In this document: piece after piece, positions 1 to 32,313 of the stretch
How positions within the stretch are numbered: the stretch's first letter is position 1
How the letters are laid out: every line of letters begins with the position of its first letter
NCBI GenBank assembly: GCA_038869735.1
Contig: JAWCQO010000009.1
Location: 1 to 32,313, forward strand
DNA length: 32,313 nt
Source of the DNA: Candidatus Anstonellales archaeon
GTDB taxonomy: Archaea; Micrarchaeota; Micrarchaeia; Anstonellales; CG1-02-47-40
Direction: 5' to 3'
Made by a program: the position numbers and the translations under genes
The notes under the pieces: model-generated
What the model was told of the DNA's origin: nothing
The model's input: the letters and a program-made list of their open reading frames with translations, nothing else
Database searches by the model: none

Positions 1-271
1 CTCTTGGTCCCCAGTCCTGGCCGTATCCTGTCCAGTTACCTCCCTGAGTTGAGGCTGACAGTGGATAGCCGCTTCCATAATCTCCCCAGCCGTCATTGTC
101 TGTATCGTATATGGGCAGGCCAAGTATGTTCTGGTAGTAGTTTCCCTGTGCAGTTCCACTTGCTGTTGTGTTGAATAGGTTGGTTTCGTTTTTGTTGTCT
201 ATGTAGGTTGTGCAGTTGTAAAGCTCGTTATGATAAAAGAGATTATCCGAAGATGTGGAGGAGATGTTTAT
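1..271. repeat. Module-end repeat, copy 2 (within the beta-helix gene)
   Basis: This segment is repeated at 1774-2044, an offset of 1773 bp (591 codons, in frame). Positions 1-127 match 1774-1900 without a mismatch, and 212-271 match 1985-2044 without a mismatch. The stretch between has diverged. It encodes the DTDNDGWGD...WGPRG module end and the preceding last helix coil. The repeat may extend left of the window. Confidence 0.95.
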
Positions 272-3070
272 GCATGTGGTTGGCGAGCTTATGGTGTTGT
301 TTTCAAAAACAAAGCTTGATGTATTAGATAGATTAACGGCTAATTGTAAGCCTGATGATATATTAACATATCTAATGCTTCCGTTTGTCGAATTTTCAAG
401 GTATAACCCCACGTTGTTGCTTGAGTTAATGGTGCTGTTTTGTATTGCTCCACTTGTTAAGTTTGCTATCCATAAAGCTATGCCTTTATTTGAGGTTATT
501 AGTGAATTGGTAATATTAACGCTTGGGGAATAGAAAACACCTAACCCGTAGGTTGCATTTTCTCCAATTCCACGAATTGTAGAGCCTGTTATATTAAGGC
601 TAGTTTCAGAAGCTTTTAAGCCAAATGCTGGATATATGCCAGCCGACTCGCCAGTTACATTTGCCAGCGTGATATTCTGTGAGTTATAAATATATATACC
701 TGTTGAACTGGTAGAGTTTGCATATACATTTTGAAGTGTTACGTTTTGCGAATAAGAAAGGTAAACCCCTTCTGAAGAGTTGGCTATAAATTCAGAGTTT
801 AGAATGGTGATATTTCCAGCTTTCTCAATATATAAGCTCATGTTTCTCTTTGAATAAACACGAACATTTTCCACATTGTTGTTATAGCTATCTCTAACAA
901 TGAAAGCATAACCGCCATTGCTCTCAACAGTAAGATTTTTTAGAGTTGTTTGGTTTGCAAGATTAACATCGAAAGCGTTTGCGCTCCCCGAGCCTGCGGG
1001 AATATTAGTCTGATTTATTACAGTATTCTCTATAATTGTTCCGTCTACTTTATAGCCTCCAGAATAGCCAACGGTAAAAGCTCCATTATAACCTGTGACT
1101 TTTATATGAGAATTATTTACAACTGCATTAGGGTATCTTATGGCTACGCCAACTCCCGAAGATGAAAATGAAGTTAAGTTATTAAACCTATTATTAGGTC
1201 CATCTATAAATAAAGCAAGATAATACCATGTTTGAGTCTCTGTATTCTCTATTGTGCAGTTGCTTGCTGAAAGCCAAAGCCCTGCCCATCCTCTCCCTTG
1301 GAAAAACGAATTATTTATAGTGTGATTAAAGCCACGAATATAGCCAGCATGCAGGAACGGCTCGCCTCCGTTAGAAATAAGAACTGAAGAATTGACTTTA
1401 TTTATTTTTGTATTGTTAACAGTCCAGTCAATATAAAGGTTATGCCCGCCTGCTCGGTTCTTGGCATGCATAAGCTTAACATTATCTATAGAAACATTCC
1501 GGGTATAACCATAAATTCCAAGATGCGTCGTAAAGTTATAGATTGTGATATTAGCAACTACAACATTTGAAGCATTTATACTGATGCCGTGCGAGCCTGT
1601 AATGTTGTCTCCGACTATGGTATAGCCCGCCCCGTTTAAAGTCACGTTTTCTGCACTTATGTAAAAGCATGTGCCGCTGGTCCAGTTGGTGATGTTTCTT
1701 ATTAGTGTGTAAGTTGTGCCTGGGGAAGTTAGGTTTGAGCATGAACCAAGAAGTGATGGGTCTACTGTTGCTCCTCTTGGTCCCCAGTCCTGGCCGTATC
1801 CTGTCCAGTTACCTCCCTGAGTTGAGGCTGACAGTGGATAGCCGCTTCCATAATCTCCCCAGCCGTCATTGTCTGTATCGTATATGGGCAGGCCAAGTAT
1901 ATTTTGGTAATAATTCCCTTGTGCAATTCCGTTTGAGGTTGTGTTAAATAGGTTTGTGTCGTTTTGGTTGTCAATGTAGGTTAGGCAGTTGTAAAGCTCG
2001 TTATGATAAAAGAGATTATCCGAAGATGTGGAGGAGATGTTTATACATGCTTTGTTGGAGGGGGGATTTCCACCTATAGTGTTATTTGCAATGATAGAGT
2101 TATCAGCATTTGTTAATTTTAGACCTGATTTGGTTTGTGAGTGTGTGGAAATGTTGCTTCCCGTTATGTTGTTCCAGCTTGAGTCAGTTAGTTCAAGTCC
2201 AAAGTATGAGGTTGATGTAGATGTGGAGTTTATTATTTGGTTGTAGTTTGAGGAGGAGATATAAATACCAGAGACTGTGGTTGATGAGGTTGTTCCATTT
2301 GAGGTTATGATTGAGTTGCCAGAAGACGAGAACCTTATGCAAATGCCACAATAGCTTGATGATGTTCCGTTTGAGTTTATGATTGAGTTGTTTTGTCCGC
2401 TATCAATTCCAATACCAAAATAAGCTCTGCCTGCGGAATATTTTATGGTTGTAAAGTTTGAAGACCAAACATATATCCCACGGCCTGTATCTAAAGACGA
2501 GGTGTAACCCACTGAACCTGTGACGTTGTTGTAGGTGCTTGAATCGACATAAATAGCATAGGAAGATTGGGAGTAGGCTGTTGAGTTTATTATTTGGTTG
2601 TAGTTTGAGGAGGAGATATAAATACCATTGCTTGAGCTTGATGTTCCGTTTGAATTGATGATTGTAATAGAGTTTACATTTGAAAGGAAAATTCCCTTTC
2701 CACCTGCAACCGAAGTCATTGCAGTTATATTATCTATTGTTCCAAGTTGTGTATTAGCAAGATAAACTCCTTTTTCAAATCCATCTATTATCCCATTGGT
2801 TATAGTGGAGTTCTTTGCAGTTGTGTATATCCCAATAGAGTTGGCTTGTTTTGTTCCATTTATTAGGAAGCCATTCAGGTTGAAGGTGACATTTTCTGCT
2901 GTTATGTTAAAGCAGGAAAGAGCATTTGTTGAGATTGAGGAGATGAGGGTATAAGTTGTTCCTTGAGTATTGAGGTTTGCGCAAGCTGAAATATCTATTG
3001 AAAAGATTGTGCTGACCAGCAGAGAGAATAGAAAAAGAGCATAAGTAACTATTCTCCTGCTAATCTCCAT
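1..3070 (-). CDS. Giant modular parallel beta-helix (NosD-like) surface protein, C-terminus beyond the window
   Basis: An uninterrupted minus-strand frame runs from an ATG at 3070 off the left edge, giving at least 1023 residues. It begins with a signal peptide: basic MEISRR, then a hydrophobic stretch to about residue 25. The rest is low-complexity beta-helix sequence rich in Asn, Ser, Thr, Gly and Ile. Phrases such as GIYISSSNYNQIINS and NVTLQNVYANS recur, as in NosD/pectate-lyase-like right-handed helices. It is dense in N-x-S/T sequons, so heavy N-glycosylation is likely. Two modules are visible. Each opens with a C-x-N-L...GTTYTL...CF-I-AENVT-NG segment (about residues 31 and 445) and closes with a Ca-binding-like DTDNDGWGD followed by a WGPRG motif (about residues 432 and 1023). 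The function is probably an extracellular adhesin or S-layer-associated protein, but ligand and role are unknown. It lies downstream of the ABC ATPase and the beta-sandwich anchor protein on the same strand, separated by 216 bp. Confidence 0.9.
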   Translation of the reverse strand, partial: MEISRRIVTYALFLFSLLVSTIFSIDISACANLNTQGTTYTLISSISTNALSCFNITAENVTFNLNGFLINGTKQANSIGIYTTAKNSTITNGIIDGFEKGVYLANTQLGTIDNITAMTSVAGGKGIFLSNVNSITIINSNGTSSSSNGIYISSSNYNQIINSTAYSQSSYAIYVDSSTYNNVTGSVGYTSSLDTGRGIYVWSSNFTTIKYSAGRAYFGIGIDSGQNNSIINSNGTSSSYCGICIRFSSSGNSIITSNGTTSSTTVSGIYISSSNYNQIINSTSTSTSYFGLELTDSSWNNITGSNISTHSQTKSGLKLTNADNSIIANNTIGGNPPSNKACINISSTSSDNLFYHNELYNCLTYIDNQNDTNLFNTTSNGIAQGNYYQNILGLPIYDTDNDGWGDYGSGYPLSASTQGGNWTGYGQDWGPRGATVDPSLLGSCSNLTSPGTTYTLIRNITNWTSGTCFYISAENVTLNGAGYTIVGDNITGSHGISINASNVVVANITIYNFTTHLGIYGYTRNVSIDNVKLMHAKNRAGGHNLYIDWTVNNTKINKVNSSVLISNGGEPFLHAGYIRGFNHTINNSFFQGRGWAGLWLSASNCTIENTETQTWYYLALFIDGPNNRFNNLTSFSSSGVGVAIRYPNAVVNNSHIKVTGYNGAFTVGYSGGYKVDGTIIENTVINQTNIPAGSGSANAFDVNLANQTTLKNLTVESNGGYAFIVRDSYNNNVENVRVYSKRNMSLYIEKAGNITILNSEFIANSSEGVYLSYSQNVTLQNVYANSTSSTGIYIYNSQNITLANVTGESAGIYPAFGLKASETSLNITGSTIRGIGENATYGLGVFYSPSVNITNSLITSNKGIALWIANLTSGAIQNSTINSSNNVGLYLENSTNGSIRYVNISSGLQLAVNLSNTSSFVFENNTISSPTTCINISSTSSDNLFYHNELYNCTTYIDNKNETNLFNTTASGTAQGNYYQNILGLPIYDTDNDGWGDYGSGYPLSASTQGGNWTGYGQDWGPR
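1774..2044. repeat. Module-end repeat, copy 1 (within the beta-helix gene)
   Basis: Partner of the segment at 1-271. Identity holds at synonymous codon positions, so the likeness is at the DNA level and not only in the protein. Confidence 0.95.
2226..2270. repeat. 45-bp identical coil repeat, copy 1
   Basis: These 45 bases recur exactly at 2583-2627, an in-frame offset of 357 bp (119 codons). They encode the beta-helix phrase GIYISSSNYNQIINS, showing short-range coil duplication inside the first module. Confidence 0.9.
2583..2627. repeat. 45-bp identical coil repeat, copy 2
   Basis: Exact partner of 2226-2270 in the same reading frame of the beta-helix gene. Confidence 0.9.
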
Positions 3071-3096
3071 GGTGTGATTTTCTGTGGAGAAGCTTA
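3059..3096. repeat. Direct repeat covering the beta-helix gene start, copy 1
   Basis: This 38-bp segment holds the start codon, the first four codons and about 26 bp upstream of the beta-helix gene. A copy with three mismatches lies 92 bp further upstream at 3151-3188. Confidence 0.9.
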
Positions 3097-3150
3097 AAAA
3101 AGTTATTAAAGGATAGGGGGAGAGGATTTTTTGTGCTCTGAGTTTCTCTT

Positions 3151-3188
3151 GCTAATCTTCATGGTGTGATTTTCTGTTTAGAAGCTTA
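3151..3188. repeat. Direct repeat, copy 2: vestigial duplicated gene start
   Basis: Matches 3059-3096 at 35 of 38 positions, including an ATG (minus strand, at 3162). Translation from that ATG starts MKISKR, like MEISRR of the real gene, but stops after 18 codons. It looks like a leftover 5' end from a tandem duplication or rearrangement of the surface-protein gene. Confidence 0.75.
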
Positions 3189-3236
3189 GAAGAGGTATAT
3201 CTGAGAATTTCGGAGGATGCCGCACTGTCAGGAGGC

Positions 3237-3253
3237 ACTGAAAAGATTTCAGT
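3237..3253. other. Perfect inverted repeat (7-bp stem, 3-nt loop)
   Basis: ACTGAAA, loop AGA, TTTCAGT. It lies 34 bp beyond the stop codon of the beta-sandwich protein gene and before the beta-helix gene, so it could be an mRNA 3'-end or processing hairpin. No T-run follows it directly on the minus strand, so a terminator role is uncertain. Confidence 0.4.
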
Positions 3254-3286
3254 ATTCATAGTGGTATCTTGTTTTAGCTGTTATGT

Positions 3287-4813
3287 TCAGATTTCAAAAA
3301 AAGTTAAGGTCTTTCCTTTTCCTCGAAATTTAAAGTAAAGGACAAGTGCAAGGAGTGCAGCTATAGCTGCTGCTCCTATACATAGGATACTCGAGTCCCC
3401 GCTTTGGCCAGAAACTTTGCTGGCGGTTTCAGACGAGACGACTTCCAGCATCACCGTGGAATTAATCGTGTACTCGTTGTTGTATGCGTCTTTAAACGAG
3501 GATTCTACGATAAGCGGGTAACTTCCTGGTGGGACGTTGCCGACCAAAACTTTATACTGAACAGATGAGAAATCATCCTGCTCCAAGCCGCCTATAAATT
3601 GAGAGGCTTGCGCATCGAGAATCTTGAAAACAGGGCTTTCAATAAGCCTTAGTCTGAGGGCTTTTATGCGGGAGGAGCCTGTGTTTGAAACAAGGACTGA
3701 AAAGGTATGGGCCTGGCCGGCTGTAATGGGTATTGGTTTTGAAGAAACAAAAACAGAAAGTTCATTTGGGGCAGCAACGTTTACCCCAACTGAGACGTTG
3801 TAAGGTGCTTGAAGATTTCCATTTCCGTCTTTATAATAGATCTCTGCAGTTAGTGGATAAAAACCGGGTTCTATATTTTTTACTCCTACGTCAAAGAAGA
3901 CGTTTGCCTCTGAGTTTGGTGCGAGGTCGCCGACGATTATTTCAGAGGTAGAAAGTGGGGTTAGGATATTGGGCGATTGGAGTTTTACTGATACAGAATA
4001 GGCAGCCATGTCACCGCTGTTTTTAAGGCGTAAGGAGAGAACTGATGCTTTGCCGGGAACTAGGGGGGAAGCGGGTACCACGCTAAATATGAATTTTGGC
4101 AATCGATTTCTTACTTCAGCATTTAGAAAGAGAGTTTCAGAATAATCAGTTCCAAGTGCATCACGATAGGTAATTACAAGTGGAACAGAATATCTCCCGC
4201 TTGGAATGCCAGAAGCCATTGTAAGATTGAGGGAGAAGACAACATTATCCTCAACGGTGCCTAGAAAAACGGGGGTGGGACCTGCGATATAAAAGCTTGT
4301 TGAGTTTGAGTAGAGTTTTGCATCATATGCCGTTCCACCGGAATTTCTTATTGTTACCTCACTTGTAAAGCCACTGTCAGCATAGGCTATTGCTGGTTGA
4401 GACTCAAGCTGAAATGAAGCGGGGTTTTTTACGCTTATTGGAACAATCAAGGTCTTTTTCCCTGACAAAAAGCCGCTTTGCCCTGTTGAGAAGTATGTAA
4501 GGTAGATGGGCAAATTATAGATTCCGGGGGGGGTATTTTTACTAACAGTAAAGGGGATTGAAAAGGAAGTAGTTATACCTGAAGAGAAATCTCCAAGATT
4601 GTATCTTCCGGAAGAGATGATGAATTGAGAACCGGCCGGCTCGGCAGTTACTGATGTGGCGTTTGAGCCAGAGTTTAGGATAGTTATGGATATTGAACCT
4701 GTGATTCCCGGTCTTACGGTTGTGGGAAGGACAGAATAGCTCGAGATTGATATATCTGCAAAATGCGTTGCAATGGCGCATAGGAGTAAAAAAACAAATA
4801 CGCTTTTGTTCAT
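3287..4813 (-). CDS. COG1361-like membrane-anchored protein with four beta-sandwich repeats
   Basis: 508 residues. The N-terminus is a signal peptide (MNKSVFVFLLLCAIATHFA). Four immunoglobulin-like repeats of roughly 105-120 residues follow, at about 20-135, 135-240, 240-350 and 350-460. Each carries the pattern 'G....(F/V)...(I/V).NSG' and a 'PPGIYNLP' or 'EPGFYPL' type turn, typical of archaeal COG1361/NEW3/CARDB S-layer-associated domains. One transmembrane helix at about 476-494 is followed by a short basic tail, so the repeats face outward. The gene begins 9 bp after the ABC ATPase gene, so the two are probably cotranscribed. In many archaea this family sits with a LolD-like ATPase and an FtsX-type permease. 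No permease is seen here. The family assignment is by pattern recognition only. Confidence 0.8.
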   Translation of the reverse strand: MNKSVFVFLLLCAIATHFADISISSYSVLPTTVRPGITGSISITILNSGSNATSVTAEPAGSQFIISSGRYNLGDFSSGITTSFSIPFTVSKNTPPGIYNLPIYLTYFSTGQSGFLSGKKTLIVPISVKNPASFQLESQPAIAYADSGFTSEVTIRNSGGTAYDAKLYSNSTSFYIAGPTPVFLGTVEDNVVFSLNLTMASGIPSGRYSVPLVITYRDALGTDYSETLFLNAEVRNRLPKFIFSVVPASPLVPGKASVLSLRLKNSGDMAAYSVSVKLQSPNILTPLSTSEIIVGDLAPNSEANVFFDVGVKNIEPGFYPLTAEIYYKDGNGNLQAPYNVSVGVNVAAPNELSVFVSSKPIPITAGQAHTFSVLVSNTGSSRIKALRLRLIESPVFKILDAQASQFIGGLEQDDFSSVQYKVLVGNVPPGSYPLIVESSFKDAYNNEYTINSTVMLEVVSSETASKVSGQSGDSSILCIGAAAIAALLALVLYFKFRGKGKTLTFFEI

Positions 4814-4822
4814 GTTATCCCT

Positions 4823-5551
4823 TCAGGCCTCCTGCCTAATGTGCGCCTGACTTTCCTTTTTTATTTTTACTCTTTTTTCTATTGAGCCGTCGCGGATATA
4901 AAGTATTTCGTTGCTATGCGATGCAACGCTTGTGTCATGAGTAACGATTATTATAGTCTTTCCTTTTTTATTGAGCCCATCGAATATTTTTAATACTTCT
5001 CTGCCAGCTGAGGAGTCTAAATTGCCGGTTGGCTCATCAGCAAGAATTATAGAGGGGTCGTTTATAAGTGCCCTAGCTATTGCAACTCTCTGTCGTTCAC
5101 CTCCAGATAGCTCTGATGGTAGATGAAAAAGCCTGTTGCTAAGAGAGAAGCTGGAGAGGATTCTCTCTGCGCGTCTCATACGCTCTTTCTTTGGAACACC
5201 AACAAGCATGGCTGGAAGTTCAACGTTTTGGATTGCGTTTAGGCTTGGAATAAGATAAAATGACTGGAATACAAAACCTATTTTTTTAGCGCGTATGCTT
5301 GAAAGGTTCTCATCTGAAAGAGTTGTCGTTTCGACACCGTCAATGTAAACCTTGCCATTGGTTGGAGTATCAAGGAGTCCAAGTATATGCATAAGAGTTG
5401 ATTTTCCGCTTCCTGAGGGACCTACAATTGCAATATAATCTCCCTGATTGACTTGCATTGAAATCCCCCTGACAGCGTGAAGATTAGTGCTTCCAGCCTC
5501 ATAAGTTTTCCACACATTCTCCAGTCTAATCACTTCATTTGTTATAGCCAT
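4823..5551 (-). CDS. LolD/MacB-type ABC transporter ATP-binding protein
   Basis: 242 residues, a full single nucleotide-binding domain. Walker A GPSGSGKST is at 44-52, the Q-loop FVFQSF near 94, the signature LSGGERQRVAIARAL near 148, Walker B with D-loop ILADEPTGNLDS near 169, and the switch histidine VTHD near 204. The phrase NVELPAMLVGVPKKER after the Q-loop is typical of the LolD/MacB/FtsE branch, which drives mechanotransmission to surface proteins and not bulk transport. The start ATG at 5551 lies 25-30 nt from an AT-rich element at 5574-5586, which fits a leaderless mRNA. The neighbour downstream is a surface beta-sandwich protein, and a PadR-like regulator is divergent. No cognate membrane permease is in the window. 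Confidence 0.93.
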   Translation of the reverse strand: MAITNEVIRLENVWKTYEAGSTNLHAVRGISMQVNQGDYIAIVGPSGSGKSTLMHILGLLDTPTNGKVYIDGVETTTLSDENLSSIRAKKIGFVFQSFYLIPSLNAIQNVELPAMLVGVPKKERMRRAERILSSFSLSNRLFHLPSELSGGERQRVAIARALINDPSIILADEPTGNLDSSAGREVLKIFDGLNKKGKTIIIVTHDTSVASHSNEILYIRDGSIEKRVKIKKESQAHIRQEA

Positions 5552-5573
5552 AAGATAGGGTTATTGGTGATGA

Positions 5574-5586
5574 AGATTAAAAGATT
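5574..5586. promoter_or_regulatory. Shared TATA-like element between the ABC ATPase and PadR genes
   Basis: A short A/T-rich core (gattaaaagattt) sits about 27 nt from the ATPase ATG (5551, minus) and about 27 nt from the PadR ATG (5606, plus). Archaeal TATA boxes sit about 25 nt before transcription starts, so one element could serve both leaderless genes. A PadR dimer bound here would regulate both genes. This is inference from spacing. Confidence 0.4.
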
Positions 5587-5605
5587 TCATGTTTTAAGTG
5601 TCTAT

Positions 5606-5920
5606 ATGGAAAAAGAAGTTAGGTCCCCCTTGAGGAGGCTCAGTCGTCTTCTTAGCATAGGGAATCTTTGGCTTTATGTAATTTCTCTTTGTGAGAAAGA
5701 GAGAGTATATGCTTATCGACTTCCCCAAGTTATAAAAAAAAGATTTGGATTTTCCCCAAGCCGTTTATTGTGCTATCTTGTTCTGTATCGGCTTGAGGGC
5801 GAGGGGTTTATAAAATCAGACGTTAGGGGGAAAAGAAGATATTATTCTGCAACCAAAAAAGGAAGGGAAATATTAAAGGATGCAAAAAAGTATTTGAGGC
5901 GGTTGGTAGGTGAGCTGTGA
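5606..5920 (+). CDS. PadR-like winged-helix transcriptional regulator
   Basis: 104 residues from the ATG at 5606. The frame is open further upstream and an ATG at 5570 would give 116 residues. The later start is preferred because the AT-rich element at 5574-5586 lies about 27 nt before it. The sequence LLSIGNLWLYVISLC..ERVYAYRLPQVI is the PadR helix 1 pattern ('GNL..liL..L....YGYel'). It is followed by a recognition region SPSRLLCYLVLYRLEGEGFI and the wing KRRYYSATKKGREIL. The long C-terminal dimerisation helix is short here, as in PadR subfamily 2. It is divergent from the ABC ATPase gene, the usual arrangement for an autoregulated repressor of an exporter. The inducer is unknown. Confidence 0.75.
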   Translation: MEKEVRSPLRRLSRLLSIGNLWLYVISLCEKERVYAYRLPQVIKKRFGFSPSRLLCYLVLYRLEGEGFIKSDVRGKRRYYSATKKGREILKDAKKYLRRLVGEL

Positions 5921-6129
5921 GCCATATGAACGCAAACTCTAGAAACGAGAAACTGTATTTGTGAGTGGCTTGCGAACATGAAAATTTTGTGCGGGCAGTC
6001 CATTTTTTGAAAGAAGAAAGGAACCTGCTTGAAAAACATATGGGAGGAGATGAGTGCTGAAGGCGGATAGCAAGCAGAATGAAGCTTCTGCATCTAAATT
6101 TAGAGAAAGAAGTATCTTAAGGTGGAAGT

Positions 6130-6675
6130 TTGACAGACAGGATTAACAAAAAGACAAGGATACTTCTTACCGGTGTCCCTGGAACAGGAAAAACAACGCT
6201 AGCAAAGTTAATATCTAAGATTGGCGGATTTTCAAAAATTTCAATAAATGCAGTAGCCAGAAAAAGTGGAAGCGTCAAAAGAGGAGGGGAGGTAAACTTA
6301 CGAAAGCTTGAAGGAGTACTAAAAGCAGAAATAAAGAGAAAAGGGGAAAAAGATATAGTTTTGGATGGGCATCTTGGATGTGAAATAAAGCTTCCTTTGG
6401 ATACTGTTTTTGTACTCAGGTGCGACCCGGAGAAGCTAAAAGTAAGGCTTCGCAGAAGAAAGTACTCAAAAAAGAAGATTGAAGATAACCTATTGTGCGA
6501 AGCGCTGGATTATTGCACAGTGCAGGCAGAAAAAAATTTTGGAAGAGTTGTCGAGATTGATACTACTCATCGAAGCCCGATTACAGCTGCAAAACTTATT
6601 TTGGCCATTGCGAGAAAAAGGAGAAAGAGTACCGACAGGGTTAATTGGAAAGCGTGGCTGGAAAAAATGGTTTAA
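6130..6675 (+). CDS. AK6/Fap7-type adenylate kinase (archaeal putative NMP kinase)
   Basis: 181 residues from a TTG at 6130, preceded by GGTGG about 5 bp upstream. No in-frame ATG would keep the P-loop. Walker A GVPGTGKTT is at about 15-23. The phrase DIVLDGHLGCEIKLPLDTVFVLRCDPEKL corresponds to the conserved 'vDyH..e..p.d.vvVLrcdp..L' segment of the family (COG1936). The basic LRRRKYSKKKIEDNLLCEALDYC forms the lid and the 'EN..aE.ld' segment. These proteins phosphorylate AMP/dAMP and, as Fap7, help small-subunit ribosome maturation. A basic C-terminal tail (RKRRKSTDRVNWKAW) is retained. The 209 bp before the gene (5921-6129) hold no other recognisable gene. Confidence 0.85.
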   Translation: MTDRINKKTRILLTGVPGTGKTTLAKLISKIGGFSKISINAVARKSGSVKRGGEVNLRKLEGVLKAEIKRKGEKDIVLDGHLGCEIKLPLDTVFVLRCDPEKLKVRLRRRKYSKKKIEDNLLCEALDYCTVQAEKNFGRVVEIDTTHRSPITAAKLILAIARKRRKSTDRVNWKAWLEKMV

Positions 6676-6908
6676 GAGCGCCTTGAAAACGAAAGTGAAA
6701 ACGAATAGCTCGAAGTATATGGCTGGTGGATGGGAATAAAAATTTTAGATAAGTTGAAAGAGTAAGAAAAGTAAAAAAAGCGAAAAAACATGCAAGGCCG
6801 TTGCGGAGGCATAGCGAAGGAAAAAAGTTTAGATAATCTGAAAAGGTTGAGAAGATGCTACGGGTCGGGCGAGGGTTAGGTTGTTGGTACTAACACTGCT
6901 AGCTAAGT
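6676..6908. other. Intergenic stretch with no recognisable gene
   Basis: A purine-rich 233-bp stretch between two convergent genes. It holds two loosely similar segments (about 6738-6765 and 6824-6851, both with 'ttagataa.ttgaaa'-like text) and a weak stem GTTAG/CTAAC at about 6876-6895. No tRNA fold or convincing ORF is seen. Confidence 0.4.
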
Positions 6909-7211
6909 TTAAGAATCGGATGAGGGTATAAGAAAATCAATTGAGCTTTTGCCTTCAGGAAAGAATTTTCCATTTTTTGCTTTTACAGGAAGGTTAGCCT
7001 CGTTGCAGAGGCGCAATAGTTCCGGTGCGTCGACTATTTTGTCAGTGCAAAGATAGGGGATCTTACCTCCACCTACTTCCTCGTATTCTACCCTAAATCT
7101 CAGTTTTTGGAACATGCCGCTTCTCTGGACGCGATAGAGGACAAACCCTCTTTTTAATATTTCATCTCTGTTCATTTGCAAAAGCCTGCCTGCCGATTTT
7201 TGGGTAAGCAT
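6909..7211 (-). CDS. Unknown small protein downstream of rpoK
   Basis: 100 residues with no family I recognise. The start ATG at 7211 is well supported by a strong ribosome-binding site (AAGGAG) 6-8 nt upstream. The protein is soluble and basic in its first half (ILKRGFVLYRVQRSGMFQKLRFRVEYEEVGGG), with probable beta-strands. Its end reads LRLCNEANLPVKAKNGKFFP. That motif resembles the very C-terminus of DtdA in this window (ITFCDNANVPWKAKK). It lies 80 bp after rpoK on the same strand, so it may be cotranscribed and internally translated, which would explain the strong ribosome site. A link to transcription or translation is only suggested by context. Confidence 0.7.
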   Translation of the reverse strand: MLTQKSAGRLLQMNRDEILKRGFVLYRVQRSGMFQKLRFRVEYEEVGGGKIPYLCTDKIVDAPELLRLCNEANLPVKAKNGKFFPEGKSSIDFLIPSSDS

Positions 7212-7291
7212 TCATCTCCTTGATTCAACTTTTTGGGGTCGGAGTATGTTATCATCAATTAATAGTAGTTAATAGGCAATAGGAAACCGTG

Positions 7292-7465
7292 TTATTCGTT
7301 TCGTATGATTACAAGTGGGATTATTCCTAGTTCAAATTCCTTTCGTGCGATATCTGTTGCGGTTTCGTGCTCTGAAACCTCCACTAATGGAGGGGCTCCA
7401 AGGGAGAGTTGGAGAGCTCGGGCACCTATGATGCGTGCCTTCTCAAATTTGTTTAGCTCGGTCAT
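7292..7465 (-). CDS. rpoK: DNA-directed RNA polymerase subunit K (Rpb6/omega homologue)
   Basis: 57 residues from ATG 7465 (a TTG at 7474 would add three). The sequence LNKFEKARIIGARALQLSLGAPPLV is the hallmark of RpoK/Rpb6/omega: the 'T.fE.arii..RA.Qi..Ga' helix that clamps the largest subunit. It is followed by the acidic TATDIARKEFELGIIPLVIIR C-terminal strand-helix. RpoK promotes assembly and stability of archaeal RNA polymerase. The length is normal for the family. An AT-rich element (gataaataag) at 7495-7504 lies about 25-35 nt upstream and may be its promoter. The usual rpoN/eno/rpsB neighbours are absent; here it precedes a small unknown gene. Confidence 0.93.
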   Translation of the reverse strand: MTELNKFEKARIIGARALQLSLGAPPLVEVSEHETATDIARKEFELGIIPLVIIRNE

Positions 7466-7521
7466 AAAAAACAACCGCTTAATCTCTCGATGAGGATAAA
7501 TAAGAGTGTCGAGATGTATTT

Positions 7522-7653
7522 ATGAAAGAAAGAATTAAAAAGGATTTTGAGCTTTTGCCAATTTATAGATATCCTTCCGTTCAAGAGTGTGCGTCCATTA
7601 TTGAGCAGAGTTTGACTTTTTGGGCAAGGATGTTGTGTGTTTTTGCAATATGA
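7522..7653 (+). CDS. Possible 43-residue small protein
   Basis: A short frame from ATG 7522 to TGA encodes MKERIKKDFELLPIYRYPS followed by VQECASIIEQSLTFWARML and a short hydrophobic end. The composition looks protein-like (charged amphipathic start, hydrophobic tail that could contact membrane). The AT-rich element at 7495-7504 is about 22 nt upstream, so a leaderless mRNA divergent from rpoK is possible. There is no homology that I recognise. It could be chance in a 307-bp gap. Confidence 0.25.
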   Translation: MKERIKKDFELLPIYRYPSVQECASIIEQSLTFWARMLCVFAI

Positions 7654-7772
7654 GTGAGAAAAGAAAAAAAAGAGTTTCAAGGGTATATGGGTGACTGTTA
7701 AACTCTTTTTGTGCTTACTGGCAAACTCGTTCTTGTGTGCGCATTTGTGTGTGCTTGCTTGTATGCCAAACA
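7654..7772. other. Gap with nothing recognisable
   Basis: Between the possible small ORF and the RNase J-like gene. It is T/G-rich (gtgtgcgcatttgtgtgtgc near 7735). A minus-strand frame crosses it (7462-7773), but its composition is poor and it starts on the stop of the next gene, so it is not called. Confidence 0.4.
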
Positions 7773-9062
7773 TTACACCTTAAATGTTTCATTTATATTT
7801 GGAACAGCAACTTCAAATTGTTTTAGGTCAGACATAAGTTCATTAAGCTTTTTGACTTCTCCGTGAACAAGGAATATTTTTTTTAGTCCTTTTATTCCGT
7901 TTGCAAATCTAACCAGATCGTCATGGTCGGCATGAGCTGAAAAACGAACTGTCTCAACTTCCAAGTTTAGGTAATGCTCCTCCCCATCTATCTGGACAAA
8001 GCGCTCACCATCCTGAATTCTTCTTCCAAGTGTCCCTTCTGCTTGATATCCGACGAAGATTAGTTTATTCTTCTTCGAGCTTCCGATTGCTTTGAGATAT
8101 TCAAGAACAGGCCCTCCGGTCAACATTCCGGAAGTAGATACTATAATGCATGGTGAAGAAAGAATTTTTGAGCGGTTACGTGGGCTTGCTGATTTAAAAA
8201 GGCTGCTAGAAAAGGGGTTATTGTGTGATTTTTTTGTTCTTCTTTGAATCTCAGGTTTGAAATAGTCGACATATTTTGAATAGATTTTGTTGGCTTTCTT
8301 TATCATGCCGTCAACATATATTGGGACTTGAGGAAGAAAACCGCTTCGCATATAGTCTTCCAGAACCAATAATATTTCTTGGCCCCTCCCAACCGCAAAC
8401 GATGGTATAAGAACGATTCCTCCTCCTTCGAGTGTTTTTCGAACTGAGTTTGCAAGTGCTCTGCTAGCTGTCTGGATTGTTGGAAGCTTATCGGACTTCA
8501 GGCCATAGGTTCCTTCCATTATAAGTGTTCTCGCTCTTATTTTTCGGACACAGCCTTCGAGTATTTTGCCGGCGCGAACTCTAAAATCGCCGGTGTAAAG
8601 AATTCCTCCTTCTTCCTCTATCTTGACCATGGCAGAGCCAAGTATGTGTCCAGAGTGAAGGAGAGAAAACGAAGGAAATCTGCTTGACTTTATTTTCCAC
8701 ATAAAAGGAGTTTGAACTGCGGACGAAAGAACCCTTGAAATCTCTCTTACTGAGAAGGCCTTGCTTATGCGAGAGTAGTCTTCAAGGAGAAGTTTGGCTA
8801 GCTCGAACGTTGGTTTCGTACCATAAAGAGTCGGGGAAAAACCTTCCAAATAAAGAAATGGTAGAAAACCGATGTGGTCAAGGTGAGCGTGGGAAATAAC
8901 TATGTTAGATACCCGTCTAAAAAAATCTTTGTCCAGGGATGGAATTTGGGTTTCTGCACCAAGCTTTACTCCGCAGTCTATAAGGATGTGCTTTTGCCCA
9001 TCATGGACTTCTATAGCGCTTCTGCCAACTTCACCTGCTCCTCCATAAAATGAAACATTCAT
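7773..9062 (-). CDS. Beta-CASP metallo-beta-lactamase ribonuclease (archaeal RNase J / CPSF73-like)
   Basis: 429 residues. Motif 1 is the Asp of ILIDCG near residue 29, motif 2 HAHLDH is at 58-63, a later metal-ligand region surrounds HSGHILGSA, and the motif 4 Asp is in YTGDFRV. The beta-CASP insert is marked by LIMEGTYG (motif A), FSAHAD (motif B) and FLVHGE (motif C). All metal-binding positions look intact, so an active 5'-3' exo- or endoribonuclease is expected, acting in mRNA decay or rRNA processing. No KH domains precede the catalytic core, unlike aCPSF1, so it resembles aRNase J or aCPSF2. The ATG at 9062 is 52 bp from the divergent transglutaminase-like gene. Confidence 0.9.
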   Translation of the reverse strand: MNVSFYGGAGEVGRSAIEVHDGQKHILIDCGVKLGAETQIPSLDKDFFRRVSNIVISHAHLDHIGFLPFLYLEGFSPTLYGTKPTFELAKLLLEDYSRISKAFSVREISRVLSSAVQTPFMWKIKSSRFPSFSLLHSGHILGSAMVKIEEEGGILYTGDFRVRAGKILEGCVRKIRARTLIMEGTYGLKSDKLPTIQTASRALANSVRKTLEGGGIVLIPSFAVGRGQEILLVLEDYMRSGFLPQVPIYVDGMIKKANKIYSKYVDYFKPEIQRRTKKSHNNPFSSSLFKSASPRNRSKILSSPCIIVSTSGMLTGGPVLEYLKAIGSSKKNKLIFVGYQAEGTLGRRIQDGERFVQIDGEEHYLNLEVETVRFSAHADHDDLVRFANGIKGLKKIFLVHGEVKKLNELMSDLKQFEVAVPNINETFKV

Positions 9063-9114
9063 GAGATATCACAACATTATTATACTTCAGATGACACTTG
9101 TTTTTAGATAGAGT

Positions 9115-9768
9115 ATGATACCTATTTTAACTTTTATAACTCTCCCGCTCATTGGAAAGAAAAAAAAGGATGAGTATACGGCGTCTAAGCCAAATGAAAC
9201 AGGAGAACCTATTATTAGTTCTTGTCGGGAAGGAATATACAAAAAAATAATCGAGAGATATGCAGAAATTATTGAGGAAAGTGAAGCAAAAAGCATTTCG
9301 GAGCTCAAAGGTCTTGTAAATACAGAGGATGGTAAGATAAAGGAGATTGTAAGTGAGATAAAGAAGAAATATGATGATTATAATTATGAGCGGGATTTTA
9401 CAAATGCCGCTTATGAAGCAGTTTTGTTTGTTTCAAAAATAAGGACAGTTAGCTTGCCCGTGAACTTCTGGCTTTCTTTTTCTGAAATTGTAGAAATCGG
9501 GGAAGCAGACCAGATGGATAAGGGAATTCTCCTCTGCGCCATCTTAAGGGCGTTGGGAAGCCCAAACGCAGCAGTTTTTCTCTCAGAAGCAAAAAATGTT
9601 TATGTGCTCTGGAATGTAGATGATGTTTTTTACCTTTTTGACGCAGAAAGCAACGGACTTGACACTGGCAGGGAGGAGGAAATAAAAGCAAAGATGGGAA
9701 GTAGCCTGTTATATTCATTCAACGACAAGGAGTATCGTGATTTTTCACACGTAAGCATTTCGGATTAA
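9115..9768 (+). CDS. Transglutaminase-like fold protein with a degenerate catalytic triad
   Basis: 217 residues. After a short hydrophobic N-terminus and a KKKK stretch there is a charged helical part (about 35-95), then a transglutaminase-like core. The segment GEADQMDKGILLCAILRALG aligns with the usual 'GdCeDKA.LL.sLLRALG', but the nucleophilic Cys position is Gln. The segment NVYVLWNVDDVFYLFD aligns with 'HaWVev..dg.wy.lD', where His is replaced by Asn or Val while the Asp remains. Enzymatic activity is therefore unlikely, and a binding or scaffolding role is inferred. The ATG at 9115 has a TATA-like attattatactt at 9076-9087, giving a very short leader. The gene stands alone between convergent and divergent neighbours. 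Confidence 0.65.
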   Translation: MIPILTFITLPLIGKKKKDEYTASKPNETGEPIISSCREGIYKKIIERYAEIIEESEAKSISELKGLVNTEDGKIKEIVSEIKKKYDDYNYERDFTNAAYEAVLFVSKIRTVSLPVNFWLSFSEIVEIGEADQMDKGILLCAILRALGSPNAAVFLSEAKNVYVLWNVDDVFYLFDAESNGLDTGREEEIKAKMGSSLLYSFNDKEYRDFSHVSISD

Positions 9769-9797
9769 GAGTAGTAGCATTTCTGATTAGAGTAGTA
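9755..9797. repeat. Tandem duplication of about 22 bp across a stop codon
   Basis: 9755-9776 and 9777-9797 are adjacent copies that differ by one base and one single-base gap. The first copy holds the last codons and stop of the transglutaminase-like gene, so the duplication leaves the protein unchanged. It looks like a replication-slippage product. Confidence 0.8.
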
Positions 9798-9814
9798 GTT
9801 AGTGGCTAAATTAG

Positions 9815-10831
9815 CTATACCTGAACCTCTTTTTCTCGCTCGAGCTTCTCTTTGAGGAGGGTATAGTAAGAATCAACTTTTGAAAAGTATTGCCTTATAC
9901 GCCAACTTTTATTTTGCTGGTAATAAGTCATCCAGTCATTGGAAAGCCTTGCAGACCTCTCTGCTTCTGCAGGTTTGATGTAAGCTGCTGCTATGAGACG
10001 GGGATTGGAGTAAGTTGTGATGGTGGGCTCAATTCGTTGAAGCCTTTTTTCAAGATGTTTGAGATAAGTCGCAGCAGCAAGAAGACTTTTTTTATAATCA
10101 TTTTTCATCTCTTCAAATGAGAAGGGAAAGCCCAAGTCGTCAAATGTTGATTTCTTCATCTGGACAAGAGACCACGAAGGCTCTTTATTAGGAGGGATAT
10201 GCTTTATATCAGAGCTATAGTTTCTTGAGTTTGGGTCTTTTTTTAATGCCTTTCCCAATGAGTTGAGCTCTGCCTCAATCTGAAAAAGACTTTTTCTATA
10301 CGCTGTTTGTTCTGCACAAATAACCAAAAAAAGAGTTAAAGGGTTTATGTCAGCTGTACGTGAAACACTCAAAACGGATGAGACGAACTCCTCGCCAAAG
10401 AGAGATACTAGACCTGCATATTGGGAGAGTAGATTGCTTGGAACTTGAGTTTTTGTTGCTATTTTATCAGGTTTTGCTTGAAAAAATTTTTCTTTTTTAG
10501 CTGAGGATTGGGATTGGACGTTTAGGTTGGTGATCGAAAGGACGTAGTATGTCTTTTTTTCATCTGGATTGTATACTGTGTCTTTCTTGCAAGAGATACC
10601 GTATTTTGAAAGCTCTTCCTCAATAACTGAAAAATTTTTGTCTCTTCGAAATTCGGATTTTGAGTCAGCACCAAAAAATAGATCTATGCTTTTTCTTTTT
10701 CCTTCTAAGAGTTGTCTGAGTAGTTCGAGGGCATCTTTGCTCATAAATAGTTTCTTTTCAACTAAAGAATATAGATTTGGACGCTCTTGATGCCTTTGCT
10801 GTTCCTGCATCTGCTCAAGAAAATCAAACAT
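9815..10831 (-). CDS. Lytic-transglycosylase/lysozyme-fold-like protein at the end of the pilus operon
   Basis: 338 residues from ATG 10831, chosen because AGGGG lies about 11 nt upstream; a TTG at 10840 is too close to it. The first 110 residues are charged and unassigned. From about 145 the order of elements resembles SLT/goose-lysozyme domains: INPLTLFLVICAEQTAY (the 'dP.Ll.Ai...E' helix with a candidate catalytic Glu), then WSLVQMKKSTFDDLG (like 'GLmQ.mpsTa.dlG'), then KKSLLAAATYLKHLEKRL (like 'N..aG..yL..l'), then LIAAAYIKPAEAE at the 'aAYNaG' position. About 45 residues are inserted between the Glu and the 'LMQ' part, and the YNxG motif is not kept. There is no clear signal peptide. It lies 50 bp downstream of the pilin gene, so a role in pilus passage through the envelope is possible. 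Confidence 0.55.
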   Translation of the reverse strand: MFDFLEQMQEQQRHQERPNLYSLVEKKLFMSKDALELLRQLLEGKRKSIDLFFGADSKSEFRRDKNFSVIEEELSKYGISCKKDTVYNPDEKKTYYVLSITNLNVQSQSSAKKEKFFQAKPDKIATKTQVPSNLLSQYAGLVSLFGEEFVSSVLSVSRTADINPLTLFLVICAEQTAYRKSLFQIEAELNSLGKALKKDPNSRNYSSDIKHIPPNKEPSWSLVQMKKSTFDDLGFPFSFEEMKNDYKKSLLAAATYLKHLEKRLQRIEPTITTYSNPRLIAAAYIKPAEAERSARLSNDWMTYYQQNKSWRIRQYFSKVDSYYTLLKEKLEREKEVQV

Positions 10832-10881
10832 GAAAAACAAAACCCCTGATTAAGCACATAGCCGCTAGGTTTATCAGTTTA

Positions 10882-11436
10882 TTATTGGAAGGATTCATTT
10901 ATTCTAACTATCCCTCCAACGCTGGCGGTTGGAGAAACAGCAGTTGCAATTAATGTGGCTTGTGCCTGCCTCTCCTCATACCCTTCGGGTTCGTCTGCGT
11001 ATTTATATTTTAAGATTAATTTTCCTCTAAATTCATCACCCTCCTTTAGAGCCACTACTTCTGAGCCGCTTTTCATACATTTGACGCCTACATCTTTTCT
11101 AAACGTATAAGAAGAGCCTGGCATGATGTTGCGTCGTGTAAATGAGGGGAGGAATGCACCAGAGTATTCTTCAGTTGTACAGGCAACGTTTGTTATGGTA
11201 ACTTCTTTTTGGCCGGTGTTTTTTATTGTGAAAATGAGAGAACCGTCAGTGAGTACCTGTGGAAAAGGGTCTGAGCAGGAGAAAAACTTCTGGGAAAAGA
11301 TGCATTGATCTCCAAGCTTAAAGAGTGATGTGAGTGAAAAGAGGATAGCGACTACTATCACTACGACAAGGAGAGCCCAGCCGTAAGTCATAAGATATTC
11401 CATAGCTGCCTGTCCACGCTTGTTTTTTGGTAGCAT
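10882..11436 (-). CDS. Archaeal type IV pilin-like protein with class III signal peptide
   Basis: 184 residues. The N-terminus MLPKNKRGQAAMEYLMTYGW has a short basic leader. A prepilin peptidase (EppA/PibD-type) would cut before GQAAMEYL, with Glu at mature position 5 as in class III signal peptides. A hydrophobic helix (ALLVVVIVVAILFSL) follows that packs in the filament core. The remaining 140 residues are a soluble beta-rich domain with four cysteines (CIFSQKFFSC, NVACTTEE, VKCMKSG), so disulfides are possible. It is 12 bp after the TadC-like gene and shares its operon. It could be the major pilin or a minor one; only one pilin is seen here. Confidence 0.88.
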   Translation of the reverse strand: MLPKNKRGQAAMEYLMTYGWALLVVVIVVAILFSLTSLFKLGDQCIFSQKFFSCSDPFPQVLTDGSLIFTIKNTGQKEVTITNVACTTEEYSGAFLPSFTRRNIMPGSSYTFRKDVGVKCMKSGSEVVALKEGDEFRGKLILKYKYADEPEGYEERQAQATLIATAVSPTASVGGIVRINESFQ

Positions 11437-11448
11437 TCCAATCCAACC

Positions 11449-12504
11449 TCAGACAACTGCAAACCCAAGGCCTTGAAGAAAGGCCTTAGTCGTAAAGAAT
11501 ACTATTAAAGACAAAGCGCTTAAAAAAGGTATATATCTAACTCCGTGCCACTTAGAGCCCTTCTGTATTATGCCTATGATTATGGAGGACGTGATTGAAG
11601 TAAATAGGATGACGCCTATTGAGAATACAACAAACTCATCGGGAGAGAATGGTGGTTTTGAGAGTGAGAAAAACGCAAAACCGCGCTCTACTTGAGCTGA
11701 GGGCAACTTGCTAAATGCAGCGTAAAGGGTAGAAAGCAAAGAATGAGATACGGCCATCAGAAAAGGGGAGCCTATTACACTTGCGAACAAAACAAATATT
11801 ACATACATCAGGAGGGAGGAGGATATTTCTTTTGAGGTTATTTGTATATTCCTTCCGTCTTGGGCTATCTCATCTAAAACGTCAGCTGTTTTTCCTCCTG
11901 TCAGCATGCTTTGTTTTATTAAGGATACTGTACGCATAAGAAGTGGGGAATCGAAGCTTGATGCCAGCTTGTCAAGTGAAGTAGTAAATGGTTCTCCAGC
12001 AAAGGCTCTTTTTGCGGCAGCCTCCACCTCACGAGAAAGAAGACCAAACTCCGGCTTTGCTGCCTGCCAAAGCGCCTGGTCAACGGGCATGCCTGCACGT
12101 ATATTTGCACTTGCAATCATTAGAAAATCAGGAAGGGTTGATTCGACCAGTTTTCTTCTCGACTCTGAGCTAAAGGAGAGATACGTGTAAGAAAGAAGAA
12201 AGAGGGTTGAGGCTGAAAGCACAATGGATATCAAATAGAGCAAGATCGAAGCTGAGAAGATTACTTTAAATGGAAAAGGGAGCTTGCCGGAAATAGCAGA
12301 TGCAAGCAAGTAGAATTTCTGGGATGTATAAAGAAATCCAAATATTGCAATCGAAAGCAATATCGTAAATGAAAGGAGAAGACCAACAAGCACTTCTGCT
12401 CTTATACTAACACCTGCCATGCGAAGGGCGGCTTCAATCTTACGGATATGCTGCCGCGAAAGAGAGCGTCCTAGCTTATCAAAAAAATCTATAATGCTCA
12501 TCAT
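11449..12504 (-). CDS. tadC: Type IV pilus membrane platform protein, TadC-like (T2SF family)
   Basis: 351 residues with about five hydrophobic helices: near 39-60, a long pair near 80-125, and three in the C-terminal half (MYVIFVLFASVIGSPF and later). The cytosolic stretch between them, LVESTLPDFLMIASANIRAGMPVDQALWQAA, is the T2SF/GspF hallmark ('lp..l..la..l.aG.....al'). It overlaps the TadB-like gene by 4 bp (ATGA), so the two are translationally coupled and probably form a heteromeric platform, equivalent to a single FlaJ split in two. The platform couples the TadA motor to pilin insertion. Confidence 0.85.
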   Translation of the reverse strand: MMSIIDFFDKLGRSLSRQHIRKIEAALRMAGVSIRAEVLVGLLLSFTILLSIAIFGFLYTSQKFYLLASAISGKLPFPFKVIFSASILLYLISIVLSASTLFLLSYTYLSFSSESRRKLVESTLPDFLMIASANIRAGMPVDQALWQAAKPEFGLLSREVEAAAKRAFAGEPFTTSLDKLASSFDSPLLMRTVSLIKQSMLTGGKTADVLDEIAQDGRNIQITSKEISSSLLMYVIFVLFASVIGSPFLMAVSHSLLSTLYAAFSKLPSAQVERGFAFFSLSKPPFSPDEFVVFSIGVILFTSITSSIIIGIIQKGSKWHGVRYIPFLSALSLIVFFTTKAFLQGLGFAVV

Positions 12505-13400
12505 CCAACACCAACCCTTGGTCTTGATGCTTCGATTGCAGATACAAAGAGAAATTGAAAAAGGGATATGATTACAAAAATAACAAGAAGGAGTAGACTT
12601 CCGTTTGCGTTTGCCCAGAAACCAATAAAGGAGAGCAAAATGGAACCAAGTGCAACTCCAAGAGAGGGGAAAACGATACCAAAAACCATGAAAAACATAA
12701 CTAAGGGGTAGAGTTTTTGACCATAGGCTTTTAGTGAAACTAATTGTTCGCGCGAGATTTGTTCAAGTACCGAGTCAAGAGAGTTTGCAACATCAGAACC
12801 TGAAGAAAGAGCGTTTGAAAGCTGGAGAACAACACGCCTAAACATTTGAGATGGGTTTGTTGCTGCAACTTCGTGCATGGCGGCATTCACCGGCATACCA
12901 AGAGCAGTTTTTTCTATTATTCTGTTAAATTCCTTGCTTGCTTCGCCGTAGCCTGATGAGGCGGCAGATATGGCATCGTATAGAGGAACGCCCGCCCTCA
13001 GTGAAATTAGGATATGCCTTCCGGCAAAGACAAGCTCTGATTCAATAAGACGCGCGCGTACATTGGCCTTCACTCGTGGGAAGTTCATAAAATAGAAAAA
13101 TGAGAAAAGAAGGAAAAGTGGGAATAGGAACAGAAAGAAAACAGGGTTAATACGTGGCAGAAAAAGATAGGCTATTAGAAGGAGCGAAAGCGAAAGAAAG
13201 AGTGAAGAGCGCAATGCATGGTAAGCAAATGAAAGTGTGGTGTAGTTGGTTAGATTAGCCATTACAAGCTCTGACTGGAGATTCGGAAAATACTTAAGGG
13301 TGTATGAAAGAAGATTGGACAAGGAAGCAGGGATAGAAATAGATTTAGTACTATTTTCATCAGTTGGGTCTTCTTCTTTTAGCTTTCTTTTTCGGTCCAT
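12501..13400 (-). CDS. tadB: Type IV pilus membrane platform protein, TadB-like (T2SF family)
   Basis: 299 residues. A charged cytosolic N-terminus of about 65 residues comes first, then two membrane helices (about 66-110). The T2SF domain follows, with LVFAGRHILISLRAGVPLYDA and ALGMPVNAAMHEVAATNPS, then two or three helices at the C-terminus (YPLVMFFMVFGIVFPSLG and SLLLLVIFVIISLFQFL). The two T2SF proteins are paralogous in layout. It starts 3 bp after the TadA stop and overlaps TadC by 4 bp. Confidence 0.85.
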   Translation of the reverse strand: MDRKRKLKEEDPTDENSTKSISIPASLSNLLSYTLKYFPNLQSELVMANLTNYTTLSFAYHALRSSLFLSLSLLLIAYLFLPRINPVFFLFLFPLFLLFSFFYFMNFPRVKANVRARLIESELVFAGRHILISLRAGVPLYDAISAASSGYGEASKEFNRIIEKTALGMPVNAAMHEVAATNPSQMFRRVVLQLSNALSSGSDVANSLDSVLEQISREQLVSLKAYGQKLYPLVMFFMVFGIVFPSLGVALGSILLSFIGFWANANGSLLLLVIFVIISLFQFLFVSAIEASRPRVGVG

Positions 13401-13403
13401 AGT

Positions 13404-14933
13404 TTAGATGCCCTCCCACTTAGCATTATGCTCAGCTAACGAAAGGATTTCGTCAGGTGATTGATAGTAGTTTGAGATTATGCGAGCAACTGTCTCAAGC
13501 CCGGTGTATTTGTTGCGTACCATCCATGAAAGTATTTTTGATTTTTCTTCTACGTCTTGGTCTATCTCCTTTTGAGTCAGGCCGGAGTAAAGGGAGAGTT
13601 TTTCTGAAAGCTTGTTCATCTTACCAATGGGAAGCATTCGCTGGCTTTTTATGTCAAGTCGATAGAGTACATTAGCGCCGTCACTTGAAACCTCTGCAAA
13701 CTCGAATGTTTTTCGCAGATTTAAGCGGCGGTTTCTATACTGTACAACTATTCCTGAAAGCGAATCAAGCATAACCCGTGGTACGTTTATAGGAGGATTT
13801 GTAAGGCGAGTTACTGTTTCTTGTGAGTTGTCCGCATGAATCGTAGCATAAACCGAATGTCCGGTGTGCATGGCTTCAAACATTACTTGGGCTTCTCTTT
13901 CTGTGCGAACTTCTCCTAGCAGTATTCTATCAGGTCTTTGTCGAAGAGAGTTAATAAGAAGGTCAAGCATAGTGATTTCGCCCTTTCCCTCAATATTTGA
14001 TTCTTTAGTTACCATTGGAATCCAATGCATAAATGATGGCAGAGTAAGCTCGCGCGTGTCTTCAATAGAGATTATGCGCTGATTAGCAGGAATAAGAGTT
14101 GCAATAGCATTTAAAAATGAAGTTTTTCCGCTTCCTGTTCCTCCAGTGACTAACAAAGACATCTCGTTTTGGACACAAAGCCATATTAGAGAGGCTATGT
14201 GCGTTGGGATACATTCTAGTTCAACAAAACGGCTAATGGTCCACGGGTTTTGGGAGAACTTTCTGATGGTAATAGTATTTCCAAAAGAGGAAACCGGATA
14301 GAGCGTCGCATTAACTCTTTCTCCGGTTGGAAGATGGGCGTCCATAAGCGGGCATAGTGTGTTTATCTGTTTTCCTATTTTCCTCCCTATCAATGCGGCA
14401 TAATCGTATATATTTTCCTCAGATCTTATATACACATTCGACTTGCACCATCCCCATTTTTTGTGATATACCCAGACTGGCTCATTTGAATTATTTATTG
14501 CAATTTCTTCAAGCTTATCATCGTGCATTAGAGCTTCCAGCTCTCCAAGACCAAGTGTATTTTGGATTAGATATGAAGCAAGGACTTGTTTTGTAGAGTC
14601 AGAAAGGGATGGGAAGTTGCGTGTGAGTAAGGCAAGTGCCTTTGAATTGAACTTTTCTTTTATTTCGTCTGCTTTTTTAGAGTCAAGCATCTCTGAGACC
14701 GAAATTTTTACGCTTGAGACGAGTTCAGCCTTTAGTGTGTTTAGAACTATTTTTGTACCTTCTCCTAGTCCGGGTATGTGGAGGTTGTAGCGCGGAGTAA
14801 AGTCTGATGCAGCGCGAGTTATTTGTACATTGACAGGAATAGACTCTGAATTGAAATAGTAATTGTCAAGAATTGTGGCTTTATCTTGTTTGGCTTTATC
14901 TTGTTCGTCTTCTTTTTTGATTTTGTCTGGCAT
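13404..14933 (-). CDS. tadA: Type II/IV secretion ATPase, TadA/CpaF-like pilus motor
   Basis: 509 residues. The N-terminal domain (about 1-230) includes an AINNSNEPVWVYHKKWGW segment and the PTGERVNATL stretch of the family. Walker A GGTGSGKT is at 264-271. The Asp box SIEDTRELTLP is near 290, Walker B RILLGEVR at 336-343, and the His box HTGHSVYATIHAD near 356-368. All motor motifs are intact, so it is an active hexameric ATPase that powers pilus assembly. It is the first gene of the operon TadA-TadB-TadC-pilin-lysozyme-like. A GGGA lies 4-8 nt before the ATG. The C-terminal segment from about 440 is outside the catalytic core. Confidence 0.93.
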   Translation of the reverse strand: MPDKIKKEDEQDKAKQDKATILDNYYFNSESIPVNVQITRAASDFTPRYNLHIPGLGEGTKIVLNTLKAELVSSVKISVSEMLDSKKADEIKEKFNSKALALLTRNFPSLSDSTKQVLASYLIQNTLGLGELEALMHDDKLEEIAINNSNEPVWVYHKKWGWCKSNVYIRSEENIYDYAALIGRKIGKQINTLCPLMDAHLPTGERVNATLYPVSSFGNTITIRKFSQNPWTISRFVELECIPTHIASLIWLCVQNEMSLLVTGGTGSGKTSFLNAIATLIPANQRIISIEDTRELTLPSFMHWIPMVTKESNIEGKGEITMLDLLINSLRQRPDRILLGEVRTEREAQVMFEAMHTGHSVYATIHADNSQETVTRLTNPPINVPRVMLDSLSGIVVQYRNRRLNLRKTFEFAEVSSDGANVLYRLDIKSQRMLPIGKMNKLSEKLSLYSGLTQKEIDQDVEEKSKILSWMVRNKYTGLETVARIISNYYQSPDEILSLAEHNAKWEGI

Positions 14934-15015
14934 TTTATCCCTCTATTGCGCGCACCGCACACTCTTTTTAGAACATCTTTAAGAGAAAATTCTGCACTGA
15001 AGGTTTAAATGGCTT

Positions 15016-16800
15016 TTAGGTATGCTTCCCCCGATAGAACTCGCTTATCATCTCGCGGAGTTTGGCTCGCCTCTTTTCATATCTTTCATATTCACTTTGG
15101 GACATCTCAAATTCAGCAGTGTGAAACTGACGAGGTATTGTGGGCTGAGCAGGGTAGCTGATGCTTTCAGCTTTTTGGATAAGTTGATGGACTTTCGTTT
15201 GCAACTCTTCTTGCTGAGCTCTAAGAGAACCAAGGGAGTCCAGCAACCTTTTTACCTCGTCCTTTTTTCCTTCAAACTCTTTCATCTTTGAAATTACTGC
15301 GTCTGCCTTTTTTATTTGAGCCTCAAACTCCTCCCTGTTTGAGTTAATTTGTCCTTCTAGTTGGGAAAGTGCAACAGAAAAATCATTGTATGATTTTAGA
15401 TAGTGGCTCTTGAGCTTTTCCAGGCGCTCCACTTGCTTTTGGATAGACGACTGAATTGCTTTCTTCTGCTCTTCAAGCTCAGCTTGGCTGATGGTGGGTT
15501 TTAGGCGTTCTATTTCCTCTGAGATTTTTTTGGCTGACTCAAGATTCTTTTGCAAAGTTTCTCTTAGGGCTGTTATTTTTGAAAGAGCTTCATCAATTTT
15601 GGATTTTCTACTGGCACTGTCTGATTGTGATTTGTAGTAATTCTGTATCGCAGTCAACTGAGCATCCGCCTTCTTCTTTTCTTCTTCTATATCTCGAAGA
15701 TGTTGTTCTATCTCAGTTTTTATTTTTTCGTATGAAGTAGAAGAAAAAAGGAGCTCTCGTAAAAGGGATTCTGAAGAAATGAGTGAGGAAAGCTCTTCTC
15801 GCTGGAGGCGAATTGCAGATAGGACATCTTTTGCTAAATCACCAAATACGCTGGCTTTCTGCTCAATGTTGTTTAGCTCATCTTTTATCTTCATTGCTTG
15901 CTTGTCTACTTCCGCAAAACTCTTTTGTAGGCTTGTTCGAAGCGATTTATCTTTTTGTATTTCTGCATGGAGAGCAGATATACGCTCTAGAATTAGAACC
16001 AGCTCTTTTTTAATAGCTTCAAGCTCGTAGGAAGCTTTTTTGATTCGTTTTATTTGCTCGTCTATCTGAGACTGGTGAGCGGCCTTTCCGAGAAGGTTTT
16101 TTTGTTTGTCTAATTCTAACGAAATGTTGGCCCCAAGGCGCTCAATTTCTGATTTGAGAGAATTAGATCTTGCCATGAGGGCTTGATAATCTTCAACTTT
16201 ACCTTTTATGCGTTCAATATCATGCTGTATCTGGATGCACTGGGTATGCAAGAAATCCGCTCTTTTATTAGTTTCGTTTATCGAAGTAGACAGGTTAGAG
16301 AGGTTCCGTTTTATGTCTTCGAGTTGGTTTGTGTGGTGAAGGTATAACGCCTCTTTTTTTTCTTGTAATTCCTTAAGAGTTTCAAGTCTTTTTTGCGTAT
16401 CTAGGAGTTTTGGGTCAAGGCTCTTATAAAGTTCAAGATAATTTAACTCTAGCCGTCTTATTTGTTCGCCTTTTAATTGCACAAGAGCAAGAAGCTTTGA
16501 TAGTTTGGGCTGAAGTTCGCTGTGTTGAAATCCAGCACCTCTTGACTCGACACTGAAACCAAAGCTTTTTGGATCGGTGATTATCTCTCCACCAGCTGTC
16601 CAAACAAGATAGGTTTTTGTAAGTAGATACTCAATTTTTATTATTCCTTCCTCCTCTAATATGCGAGCCCACTCCTCAAGACGCTCTTTTGGAATTGCAA
16701 GTGCACTGGCAGCTTCTTCAAGCAAAACTTTTTTTTTGTTATAGAGAAGCTTTATTAAGGCGTCAACGCCTGTGCGAATCTCATTTTCATCTACGGCCAT
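15016..16800 (-). CDS. Winged-helix plus long coiled-coil protein, unknown function
   Basis: 594 residues from ATG 16800. The frame continues upstream to 16932, but that would overlap the divergent gene and its promoter, and the added residues look random. Residues 1-75 form a winged-helix-like domain (VDALIKLLYNKKKVLLEEAA ... ILEEEGIIKIEYLLTKTYLVW). From about 95 to 560 the chain is almost continuous heptad-rich coiled coil of Lys, Glu, Leu and Gln, of SMC-arm or filament type but with no ATPase head. There are no membrane segments. It is upstream of, and codirectional with, the pilus operon (82 bp gap), so a scaffolding or positioning role for the pilus is possible. Its divergent neighbour carries related winged-helix-like repeats. 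Confidence 0.7.
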   Translation of the reverse strand: MAVDENEIRTGVDALIKLLYNKKKVLLEEAASALAIPKERLEEWARILEEEGIIKIEYLLTKTYLVWTAGGEIITDPKSFGFSVESRGAGFQHSELQPKLSKLLALVQLKGEQIRRLELNYLELYKSLDPKLLDTQKRLETLKELQEKKEALYLHHTNQLEDIKRNLSNLSTSINETNKRADFLHTQCIQIQHDIERIKGKVEDYQALMARSNSLKSEIERLGANISLELDKQKNLLGKAAHQSQIDEQIKRIKKASYELEAIKKELVLILERISALHAEIQKDKSLRTSLQKSFAEVDKQAMKIKDELNNIEQKASVFGDLAKDVLSAIRLQREELSSLISSESLLRELLFSSTSYEKIKTEIEQHLRDIEEEKKKADAQLTAIQNYYKSQSDSASRKSKIDEALSKITALRETLQKNLESAKKISEEIERLKPTISQAELEEQKKAIQSSIQKQVERLEKLKSHYLKSYNDFSVALSQLEGQINSNREEFEAQIKKADAVISKMKEFEGKKDEVKRLLDSLGSLRAQQEELQTKVHQLIQKAESISYPAQPTIPRQFHTAEFEMSQSEYERYEKRRAKLREMISEFYRGKHT

Positions 16801-16818
16801 GAATGAAGATACCCTCCG

Positions 16819-16834
16819 TAAATATATAAATATC
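16819..16834. promoter_or_regulatory. Shared bidirectional TATA element
   Basis: taaatatataaatatc is a near-palindromic TATA box. Its centre is about 26 nt from the ATG of the coiled-coil gene (16800, minus) and about 29 nt from the ATG of the four-repeat gene (16855, plus). This fits leaderless transcripts in both directions from one element. Confidence 0.65.
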
Positions 16835-16854
16835 ATTCTTGAAACTGATATTGT

Positions 16855-18081
16855 ATGGATAGCAAAACCCCACCTAAAAAAAGGCAGTTTCATCCGATTG
16901 AAAACCTTAAAAATCAAAACAAGATATTGCATCGTTTTGGAGAAGTAGGATTGAGGGTTTTCGCAGCGATTGACGGAGTAAAAAGCAGGGATAGAATAAT
17001 TGATGAGGCTCGTTGCACTGAAAAGGAATACGAAGAAATAATCTCATTTATGGAGGCATATGATATGCTGGATAAAGGGGGGAGTAATGGGGAGGAGCAC
17101 GAAAGCAAAGAAGATAGTAAAAGTATTGACGAAGAGGGAGCTGAGAGGGTAAATATTAAACCGGAAATTACGGTTTCTCAAACTATTACACCGTCAGCAT
17201 CTAGGAAGGAGATGACTAAGGAAGAGGAACGACTTGCTCAACTTTCTCCGCTTGAAAAAAAAATTTACAAAAAATACGGAGAGATAGGAGTAAACATTTA
17301 TCATCTCATAGATGGCGAAAAAACTGCTGAACAGATCCTTCATGAAGTTGGAATTTCGGAAGTAAAGCTTGTTGAGATACTTGAGTTTTTAGAGAATGAA
17401 GGGATAATCAAAATTGAAAAGCAATCCCCTCCACTCGTGGCCGACCAAAAAATTGTCGACCAAAAGATTGAAAAGGATGTGGCAGAGGGTGTTTTCTATG
17501 AAGGATGGGAAGAAAAGAGAGGTAGAAAAGAATTGTTTGCCCCTATAGTTGAGGAGAAGGATTATTTTGATGAGGGTTCAGCCGTGCCAAAAGATGAGAC
17601 TGCGGCTAGTGTAATACCTATAGATATACCGTTAAAAAAGAAGATTGGATTAGTTAAAGAGACTAGAATAAAGGCAGGAATTATATTGAAGTTTGGATCT
17701 GCAGGTTCGCGAGTATACGAGTTAATCAACGGTGTGAATGATGCTATAGATATCGCACTTGAGACTAAACTATCCCTTGAAACCTTGGATAAGATTTTTG
17801 AGTGGTTAGGGCAAGAAAAGGCTGTGTTGTTCAAAAGAATGAAACGAGAGGAAATCAGAAAAAAATATGGTGAAGAGGGGCTTATGATATACAAGAAATA
17901 CGGAAGAGAGGGCATTTTGTTGTATGAGCTGATAGGGAGGGAAAAGAAACTGAAAGATGTTATTATTACAAGCAAACTTCCCCCTGCAAGGGCGGTGGAT
18001 ATCCTGCTTTTTATTCACTCTGCATTGAATCTGGATTTACCGATAGATAAGAAAACGTTATACAATGAGCTTGGGCTCTAA
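16855..18081 (+). CDS. Protein with four winged-helix-like repeats, unknown function
   Basis: 408 residues with four related segments of about 50 residues, at 24-72, 137-189, 276-327 and 345-395. The shared pattern is 'I..(K/R)(F/Y)G..G...Y.LI(D/N)G....D.I.......L..I..FLe..g.i'. A half copy (IRKKYGEEGLM, about 334-344) directly precedes the fourth. Acidic, low-complexity linkers (75-130 and 195-265) join them. There is no signal peptide or membrane helix. The repeats look like small helical or winged-helix modules, and the 'LENEGIIKIEK' end of repeat 2 matches 'LEEEGIIKIEY' in the divergent coiled-coil protein. A regulatory or protein-binding role near the pilus operon is inference. I know no named family for it. 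Confidence 0.7.
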   Translation: MDSKTPPKKRQFHPIENLKNQNKILHRFGEVGLRVFAAIDGVKSRDRIIDEARCTEKEYEEIISFMEAYDMLDKGGSNGEEHESKEDSKSIDEEGAERVNIKPEITVSQTITPSASRKEMTKEEERLAQLSPLEKKIYKKYGEIGVNIYHLIDGEKTAEQILHEVGISEVKLVEILEFLENEGIIKIEKQSPPLVADQKIVDQKIEKDVAEGVFYEGWEEKRGRKELFAPIVEEKDYFDEGSAVPKDETAASVIPIDIPLKKKIGLVKETRIKAGIILKFGSAGSRVYELINGVNDAIDIALETKLSLETLDKIFEWLGQEKAVLFKRMKREEIRKKYGEEGLMIYKKYGREGILLYELIGREKKLKDVIITSKLPPARAVDILLFIHSALNLDLPIDKKTLYNELGL

Positions 18082-18187
18082 GCGAGAAACTTTAAAGAGA
18101 GTACCGATCGAAAAGGAGTTAGTTATTTAAAGGGAAGTTGAAAAAATAAAGTGGGGATCGCTGTCGTTAAGAAAGTTTAAGAAGGCT

Positions 18188-18203
18188 TTAAGGAGGAACG
18201 TGT
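18188..18203 (+). promoter_or_regulatory. Strong ribosome-binding site of the S8e gene
   Basis: TTTAAGGAGGAACGTG contains an almost full anti-16S match (AAGGAGG), 7 nt before the ATG. It contrasts with the leaderless-looking starts elsewhere in the window and suggests a transcript with a real 5' leader. A TATA-like ttatttaaag lies at 18123-18132. Confidence 0.7.
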
Positions 18204-18593
18204 ATGTTTTATTATCACGAACGCTCAAAAACTAAGATTTCTGGCTCAGGAGCAAAGCTAAGGAAATCGCATGATAAGAAACTTCGCTTCAAAGGGAATC
18301 CGCCAGTGGCGACGAAAGTTTCAGAGGGGGACGAAAGAGAGACCGTAAGAGGCCGGGGAGGATGCATAAAAGTCAAACTCAAGAAAGCACAAAAGGTGAA
18401 TGTAGTTACTCCCCAAGGCATAAAAAAAGTGCAAATTCGCGGAGTGCTTGAAACCCCAGATAATAGGCATCACGCAAGGCAAAGGATAATTACTAAGGGA
18501 GCTATCATCGATACTGAACTGGGAAGAGTAAAGATAACAAATAGGGTAGGGCAAAACGGAGTGGTTAATGGAATTCTGCTTCAAAATAATTAG
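18204..18593 (+). CDS. rps8e: Small ribosomal subunit protein S8e
   Basis: 129 residues, normal for archaeal S8e (eukaryotes have a longer form). It is very basic. Recognisable parts are the N-terminal SGAKLRKSHDKKLRFKGNPP, the KVKLKKAQKVNV strand, and the end ETPDNRHHARQRIITKGAII followed by TELGRVKITNRVGQNGVVNG. It binds 16S rRNA in the small subunit and has no bacterial counterpart, so it is a firm archaeal marker. It is a monocistronic gene that ends exactly where the convergent dtdA gene ends: its stop is 18591-18593 and the dtdA stop begins at 18594. Confidence 0.96.
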   Translation: MFYYHERSKTKISGSGAKLRKSHDKKLRFKGNPPVATKVSEGDERETVRGRGGCIKVKLKKAQKVNVVTPQGIKKVQIRGVLETPDNRHHARQRIITKGAIIDTELGRVKITNRVGQNGVVNGILLQNN

Positions 18594-19346
18594 TCACTTT
18601 TTTGCTTTCCATGGTACATTTGCATTATCGCAGAATGTGATTATCTTCTTTCGTTGGCTTGAATCAAGGCCTTTCCAATCTATAAGGACGTATTGCGTCT
18701 TTTCAACGCATTTTTCTATTCCTTGCAAAAATGTCTCGTAGTCTATCTCATCTACCTTGTATTTAGGGAGTATGTGGCCCACTGCCTCTGATGATTCCAA
18801 AGCTATTTTTGAGAAAAGTGGAGCATAATGGCCCCCACCGACCCCAAATATAGTTGGATATTCCTTCTGACTTTTAATTCCGTCAACAATGGCTTTGGCG
18901 CAAATCTCAGCAGCCGTTTTATCCCCCCACTCTTTGGAAGTGCTTCCTATTTCAACAAAAATGACTGGGAGAGAGCAGGTTGGTCCGTGGTGGTCAACTT
19001 CAAGACATACCTGCCAGTCAAGACCTAGATCTTCGACCTGACTTTTTATTGAGACGAGGATATCCTTCATTTTTGATGCATAAGCCACATTGAGGGTTTT
19101 ATCTTTGCCCCCCATCTGGGCTTTCCCCCAATTTCCAGGGAGGTGCACGGAAAGAGTCCTTATTTTCCTCTCGGATTTATGTGTCGAAGGGACGATTAGG
19201 TAGTCTGTTTGTAAGTCGCAGGATATTTCAAGAACAGAATTGTTTGTCTCAATTATTTGTGTAGAGGGTAAAGAAAAATTCTCCTTGAGTGCAGTTGCGA
19301 TGTTGAGACTTGCTTGATTTGTAGATGAGTAAACTACAGCTGGCAT
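18594..19346 (-). CDS. dtdA: D-aminoacyl-tRNA deacylase, archaeal/plant GEK1 type
   Basis: 250 residues from ATG 19346 (MPAVVYSSTNQAS). A TTG at 19367 would add seven residues. The ATG fits better because an AT-rich box at 19365-19381 lies 26 nt upstream. Family motifs are DYLIVPSTHKSE, HLPGNWG, CLEVDHHGPT, FVEIGST.KEW, FGVGGGHYAP and VGHILPKY. The enzyme is zinc-dependent and hydrolyses D-aminoacyl-tRNAs, keeping D-amino acids out of proteins. It replaces bacterial Dtd in most archaea. The length is a little short of typical (about 270), and the C-terminal end NANVPWKAKK is intact. It runs toward the S8e gene with no space between the stops. Confidence 0.93.
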   Translation of the reverse strand: MPAVVYSSTNQASLNIATALKENFSLPSTQIIETNNSVLEISCDLQTDYLIVPSTHKSERKIRTLSVHLPGNWGKAQMGGKDKTLNVAYASKMKDILVSIKSQVEDLGLDWQVCLEVDHHGPTCSLPVIFVEIGSTSKEWGDKTAAEICAKAIVDGIKSQKEYPTIFGVGGGHYAPLFSKIALESSEAVGHILPKYKVDEIDYETFLQGIEKCVEKTQYVLIDWKGLDSSQRKKIITFCDNANVPWKAKK

Positions 19347-19364
19347 GGTGGGGTTTTGTATTGG

Positions 19365-19381
19365 CAAATATTTAAATTAAA
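19365..19381. promoter_or_regulatory. Shared TATA-like element between dtdA and the CorA-like gene
   Basis: caaatatttaaattaaa is centred about 26 nt from the dtdA ATG (19346) and about 30 nt from an internal ATG of the CorA-like gene (19403). It could drive both divergent genes. Confidence 0.5.
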
Positions 19382-19390
19382 GTGAGAAAA

Positions 19391-20230
19391 ATGTTAATTA
19401 ATATGTTATATCGATTTGACGATTTCGAGCGCTTCAAAAGTAGCGCGGTTGCGCACGGCGTAAAGGAGGATCTGGACCAGCTTAAAGGGCTTAGCATTCT
19501 ATTTTTTGAGACCTATCCCAAATATATGATAATAAAGATGGTCTCTTATGAGGGTGACCCTAACATAGTAGTTATTCTATCTAAAAAGTTTTCAATGGTT
19601 TATCCGGTAATAAAGAATAAAGTTGGAGTCAGCTTAAGCAAGCTAAAAATGGAGAGTAAGTGGGGGGAGAGTACATATTTGGCTTATGTGACTTTTAGAT
19701 ACGTGCTTGAAGGCTATCAGAGATATTTCAAAACGCTTGATTTGGAACTTGATGCGGCTGACAATTCGCTTAATCTGGATGAAATAGAGCGTATAAGCAA
19801 GAAGATAAAGAAGTTTAGAGATCTTGTAGATGATTTCTTGCACCTCCTTATTCGCGCAGAGGACAAAGACATAAAGTTTGTAGATACGGCTGTGCTTGCT
19901 TATGAATTTGACCTTTTGCTTGCGCAAACAAGACACTTGGCCGACAGGTGTAGAACTGCAAAAAAGGAGTTAAATGTAATTCGGCAGAAATGTGATGTTT
20001 TTCAGACCATGAATCTTAACAAGAATATTGAAAAATTAACCAAGATTATGATGTTTTTGACGATAGTGGGAATTGTGATTTCAGTCCCAAACACTATTGC
20101 TACAATTTATGGGATAGGTAAGATAGCCGAAGGGACTAGTGAGGCGTTTATCTGGGGCGCCATTTCGATTAGTTTTTTGATTTCGATTTTTCTTTCCTTT
20201 GCATATCTCCACTATTATATGAAGAAATAG
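19391..20230 (+). CDS. CorA-like membrane protein with altered GMN motif
   Basis: 279 residues from ATG 19391. A GTG at 19382 and an ATG at 19403 are alternatives, and spacing to the AT box favours 19403. The architecture is that of CorA/ZntB transporters: an alpha/beta cytosolic domain (about 1-105), a long helical stretch (FRYVLEGYQRYFKTLDLEL ... LNKNIEKLTKIMMFLTIV) that forms the funnel stalk, then two membrane helices near the C-terminus and a short basic tail. The segment between the helices that should read YGMN reads PNTIATIYGIGKIAEG. The Pro-Asn-Thr and YG parts are kept but Met-Asn of the selectivity motif is Ile-Gly. Mg2+ specificity cannot be assumed; it may be a divergent divalent-cation channel. 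Confidence 0.8.
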   Translation: MLINMLYRFDDFERFKSSAVAHGVKEDLDQLKGLSILFFETYPKYMIIKMVSYEGDPNIVVILSKKFSMVYPVIKNKVGVSLSKLKMESKWGESTYLAYVTFRYVLEGYQRYFKTLDLELDAADNSLNLDEIERISKKIKKFRDLVDDFLHLLIRAEDKDIKFVDTAVLAYEFDLLLAQTRHLADRCRTAKKELNVIRQKCDVFQTMNLNKNIEKLTKIMMFLTIVGIVISVPNTIATIYGIGKIAEGTSEAFIWGAISISFLISIFLSFAYLHYYMKK

Positions 20231-20246
20231 TGACGAGCGTTTCTTT

Positions 20247-20936
20247 ATGTATATGAATTTTTTTGAGAGGAACATCCCTGTTTGGGGTGAAAGAGGGCAG
20301 AGAAGAATCAGAAGCTCCAGGGTCGCAATCATCGGATTTGGGGGGATAGGTCAAGCAACATTTGTGAACCTCTTGCGTGCAGGAGTGAAGAGGTTCTCTG
20401 TGGTTGACCCAGATTATTTTGACATTTCTAATATGAATCGCCAATCGCTATGCTTTCTTGGAGAGCTTGGAAAGAAGAAAATCAAGTCTGCAGAGAAGTA
20501 TGCAAAAAGTATAAACCCAGAAGCTGCACTTGACGGATATGCAGAAAAATTCTGTGAGAAAAACGCTGCAAAGATTCTTGAGGGATGCGATATTGCAATA
20601 GATGGTCTTGATACGTTTTCAGATAGGGTTGTTTTGCACAGAGAGTGTAGAAAACGTGGAATTCCGTCTGTTTTCTGCTCTGCTTTGGGAAGCATGGGTA
20701 TGTGTTCTGTATTTGATGTTGAAAGCAGATTTGACTTTGAGGAGGTATTCTCAAGGGCGGGAAGGCTGGCAAAAAGATGCGATTCTATTGTTTCTCCCGC
20801 AGCACAGATGGCAGGCACTCTTGCCTCGGCTTTGGCACTTGCAGTTATTCTGAAAAGGCCGCATGTGTGTGCTCCGGAATTTATTTTGTTTGATGTTTTT
20901 TCAAAAAGACCGGTAAGGAACGTAAGGCTTGCGTGA
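20247..20936 (+). CDS. ThiF/MoeB/HesA-family E1-like adenylyltransferase
   Basis: 229 residues from ATG 20247 (another ATG at 20253). The Rossmann P-loop VAIIGFGGIGQATFVNLLRAGV is followed by VVDPDYFDISNMNRQ, the 'D.D.v..sNlnRQ' ATP-contacting segment. Further on are the Lys-rich GKKKIKSAEKYAKSINP and IDGLDTFSDR ('D..Dn...R'). These are the core determinants for adenylating a ubiquitin-like or carboxylate substrate. The zinc CxxC pairs found in MoeB/ThiF are not seen. Cysteines in VFCSALGSMGMCSVF could act in thioester chemistry. It starts 16 bp after the CorA-like gene and is 7 bp from the next small gene, so it is in one operon with it. Substrate unknown; TcdA-like tRNA modification or SAMP activation are possibilities. 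Confidence 0.87.
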   Translation: MYMNFFERNIPVWGERGQRRIRSSRVAIIGFGGIGQATFVNLLRAGVKRFSVVDPDYFDISNMNRQSLCFLGELGKKKIKSAEKYAKSINPEAALDGYAEKFCEKNAAKILEGCDIAIDGLDTFSDRVVLHRECRKRGIPSVFCSALGSMGMCSVFDVESRFDFEEVFSRAGRLAKRCDSIVSPAAQMAGTLASALALAVILKRPHVCAPEFILFDVFSKRPVRNVRLA

Positions 20937-20943
20937 GTGGTTT

Positions 20944-21225
20944 ATGAAAGCCTTTGGATTTGAGGTCGTTTACAAAGAATTCTGCCAGTCTGGACCATAT
21001 TTTGAGATAAAGCCAACACAGCCAATGAAGATTAATCTTGAATTGTGCAAGGATAAATTGCGGGCGGGTAGGACATCTGTTGCAAACAAATATTTCATAT
21101 GCATTAGAATAGATAAACAGGAAGTTATTTTGTATAGTAATGGAAAAATCGTTGTAAGGGGAAGCGCAAGAAAGGATATTGCGCAAAAGATTGCCAAGTT
21201 GATCTATGACTCAATTCAGAGGTGA
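20944..21225 (+). CDS. Small protein with a TBP-half-like C-terminus, partner of the E1-like gene
   Basis: 93 residues from ATG 20944 (a TTG at 20929 overlaps the previous gene). The C-terminal part EVILYSNGKIVVRGSARKDI resembles the 'LIFSSGKIVVTGAKSEEDA' strand-turn-strand-helix of TATA-binding protein repeats, followed by an amphipathic helix IAQKIAKLIYDSIQR. The N-terminal half has the KINLELCKDKL and RAGRTSVANKYFICIRI strands. It is too short for TBP, which has two repeats. It could be a helix-grip or TBP-fold relative used as a carrier or nucleic-acid binder. There is no terminal Gly-Gly, so it is not an obvious ubiquitin-like substrate for the E1-like protein. It overlaps the DUF192 gene by 20 bp. 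Confidence 0.6.
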   Translation: MKAFGFEVVYKEFCQSGPYFEIKPTQPMKINLELCKDKLRAGRTSVANKYFICIRIDKQEVILYSNGKIVVRGSARKDIAQKIAKLIYDSIQR

Positions 21226-21700
21226 GGGGACGGTCAGGAGAAGCATAACTTTTTTGATAATTTTTTTGTCTGCGATTATTGCACTTGGATGCTTAAAGAC
21301 AGAAAGCTCTGCTTCGCTGGGTGAGATAATAATAACCAATTCCACTGGACAGAAAATCTTGCTATTTGTTGAAATAGCAGATACATATGAAAAGAGAATG
21401 CGGGGGCTTATGTATAGGGAGTCACTGCCAAAGGGAGGCGGCATGTTATTTGTTTTTGAGGATTCTGCACCTCGCATATTCTGGATGAAAAATACGCTTA
21501 TTCCTCTTGATATTATATTCATTGATGAAGAGGGCGCCGTAGTTGCGATCGTGGAAAATGCCCAACCGTGTCTTGTGGATCCTTGTAAAACCTATTCTTC
21601 CAAGGAAAACGCAAAATATGTGCTTGAAGTGGAGGGTGGATTTGCTAGAAAAAACGGGGTTTCGGTTGGAAGCAATATAGAAATTAAGCTGGGAAGCTAA
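21206..21700 (+). CDS. DUF192 family exported protein (possible lipoprotein)
   Basis: 164 residues from ATG 21206, inside the end of the previous gene. A signal region RRSITFLIIFLSAIIALGC ends in a Cys that fits a lipobox, so the mature protein is probably lipid-anchored outside the membrane. The DUF192 domain follows: EIADTYEKRMRGLMYRESLP, GGGMLFVFEDSAPRIFWMKN, TLIPLDIIFIDEEGAVV and VLEVEGGFARKNGVSVG. All usual DUF192 motifs (the 'RGLM.R..L', 'FWMkNT..pLDiiFid' and 'ylEv..G' blocks) are present. The biochemical function is unknown across bacteria and archaea. It is probably cotranscribed with the ThiF-like gene. Confidence 0.9.
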   Translation: MTQFRGEGTVRRSITFLIIFLSAIIALGCLKTESSASLGEIIITNSTGQKILLFVEIADTYEKRMRGLMYRESLPKGGGMLFVFEDSAPRIFWMKNTLIPLDIIFIDEEGAVVAIVENAQPCLVDPCKTYSSKENAKYVLEVEGGFARKNGVSVGSNIEIKLGS

Positions 21701-21712
21701 GAATCCGATGCT

Positions 21713-21723
21713 TTTATAATTAT
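21713..21723 (+). promoter_or_regulatory. TATA box of the PfkB-family kinase gene
   Basis: ttttataatta lies about 25 nt before ATG 21743 and matches the archaeal TATA consensus. It supports that ATG over the upstream TTG at 21728, with transcription beginning at or next to the start codon. Confidence 0.6.
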
Positions 21724-21742
21724 CTGTTTGTTATTTCTTTCG

Positions 21743-22642
21743 ATGAGATTAGATGTAGTATGTGTTGGTCACATTCTTTATGATGTGAGGTGCTACGTTG
21801 AAGAGCTTCCAAAACCGGACAAGACATCAATAATAAGAGCACCTATTGAAGCATCGGGAGGAGGTAGTGCGGCAAATGTAGCAGTAAATTGCGCAATGCT
21901 TGGTTTAAAGACAGGGGTAGTAGGTAACATAGGAGATGACTATAACGGAAAATTTCTTCTCTCAAATTTTCGGAGGTTTGGCATTAACACTTCAGAAATA
22001 AGGAAGTTTGCAGGTTCTACTGGAATGGCTATTGTGCTCATTGACAAATCTGCTGAAGTTGAAGTGATTGAGAGTATAGGAGTATGTGAAAGAAGGAGAG
22101 GAATAGATGAGGACTACCTGAAAAATACAAACTTTGTCCATATGACTGGAACAGACTTACGCCTTTTAAAGCGAACAAGCGATATTGCAAGAATACAAAA
22201 AAAAGTTGTGTTATTTGATCCTGGAAGAAGCCGTGCAAAGGAGGGCGAGTATAAACTCTCAAAGATACTAAAAAATACAAATTATCTGTTTGCAAACAAG
22301 AATGAGATATTGCTTATAGGAGGAGGGAGCGACCCAAAAGTTACTGCAAGAGAAATAGCAGACAAGTATGGTCTTGCATGTATATTAAAATCCGGCGCAG
22401 ATGAAGTCTTTTTTACTTCCAGTCGCTCTGAATTCTCAATCAAGCCTCCAAGAGTAAAGCCTGTTGATACGATTGGTGCTGGAGATGCATTTTCTGCAGG
22501 GTTTATATGTGGACTAAAAGAAGGAAAGACTATGCGGGATTGTGTAAAATTGGGAATATGGGCAGCCGTCCAAAAAATAATTTATAAGGGAGCGCAATCG
22601 GCGATAAATCGCCAATGGATAAAAAGGTATGGGAAGGTATAA
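21743..22642 (+). CDS. PfkB/ribokinase-family sugar or nucleoside kinase
   Basis: 299 residues from ATG 21743. The first PfkB signature ASGGGSAANVAVNCAMLGLKTG is near 40, followed by GNIGDDYNGKFLLSNFRRFGI. The second signature DTIGAGDAFSAGF is near 243, with Gly-Ala-Gly-Asp forming the anion hole and catalytic base. The beginning MRLDVVCVGHILYDVRCYVEELP and the lid strand match ribokinase/adenosine-kinase-type proteins. The substrate cannot be named: archaeal members act on ribose, nucleosides, 2-keto-3-deoxygluconate or fructose-6-phosphate. The phosphate-donor site (NKNEILLIGG, LKSGADEVFF) is conserved and suggests ATP. No pathway neighbour helps. Confidence 0.9.
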   Translation: MRLDVVCVGHILYDVRCYVEELPKPDKTSIIRAPIEASGGGSAANVAVNCAMLGLKTGVVGNIGDDYNGKFLLSNFRRFGINTSEIRKFAGSTGMAIVLIDKSAEVEVIESIGVCERRRGIDEDYLKNTNFVHMTGTDLRLLKRTSDIARIQKKVVLFDPGRSRAKEGEYKLSKILKNTNYLFANKNEILLIGGGSDPKVTAREIADKYGLACILKSGADEVFFTSSRSEFSIKPPRVKPVDTIGAGDAFSAGFICGLKEGKTMRDCVKLGIWAAVQKIIYKGAQSAINRQWIKRYGKV

Positions 22643-22680
22643 TGCATAGAAGGAATAATAACAACTCAACACCTAGGAGT

Positions 22681-23217
22681 TTATTCTGACTTTTCTTGGT
22701 CCTTAATAACTCGGCCAATTTTTGAATAGGGGATGCTTGTTGGACTCTCCAGCCTCTCAAATACAAGCTGGCATATTTGCATTCCATCTCGTAGTTTGAG
22801 TTTTAGAGGCCCCTCGTTTTTTATCTCGAGCATTATTCTGTTTGATGCTCCTGCGTGATGGAAGGGGGCGGTTATATGCACCGTGAGCCCCATTCGTCCT
22901 ATAGAGCTTTTTCCTCCTATATTTGCCATTATGTCTGGAGGGAGCGAAACGCGCTCAAGAGTCATTCCTAAACATAGTTGTCCGGGCTCTAAAATAACTT
23001 CTTTGCATCTCTTTTTTTGCGTAACTTCTTTATATGACATTTTTTGTATGTCCACTGGGAGGTTTTTTGTGCTTTTATAGTTATAAAACCAAAAATCACA
23101 AGAAAGGCGAAGATCAACAGAATTTGGACCAAAGGCCTCTGGAGGTGGAGGAGGTAAAATAACTATTCGTCCATTCAAAATCTCCTTTTTTATGTCTTGG
23201 TCAGATAGGACAGACAA
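22681..23217 (-). CDS. dcd: dCTP deaminase/dUTPase-family protein with substituted active-site residues
   Basis: 178 residues from TTG 23217, supported by AGAGGGG about 8 nt upstream. The next in-frame ATG would remove the conserved SDQDIKKEILNGRIVI start. The family core is present: GPNSVDLRLS, GQLCLGMTLERVSLP, KSSIGRMGLTVHITAP, MLEIKNEGPLKLKLRDGMQI and CQLVFE. Compared with E. coli Dcd, the catalytic Glu (MLEI) and the second Arg are kept. The first Arg of 'GRSS' is Lys (103), and the 'HRIDPG' Asp position reads His in PFHHAG. It may still hydrolyse or deaminate dCTP/dUTP, but activity and substrate are less certain than usual. It is convergent with the PfkB gene. Confidence 0.85.
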   Translation of the reverse strand: MSVLSDQDIKKEILNGRIVILPPPPPEAFGPNSVDLRLSCDFWFYNYKSTKNLPVDIQKMSYKEVTQKKRCKEVILEPGQLCLGMTLERVSLPPDIMANIGGKSSIGRMGLTVHITAPFHHAGASNRIMLEIKNEGPLKLKLRDGMQICQLVFERLESPTSIPYSKIGRVIKDQEKSE

Positions 23218-23266
23218 AAGAAAGCCCCTCTATTTTTCCTTAGTTCTATTAGTTGTTATGTTGTAT

Positions 23267-23557
23267 TCATATTACAGTTAGTTTTCCAAACCGTCCGCAG
23301 GAGAGTTGAGGAGTTCCCTTAAATTCAGAAACCCAACCCTGCTCTATCCTTATAGTTGAGCCTTCTTTTACCTTATCTATGTCGTCTCCCCACAACGAAA
23401 GCGCTATTTCTCCGCTTTCATCTTGCAAGATAGCATTTGCAACGCGCAGCTTCTTTCCGAATTTGGTCACAACCTCACGTGGTTCTTCAAGTTTTATGAT
23501 TTTGCCTTCCACGTCTACGTTGCCAATTCCAGCTTTTAGTTCAGAAATCTTTGCCAT
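23267..23557 (-). CDS. Single OB-fold nucleic-acid-binding protein (RPA/SOSS-B-like)
   Basis: 96 residues forming one OB fold. It begins ISELKAGIGNVDVEGKII and contains KKLRVANAILQDESGEIALSLW, the 'v....l.D.tG.i.l.lW' core of RPA-type OB domains. WVSEFKGTPQLSCGRFGKLT follows, with the 'G.pql..g..G.i' strand 5. No zinc finger or second OB domain is seen. Archaeal proteins of this size bind single-stranded DNA or RNA. It lies 49 bp before the dcd-like gene on the same strand, which fits a shared DNA-metabolism unit. It is not the only possible SSB of the organism. Confidence 0.88.
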   Translation of the reverse strand: MAKISELKAGIGNVDVEGKIIKLEEPREVVTKFGKKLRVANAILQDESGEIALSLWGDDIDKVKEGSTIRIEQGWVSEFKGTPQLSCGRFGKLTVI

Positions 23558-23632
23558 ATACCTCCCTCTTGTGAAGTGGTTTAAGTAAGGGTTGATTAAT
23601 ACGAGTTAAGCTATAAAAAACTTTATCATGAA

Positions 23633-24709
23633 TTAGGTGAGAAGGGAGTTTATCTTTTTGAAAGCTTGAGCTAAAATTCGTTCATTGTAGCAAAGCGAGA
23701 TTCTTATGTGACTTTTATAGTTGCCAAATGACATGCCTGGAACAACAGCAACGCCGTTTTGGAGGAGCTTATCAGCAAACAGGGAAGCGTCCATTCCATT
23801 TGGAAGTGCAGGAAATATATAAAAGCCAGCGTTTGGTTTTTGGAAGCGGAGTGTGTTTGATAGGAATTTAGAGGCGAAGGTTAAGCGCCTCATACAAACA
23901 TTTCTTACTTTTCTGACAAATCTTTTTTTATGCTTCAACGCTGATAATACTCCTTTTTGGAGAAAGAGAGGTACGTTGGTTATGGTGATTCTGTTTAATT
24001 GAGACAGCTTTGATGCAGTCTCTTTAGGCATAACTGCATAACCGATTCTCCAACCGGTCATGCCGAATGTCTTTGAAAATGAATTTACTATGATAAGATT
24101 AGGCGCCAGTGGGCGCTCTTTTCTTCCGTCAAAGCACAAGTCTCTATATGCATCGTCTGCAAAAAGAAGGATGCCTTTTCTTTGAGCAAGAAACAATAGC
24201 TCACTCTCTTTGTCCTCCTCAAGTGCGATGCTTGTTGGATTTGATGGGCTGTTTAGGATTATTAATCTAGTTCGACTGTCTATTGCGTCTTCAAATTTTG
24301 AGATGTCGGGTTTCCAACCATTATCTGCTGTTTCTATCAATTTTATTTTTGCTCCTATGTGTTTGCATATTAATGAGTATGCAGTCCAATAAGGGGAGGA
24401 TATAATAGCGTTATCTCCTCTTTTGAGGTGCATTCTTAGAAGTGAATATATAGCAAATTTTGAGCCTGGTGTTATGGTGATATTTTCTGTTTTGCATTCA
24501 TGGGCTTGAGAGAGCAGTTCGCGTAGCTCGATTTCCCCTGACGAACTTCCGTACTTCCCTTCCCCAGAGTACATACTAAAAGCGGCGGCTTCGATTGCTG
24601 CTCTGGGAGGTTTCCAATCCGGCTCTCCAACATTTAGCTTTATTATCTTTGAACCCGATTTTTCAAGTGAGTATATTTGCTCGAAAATGTCGTATAGCAG
24701 ATGTCTCAC
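23633..24709 (-). CDS. Class I/II PLP aminotransferase, last gene of the aromatic operon
   Basis: 358 residues from a GTG that overlaps the PheA stop (GTGA). Fold-type I aminotransferase features are KLNVGEPDWKPP, ITPGSKFAIYSLLRM, NSPSNPTS (substrate-binding Asn), FADDAYRDL, and the PLP lysine in NSFSKTFGMTGWRIGYAV. The C-terminal Arg for the substrate carboxylate is in SHIRISLC. Because it follows prephenate dehydratase, it probably converts phenylpyruvate (and perhaps 4-hydroxyphenylpyruvate or prephenate) to the amino acid. Aspartate aminotransferase activity is also possible. The chain is about 30 residues shorter at the N-terminus than typical members, so the mobile N-terminal arm is short. 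Confidence 0.88.
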   Translation of the reverse strand: MRHLLYDIFEQIYSLEKSGSKIIKLNVGEPDWKPPRAAIEAAAFSMYSGEGKYGSSSGEIELRELLSQAHECKTENITITPGSKFAIYSLLRMHLKRGDNAIISSPYWTAYSLICKHIGAKIKLIETADNGWKPDISKFEDAIDSRTRLIILNSPSNPTSIALEEDKESELLFLAQRKGILLFADDAYRDLCFDGRKERPLAPNLIIVNSFSKTFGMTGWRIGYAVMPKETASKLSQLNRITITNVPLFLQKGVLSALKHKKRFVRKVRNVCMRRLTFASKFLSNTLRFQKPNAGFYIFPALPNGMDASLFADKLLQNGVAVVPGMSFGNYKSHIRISLCYNERILAQAFKKINSLLT

Positions 24710-25764
24710 CAGTCGACAGCTTTTTTATAGCATCCAAGTAAGCGAAAGTATTCACATTCTTTTGTTGCCTTTTCTATTGCACTAACAACAGTTGGATCTG
24801 AGTCTGAGCCAAGGAAGTCTAAGAGAAAGGCAAACTGTTTTGGTTTGGAAGGAATGGGCCTGGATTCTATTCTTGTTAGGTTTATTCCTGCCTCCGCAAA
24901 TATTTTAAGGACCCCAAATAATGCTCCAGCTTTATGTGGTGTTGAAAAAACAGCAGAACATTTATTTCCGCCTTTCTCCTTTTGCTTTGAGATAACAAGA
25001 AACCTAGTTATGTTGGGACCCGAATCTTCTATGTTTTCTTTTAAAATTTCAAGTCCGTAAATATCAGCACATAGTTTGCTTGCGATTGCTGCTGCGGCTT
25101 TAGGTCTTGATTGTGAGAGCATCATTGCCGAGCCAGCGGTATCGTAATAGGGGATAGCTTCCAGTTTATTTCTTGAAATAAATCCTTTACATTGTGAAAG
25201 CGCCTGAGGGTGGGAATAGACTACTTTTATGTCTCTGTAATCGGTTTCTGGAATAGAGAGAAGACAGTGATGGATTGGTACAGTTACTTCACCAACCACG
25301 TTTAGGTCTGTTTCGATTAGGAGGTCGTTTACATCTGCTATTGAGCCGCCAATAGAATTTTCAACTGGCACCACGCCCATATCGAAGGTCCCAGACTTCA
25401 CTCCATTAAAAACATCTGAAAATTCATTACATGGTATCGTGGATGCGTTTTGTGTGTATTTGAAGGCTGCAATCTCACTGTATGCACCATGCTCACCCTG
25501 AAATCCGACAAGAGTTGTAACCTCTGATTGTATTCTCTTGGATTCTGAGATTATATCTGAAAAAAGCTTATCTACAAATTCCTTCTTTAGGAGAAATGTA
25601 GGGCTCTTTCTAACGATCTCAAGCACCTCTTGCTCTCGCCTTGGGTCTTCAATTTCTTTTTTGAATCTTTTGGCACGCAAAGCAAACTCATTTCTTTTGT
25701 TCAGAAGCCTTAGAATCTCCAAGTCTATCTGGTCTATGTTTTTTCTTATCTCATCCAAATTCAT
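24706..25764 (-). CDS. pheA: Chorismate mutase-prephenate dehydratase (P-protein)
   Basis: 352 residues with three domains. Chorismate mutase of AroQ type occupies about 1-85 (LDEIRKNIDQIDLEILRLLNKR, later KLFSDIISESKRIQ). Prephenate dehydratase is at about 88-265, with GFQGEHGAYSE, VPVENSIGGSI, SHPQALSQC, YDTAGSA and the catalytic/feedback NITRFLVIS segment. A C-terminal ACT domain has HKAGALFGVLKIFAEAGINL and ESRPIPSKP, the GALF and ESRP motifs that bind phenylalanine, so feedback control by Phe is expected. The bifunctional fusion is typical of bacteria and rarer in archaea, where the parts are often separate. It starts 10 bp after aroC. No prephenate dehydrogenase is present in the window. 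Confidence 0.95.
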   Translation of the reverse strand: MNLDEIRKNIDQIDLEILRLLNKRNEFALRAKRFKKEIEDPRREQEVLEIVRKSPTFLLKKEFVDKLFSDIISESKRIQSEVTTLVGFQGEHGAYSEIAAFKYTQNASTIPCNEFSDVFNGVKSGTFDMGVVPVENSIGGSIADVNDLLIETDLNVVGEVTVPIHHCLLSIPETDYRDIKVVYSHPQALSQCKGFISRNKLEAIPYYDTAGSAMMLSQSRPKAAAAIASKLCADIYGLEILKENIEDSGPNITRFLVISKQKEKGGNKCSAVFSTPHKAGALFGVLKIFAEAGINLTRIESRPIPSKPKQFAFLLDFLGSDSDPTVVSAIEKATKECEYFRLLGCYKKAVDW

Positions 25765-25774
25765 AACATCACCT

Positions 25775-26875
25775 TCATATTATTGGACGCTTATTGCGTT
25801 TTTCTGAAAGCAGGATATCTGCAATACAGATTGCTGCGACGTTTTCGACAACAGCAACGGCTCTTATTGCAATACATGGATCGTGCCTCCCAATTATTCT
25901 GAGAGTTGTTTCTTTCATTTCCTTCAGATCTATCGTTTTCTGAGGGGAATAGATGCTGGACGTTGGTTTAAATGCCACACGGAATGTTATCGGCATGCCA
26001 GTCGACAAACCTCCGAGTATGCCGCCAGCGTTATTTGTTTTTGTGACTATTTTCTTGCCGGATATAGTATATTGGTCATTGTGCTTGCTTCCCCTCATCT
26101 TTGATGCCTCAAATCCCTTTCCAAATTCTATTCCCTTTACTGCGGGTATTGCAAAGATGGCAGATGAAATCTTGCTTTCAATGCTTCCAAACATTGGCTC
26201 GCCAAGGCCGGGTGGCATTCCAACAATCCTGCACTCCACTACTCCCCCAACCGAATCGTTGTCTAGCATTGCTCTTTTTACTTCTTCCTCCATTCTTTTT
26301 GAAGTTGAGGTATCCGGACACCTTACCTGACTTTTGTAAGTATTAAAAAGGACTTCTTTGTCTGACGGGTCTCGTGCGAGCCTCACTTTTCCAATTGAAC
26401 GCATAAAAGCCATTGTGAGTATACCATCTTTTTTGAGTAATTGTTTTGCAACCGAACCTGCCATAACAAATGAAGCGGTCATCCTTCCAGAAAATATCCC
26501 ACTCCCGCTTTCTAACTTCCCATATTTTATTAGAGCTGGGTAATCTGCATGACCGGGACGTGGCATCTGCTCAAATTGGGAGTAATCAGAAGGGCGGACG
26601 TCCTGATTTTTTATTTGCATTAATATTCTTTGACCTGTTGTTTTTCCTCTGATTATTCCGCTTTTTATTTCTACTACGTCACTCTCCCTTCTTTGAGTTG
26701 TGAAGATGCTTTGAGCTGGTTTTCTTCTATCAAGCTGTAGCTGAACGTCCTTTTTAGTGACGCTTATCCCCTTTGGACAGCCATTAATTTCTACTCCTAC
26801 ACAGCTGCCGTGGCTGCTTCCAAATACGCGAATAGTAAAGGTATCTCCAAATGAGTATGGGGTTTTGAAACTCAT
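25775..26875 (-). CDS. aroC: Chorismate synthase
   Basis: 366 residues, full length. It converts EPSP to chorismate with reduced FMN. Recognisable segments are FGDTFTIRVFGSSHGSCVGV, the signature HADYPALIKYG after RPG, FSGRMTASFVMAGSVAKQLL, GGILGGLSTGMPI and IIGRHDPCIAIRAV. The two catalytic histidines (in SSHG and GRHDP) are present. The first motif is GSSHG where the family has GESHG, a single substitution of a normally conserved Glu. It overlaps aroA by 4 bp and is followed by pheA after 10 bp. Confidence 0.95.
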   Translation of the reverse strand: MSFKTPYSFGDTFTIRVFGSSHGSCVGVEINGCPKGISVTKKDVQLQLDRRKPAQSIFTTQRRESDVVEIKSGIIRGKTTGQRILMQIKNQDVRPSDYSQFEQMPRPGHADYPALIKYGKLESGSGIFSGRMTASFVMAGSVAKQLLKKDGILTMAFMRSIGKVRLARDPSDKEVLFNTYKSQVRCPDTSTSKRMEEEVKRAMLDNDSVGGVVECRIVGMPPGLGEPMFGSIESKISSAIFAIPAVKGIEFGKGFEASKMRGSKHNDQYTISGKKIVTKTNNAGGILGGLSTGMPITFRVAFKPTSSIYSPQKTIDLKEMKETTLRIIGRHDPCIAIRAVAVVENVAAICIADILLSEKRNKRPII

Positions 26876-28128
26876 GTTCTCACCCTTTCCAAATCTTCAA
26901 AAAAGCTAGGATAGGATTTTGAAACGCACTCCGCACCGTAGATTATTGTTTTTTCTTTTGCACAAAGAGCTGCTACTGCACAGGCCATTGCTATTCTATG
27001 GTCTTTTTGTGAGTCTACAACCCCCCCTCTTAGTTTCTGGCCAAAAATTTCCATTTTATCTCCATTGACTCTGAGTTTTCCACCAAGCTTCTTAAACTCA
27101 GTAACAAGTGATTTTGCCCTATTGCTCTCCTTGTGTATCAATCTCCGAGAGCCATATATGGTGCTTTTTCCCTTGCAGTTGCATGCAAGAGCCACAAGTG
27201 GAGGAAAAAGGTCTGGACAATCGGTGGCATCAAACTCAAAAGAGCAAAGTGATGAAGACAAAACAGAAACTGATCCCTCTTTGCACCTTACTTTGGCGCC
27301 TGTAAGCGTGAGGGCATCAACTATTTTTTTGTCTGGCTGTAAAGAAGATTCACTCAAACCACGTACAGTTATATTACCGGCAATTGCACCTGCCACTAGG
27401 AGAAAGGAGGCACTTGACCAATCACCTTCAACATAGAAGGTAGCTGGCTTGTACTCCTGATTTGCAGGAATGTTAAAGATTCCTTTTTCAACATCAGCCT
27501 CTATTTTTACTCCAAATTTTGATAAAACTGAAAGGCTTATGGCTACATAGGGCTTGCTGGCAAGCCTCCTTGCAACTAAGGTGGAGTCGTTTTTGCATAG
27601 TGGAAGCGCAAATAAGAAGCCAGATATAAGCTGTGAGCTTATTAAACCATCAACTTCTATTCTGCCTCCTATCAGAGGCCCTCTAACAATAATGGGAGGC
27701 CTTCCCAGATTGGTTTTACAGTAGGCACCTGCAGCCTGCATGGGAGCTTCTATTTCGCCTAGATAGCGAGAAAGAAGAGAACCCGTTGCGTTTAGTACAA
27801 CTGTTTGGCTGCAAAGGGCGGATATTGGAGTAAAAAGCCTTATGCATAAACCCGACTCTTTACAGTTAAGTTCTATTTTCTTTTTTCCTCTTCCAATGTT
27901 TTCTCCAGCACCTTTTACGATTAGTGAATCTTTTCTACGAGTTATTTTCGCTCCAAGATTTCTCGCTACACCTTCAGCTGCAGAGGCATCTTCGCAGCAG
28001 CTGATGTTCTTGATTTTTGTTTCCCCCAAAGCTAGGAGAGAGGCAGCTATTGCTCGCTGGCTCACGCTTTTTGAAGGTGGAGCAAAAATGCTTCCTCTAA
28101 CATCTCCGGGTAGGATTATTTTCTTCAC
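26872..28128 (-). CDS. aroA: 3-phosphoshikimate 1-carboxyvinyltransferase (EPSP synthase)
   Basis: 418 residues from a GTG that overlaps the aroE-aroK stop (GTGA). It has the two-domain inside-out barrel of EPSPS. The PEP/S3P contacts visible are PPSKSVSQRAIAAS, SSQLISGFLFALP, DWSSASFLLVAGA, the catalytic Asp region DCPDLFPPL, IHKESNRAKSLV, KDHRIAMA and SKSYPSFFEDL. The loop that reads GNAGT in many enzymes reads KESGLCIR, closer to the 'ESGST' form common in Firmicutes, with Cys where Thr usually sits. The reaction is shikimate-3-phosphate plus PEP to EPSP. It is tightly coupled on both sides by 4-bp overlaps. Confidence 0.94.
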   Translation of the reverse strand: MKKIILPGDVRGSIFAPPSKSVSQRAIAASLLALGETKIKNISCCEDASAAEGVARNLGAKITRRKDSLIVKGAGENIGRGKKKIELNCKESGLCIRLFTPISALCSQTVVLNATGSLLSRYLGEIEAPMQAAGAYCKTNLGRPPIIVRGPLIGGRIEVDGLISSQLISGFLFALPLCKNDSTLVARRLASKPYVAISLSVLSKFGVKIEADVEKGIFNIPANQEYKPATFYVEGDWSSASFLLVAGAIAGNITVRGLSESSLQPDKKIVDALTLTGAKVRCKEGSVSVLSSSLCSFEFDATDCPDLFPPLVALACNCKGKSTIYGSRRLIHKESNRAKSLVTEFKKLGGKLRVNGDKMEIFGQKLRGGVVDSQKDHRIAMACAVAALCAKEKTIIYGAECVSKSYPSFFEDLERVRT

Positions 28129-29450
28129 TTATCTGCACCCCTAATCAATTCCTCGCCTATCAGTTCAGCTATTTGGTAAGGGAGCTTGTGATTGGTGTTT
28201 ACAGCAATATGGCATGCAGAAGCATACAGGGGGAGGCGATAGCTCAAAAGTCTTTTTATGGTTTCTTTTCTATTTTTGCCTATGAGGAGGGGGCGGTTCT
28301 TGTTGCCTCTTGTTCTCTTTAAAATCTCTCCTTGCCCTGCATAAAGCCAGATTACAAAGCAATTATCTTTCAAAAGAGCCACATTTTCTTTTCTTAGTAC
28401 TATCCCTCCCCCACATGAGATTACTGTTTTATCATCGCTTAGAGCTTTTTTAAGTGCTGCTGATTCCATGTCCCTAAACCTATGCTCTCCAAAGGTATTG
28501 AATATGTTGGATATGCTCATGCCTACCTCCTTTTCAATAAGAACATCTGTTTCTGTGAATTTGAAGCCAAGCCTTTTTGACAAGGTCTTCCCCACGGTAC
28601 TCTTTCCGCTTCCCATAAAACCAATGAGGGCTATTTTTCTTCGAGTCCTTAATTCAGGATAGCTTGAAAACGCGCATTCTCTCATGAGGTTGATTGGTGC
28701 TTTTCTTCCAGTAAATATCTCAAAGGCTGATGCTCCTTGAAATAGGAGCCACTCAAGAGGGGATATTATGGTGCAACCAACCTTTCTTGCATCAGAGAGT
28801 AGGGCACTTTTGCCGGAGTAGTTTGCGTCAAGAACTGCCATCGAGGGTTTAAGAAGCTTTCTGGGAACGATGCGCTCATGGGTTGAAACGCATGAAATTA
28901 TTATGTGTGACCCAACAACTGCAGCTTTGAGTTCTCCTTTGCTTATGCCTATAGCCCTGCAGCCAAACATTTTACATATTTCTTTTGCTTTCTCAGTTGT
29001 TCTATTGGCGCAGATAACGTTTGATCCAGCTTGAGTTAGCGCCATAATGGCTGCTTTTGCAGAGCCACCGGCTCCGAGTACTACTACGGACTTTCCCTTT
29101 AGGGGTATACCGGCCGACTGAAAGGCTCTGAGAACTCCATCAGTATCTGTGTTAAAGCCGATTGATTGACCGTTTTTGAATACCACTGTGTTGCATGCAC
29201 CGAGTCTCTCTACCTCCACGCTTGCCTTGTTTAATTTTTCTGCAATGTCTTCTTTGAGGGGGGATGTTACATTCATGCCGCGAAGCCCGATTTCCCTTGC
29301 AATATTAAGAACGTCCTGAGCGCTTTTTGCCAAAAGTCTAAAATAGATTGCATTTAGTCCACATTTTTTCATTGCAGATGTTTGCATTTGTGGACTCCGG
29401 CTATGGGATATCGGGCAGCCGACAACTGCAAACAAAAGCGGTTTTTTCAT
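28125..29450 (-). CDS. aroE-aroK: Fused shikimate dehydrogenase-shikimate kinase
   Basis: 441 residues encode two consecutive pathway enzymes in one chain. Residues 1-265 are AroE: VVGCPISHSRSPQMQ, NVTSPLKED with the catalytic Lys at 66, FNTDTDG, the NADP loop LGAGGSAKAA near 125-134, and the C-terminal QGASAFEIFTG. Residues 272-441 are a P-loop shikimate kinase of the bacterial AroK type: LIGFMGSGKSTVGKTL with Walker A at 277-284, ETDVLIEKEVGMSI, FGEHRFRDMESAAL with the shikimate-binding Arg, ISCGGGIVL, and the lid RNKNRPLL-type segment. All catalytic residues appear intact, though the usual DTD is ETD. Most archaea use an unrelated GHMP-family shikimate kinase. There is no stop or frameshift at the junction, and only a short linker (SYPELRTRRK). 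Confidence 0.95.
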   Translation of the reverse strand: MKKPLLFAVVGCPISHSRSPQMQTSAMKKCGLNAIYFRLLAKSAQDVLNIAREIGLRGMNVTSPLKEDIAEKLNKASVEVERLGACNTVVFKNGQSIGFNTDTDGVLRAFQSAGIPLKGKSVVVLGAGGSAKAAIMALTQAGSNVICANRTTEKAKEICKMFGCRAIGISKGELKAAVVGSHIIISCVSTHERIVPRKLLKPSMAVLDANYSGKSALLSDARKVGCTIISPLEWLLFQGASAFEIFTGRKAPINLMRECAFSSYPELRTRRKIALIGFMGSGKSTVGKTLSKRLGFKFTETDVLIEKEVGMSISNIFNTFGEHRFRDMESAALKKALSDDKTVISCGGGIVLRKENVALLKDNCFVIWLYAGQGEILKRTRGNKNRPLLIGKNRKETIKRLLSYRLPLYASACHIAVNTNHKLPYQIAELIGEELIRGADK

Positions 29451-30100
29451 GTTAGTGCCTCCAGAATAGAGTTCATCTTTTTTACATCAATTTGTCCTTC
29501 GGCGATTTCCTTCCCAACGCTCCGGCTTGCATAGGTAAATGGGCTTCCCAATAGAGGAGCGACGATTCTTACGATACGTCCCTTTTGTCCCATTCCAACA
29601 ACCAAAATTCTCTTTTTGTAGGATAGGAGCCCGAGAAGCCTTGCGCAGTCTCGCATTGAATTTGCTTTGCAGGAAATTTTTATTATGTCTGGCTTAAACT
29701 TGGAACACGTTCTAATTATTGCTTGGAGTTTTCGCTCAGAAGGAGTTTTGGAGTAGTTGTGGTAAGAGACTATTGTGCGGCAACCCTTGCTTTTAGCAAA
29801 TCTGATTATATCTGAAATGAAATGCTCTCTGTTTTCCACTTCCACATCCACATATCTTGCCCCGTTCTCAATGGCACTTATGAGAATTTTCTTTCTCTCC
29901 GCGTCGCTTATTTTTCCTTTTCTAAAAGTTGCGATAAGAGTTATAGAGGGAGAGAATATTTTGGATATTTCCCTCTCTGTTGGGAGTTTCTCAAGAAAAT
30001 CTAATCTAACTTCTGCGAATGAAAGACCACGCAGTGCATTCAGCAACTCAAAAACGGTTTTCTCTCCTACACTAACACAGATTTTATTTTTATGAATCAT
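29447..30100 (-). CDS. aroD: Type I 3-dehydroquinate dehydratase
   Basis: 217 residues, a normal length for the archaeal/enteric type I TIM-barrel enzyme. It removes water from 3-dehydroquinate through a Schiff base. The strand FAEVRLDFLEKL, the VDVEVE strand, the catalytic His in VSYHNYSKTP, the Schiff-base Lys in DIIKISCKANS, and the C-terminal substrate clamp GSPFTYASRSVGKEIAEGQI are all present. It starts inside the end of aroB (11-bp overlap) and overlaps aroE-aroK by 4 bp, so the three are translationally coupled. Confidence 0.95.
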   Translation of the reverse strand: MIHKNKICVSVGEKTVFELLNALRGLSFAEVRLDFLEKLPTEREISKIFSPSITLIATFRKGKISDAERKKILISAIENGARYVDVEVENREHFISDIIRFAKSKGCRTIVSYHNYSKTPSERKLQAIIRTCSKFKPDIIKISCKANSMRDCARLLGLLSYKKRILVVGMGQKGRIVRIVAPLLGSPFTYASRSVGKEIAEGQIDVKKMNSILEALT

Positions 30101-31118
30101 CTAGCACTGCCTCCAGATCGCTTTCTTTAATCTCTATTATTCGTGCGCTACCAATGTCCTCAAGAAGTGGAATTCTTATAGTGTTTGCGCGCCTTTTTTT
30201 ATCTTTTTCAATGGCGTCAAGAATCTCCTGCTTGTTTATATCAATCGTTATAGGAAGGTTAAAAGTGGATAGAAGGTTTGCAAGCCTTTCGGCTTGTGAG
30301 CGTTTCAAGAGATTCTTTTTCACGGATAACTTTGACTCAATGGCCATTCCTATAGAAACACAATATCCATGGGGAAGCCCATATACCTTCTCTATTGCAT
30401 GTCCTATGGTATGTCCAAAATTGAGTTTCATTCTCTCTTTGACTTCTGTCTCGTCAGCCTCTACTATCCTGCTTTTTATGAGTATGGAGGCCTGGAGTGC
30501 CCGTTCAATAGAGCTTTTTTTGAGGGATAAACAGTCTTTGCTGTTTTTTTCCAAAAAGTCAAAGAGGGTTTTGTCAGCTATGCTTGCATGCTTGATAATT
30601 TCGGCAAAGCCGCAGGATATTGCTTGTGATGAGAGAGTTTTGAGTGCTTCAAAATCGCACAAAACAAAAGAAGGTTGCCTTATTGTCCCTATGATGTTTT
30701 TGTATCCTTTAAAGTTTAGGCCGTTTTTTCCACCAATGCTTGCATCTGCCTGCGCCAAGAGGGTTGTTGGTACAAGACCGAGGGTTACGCCCCTAAGATA
30801 AGTGGAAGCAACAAAACCTGCAACGTCGCAAACTACTCCTCCACCTACGCCTACAATTGTTGATGACCTTTCAAGCCCATATTCCAAAAGAGCATCATAA
30901 ACCCTCTCTGCAGTTGAAAGCGTCTTTGCTGATTCGCCTTGGCCGATTTCAATTATTGGAATCTTGCCTGGTATGTTTTTGCCGTGAAGTTTTCTTACTA
31001 TGCTGTCAGTAATTATTGCACTTTCTTCTGCAACGATATATTCTAAGAGGTTTGAGATACGCTCCCCTATGAGAATTTGGCATGTTCCGCTTTTTCCCTT
31101 TAGCTTAAGAGCCAACAT
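30090..31118 (-). CDS. aroB: 3-dehydroquinate synthase, classical NAD-dependent AroB type
   Basis: 342 residues. The NAD-binding GVGGGVVCDVAGFVASTYLRG and PTTLLAQADASIGGKNGLN segments are clear. So are the zinc ligands: Glu in CGFAEIIKH, His in NFGHTIGHAIE and His in GLPHGYCVSIGM. The KRRANTIRIPLL end matches the 'KK...g.i.fvLl' motif. It converts DAHP to 3-dehydroquinate. Many archaea lack AroB and make dehydroquinate by the ADH synthase/DHQ synthase II route, so classical AroB plus DAHP synthase indicates a bacterial-style upper pathway. It begins 2 bp after the DAHP synthase gene. Confidence 0.95.
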   Translation of the reverse strand: MLALKLKGKSGTCQILIGERISNLLEYIVAEESAIITDSIVRKLHGKNIPGKIPIIEIGQGESAKTLSTAERVYDALLEYGLERSSTIVGVGGGVVCDVAGFVASTYLRGVTLGLVPTTLLAQADASIGGKNGLNFKGYKNIIGTIRQPSFVLCDFEALKTLSSQAISCGFAEIIKHASIADKTLFDFLEKNSKDCLSLKKSSIERALQASILIKSRIVEADETEVKERMKLNFGHTIGHAIEKVYGLPHGYCVSIGMAIESKLSVKKNLLKRSQAERLANLLSTFNLPITIDINKQEILDAIEKDKKRRANTIRIPLLEDIGSARIIEIKESDLEAVLDDS

Positions 31119-31120
31119 TC

Positions 31121-31948
31121 CTATTTCAACTCCTTCATAAAGCTTTGGAGTTTTCTTATTTTTGCGGCCATTTCTCGAAATTGTGAAGGCGTAAGAGCCT
31201 GCTCTTTGTCTGAAAGAGCTTCTTGGGGGTTTCTATGAACCTCAACAATTATTCCGTCTGCTCCGCATGCTACAGATGCTAGAGACATTGGTGGGATGAG
31301 TTCTGGCCTGCCGGTTCCATGACTTGGGTCTGTTATGACTGGCAAATGAGTGAGCAAACGAACGCAGGGTACTGAGCTTAAATCCAAGGTGTTCCTTGTA
31401 TAGGTTTCAAAGGTGCGGATTCCCCGCTCACATAATATTACATCTGGATTGCCTTCTTTTAAGATATACTCTGCGCAGTTAATCCACTCCTCAATTGTTG
31501 AGTGCATGCCTCTCTTGAGAAGGATAGGCTTCTCTGTCTTTCCAACTTCTTTAAGCAGAGAAAAATTTTGCATGTTTCTTGCTCCTATCTGAAGTACATC
31601 GGCGTACTCAGAAACCCAAGAAACGTCGCGTGGATCCAGTACCTCGGTAACTATTGGGAGGCCGGTTACCTCCTTTGCTTTCTCCAAAAGTTTTAAGCCC
31701 TTTAGTCCAAGTCCCTGGAATGCATAAGGAGATGTTCGCGGTTTGAATGCGCCACCGCGAAGCATATCTGCTCCTGCTTCCTTTACTGCAATCGCTGTTT
31801 CAATTATCTGCTCCTCGCTCTCAACGCTACAAGGACCTGCAATTATGGTAAATCCCTCCCCTACTCTAACATTTTCTACCTTAACAATGGTCTTTTCGCT
31901 TCCGTTTCGCACCGCAAGCTTTATGTTTTTTACAGCTTCCATCTGCAT
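31121..31948 (-). CDS. aroF: 3-deoxy-7-phosphoheptulonate (DAHP) synthase, AroA-I beta/KDO8PS-like type
   Basis: 275 residues from ATG 31948. A TTG at 31954 and an ATG at 31942 are alternatives. The TATA-like box at 31967-31977 favours 31948. Motifs are [84 protein letters not shown] and the C-terminal [11 protein letters not shown]. It condenses PEP and erythrose-4-phosphate, the entry step of the shikimate pathway. The N-terminal extension is only about 30 residues, so no separate ferredoxin-like regulatory domain or fused chorismate mutase is present. Allosteric control must come from elsewhere, for example the ACT domain of PheA. It is the first gene of the operon. Confidence 0.95.
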
Positions 31949-31964
31949 CCCCAATTTTGATATT

Positions 31965-31979
31965 TGTTACTATAACTCA
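31965..31979 (-). promoter_or_regulatory. Promoter of the aromatic operon
   Basis: On the minus strand TGAGTTATAGTAACA holds a TATA-like core centred about 24 nt before ATG 31948. Transcription would start at or near the start codon. No leader peptide or attenuator hairpin is seen between it and the first gene. Confidence 0.5.
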
Positions 31980-32266
31980 TGTTTAACATCACCGGCACAA
32001 AGGACCAAGAAAAAGAAAAATTAAAAACCAAAAAAACTCAGAACCTGTGCCGACTCAAAACCAAAAGCCAAAGCTAAAGAAAGAGAAAAGAAAGAGTGTT
32101 GTGTTGATTTTTTGGTTTTGTAACATTTTTAGACAACCTATTTTTTTGTGTCTAAACCCATTTATAAACTTTCGCTCAAGCCTCCTGCCTGTTTCTTTTC
32201 TACTACTCGGCAAGTGTGTTTACTTAAAAGAAATCAAAAGTTCAAAAATAGAGTAAGGAAGAAGGT
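31980..32266. other. Right-edge intergenic region
   Basis: A-rich sequence without a convincing gene. A plus-strand frame at 32047-32256 is lysine-rich then random and is not called. At 32161-32169 tttataaac is a good TATA box for rightward transcription starting near 32190. A second AT-rich box, acttaaaag, is at 32222-32230. Either could serve the G/C-rich element that starts at about 32269. Confidence 0.5.
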
Positions 32267-32268
32267 TT

Positions 32269-32313
32269 GGTGGCAGCGGGGGGGGAGCGGACATGAGCCG
32301 GGTCCCGCCGTGA
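32269..32313 (+). ncRNA. G/C-rich edge, possible 5' part of a structured RNA (SRP RNA candidate), truncated
   Basis: The last 45 bases are far richer in G and C than the rest of the window, including a run of nine or more G. GCGGG at 32275-32279 can pair with CCCGC at 32304-32308. In AT-rich archaea, G/C islands outside genes usually mark stable RNAs. The end ...CCCGCCGTGA resembles the strand that leads into the conserved SRP Alu/S-domain junction of small SRP RNAs ('GTGAACC..GTCAGG'), but the window stops there. A tRNA, RNase P RNA or 5S rRNA beginning is not excluded. Confidence 0.3.

What the first reader, a model, noticed from the sequence alone, without database searches (positions are those of the whole stretch)
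1..3070. Giant modular beta-helix surface protein with recent DNA-level homogenisation between modules
Two module ends 1773 bp apart (591 codons) share 127 and 60 consecutive identical bases, including synonymous sites, while the flanks have diverged. This indicates recent gene conversion or unequal exchange, as in phase- or antigen-varying surface proteins. Further modules may lie left of the window, so the full protein could be very large.
Basis: partly seen in the sequence, partly recalled or inferred. Interest (0 to 1): 0.7.

Follow-up and report, generated by a model that had tools for sequence, protein, structure and literature searches.

The report
Patchwork-copied giant archaeal surface gene
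The window ends inside a giant surface-protein gene of a tiny (Micrarchaeota) archaeon whose parts have been copied almost letter for letter between its own modules and from a second giant gene elsewhere in the genome; such proteins are thought to touch host cells, and I found no earlier description of this patchwork copying.

Summary
In detail: bases 1-276 and 1774-2049 match at 93%, including identical runs of 127 and 60 bp. The gene lies on the minus strand: its N-terminus is at 3070, and the contig ends at base 1 in mid-gene. It is the N-terminal part of a giant Micrarchaeota protein ("gene A"): signal peptide plus two right-handed beta-helix (NosD-type) modules. The remainder is very probably on contig C1 (Ig-like, PEGA and Cys-rich parts, about seven membrane helices); conserved gene order in a related genome supports this on both sides. 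Homogenisation is real: the identical tracts hold 0/62 synonymous changes, the stretch between them 10/22, and comparisons between genomes are near saturation. I also found a 295-bp start cassette (leader, signal peptide, first 58 codons) 96% identical to that of a second giant gene (B). It carries a fragment of nadE, B's upstream neighbour, so it was copied from locus B to locus A. A related genus has independently similar A and B N-termini. Gene B carries a cytoplasmic HerA-type ATPase, like nanohaloarchaeal SPEARE proteins. Nothing shows phase or antigenic variation. The 127-bp run ends at the contig end, so its length is a lower bound.

The parts
2..3070 (-). Gene A, N-terminal 1,023 codons of a giant secreted protein; open at the contig end (C-terminal side)
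2996..3070 (-). Signal peptide (about residues 1-25, hydrophobic core 7-25)
   Evidence: hydropathy only
2897..3191 (-). Start cassette: leader (3071-3191) plus first 58 codons; 284/295 identical to G000:C14 8305-8599, the start of gene B
3103..3162 (-). Remnant of locus B inside the leader: decapitated start ATG-AAG-ATT-AGC-AAG followed by the 3' end of nadE (NSEHKKSSPPIL, stop)
   Evidence: NadE C-terminus conserved in G001
1928..2995 (-). Beta-helix module 1 (residues 26-381)
   Evidence: Pfam Beta_helix/NosD; AlphaFold; PDB fold matches
1774..2049 (-). Module end 1 (tail ...GNYYQNILGLPIYDTDNDGWGDYGSGYPL...GPR), internal copy of the 276-bp repeat
158..1762 (-). Beta-helix module 2 (residues 437-971)
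   Evidence: Pfam; AlphaFold
1..276 (-). Module end 2, contig-terminal copy of the repeat
1..127 (-). Identical tract of 127 bp (pairs with 1774-1900; 91 bp of it is also at the end of G000:C1, 89/91 identical)
212..271 (-). Identical tract of 60 bp (pairs with 1985-2044)
3287..4813 (-). CARDB/NEW3 surface protein with C-terminal membrane helix, upstream neighbour of gene A, conserved in G001 (60%)
4823..5551 (-). ABC transporter ATPase, conserved neighbour (62%)

Best explanation
The finding is the N-terminal part of a giant, membrane-anchored, beta-helix surface protein of a Micrarchaeota archaeon (gene A). Shown: segments of this gene have been homogenised at DNA level by non-reciprocal copying, i.e. 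intragenomic gene conversion or an equivalent recombinational copy, (i) between the ends of its own modules and (ii) from the start of a second giant gene (B), on another contig with different neighbours, into the start of gene A: a 295-bp cassette that carries along a piece of nadE, B's upstream neighbour. Inferred: the copying follows from homologous recombination among many related modules, keeps export signals and module ends alike, and lets module bodies diverge and be reshuffled. The proteins most likely reach out from the cell to bind partner or host cells; B, with a cytoplasmic HerA/VirB4-like ATPase, resembles the SPEARE proteins of nanohaloarchaea, and A is a paralogue with about seven membrane helices in place of the ATPase.
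For: Identical tracts with 0/62 synonymous changes next to 10/22. 24-codon blocks with under 30% of the expected synonymous differences: 12/117 within genes, 15/145 between contigs or genes of one genome, 0/57 between genomes. Start cassette 284/295 with sharp ends on both sides, full-length only at loci A and B in this genome. nadE 3' end found at locus A, while nadE itself sits directly before gene B, and its SxHKRxxPP-type C-terminus is conserved in G001. N-terminal DNA identity A-B 80% and 85% within G000 and G001, 51-57% across. Conserved neighbours: CARDB-ABC-PadR-AAA_18 before A, ScpA-ScpB-HisS after A, helicase-P-type ATPase-NadE before B, M42 peptidase after B. Intact gene B in G001: 4,547 aa, beta-helix, LamG, NEW3, membrane helix, HerA. 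C1 starts with the same module end and runs to about seven membrane helices.
Against: C9 and C1 are not physically joined in the assembly; the 91-bp overlap has two mismatches, so an extra module or a strain difference may lie between. The direction of copying is fixed only for the start cassette. A one-off duplication followed by divergence could produce some of the pattern. Function (adhesion, host contact) rests on architecture and analogy only. Only one other genome of the family was available.
Confidence: 0.7

Rival explanations
1. Plain recent duplication: the start cassette and a module end were duplicated once, and the rest diverged under selection, with no ongoing conversion.
For: Tandem duplication clearly happens here: a 91-bp unit (nadE end plus leader plus first codons of B) is repeated before gene B. 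The start cassette in G000 could be one event.
Against: One duplication cannot give near-saturated synonymous sites in the middle of the 276-bp repeat and none on either side; A and B N-termini are alike within each of two genera but not across them, which needs at least two events; G039 giant genes show similar zero-difference blocks.
Confidence: 0.22
2. Assembly artefact: the terminal 127 bp of the contig is a collapsed repeat edge, so the second identical copy may not exist as written.
For: The run ends exactly at the contig end, and that end is the base at which the internal copy (next base G) and the C1 copy (next base C) part. C14/C6 also break inside a repeat, with 77 and 78 identical bases at the ends.
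Against: The 60-bp tract and the 28 diverged codons of the terminal copy lie inside the contig next to unique sequence; the C1 copy is an independent near-identical copy with its own two synonymous differences and unique downstream sequence; the start cassette (2897-3191 and C14 8305-8599) is flanked by unique sequence in both contigs.
Confidence: 0.08
3. Programmed antigenic or phase variation: modules are silent donors recombined into an expressed locus to change the surface.
For: Directional copying between two surface-gene loci and patchwork tracts.
Against: The copied parts are the constant ones (leader, signal peptide, module ends), not the variable bodies; both genes have open frames with signal peptides; no promoterless cassette array found; no strain data.
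Confidence: 0.06
4. Constraint on the DNA or RNA itself keeps the tracts identical.
For: Tracts are short and sit at fixed module ends.
Against: The homologous module end in G001 differs at 15 of 32 aa-identical codons (18.7 expected if unconstrained), and cross-genome blocks are close to saturation.
Confidence: 0.02

Closest known systems
SPEARE and other giant membrane-anchored proteins of nanohaloarchaea (PMC6642349; PMC10266531)
   Same: Small DPANN archaeon; signal peptide, multi-thousand-residue adhesive ectodomain, LamG domain (seen in the G001 orthologues), C-terminal membrane anchor; gene B also has the cytoplasmic HerA/VirB4-like ATPase that PMC10266531 describes. PMC6642349 already reports similar intracellular parts in Micrarchaeota.
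   Different: Ectodomain with NosD beta-helices rather than mostly Ig-like domains; the finding itself (gene A) lacks the ATPase and ends in about seven membrane helices; a homogenised start cassette is not mentioned in the passages read.
NosD/Beta_helix (PF05048, PF13229) archaeal surface proteins
   Same: Right-handed beta-helix modules, each closed by a GNYY...DxDxDG.GD...YP tail.
   Different: DNA-level identity of the tails and their giant, multi-domain context.
Intragenomic gene conversion between archaeal paralogues, e.g. mtrA copies in methanogens (PMC4632066, start of abstract read)
   Same: Copying that makes paralogues within a genome more alike than orthologues.
   Different: Here partial tracts in giant modular genes, including the leader and signal-peptide segment, with direction marked by a fragment of a neighbouring gene.

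Membership tests
NosD/Beta_helix surface protein | Match to PF13229/PF05048 above the curated cut-off | tested here: met
   111.5 bits (cut-off 25.9) and 104.6 bits (23.6)
NosD/Beta_helix surface protein | Right-handed parallel beta-helix fold | tested here: met
   All-beta models with short repeating strands, pLDDT 82 and 78; top PDB matches AlgE4, AlgG, PfbA; TM-scores modest (about 0.3-0.5); handedness not measured directly
SPEARE-like giant protein (gene A) | Signal peptide, multi-thousand-residue ectodomain, C-terminal membrane anchor | tested here: met
   depends on the C9-C1 join
SPEARE-like giant protein (gene A) | Laminin-G domain in the ectodomain | tested here: inconclusive
   None in the G000 pieces; present in the G001 orthologue piece C2; an unassembled middle may hold it
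SPEARE-like giant protein (gene A) | Cytoplasmic HerA/VirB4-type ATPase at the C-terminus | tested here: not met
   P0002 and the G001 equivalent show no ATPase: gene A is not filed as SPEARE
SPEARE-like giant protein (gene B, not in window) | Cytoplasmic HerA/VirB4-type ATPase at the C-terminus | tested here: met
   DUF87/HerA_C, TrwB_AAD_bind; PDB HerA matches
SPEARE-like giant protein (gene B, not in window) | Direct sequence homology to nanohaloarchaeal SPEARE | not tested
   No named SPEARE sequence was fetched
Phase- or antigen-varying surface protein | Different expressed versions between cells or strains | not testable with these tools
   One genome per species, no reads
Phase- or antigen-varying surface protein | Silent donor cassettes | tested here: not met
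   DNA searches of the whole genome find only pieces of the A and B loci; the genome may be incomplete

The most novel reading that the evidence does not exclude
Two giant host-contact genes of Micrarchaeota at separate loci form a recurrently converting pair: leader, signal peptide and N-terminal cap are repeatedly copied from the ATPase-bearing gene to its partner, and module ends are copied among modules, so that export and joints stay constant while the ectodomains are free to reshuffle and follow changing hosts.
Probability: 0.2. Interest if true: 0.72.

Novelty: new variant of a known kind. Interest (0 to 1): 0.5.

Why it matters
Giant surface proteins are leading candidates for how DPANN archaea seize their hosts, yet how they evolve is little known, partly because their repeats break assemblies. 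A copied start cassette with its direction recorded by a fragment of a neighbouring gene shows that recombination moves pieces between such genes, and gives a concrete, testable route by which host-contact proteins of genome-reduced archaea could be remodelled. It also warns that these genes are fragmented in MAGs and their size underestimated.

Tried and rejected
A first hypothesis that 127 bp is the k-mer of the assembler was weakened: other repeat-broken ends share 77-103 bp, so I only claim a repeat-induced break. A first BLAST-based codon test lost all within-gene pairs (probably because BLAST drops HSPs nested in the self-match) and was replaced by a diagonal scan. phmmer against PDB found no relative of the window protein. 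The annotated phage/plasmid/E. coli collections do not hold the relative's record. No paper in the library names the relative genome together with its phylum. I considered and rejected DNA-level constraint and a true end of the gene at the window edge (no stop; frame open to base 2).

Full report
WHAT IS THERE. The window is a complete contig (G000:C9, 32,313 b) of an 884-kb, 15-contig, 97%-complete genome. Its closest relative held, G001 of the same family, has contigs of 32,863 and 231,582 b, the lengths of MNVE01000012.1 and MNVE01000009.1 of 'Candidatus Micrarchaeota archaeon CG1_02_47_40'; the host is therefore inferred to be a Micrarchaeota archaeon. The finding's ORF is on the minus strand: ATG at 3070, signal peptide, then 1,023 codons open to base 2, so the contig ends in mid-gene on the C-terminal side. 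It matches Beta_helix (3.9e-32) and NosD (6.6e-30). AlphaFold gives all-beta models for module 1 (pLDDT 82) and module 2 (pLDDT 78), and the best PDB matches of module 1 are right-handed beta-helix proteins (AlgE4, AlgG, the adhesin PfbA).

THE REPEAT. 1-276 and 1774-2049 are 93% identical, with identical runs of 127 and 60 bp. In codons: 20 identical, then 28 mixed (12 identical, 10 synonymous, 6 non-synonymous), then 42 identical. Synonymous change is 0/62 in the tracts and 10/22 between them, so neighbouring parts of one duplicate pair have very different ages. That is the signature of conversion or recombination tracts inside an old duplication. A cross-genome control (window module end against the G001 module end) shows 15 synonymous differences where 18.7 are expected, so there is no sign of constraint on the DNA itself. 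Over 13 giant ORFs or pieces from five genomes, 24-codon blocks with less than 0.3 of the expected synonymous differences number 12/117 within genes, 15/145 between genes or contigs of one genome, and 0/57 between genomes. The effect is not confined to the window's genome: G039 and G001 show it too.

THE CONTIG END. The terminal copy ends exactly at the base where the internal copy (next base G) and a third copy, at the end of contig C1 (next base C), part company. C1's copy is 89/91 identical and opens a 1,914-codon frame that runs through Ig-like, PEGA and Cys-rich regions to about seven hydrophobic helices (the Ig-like and Cys-rich labels are by eye). Gene order supports the relation. In G001 the same CARDB, ABC, PadR and AAA_18 genes lie at the start of gene A, and the same ScpA, ScpB and HisS genes lie after its end, with a 2,080-codon piece (G001:C2) that holds both beta-helix modules and the beginning of the C1-like part. 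Gene A is thus at least about 2,900 aa (1,023 + 1,914 - 30), and both assemblies broke at its repeats. More modules may be missing between C9 and C1.

Window 2897-3191, i.e. 121 bp of leader plus 58 codons, is 284/295 identical to C14 8305-8599, the start of a second giant gene, B, with abrupt loss of similarity at both ends. At locus B the upstream neighbour is nadE, and a 91-bp unit made of the nadE 3' end, the leader and the first codons of B is tandemly repeated there. The copy before gene A contains the nadE end (NSEHKKSSPPIL, stop), although the gene before A is the CARDB gene and not nadE. The NadE C-terminus is authentic (G001 NadE ends SRHKRIAPPVV). The cassette was therefore copied from locus B to locus A. 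In G001, A and B N-termini are again alike (85% DNA identity over codons 21-80) but unlike those of G000 (51-57%), while A-B within G000 is 80% over the same stretch, which runs beyond the end of the cassette. Since A and B are orthologous across the two genera by neighbours and C-termini, the homogenisation happened at least twice, or once before and once after the genera split.

GENE B. C14 (start) and C6 (3,271 codons to the stop) are its two pieces; the intact G001 orthologue has 4,547 aa with beta-helices, LamG, NEW3, one C-terminal membrane helix and a cytoplasmic HerA/DUF87 ATPase. That ATPase is sporadic: 6 of 295 Micrarchaeota genomes sampled at E <= 1e-25, in ORFs of 3,271 to 12,373 codons except one of 425. 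This is the architecture reported for SPEARE and related giants of nanohaloarchaea (PMC6642349, PMC10266531), and PMC6642349 mentions similar intracellular parts in Micrarchaeota. Gene A lacks the ATPase, so I do not file it as SPEARE.

HOW IT MOST LIKELY WORKS. Shown: signal peptide, beta-helix, giant size (given the join), homogenised tracts, direction for one of them. Inferred: anchored at the C-terminus, exposed on the surface, rich in N-glycosylation sequons (6 per 100 residues), binding partner or host cells. The tracts are by-products of homologous recombination among many related modules, and possibly maintained because leader, export signal and module ends must stay functional. Archaeal precedent for conversion between paralogues exists (PMC4632066).

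VERDICT. Observation confirmed; interpretation partly supported; known kind of protein, with an unusually clear case of directional, recurrent patchwork copying.

Noticed in passing
L110/L111 (G137:C12, about 99310-136428): An uninterrupted ORF of 12,373 codons without Ns in another Micrarchaeota genome: Ig-like, PEGA, MG2 and NEW3 domains, membrane helix and the same HerA-type ATPase at its end. It exceeds the 9,409-aa protein that PMC10266531 calls the largest of cultivated archaea.
   Followed up: partly
L012 1-9816 (G000:C6), L082 2369-16012 (G001:C15): Gene B: giant beta-helix protein fused through one membrane helix to a cytoplasmic HerA/VirB4-like ATPase.
   Followed up: yes
L014 8230-8440 (G000:C14): Tandem 91-bp duplication spanning the nadE 3' end and the start of gene B, leaving a decapitated second start (MKISKRNSEHKKSSLPIL, stop).
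   Followed up: yes
L014 1-684 (G000:C14) and G000:C5 start: Contig ends share a 99-bp exact piece of a gene with tandem repeats (MGGEKLLKEWQEMMQQKKENQQEPQTTDGRLPFGTLPPLQR); another repeat-rich gene that breaks the assembly.
   Followed up: no
G001 upstream of genes A and B (L084, L082): In the related genome both giant genes are preceded by what look like DUF4143-type ATPase genes, absent at both places in the window's genome (family assigned by eye).
   Followed up: no
window 11449-14933: Type IV pilus/archaellum-like operon: T2SSE ATPase and two T2SSF membrane proteins, beside a 638-aa coiled-coil-like protein (15016-16932).
   Followed up: no
window 28125-29450: Fused shikimate dehydrogenase-shikimate kinase (AroE-AroK), in a gene run that also holds an aminotransferase.
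   Followed up: no

Follow-up and report, generated by a model that had tools for sequence, protein, structure and literature searches.

A putative leader-peptide attenuator upstream of a conserved aromatic amino acid operon in Micrarchaeota

Results

Gene content of the aromatic operon

The window analyzed here, a stretch of 32,313 nucleotides that makes up an entire contig, comes from a Micrarchaeota genome of 884 kb (15 contigs, 96.85% complete); statements on the whole genome rest on searches. Positions 23633-31948 hold an aro operon of eight ORFs, all on the minus strand, which were taken from the ORF list and each assigned by NCBIfam/Pfam to the family stated here in gene order:

31121..31948, minus strand: DAHP synthase, type I-beta, without N-terminal regulatory domain
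30090..31118, minus strand: AroB, classical 3-dehydroquinate synthase
29447..30100, minus strand: AroD, type I 3-dehydroquinate dehydratase
28125..29450, minus strand: AroE-AroK fusion of shikimate dehydrogenase and P-loop shikimate kinase
26872..28128, minus strand: AroA, EPSP synthase
25775..26875, minus strand: AroC, chorismate synthase
24706..25764, minus strand: PheA, chorismate mutase, prephenate dehydratase and ACT (CM-PDT)
23633..24709, minus strand: class I aminotransferase, presumed aromatic

Both the gene order and the enzyme types given in the initial annotation were confirmed by these assignments (classical AroB, P-loop SKI kinase, CM-PDT fusion, and an AroA loop of the ESG type resembling Clostridia), and the junctions, which it had described as overlapping or lying within about 10 bp, measured +2, -11, -4, -4, -4, +10 and -4 bp in gene order. 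The feature itself reaches further upstream than was initially drawn, to approximately 32174. With DAHP synthase and AroB accompanying the enzymes of the chorismate route, the pathway is of the classical, AroB-containing type; as had been anticipated, archaeal DHQ synthase II (DHQS', PF01959) gave 0 matches in the window's genome, and GHMP shikimate kinase gave only matches under the TIGR01920 curated cut-off. A misassembly at the operon edges had also been considered, and nothing points to one because the window is a whole contig, GC is even over both edges, and most of the sampled enzymes group with Micrarchaeota.

The description of the operon as complete holds as far as phenylalanine; TyrA is absent, and trpEGDBA resides in a separate cluster elsewhere in the genome, with no leader visible in the region upstream of trpE. 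Where relatives carry TyrA, the PheA and aminotransferase genes of the window overlap by 4 bp, and searches with PF02153 and a profile of the relatives' TyrA found none in the genome, indicating that TyrA has probably been lost. With this gene set, the organism should be able to make Phe and should not make Tyr, unless an unknown enzyme or the missing 3% of the genome supplies it. The operon enzymes would yield Phe, plus chorismate for the separate trp genes, and Trp is probably synthesized as well.

Distribution and origin of the operon

AroB homologues were found in 48 of 295 genomes of the phylum. Among the loci that were fetched, 14 other Micrarchaeota loci carry the same series with the AroE-AroK fusion, normally with TyrA between PheA and the aminotransferase, and the fusion is common to the whole clade of relatives' operons; the gene order is therefore not special to the window's genome. 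Other orders occur in Woesearchaeota and bacteria, and Thermoplasmatota with AroB near AroE and AroA outside the fused group have a differing layout. Viral contigs searched for AroB contained none.

When up to nine proteins from each operon were concatenated for tree building, the fused operons formed one clade with strong support, composed of Micrarchaeota and a Thermoplasmata group (I-plasma and others). The window's operon was placed in a Micrarchaeota clade with strong support, in which some Thermoplasmata are nested; the operons of these Thermoplasmata were sister to one Micrarchaeota operon (L034) with support of 100/100. This nesting fits a scenario in which acidophilic Thermoplasmata received the operon as a whole from Micrarchaeota, on a root that comes from two outgroup rows only.

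The initial annotation had proposed that the operon was acquired from bacteria and that its colinearity was held by selection for coupled translation or channeling, which now appears doubtful. The enzyme families are indeed bacterial in type, the same fused operon is present in one genome of the Desulfobacterota phylum (L259), and much horizontal transfer of biosynthetic genes into Micrarchaeota has been inferred by evolutionary reconstruction (PMC12892359). In the AroB tree, the assemblage with the window takes in bacterial rows as well (Bacteroidota, deltaproteobacteria and others), those of Bacteroidota and deltaproteobacteria lying close, with weak deep branches. Against this, the nearest relatives of most enzymes sampled are Micrarchaeota, with the Thermoplasmata nested within that clade in the concatenated trees; an older exchange with bacteria may have taken place, in either direction. 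As for channeling, different orders work in other lineages, and the colinearity seen here came down with a conserved operon, so that a single genome does not count as independent evidence of such selection.

A leader ORF rich in aromatic codons

The leader region upstream of the operon spans 31991-32174 and includes the following elements between its promoter and the DAHP synthase gene:

32159..32174, minus strand: BRE/TATA-like promoter element CGAAAGTTTATAAATG; the leader starts about 42 bp downstream
32128..32156, minus strand: inverted repeat TTTAGACA-N13-TGTCTAAA, lying downstream of the TATA-like box and ahead of the leader; not a Tar site, and a candidate hairpin or protein site
32055..32126, minus strand: leader ORF MLQNQKINTTLFLFSFFSFGFWF ending in a stop codon, 23 codons with 7 Phe, 1 Trp and no Tyr, between the TATA-like box and DAHP synthase

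In the window and 36 relatives, the leader is the first ORF after the promoter, and a TATA-like box lies 33-60 bp upstream of it in many relatives. The relatives' leader ORFs have 18-41 codons, typically with the motif FFSF[SG]Y, and usually contain Phe, Tyr and a single Trp codon. Examples, each closed by a stop codon, are MANGEAQEKNWSYSGFFSFGYSH (L118), MAIAKENAWSGVFRTFGYFFSFSY (L121), MVQMTIARSRWQNFFYYFSFSYRYQENHK (L062), MAFAREKKAWNGFFYFFSFSYA (L141), MTMIESRNWIFTIPCLFSAYSY (L054, Thermoplasmata) and MSKAASVKRSFWSGSFSSGYFYFSF (L250, Woesearchaeota-type). All three aromatic residues are encoded in 31 of the 37 leaders, mostly with a single Trp, while a few operons (L031, L071, L120) have no visible leader.

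A strict leader rule, written after leaders had been seen, was satisfied by 26 of 42 Micrarchaeota, Thermoplasmata and unassigned-archaeal operons vs. 0.13 expected from dinucleotide shuffles, counts across sequences being inflated by relatedness. The same rule picked out 6 of 11 Woesearchaeota-type operons and none of 11 bacterial control operons. Across the 37 leaders, aromatic residues account for 30.8% in frame vs. 6.7% and 10.8% in the other frames, and this excess persists outside the SF[SG]Y motif (21.4% vs. 7.4% and 10.4%). The two other frames hold 40 and 76 stops, the leader frame being open by construction. When the window alone was shuffled, 8 or more aromatic residues among the final 16 codons arose in 34 of 5000 shuffles; combined with FFSF[SG], this arose in none of 5000.

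The window's leader is the only one of the 37 without a Tyr codon. A tie between this and the loss of TyrA is suggestive in the window, but we do not claim it because the sister operon (L121), which is without TyrA next to the aminotransferase, keeps two Tyr codons in its leader.

Competing RNA helices and U-tracts

Two helices were predicted in the leader RNA, the second of which encloses a series of U-tracts:

32110..32120, minus strand: helix I, 5' arm CAAAACCAAAA, early leader codons (predicted pairing)
32056..32066, minus strand: helix I, 3' arm TTTTGGTTTTG, last aromatic codons; its counterpart in 17 relatives covaries
32044..32054, minus strand: helix II, 5' arm GTCGGCACAGG, directly after the leader stop codon (predicted pairing)
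31991..32001, minus strand: helix II, 3' arm TTTGTGCCGGT (predicted pairing)
32010..32036, minus strand: U-tracts U7, U5, U5, U5 in the helix II loop, a candidate archaeal terminator (from the sequence)

RNAalifold, run on 17 relatives with no structure supplied, paired the leader start region with the SF[SG]Y codons and joined a GUGGU close to the leader start to an ACCRC close to its end. In these 17 sequences, helix I together with GUGGU:ACCRC was paired in 90.7% of cells and contained 23 double-change cells vs. 7.5 when shuffled, with a covariation score of 0.394 vs. 0.268 (0/500) and scores of 0.05-0.10 for slid versions; one pair was seen as GC, AU, UA and CG. The 3' arm of helix II (a downstream GUGGU) is an alternative partner for the ACCRC columns, and this pairing holds in 86.7% of cells. 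Because the same ACCRC pairs with either partner, the two RNA states exclude each other in the relatives, and it is only there that the shared arm is clear.

Helix II scored 25.8 vs. 17.4 +/- 3.2 in shuffles and exceeded the 95th percentile in 25 of 37 loci. A helix near the stop codon is present in most loci, although its arm sequences are unrelated in different lineages (e.g., CGGACTTGTGAAAT/ATTTTGCAAGTCCG in L123 and GGCCCTCGATAAG/CTTATCAAGGGCC in L244). On the alignment, helix II alone showed modest covariation (double changes in 2 of 5 pairs), and a cross-genome duplex test of its arms separated self from cross only moderately. Comparison of the relatives shows the leader, the frame in which it is read, and a covarying pairing.

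Archaeal termination needs U-tracts and does not need a strict upstream hairpin, and aCPSF1 binds and requires a pair of U4 tracts (PMC8716108). In the loci compared, U-tracts lie in or beside helix II, and two or more tracts of at least four U follow the leader stop in 18 of 29 Micrarchaeota vs. 4.4 expected. No bacterial-type hairpin with a U-run directly after it was seen in the leader region, so the terminator is assumed from archaeal biology, and no Rfam leader family matched the window or eight relatives above its gathering score.

Recovery of the leader by a covariance model

We scanned 301 genomes of the phylum with a covariance model built from the leader. It matched the operons on which it was trained as well as five aro leaders on which it was not (G103, G087, G254, G232, G272), and the window's leader was its only match in the window's own genome, with an E of 0.064 that is weak for a whole genome. 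The model also led to two cases that AroB had missed, both before aromatic genes. In the first (G211), the leader MRNAKVCISGNSFFFSFSYY, ending in a stop codon, precedes genes for aspartokinase, ASA dehydrogenase (ASADH), a DeoC/LacD-family aldolase that is presumed to be ADH synthase, DHQS', AroD and AroE-AroK, and the operon continues with a fused AroA-AroC, CM-PDT, aminotransferase and TyrA; here the archaeal entry route appears to have been swapped in behind the same kind of leader. In the second (G218), the leader MERAKPKTINYFYYSRFFWFSFFYYYFRFFWF, likewise with its stop codon, precedes a lone DAHP synthase. Weak matches in G136 and G156 look spurious, and in 371 genomes of the Woesearchaeota phylum the leader model found background matches only.

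Discussion

A model for attenuation and its alternatives

We consider it likely that the window carries a conserved Micrarchaeota aro operon, from which TyrA has been lost in the window's lineage, under a ribosome-mediated attenuator. The simplest model would be a three-segment attenuator sensing aromatic aminoacyl-tRNA, for which we infer both the direction in which control runs and the involvement of termination. With charged aromatic tRNA plentiful, the ribosome would reach the leader stop and cover the 5' arm of helix II, leaving the U-tracts open to RNA polymerase and aCPSF1/FttA and causing early termination. When charged tRNA-Phe, tRNA-Tyr or tRNA-Trp is short, the ribosome would stall on the aromatic codons and break helix I, upon which helix II could form and hide the U-tracts, and the operon would be transcribed. 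In the absence of translation, an extended helix I would block formation of helix II, and the U-tracts would be exposed.

The leader could instead be a uORF that regulates the operon's translation or the stability of its mRNA, for example through re-initiation or helix II-controlled access and with no early termination, which we judge unlikely. Helix II and the leader are conserved whatever the output, and the overlapping junctions within the operon imply that translation is coupled downstream. However, in most loci helix II ends ahead of the DAHP synthase start and so leaves the start site uncovered, and U-tracts are enriched beside helix II.

It is similarly improbable that the window's leader is a vestige, or arose by chance in T-rich DNA, with control lost in a reduced genome. 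Whereas the leader RNAs of eight relatives fold at z -1.7 to -5.1, that of the window is no more stable than its shuffles (z -0.26); it scores weakly against the model, its arms are A/T-rich, and a Tyr codon is lacking. Yet the ORF is open with FFSFGFWF where expected, helices I and II are at their expected places with four U-tracts, and FFSF[SG] with at least 8 aromatics was produced by none of 5000 shuffles. It is very improbable that the region is a structured RNA or a site bound by protein, with conserved bases that spell aromatic codons by chance and no peptide made, for although the most conserved stretch, AGCTTTRGCTAT, doubles as a helix I arm, the in-frame aromatic enrichment extends beyond that arm, the Trp codon recurs, and stops crowd the other two frames.

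Ribosome-mediated attenuation thus remains our preferred reading, and with somewhat less assurance we favor its wider form: this would be the first leader-peptide transcription attenuator in archaea, in which one leader reads the supply of Phe, Tyr and Trp and a helix switch exposes or hides U-tract (aCPSF1) signals, conserved across Micrarchaeota, carried with the operon into the Thermoplasmata group, and kept when the entry enzymes were swapped. If true, translation coupled to early termination serves control in archaea, and attenuation can be built on U-tract termination rather than on a bacterial terminator hairpin. The leader is also a possible marker of aromatic biosynthesis operons in host-linked DPANN genomes, whose self-sufficiency is debated. 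What looks new is the putative leader attenuator upstream; the operon itself is common to many Micrarchaeota.

Comparison with known systems

The gene order of TK0271-TK0262 in Thermococcus kodakarensis presumably resembles that of the present operon. Both are archaeal aro operons for chorismate, and the T. kodakarensis operon, whose activator is Tar, is regulated together with trp and tyr-phe genes (PMC6737238). There, control is exerted at the promoter by Tar via TGGACA-N8-TGTCCA (PMC6737238), in contrast to the leader control proposed here; this site had no match upstream of our operon, and its matches in the window were at chance level. The AroE-AroK fusion reported from Methanomicrobiales (PMC11237513) joins the same two domains in one protein; the text of that survey is silent on Micrarchaeota. 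In our comparison the fusion is standard in the Micrarchaeota operon and in the Thermoplasmata group. One study reports near-complete amino acid biosynthesis in several Micrarchaeota orders, through genes acquired by HGT; its main text does not contain the words "aromatic," "shikimate" or "chorismate" and does not describe the gene order, the leader or the loss of TyrA (PMC12892359). As of a 2021 study, no attenuation or antitermination was known in archaea (PMC8448881), and the titles and abstracts of the literature we searched since then reported no archaeal attenuation.

Ribosome-mediated attenuators of the trpL, pheL and hisL type are found in bacteria. As here, they place a short leader ORF rich in codons for the product between the promoter and the first gene, and they have competing RNA helices, one of which lies near the leader stop. 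Unlike them, the present system has an archaeal host and one leader for all three aromatic amino acids, and whereas the bacterial terminator is a hairpin followed by a U-run, here the U-tracts are located in the loop or 3' arm of the putative antiterminator.

Archaeal entry route and gene fusion

In the operon of locus L318 (G211:C33), aspartokinase, ASA dehydrogenase, an aldolase resembling ADH synthase and DHQS' precede AroD to TyrA, and a short Phe/Tyr/Trp-rich leader ORF of the aro-operon type stands before these archaeal entry-route genes; L318 is an archaeal entry route in colinear order, with the same leader as the aro operons. It also carries a fusion.

L318:3236-5644, AroA-AroC fusion ORF

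This single ORF of ~800 aa, which joins EPSP synthase to chorismate synthase, is found in L034, L040, L119 and L318 and likewise in the Thermoplasmata loci L042, L043, L049, L054 and L059; we know of no AroA-AroC fusion outside these loci.

TyrA has been lost from its place between PheA and the aminotransferase in the window (24706-24709) and in its sister operon (L121:1637-5147), where a second, longer CM-PDT-like protein is encoded upstream of PheA.

Elements around the leader and other genes

A perfect inverted repeat with 8-bp arms (TTTAGACA/TGTCTAAA) lies at 32128-32156 of the window, after the TATA-like box and ahead of the leader.

Among many leaders, including those of L035 and L121, a UUAGUG(A)UAA-like motif recurs 3' of helix II, the predicted helix near the leader stop codon, and before the DAHP synthase start.

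L177:5249-10729, trpEGDBA cluster

This cluster lacks trpC and trpF alongside and is accompanied by a divergent 167-aa protein, which by eye looks like an HTH and ACT regulator and has no Pfam match.

Window 2-3070, large secreted repeat protein (judged by eye)
Window 10882-14933, putative type IV pilus/archaellum-like cluster

The repeat-protein gene is truncated at the contig end, and its product is probably a right-handed beta-helix (NosD-like), again by eye. Judging from their translations, the genes of the second region appear to encode a pilin-like protein, two membrane proteins and a secretion ATPase.

Operon distribution

The Micrarchaeota-type aro operon was also found in bacterial bins (L259, in the Desulfobacterota-phylum genome G663, and L038, in an Acidobacteria MAG), reflecting either transfer or misbinning. 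The Thermoplasmata loci L042-L059 carry it with its leader and are nested within Micrarchaeota in the tree; the whole regulated operon may have moved from symbiont to host.
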